From NCBI GenBank assembly GCA_019911785.1, contig JAIOJM010000309.1, positions 1 through 5,322 on the forward strand: DNA of 5,322 nucleotides, given 5' to 3'. Positions 1-5,322 of the stretch are shown piece after piece. Both the position numbers and the translations under genes were made by a program. The DNA is from Sulfuricella sp. Lineage in GTDB: Bacteria > Pseudomonadota > Gammaproteobacteria > Burkholderiales > Sulfuricellaceae. Positions within the stretch are counted from its first letter, which is position 1, and each line of letters begins with the position of its first letter. Below the pieces are notes generated by a model, which was given only the letters and a program-made list of their open reading frames with translations, had not been told where the DNA came from and made no database searches.

Positions 1-1
1 A

Positions 2-397
2 ATGAATTCACGTTTCATGCGCATGACCAGCCGCTTGCTGATCGCCAGCGTTTTGGGCCTTGGCCTGCCGCTCCAGTCGGCTTATGCCGGGCTGGTGGGA
101 ACGGACAAGGTGGCCGTATCCGCTCAGTCCCAATCCGAGCGCGAGCGGATTCGTTCCTTCCTTGACCGTGAAGACGTGCGCAACGAATTGCAGGCTCAGG
201 GGATCGACGTCAACACCGCCAAAGCGCGTGTGGATGCACTGACCGACGAAGAGGTGCAGAAGGTTGCGGGCAAGCTGGACAAGATGCCCGCCGGTGGTGA
301 AATTATCGGGATTCTGTTCACCATTTTCATTGTCCTGCTGGTGACGGACATTCTGGGCTTTACCAAGGTGTTTCCGTTTACGCGCTCGGTCAAGTAA
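2..397 (+). CDS. PA2779-family small exported membrane protein (131 aa)
   Basis: The function is uncharacterised; I recognise the family by its overall layout and by its position next to a PA2778-family peptidase. Residues 1-29 form a signal peptide: basic residues at 4, 7 and 11, a hydrophobic core at 12-24, and a probable cleavage site AYA|G after A29. Residues 30-95 are polar and probably helical. Residues 80-90 (LTDEEVQKVAG) and Gly98-Gly99 resemble double-glycine leader motifs. Residues 101-118 are a membrane segment, followed by a conserved-looking aromatic tail with R128 and K131 at the end. The mature part is therefore predicted in the periplasm, anchored by its C-terminus. The ATG lies at the very edge of the window, so promoter and ribosome binding site are not visible; M6 or M8 are possible alternative starts. 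The next gene begins 9 bases downstream. Family call fairly sure; role inferred only. Confidence 0.85.
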   Translation: MNSRFMRMTSRLLIASVLGLGLPLQSAYAGLVGTDKVAVSAQSQSERERIRSFLDREDVRNELQAQGIDVNTAKARVDALTDEEVQKVAGKLDKMPAGGEIIGILFTIFIVLLVTDILGFTKVFPFTRSVK

Positions 398-406
398 CTT
401 CAAACC

Positions 407-1357
407 ATGTTGTTTCAAGTCTGCGCCCGCTTGATTGCGGGCGTTTTCTTTTTGATCTGGCTGGGCGGCTGCGCCACGCCGCAGACGCAGTCCCTGCTCA
501 AGACGAGCTCCAGGCAGCTGCCGCAGCAGGTGGAACTCAGCAAGGTACCGTTCTATCCCCAGGAGACCCACCAGTGTGGCCCGGCATCGCTCGCCATGGC
601 GCTTAATGCGGGGGGTGCCAAAGTGGCGCCGCAGGACCTGACCCCGCAAGTGTACCTGCCGGGGCTCGCGGGCAGCCTGCAAGTCGAGATGCTGGCCGCC
701 ACGCGGCGCAATGGCCTGCTGGCCTATGAGCTGGCGCCGAAGCTGGACGATTTGCTGGCGGAAGTGGCTGCCGGGTCGCCGGTGGTCGTGCTGCAAAACC
801 TCGCACTGAGCTGGTATCCGGTGTGGCATTACGCGGTGGTGGTGGGTTACGACCTCAAGCGCGAGGAAATCATCCTGCGCTCCGGCCTGGAGCAGCGGCA
901 GGTGCTGCCTTTCACGACATTCGAGCATACCTGGGAGCGCGCCGGCTACTGGGCCATGCTTGCGCTGCCGCCGGGCAGGATGCCCCGCACCGCGACTGAA
1001 GCTGCCTACGTTGCCGCGGCAGTGGCTCTGGAAAAGGTCGCCCCACCGAAAAGCGCCGAAGCCGCCTATGAAGCCGCGCTCAAACGCTGGCCGCGCAATC
1101 TTTCAGCCCGCATCGGCCTGGGCAATGCGGCCTACGCCCAAGGCGACTGGAAGCGCGCCGAAAAAGCTTACCTGCAGGCCATGCTGGATCATCCGAAGTC
1201 CGCCATTGCCTACAACAACCTTGCCCAAGCGCTGGCCGAGCAAGAGCGTTATCCCGAAGCACTGGATTTGGCAAATCAGGCTGTCCTCCTGGGTGGTCCG
1301 GAGCAGGACGCAGCCAGGAATACCCTGGATCAGATCAGAAAGAAAATGCGGAAGTAA
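407..1357 (+). CDS. PA2778-family C39-like cysteine peptidase, lipoprotein with TPR repeats (316 aa)
   Basis: Predicted lipid-anchored periplasmic cysteine peptidase. The signal peptide covers residues 1-21 (R8, hydrophobic core 9-19) and ends in the lipobox LGGC with Cys22 as the lipidated residue. Ala at +2 favours outer-membrane sorting under the Lol rule. The papain-like C39-type domain spans about 44-190. The catalytic Cys57 sits in QCGPASLAM, Gln52 is the likely oxyanion residue, and His141 lies in WHYAVVVGYD, with D149 nearby. After a linker, two to three TPR-like helical pairs fill about 215-298 (for example around N231-P263 and K264-G297), probably for protein binding. No clear Shine-Dalgarno precedes the ATG, which follows the upstream stop by 9 bases; translational coupling is plausible. 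This start is kept because only it yields a complete signal peptide. Codons 6-16 overlap an intrinsic terminator. C39 domains usually cut after Gly-Gly, and the upstream protein offers such a site. Natural substrate unproven. Confidence 0.88.
   Translation: MLFQVCARLIAGVFFLIWLGGCATPQTQSLLKTSSRQLPQQVELSKVPFYPQETHQCGPASLAMALNAGGAKVAPQDLTPQVYLPGLAGSLQVEMLAATRRNGLLAYELAPKLDDLLAEVAAGSPVVVLQNLALSWYPVWHYAVVVGYDLKREEIILRSGLEQRQVLPFTTFEHTWERAGYWAMLALPPGRMPRTATEAAYVAAAVALEKVAPPKSAEAAYEAALKRWPRNLSARIGLGNAAYAQGDWKRAEKAYLQAMLDHPKSAIAYNNLAQALAEQERYPEALDLANQAVLLGGPEQDAARNTLDQIRKKMRK
424..453 (+). terminator. Intrinsic terminator inside the start of the peptidase gene
   Basis: A perfect 7-bp stem, CGCCCGC (424-430) and GCGGGCG (437-443), encloses the loop TTGATT and is followed directly by TTTTCTTTTT (444-453). 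This is a textbook Rho-independent terminator for transcripts coming from the upstream small gene, 27 bases past its stop codon. It lies wholly within the coding sequence of the downstream lipoprotein, at about codons 6-16, where the T-tract encodes the Phe/Leu core of the signal peptide. It may be a true terminator that reduces expression of the second gene, or an attenuator that a ribosome initiating at 407 would melt. Chance formation is less likely given the clean stem and U-tract. Confidence 0.7.
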
Positions 1358-1367
1358 GCTCCAGGCT

Positions 1368-3029
1368 TCAGGACGGTTTGCGCTGGAACAGCCAATGCCG
1401 CTCCAATTTGTCTCCGGGCCGGTTGCCTTCCCAGATTTTGTGCCATTCCGGGCCGGGAGGCGCTTCCGGGTCCCTGGCGCGGCCCTGCACCAGCAGCAGA
1501 TCACACTCTATCCCCCGGTGGGTTTCCGTGCGTCGGGTAAGGATGCCGGCGTAGTACTCCAGCAGGGCACGCTGCGGCTCGCCCAGTTTGCTGCTGGAAA
1601 TGCAGTCGTGGCGAGCGGGCAAGGCTTGCTGCAGGGAGGCGATCATGGAACGGTAGCTCTTGCCGGCATCGAGCCAGGGCAGCCACACTGTCATCATGAT
1701 CACCCACACCAGCGTGATGCCGGCCGCCGAGTTGAGCACGGCGCGCGGATTGCGGGGCAGGGATCTCGCCCAGAAAATGATGAACAGCCAGGCCAGGGTG
1801 GCCAACAGCGCGATGGCAAAGTGCAGCGGTTCGAACGCCGGGATGTAACCCGGCTGCAATCGTTGCAGGTGCTCTGCCCGGGCGGCAGGATGGCCGGAGA
1901 TCATGGCGAACCAGAAGAACCAGAACACGCCGGCGATAAAGCCGAAGGTCATGATGCTGAACCAGTTCAGCGCGCTGGCCGCGCCGCGCCGTATGGTGTT
2001 GACGCCGGGTGCGGCCAGCAGCGAGAGGGGCAGCAGCATCGGCAGGGCATAGAGCTCGCGCGCGTCGGAAGCCAGGCTGAATACCCCCAGCATCACCAGG
2101 AAGGCGGTGAGGGCAAGCTGAATCCCGGCTTGCCCGAAGACGGTGCGCCGTCCCTGCCACAGCGTCCACAGCGCAATCGGCAGCGCCGGCCAGGCGAACC
2201 AGGGCAGGGTTTTTAAATAATACCAGTGATCGCTGTCGGGGCCGAGTTTGGCAAATCCGAGGAACCGCCCCAGGTTGTTGATCCAGAGCCATTCCCTGAA
2301 CAGCTCCGGCGAGCGCAGATAAAGCAGGGTCGGCCAAATGGTCAGCCATGGCACCGCCGCCAGGAAGGCGATAGCAAGGCACAGCACGTAATCCCGGCTG
2401 CGCCAGTGGCGGAATACGAGCGGCAACAGCAGGGCCGTCAGCCCAATTATCCCGGGGGCGATCAGTCCCTTGGACATGAAACCGATACCGGTTCCCGTGC
2501 CGAGCCAGAAACCTGCCAGTGCGAATCTCCTGCGACTCAGCGCCAGGCCGTAGATGGCCATGGCGAAGCCGGCCAGCAAGGCGGTGTCGGTGATCATTTC
2601 ATGGCCACGGATCAGCAGCCCCAGGCAGCCGATCAGGATCAGCACGGCGAGGCGGCCATGGCCCTTGCCCCACAGTTCCCTGCCGGTCAGCCCGGTGAGC
2701 AGCAGCGCGATCGCCATGAAAAAGCCGGTGGTCAGGCGCGCTGCGTCATGCAGGGGAAGCGCGAAGGAGAATATTTTCCCGAATAGCGCCGCAGTGAGGT
2801 AATACAGCGGCGGCTTCTCCATGAAAGGCTCGCCGCCCAGGGTCGGTACGATCCAGTCGCCGCTTTGGAGAATATGGTATATCAGCCCGAAGCTGTAAGC
2901 TTCATCGGGTTTCCATGGCTGGTGGCCGATCAGGCCGGGCAGTATCCAGGCTAGGCAGAGCGCGGCAAGCAGGAACAAGGTTGAACGCGTGCTGAAATAG
3001 GTAATGTCTGTGGGTTGGCTCATTGCCAT
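1368..3029 (-). CDS. ArnT/PMT-type glycosyltransferase, GT39/GT83-like integral membrane protein (553 aa)
   Basis: Predicted inner-membrane transferase that moves a sugar from a polyprenyl-phosphate donor to an acceptor on the periplasmic side, as ArnT does for lipid A. The N-terminal membrane segment (about 17-35) is followed by the acidic pair D42-E43 in KPDEAY, the family's catalytic-loop signature. Then comes EKPPLYY (71-77), typical of ArnT-like proteins. Later parts include a SDAREL-YALP stretch resembling the conserved RxxYxLP region. In total 10-12 hydrophobic segments fill residues 17-440, followed by a soluble periplasmic tail of about 100 residues, close to the usual ArnT size. Donor and acceptor cannot be told; no arn, LPS or polyprenyl-sugar genes are nearby. 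The start could be the ATG at 3029 or the one two codons later (3023); a purine-rich AGAGA lies upstream within a short repeat. A weak -10-like TAAAAT (3069-3074) may drive it. It converges on the peptidase gene with 10 bases between stop codons. Confidence 0.85.
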   Translation of the reverse strand: MAMSQPTDITYFSTRSTLFLLAALCLAWILPGLIGHQPWKPDEAYSFGLIYHILQSGDWIVPTLGGEPFMEKPPLYYLTAALFGKIFSFALPLHDAARLTTGFFMAIALLLTGLTGRELWGKGHGRLAVLILIGCLGLLIRGHEMITDTALLAGFAMAIYGLALSRRRFALAGFWLGTGTGIGFMSKGLIAPGIIGLTALLLPLVFRHWRSRDYVLCLAIAFLAAVPWLTIWPTLLYLRSPELFREWLWINNLGRFLGFAKLGPDSDHWYYLKTLPWFAWPALPIALWTLWQGRRTVFGQAGIQLALTAFLVMLGVFSLASDARELYALPMLLPLSLLAAPGVNTIRRGAASALNWFSIMTFGFIAGVFWFFWFAMISGHPAARAEHLQRLQPGYIPAFEPLHFAIALLATLAWLFIIFWARSLPRNPRAVLNSAAGITLVWVIMMTVWLPWLDAGKSYRSMIASLQQALPARHDCISSSKLGEPQRALLEYYAGILTRRTETHRGIECDLLLVQGRARDPEAPPGPEWHKIWEGNRPGDKLERHWLFQRKPS

Positions 3030-3045
3030 CTCTGTGTTCTCTGTG
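3028..3045 (-). repeat. Two tandem 9-base CACAGAG units at the glycosyltransferase start
   Basis: Read on the minus strand, CACAGAGAA is followed at once by CACAGAGAT, whose last two bases are the first two of the ATG at 3029. The same kind of tandem (C)CACAGAG repeat is, from memory, common between genes in many environmental proteobacterial genomes, so this may be a short member of a dispersed family. It also supplies the purine-rich sequence that would act as ribosome binding site. Confidence 0.5.
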
Positions 3046-3091
3046 GCTTGAACTGCTTTTTTAGGTTTATTTTAGCCAACCCGGCATAAAC

Positions 3092-3117
3092 AAAAAAGGC
3101 AGCTTCAAGCTGCCTTT
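3092..3117 (-). terminator. Intrinsic terminator of rpmE
   Basis: On the minus strand a perfect 9-bp stem, AAAGGCAGC and GCTGCCTTT, encloses the loop TTGAA and runs into a six-T tract whose first three bases form the end of the stem. It begins 23 bases after the rpmE stop codon. It should end the trxA-rho-rpmE transcription block and separate it from the glycosyltransferase gene downstream on the same strand. Confidence 0.88.
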
Positions 3118-3140
3118 ATGTTGCTGCGTAGCGTCGAAGC

Positions 3141-3344
3141 TTACTTCATGCCGTATTTCTGGCGGAACTTCTCGACGCGGCCGGCGGTGTCGACGATCTT
3201 CTGCTTGCCGGTGTAGAACGGGTGGCACATCGAGCAGACTTCAATGCCCAGCGATTTGTTCATGGTCGAACGAGTCTTGAACTTTTCGCCGCAGCTGCAA
3301 GTCACTTCGATTTCGTTATATTCTGGGTGAATTTCCGGTTTCAT
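3141..3344 (-). CDS. rpmE: 50S ribosomal protein L31, zinc-binding type (67 aa)
   Basis: Ribosomal protein L31 of the large subunit, which bridges the two subunits at the central protuberance. It opens with the typical [11 protein letters not shown]. Four cysteines, C16, C18, C37 and C40 (CSC and CSMC), form the zinc site, marking the C+ or zinc-containing paralogue rather than the zinc-free YkgM/RpmE2 type. HPFYTGKQK (41-49) and [10 protein letters not shown] (56-65) are family hallmarks, and the length is normal. A good Shine-Dalgarno AAGGA (3353-3357) lies 8 bases before the ATG. It sits 96 bases downstream of rho, with its own strong promoter after the rho stop and a clear terminator behind it, so it can be expressed separately from rho. 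The hairpin in its 5'UTR suggests possible feedback by L31. Confidence 0.97.
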
Positions 3345-3352
3345 GGCTTAAA

Positions 3353-3357
3353 TCCTT
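3353..3357 (-). promoter_or_regulatory. Ribosome binding site of rpmE
   Basis: AAGGA on the minus strand, 8 bases before the rpmE ATG. It is the strongest Shine-Dalgarno in the window and directly follows a predicted hairpin, so folding of the leader could affect its access. Confidence 0.75.
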
Positions 3358-3358
3358 G

Positions 3359-3389
3359 GAATCTGGCGGCTTTTTTTAGGGCCGAATTC
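3359..3389 (-). promoter_or_regulatory. Hairpin in the rpmE 5'UTR, possible L31 leader
   Basis: On the minus strand the outer pairs GAAT (3386-3389) and ATTC (3359-3362) and the inner pairs CGGC (3381-3384) and GCCG (3367-3370) enclose the loop CCTAAAAAAA. There is a small internal loop of T against CCAG. The structure ends one base before the AAGGA ribosome binding site. Autoregulatory leaders are known for L31 genes in other bacteria, but I cannot match this one to a described class. Modest stability; a hypothesis. Confidence 0.35.
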
Positions 3390-3402
3390 TTAAAAAAGAG
3401 GG

Positions 3403-3431
3403 ATTATCCTCTAAAAAATGGGCTTTATCAA
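3403..3431 (-). promoter_or_regulatory. Sigma70-type promoter of rpmE
   Basis: On the minus strand TTGATA (-35, 3426-3431; five of six consensus bases) and GATAAT (-10, 3403-3408; five of six) are separated by exactly 17 bases. The -35 box starts 10 bases after the rho stop codon. Transcription would begin near 3396-3390, giving a 5'UTR of about 45-50 bases. This is the best promoter in the window and suits a highly expressed ribosomal protein gene that must outpace rho. Confidence 0.75.
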
Positions 3432-3440
3432 GTCCGGCTG

Positions 3441-4697
3441 TCACCGGCGCATCGAATCGAAAAAGTCCGCGTTGTTCTTGGTTGCCTTGATCTTGTCGAT
3501 CAGAAACTCTGTTGCCTCCAGATCGTCCATCGGGTAGAGCAGTTTACGCAGCACCCAGATTTTTTGCAGGATGTCGGGTTTGATCAGCAATTCTTCCTTG
3601 CGCGTGCCGGAGCGGTTGACGTTGATCGCCGGATACAGGCGCTTCTCCGCCATCTTGCGATCCATGTGGATTTCCATGTTGCCGGTGCCCTTGAATTCCT
3701 CGTAGATCACGTCGTCCATGCGCGAGCCGGTATCCACCAGCGCGGTGGCGATGATGGTGAGCGAACCGCCTTCCTCGATGTTGCGCGCCGCGCCGAAGAA
3801 GCGCTTCGGGCGTTGCAAGGCGTTGGCGTCCACGCCGCCGGTGAGCACCTTGCCGGAAGACGGTACCACGGTGTTGTAGGCGCGCGCCAGGCGGGTGATG
3901 GAGTCGAGCAGGATGACCACGTCCTTTTTGTGCTCCACCAGGCGCTTGGCTTTTTCCATCACCATTTCGGCGACCTGGACGTGGCGCGTGGCGGGTTCGT
4001 CGAAGGTGGAGGAAACCACCTCGCCGCGCACCGAGCGCTGCATTTCCGTCACTTCTTCCGGGCGCTCGTCGATCAGCAGCACGATCAGGTAGCATTCCGG
4101 GTGGTTGGCCGCGATGGAGTGGGCGATATGCTGCAGCATCACGGTCTTGCCGGATTTCGGCGAGGCCACCAGCAGACCGCGCTGGCCCTTGCCGATCGGC
4201 GCGACCATGTCGATGACGCGGCCGGTGATGTTCTCTTCCGCCTTGATATCGCGTTCCAGGATCATCGGCTGATTCGGGAACAGCGGCGTCAGGTTCTCGA
4301 ACAGGATCTTGTGCTTGGAGTTCTCCGGCGGTTCGCCGTTGACATTGTCCACCTTGACCAGTGCGAAATAGCGCTCCCCTTCCTTGGGAGTGCGGATCTC
4401 ACCCTCGATCGAATCGCCGGTGTGCAGGTTGAAGCGGCGAATCTGCGAAGGGCTGACGTAAATGTCGTCCGGCCCGGCCAGATAGGAGGTGTCGGGCGAA
4501 CGGAGGAAGCCGAAACCGTCCGGCAGGACTTCCAGCGTGCCTTCGCCATAAATGCTTTCGCCTTTCTTGGCCTGATTCTTGAGCAAGGCAAAAATCAGAT
4601 CCTGCTTGCGCAGGCGGCTGGCACCCTCAATTTCATTGGTGATGGCCATTTCCACCAGTTCGGTGACGGGGAGGTGTTTTAAGTCGGATAAGCGCAT
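3441..4697 (-). CDS. rho: Transcription termination factor Rho (418 aa)
   Basis: Hexameric RNA-dependent ATPase/helicase that loads on C-rich nascent RNA and ends transcription. The N-terminal Rho_N helical domain is at about 1-47. The cold-shock-like primary RNA-binding domain is at about 50-125, with GFGFLR at 61-66 and Y80. The RecA-type ATPase core follows: Walker A ASPKSGKT at 178-185 with K184, DERPEEV at 210-216 containing the catalytic E211, Walker B VVILLD ending at D265, and the Q-loop around 278-290. These fall at the same numbers as in E. coli Rho, so the gene is full length and intact. The MRLSDLK start fits the family, but no Shine-Dalgarno precedes it; the bases before the ATG are pyrimidine-rich, so initiation may depend on S1 or another mechanism. 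It lies downstream of trxA with a 136-base gap that contains a hairpin and a rut-like leader, pointing to autoregulation. Confidence 0.98.
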
Positions 4698-4787
4698 GGC
4701 GGTAGGATAGGATGAATCAGAAGAAAAGGTGGATCAAAGGTAGTGCAAGATGGATCTGGAAGTTCAGAGTGCGGCGGGAAGAAGCTT
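4698..4787 (-). promoter_or_regulatory. C-rich, G-poor rho leader, candidate rut site for Rho autoregulation
   Basis: The 90 bases before the rho ATG contain, on the transcribed strand, 35 C and only 9 G by my count (39% against 10%). There are many pyrimidine-C steps and no strong hairpin. This is the composition expected of a Rho utilisation site. E. coli rho is autoregulated by Rho-dependent attenuation in its own leader, so the same logic is plausible here. There is no ATG or GTG on this strand in the segment, so an ATG- or GTG-started leader peptide within it is excluded. I saw no convincing rho promoter here. Confidence 0.55.
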
Positions 4788-4820
4788 GCGCCTGAGCCCG
4801 AGGAACGGGCAGTCAGGCGC
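4788..4820 (-). terminator. Strong hairpin after trxA, weak or Rho-assisted terminator
   Basis: On the minus strand GCGCCTGA (4813-4820) pairs perfectly with TCAGGCGC (4788-4795). Inside this, GCCCG (4806-4810) pairs with CGGGC (4796-4800) around the loop TTCCT, with CT bulged on one side. It begins 13 bases after the trxA stop. The following bases are AAGCTTCTTCCC rather than a U-run, so it is not a clean intrinsic terminator. It could protect the trxA mRNA 3' end or pause polymerase before the rut-like leader. Confidence 0.5.
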
Positions 4821-4833
4821 TAGGTTATCGGCT

Positions 4834-5160
4834 TTAGATATTGCTGTCAATGAATGCGGTCAGCTGGGACTTGGACAGGGCACCGACCTTGGTGGCTTCG
4901 ATGTTGCCGTTCTTGAAAATCATCAGGGTAGGAATGCCGCGGATGCCGAATTTTGGCGGCGTGGCCTGGTTTTCGTCGATGTTGAGCTTGGCGACCTTGA
5001 GGCGCCCGGCGTATTCCTGCGCCACTTCGTCAAGAACCGGGGCGATCATCTTGCACGGGCCGCACCAGTCCGCCCAGTAGTCAACCAGCACGGGCAATGG
5101 GGATTGCAGGACTTCCTGCTCGAAGGTGTCGTCGGTGACGTAATGGATATGCTCGCTCAT
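4834..5160 (-). CDS. trxA: Thioredoxin 1 (108 aa)
   Basis: Small cytoplasmic protein disulfide reductase, reduced by thioredoxin reductase, that serves ribonucleotide reductase, PAPS/methionine sulfoxide reductases and general thiol repair. The active site WCGPC holds C33 and C36. D27 is the buried Asp, P41 follows in the active-site helix, and the cis-proline P77 lies in GIPTLMIF. Length and fold order match E. coli TrxA. There is no signal peptide. A GGAG ribosome binding site (5170-5173) lies 9 bases before the ATG. It is the first gene of the trxA-rho-rpmE block, an arrangement common in proteobacteria. The 162 bases upstream hold short repeats but no convincing promoter by eye. Intact and ordinary. 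Confidence 0.98.
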
Positions 5161-5169
5161 GAGTTCTTG

Positions 5170-5173
5170 CTCC
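5170..5173 (-). promoter_or_regulatory. Ribosome binding site of trxA
   Basis: GGAG on the minus strand, 9 bases before the trxA ATG, which supports that start codon. Confidence 0.65.
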
Positions 5174-5209
5174 AGTTCAATAGAGAATCAACGGAAAAGA
5201 TGGTGAAAC

Positions 5210-5253
5210 GCTGTGACAGCTAGACGATTGTGTTTGCTATTGTGTTGTGACAG
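5210..5253. repeat. TGTGACAG repeats in the trxA upstream region, possible operator
   Basis: TGTGACAG occurs at 5212-5219 and again at 5246-5253, 34 bases apart start to start. The first copy sits in the perfect short palindrome GCTGT-G-ACAGC (5210-5220). Between and overlapping them, ATTGTGTT occurs twice (5227-5234 and 5239-5246), 12 bases apart. This could be a regulator binding region for trxA or for a gene beyond the window. No protein can be named from it. Confidence 0.35.
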
Positions 5254-5322
5254 ACGTGTTGCCGGTTTATGGGCCGGGTATGAAGTTATTTTTTGAACTT
5301 TATCCTAACCAAAAAAATCCGG

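Follow-up and report, generated by a model that had tools for sequence, protein, structure and literature searches.

What two adjoining genes do together, when both belong to families that are named after loci and have no assigned function (NF033919 and NF033920), is the question raised by this locus, and in particular whether the second gene encodes a peptidase which cuts the product of the first. The window, i.e. the whole stretch of 5,322 nucleotides that was analysed, is a 5.3 kb contig on which ORF 2-397 (+) and ORF 407-1357 (+) adjoin at a distance of nine bases (Table 1). Scoring 134.7 bits against NF033919 (curated cut-off 40; 107 bits against PF20332) and 350 bits against NF033920 (curated cut-off 150; 45.1 bits against PF13529), respectively, the two products are members of these families; the close relatives of the small protein stem from Sulfuricella and Gallionella. 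An earlier note on this DNA had proposed that the exported, lipid-anchored peptidase cuts its neighbour behind a double glycine, and the residues it pointed to (LTDEEVQKVAG, Gly98-Gly99, Cys57 and His141) were all found where it had placed them.

Table 1. Features of the gene pair, with positions in the window
Feature	Position	Strand	Basis
Small exported protein, proposed substrate	2..397	+	131 aa; PA2779 family (DUF6627)
Signal peptide, residues 1-29	2..88	+	AYA/G cut, by inspection of the sequence
Helix 80-93 (LTDEEVQKVAGKLD), S/T-x-x-E cap	239..280	+	sequence conservation; helix 82-93 in low-confidence model
P96-A97-G98-G99, proposed cleavage motif at the membrane edge	287..298	+	conservation in 196 and 48 sequences
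Hydrophobic membrane segment, residues 100-120	299..361	+	sequence; helix 100-118 in low-confidence model
Conserved tail, residues 115-131 (TDILGFTKVFPFTRSVK)	344..394	+	residue conservation, 48 copies
C39-like cysteine peptidase lipoprotein, C-terminal TPR	407..1357	+	316 aa; PA2778 family
Lipobox Cys22	470..472	+	76/76 sequences
Gln52, presumed oxyanion residue	560..562	+	75/76 sequences
Catalytic Cys57	575..577	+	76/76 sequences; lost in 34/35 relatives read without neighbouring PA2779
Catalytic His141	827..829	+	76/76 sequences
Ser159, at the usual C39 Asp place	881..883	+	76/76 sequences
TPR domain, residues 196-316	992..1354	+	PF13432 and others; solved TPR domains align to 196-316

A literature search, with subscription papers mostly outside it, found no study on the function or pairing of PA2778/PA2779. 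PA2779 has been mentioned as the hypothetical neighbour of PA2780 (bswR) (PMC3985676), PA2778 is listed among genes whose start codon is changed in one clone (PMC3697988), and a P. stutzeri PA2779-family gene is among 26 candidate promoters taken from RNA-seq, its promoter matching in strength the gentamicin-gene promoter that served as reference (PMC10155442). The product may therefore be abundant enough for direct detection. No conserved third gene was evident in the neighbourhoods inspected, which was an unsystematic look. In the window, the remaining genes are an ArnT-like glycosyltransferase gene (1368-3029, -), scoring 75.8 bits against a curated cut-off of 567 for the aminoarabinose family, and ordinary housekeeping genes for ribosomal protein L31, Rho and thioredoxin (3141-5160, -), while Rfam gives zero matches over the window at the gathering threshold. 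A phage or defence origin of the pair was considered and rejected: PADLOC finds none, PHROGs gives only a weak endolysin match to the C39 part (E 3.6e-5), and a single phage record matches peptidase residues 216-305, which belong to the TPR part (5e-5).

The candidate cleavage site can be delimited by conservation. In the window, Gly98-Gly99 (bases 293-298) stands immediately before the hydrophobic stretch, and at the other end of the protein A27 and A29 are nearly invariant (62 sequences); in the two structure alignments, 62 out of 84 and 57 out of 73 available references were included, the window protein among them. A scan of genome contigs with LL[VI]TDILGF and a domain peptide as baits gave an alignment of 88 proteins in which P96 and A97 are invariant, Gly98 is found in 83/88 and Gly99 in 77/88. 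Because the tail peptide served as a bait, tail conservation is inflated in this set, and therefore a second set of 48 copies, which is the one to trust, was built by profile search of 397 genomes from the phylum of Sulfuricella sp. T08, which we take to be Pseudomonadota. Residues 96-99 are the best-conserved stretch there, with a mean pairwise column identity of 0.77 vs 0.38 for the domain 46-95, and the motif reads PAGG in 21, PAGA in 18, NAGA in 3, PAAG in 2, PVGE in 2, PAGQ in 1 and PTGE in 1 of the 48 copies, so that Gly99 gives way to Ala in 21 copies, to Glu in 3 and to Gln in 1. Among 196 unique sequences the counts are PAGG 116, PAGA 61, PAAG 7 and others 12 (NAGA 3, PAGQ 2, PVGE 2, and PAGS, PTGE, PVGG, PVAG and AAGG one each). 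The suggested conservation of Gly98-Gly99 at the membrane border thus holds for its position in the sequences collected and fails for its invariance, as the second Gly varies. The conserved element is P-A-G-[G/A] at the membrane border, Pro-Ala-Gly followed by a mostly small residue, rather than Gly-Gly; where residue 99 is Glu or Gln (5/196), a cut after residue 98 would be the simpler reading. The structure model of the small protein (pLDDT 62.5, pTM 0.27) was too weak for a structure search and puts residues 94-99, with low confidence, in a coil between helices; solved relatives were discarded, as the best match (E 0.077) was taken as chance.

The stretch upstream of the site had been likened to the LSxxELxxIxGG pattern of bacteriocin-type double-glycine leaders. 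LTDEEVQKVAG spans residues 80-90, the codon of L80 starting at base 239, and is conserved without being strictly invariant (E84 in 192/196, T/S81 in 185/196 sequences); the conserved Thr/Ser81-x-x-Glu84 could equally well be a helix cap. In the register of LTDEEVQKVAGK, a leader would need Gly at both 90 and 91, where the window has GK, and as a double glycine occurs at this place in 0/196 sequences, the comparison with bacteriocin leaders fails. The site of the small protein, moreover, is at residue 98 of 131 and behind a signal peptide rather than in an N-terminal leader.

The neighbour has the features of an exported peptidase. Its structure model has a pLDDT of 93.0, and the conserved Cys and His with an upstream Gln that characterize C39-like enzymes (PF13529) are in place. 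Pfam reports C39_2 and TPR-type models only, so that the earlier remark that no ABC transporter is attached is borne out by the absence of a transporter domain match in the peptidase. The structure search was dominated by TPR chains, with 3erv as the one C39-like chain among the matches listed. C39 peptidases usually carry an Asp as third catalytic residue; here Ser159 is invariant where the Asp is expected from sequence, and a residue other than Ser159 could serve in the third catalytic role. By the Lol rule, the residue at lipobox position +2 sets the sorting of lipoproteins to the inner or outer membrane. As this residue is mostly Ala (114 of the 142 sequences read, of 150), outer-membrane sorting is suggested, away from an inner-membrane site.

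In each of two surveys, small protein and full-length peptidase turned up together in one and the same set of genomes. Of the 397 genomes from the phylum, 46 have a small protein that scores over the cut-off, and these same 46 have a full-length peptidase; it is encoded just downstream on the same strand for 48/48 small-protein copies, with a match-to-match gap of 105-206 bases. A further 8 of the 397 genomes have only a divergent C39 relative (E 1e-20), and in one (G364) the small protein falls below the cut-off. In the bacterial family of genome G237, 121 of 198 genomes have the small protein, and the full-length peptidase (E below 1e-90, a dividing line that we set) is present in exactly those 121; 25 further genomes possess a short, divergent C39 relative alone and in no case the small protein, and 52 have neither. 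Peptidase matches over the cut-off are present in 47/397 and 128/198 genomes; those in excess of the 46 and the 121 are short forms such as that of G219. Only the best 6-20 candidates per genome were scored, and therefore absences rest on those candidates; the counts are uncorrected for kinship. As intact peptidases were mostly fetched for a nearby PA2779, there is less bias in the genome surveys. Copy numbers are uneven: genomes selected because they have orphan or tandem copies of the small protein (2-4 in all) show exactly one peptidase match in 11/11 cases, each with its own adjacent small protein, and 20 of the 121 genomes mentioned above carry a second small protein by our count, with one full-length peptidase each.

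Relatives of the peptidase without the small protein in the locus provide a comparison. Cys57 is lost, with Ser or Gly instead, in 34 of the 35 that were read (27 in a first and 7 in a second reading); 17 of them come from genomes in which the small protein was not found (residues were read in 17 of the 25 genomes with only the short form) and 17 are second copies in genomes with an intact pair elsewhere (read in 17 of 17). His141 is also lost in 32 of the 34 and kept in 2; in L169 the alignment has a gap at this place, which by eye is Arg. The earlier note had reckoned with catalytic residues that might often be missing, which is not so where the neighbour is present: Cys and His are kept in 174/174 readable unique proteins. 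The 203 unique domain sequences above 120 bits comprise these 174, 27 with neither residue nor neighbour, and 2 fragments of one stop-interrupted gene (L103), which are outside the 174. This gene (L103/L137) is split by one in-frame TAG, and its genome, G117, has a second pair. The TPR part is covered by the profile in 148/150 intact proteins vs 0/27 of the Cys-less ones measured.

A tree was built from 65 intact and 27 Cys-less sequences, 92 in all; the latter nest inside the former, with 3 changes to Cys-less, at least 2 of them on starred branches and each with the neighbour absent. With only 2-3 independent losses, a sign test gives no significance for the association (p 0.5). The one relative that keeps Cys and His in a genome without a small protein over the cut-off is L175 (3656-4657, +; genome G106), which scores 77.5 bits against the family cut-off of 150, has the TPR before the C39 part and carries Asp at the Ser159 place; the 120-bit floor leaves it, and one TPR-only fragment, out of tree and residue tally. 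We take it as a different C39 protein, yet it is the sole case against a strict rule. The short forms (L168-L174, L235-L254, L319-L325) are C39-like lipoproteins of mostly 225-285 aa with Cys replaced by Ser/Gly and usually His by Arg/Gln; they are apparently the descendants of dead enzymes, still kept in many genomes, and are possibly binding proteins.

The part behind the motif deserves separate consideration. A short tail with basic residues had been described, and the basic end is present (TRSVK in the window), but the tail is more than basic: Asp116 and Thr121 occur in 48/48 copies, Gly103 and Phe126 in 47/48, and its conservation is 0.57 vs 0.38 for the domain that would be released (48 copies). 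This conservation is odd and seems more than a mere, discarded anchor would need. By eye, 16/196 sequences have other tail forms, namely 17-22 plain hydrophobic residues or a short, WYYWVK-like end; one (L114) of the 17 tails sorted as "other" proved to be of the main type. Plain hydrophobic tails (PAGG...TDFIIILL...AILL) belong to second PA2779-type genes away from the peptidase gene (L281-L286, L294), and the WYYWVK-like end to PA2779 copies directly beside the peptidase (L186-L190), in genomes whose other PA2779 copies have the usual TDILG tail. Common to all tail forms are the P-A-G site and the helical domain.

A comparison with known processing systems shows resemblances to several. According to PMC5557850, the C39 domains with which bacteriocin ABC exporters are equipped cleave at GG and in some cases at GA; PA2778 shares their Cys-His core and differs in being periplasmic, in being without a transporter and in a proposed site at the C-terminal membrane border. 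PMC10318531 describes C39_2 peptidases as near relatives of C39 that can occur in the vicinity of transporter genes. FapD of the Pseudomonas amyloid system is a periplasmic C39 peptidase with an essential catalytic Cys whose target is suspected to carry GG or GA (PMC5557850). PA2778 is likewise an exported C39-type peptidase outside an ABC transporter; unlike FapD, which belongs to an amyloid operon, it is a lipoprotein with TPR and has one constant neighbour. The window genes downstream of the peptidase are unrelated to an amyloid operon, the upstream side lying outside the window. LapG is periplasmic as well and belongs to a Pfam family other than C39, and in contrast to PA2778 it has large adhesin targets and depends on calcium; the peptidase gives zero Pfam match to the LapG family, BTLCP, at E 1e-3. 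In PMC6890996, a LapG-type cysteine protease is sensitive to a four-residue motif of small residues, PAAG in FrhA.

The likeness to rhombosortase and its GlyGly-CTERM targets, also raised in the earlier note, holds for the layout, as PA2779 has a signal peptide, a Gly motif, a membrane segment and a basic end (the latter missing in some family members with other tails), and does not extend to the enzyme or to a portable tail. Rhombosortase is an intramembrane protease of the rhomboid family, whereas PA2778 is a C39-like periplasmic lipoprotein. Where a genome has a single target, the dedicated rhombosortase gene mostly adjoins it, and elsewhere one enzyme has several targets (PMC3237569); PA2778, by contrast, is still beside one proposed target in the 11 multi-copy genomes examined. 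Unlike GlyGly-CTERM proteins, the proposed PA2779 targets found are homologous over their full length and have a strongly conserved tail. A portable tag of this kind was rejected, since two tail profiles found no unrelated carrier below E 1e-3 in 16 genomes; the matches below this value are known PA2779 copies, and the best other one (E 0.0013) is a 712-codon frame.

As small protein and peptidase come and go together in the sampled genomes, the peptidase most likely cuts its neighbour, but an inhibitor or a cofactor would yield the same co-occurrence as a substrate. The small protein might be a partner (tether, positioner or activator) of a peptidase whose real target is elsewhere in the envelope; an obligate cofactor would account equally well for co-occurrence, adjacency and joint loss, and the conserved tail (D116, T121, F126) suggests contacts beyond a cut site. 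We nevertheless consider such a partner unlikely, with up to four divergent small proteins per peptidase, some with different tails, and a best-conserved stretch that is a short, coil-like motif of small residues. Exported proteases can also be kept in check by inhibitors such as staphostatins, and a built-in inhibitor whose PAG[G/A] stretch fills the active site would be expected alongside every active enzyme, while a dead enzyme could do without it. Except for the distant L175, the relatives follow this pattern, and small residues would also suit a narrow active-site groove. On the other side, no other substrate is apparent, and several inhibitors per enzyme, some encoded far off, are less expected, so that we hold this to be rather improbable. 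The several divergent small proteins per enzyme thus argue mildly against cofactor and inhibitor alike. The variation of Gly99 would suit co-inherited neighbours without a direct biochemical link, with Pro-Ala-Gly ahead of the membrane helix plausibly serving just as a flexible hinge or as a break at membrane entry, yet co-occurrence holds also where extra copies lie apart, and the catalytic Cys is absent in each family lineage without the neighbour; we give this explanation very little credence.

The many-to-one copies, the coil at the border and the joint decay of active site, TPR and neighbour are best fitted by an enzyme and its substrate, and the two genes probably form a dedicated module in which a periplasmic peptidase releases or sorts a membrane-anchored small protein. 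The small protein would be exported via its signal peptide and held in the inner membrane by the C-terminal hydrophobic segment; the lipid-anchored peptidase, with its TPR domain holding the substrate, would cut the exposed P-A-G-[G/A] link between periplasmic helical domain and membrane segment after residue 98 or 99; a domain of about 70 residues would thereby be set free in the periplasm, and a peptide of about 32 would stay in the membrane. Cleavage itself, its place, the membrane concerned and the role of the released parts are here what we infer rather than what was observed. The position of residues 96-99 speaks for a substrate, as this predicted link borders the hydrophobic segment and is most conserved while the part that follows varies in form, and FapD is a precedent for a C39 peptidase in the periplasm with an essential Cys; L175, the variable Gly99, the conserved tail, Ser at the usual Asp place and Ala at lipobox +2 speak against it. 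Of the original protease-substrate idea, the catalytic residues, the co-occurrence, the position of the site and the absence of the TPR part from 27/27 Cys-less forms stand, and the analogy to double-glycine leaders has to be given up.

It is conceivable, if improbable, that the enzyme is a papain-fold sorting enzyme, which would form an acyl-enzyme at P-A-G-[G/A] and transfer the domain to an envelope amine instead of water; it would then be a Gram-negative sortase analogue that uses a C39 fold and serves 1-4 dedicated substrates in each genome, the conserved membrane peptide of about 32 residues being the second product. With the peptidase cutting its neighbour as the preferred reading, two widespread families without assigned function can be joined in a single protease-substrate hypothesis that is open to test and names its cut site, and the family relatives that have lost the catalytic Cys in the absence of the neighbour are a natural control for it. 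If this is true, a C39-type enzyme would join sortase, exosortase, rhombosortase and myxosortase in processing proteins at a motif beside a C-terminal membrane segment.
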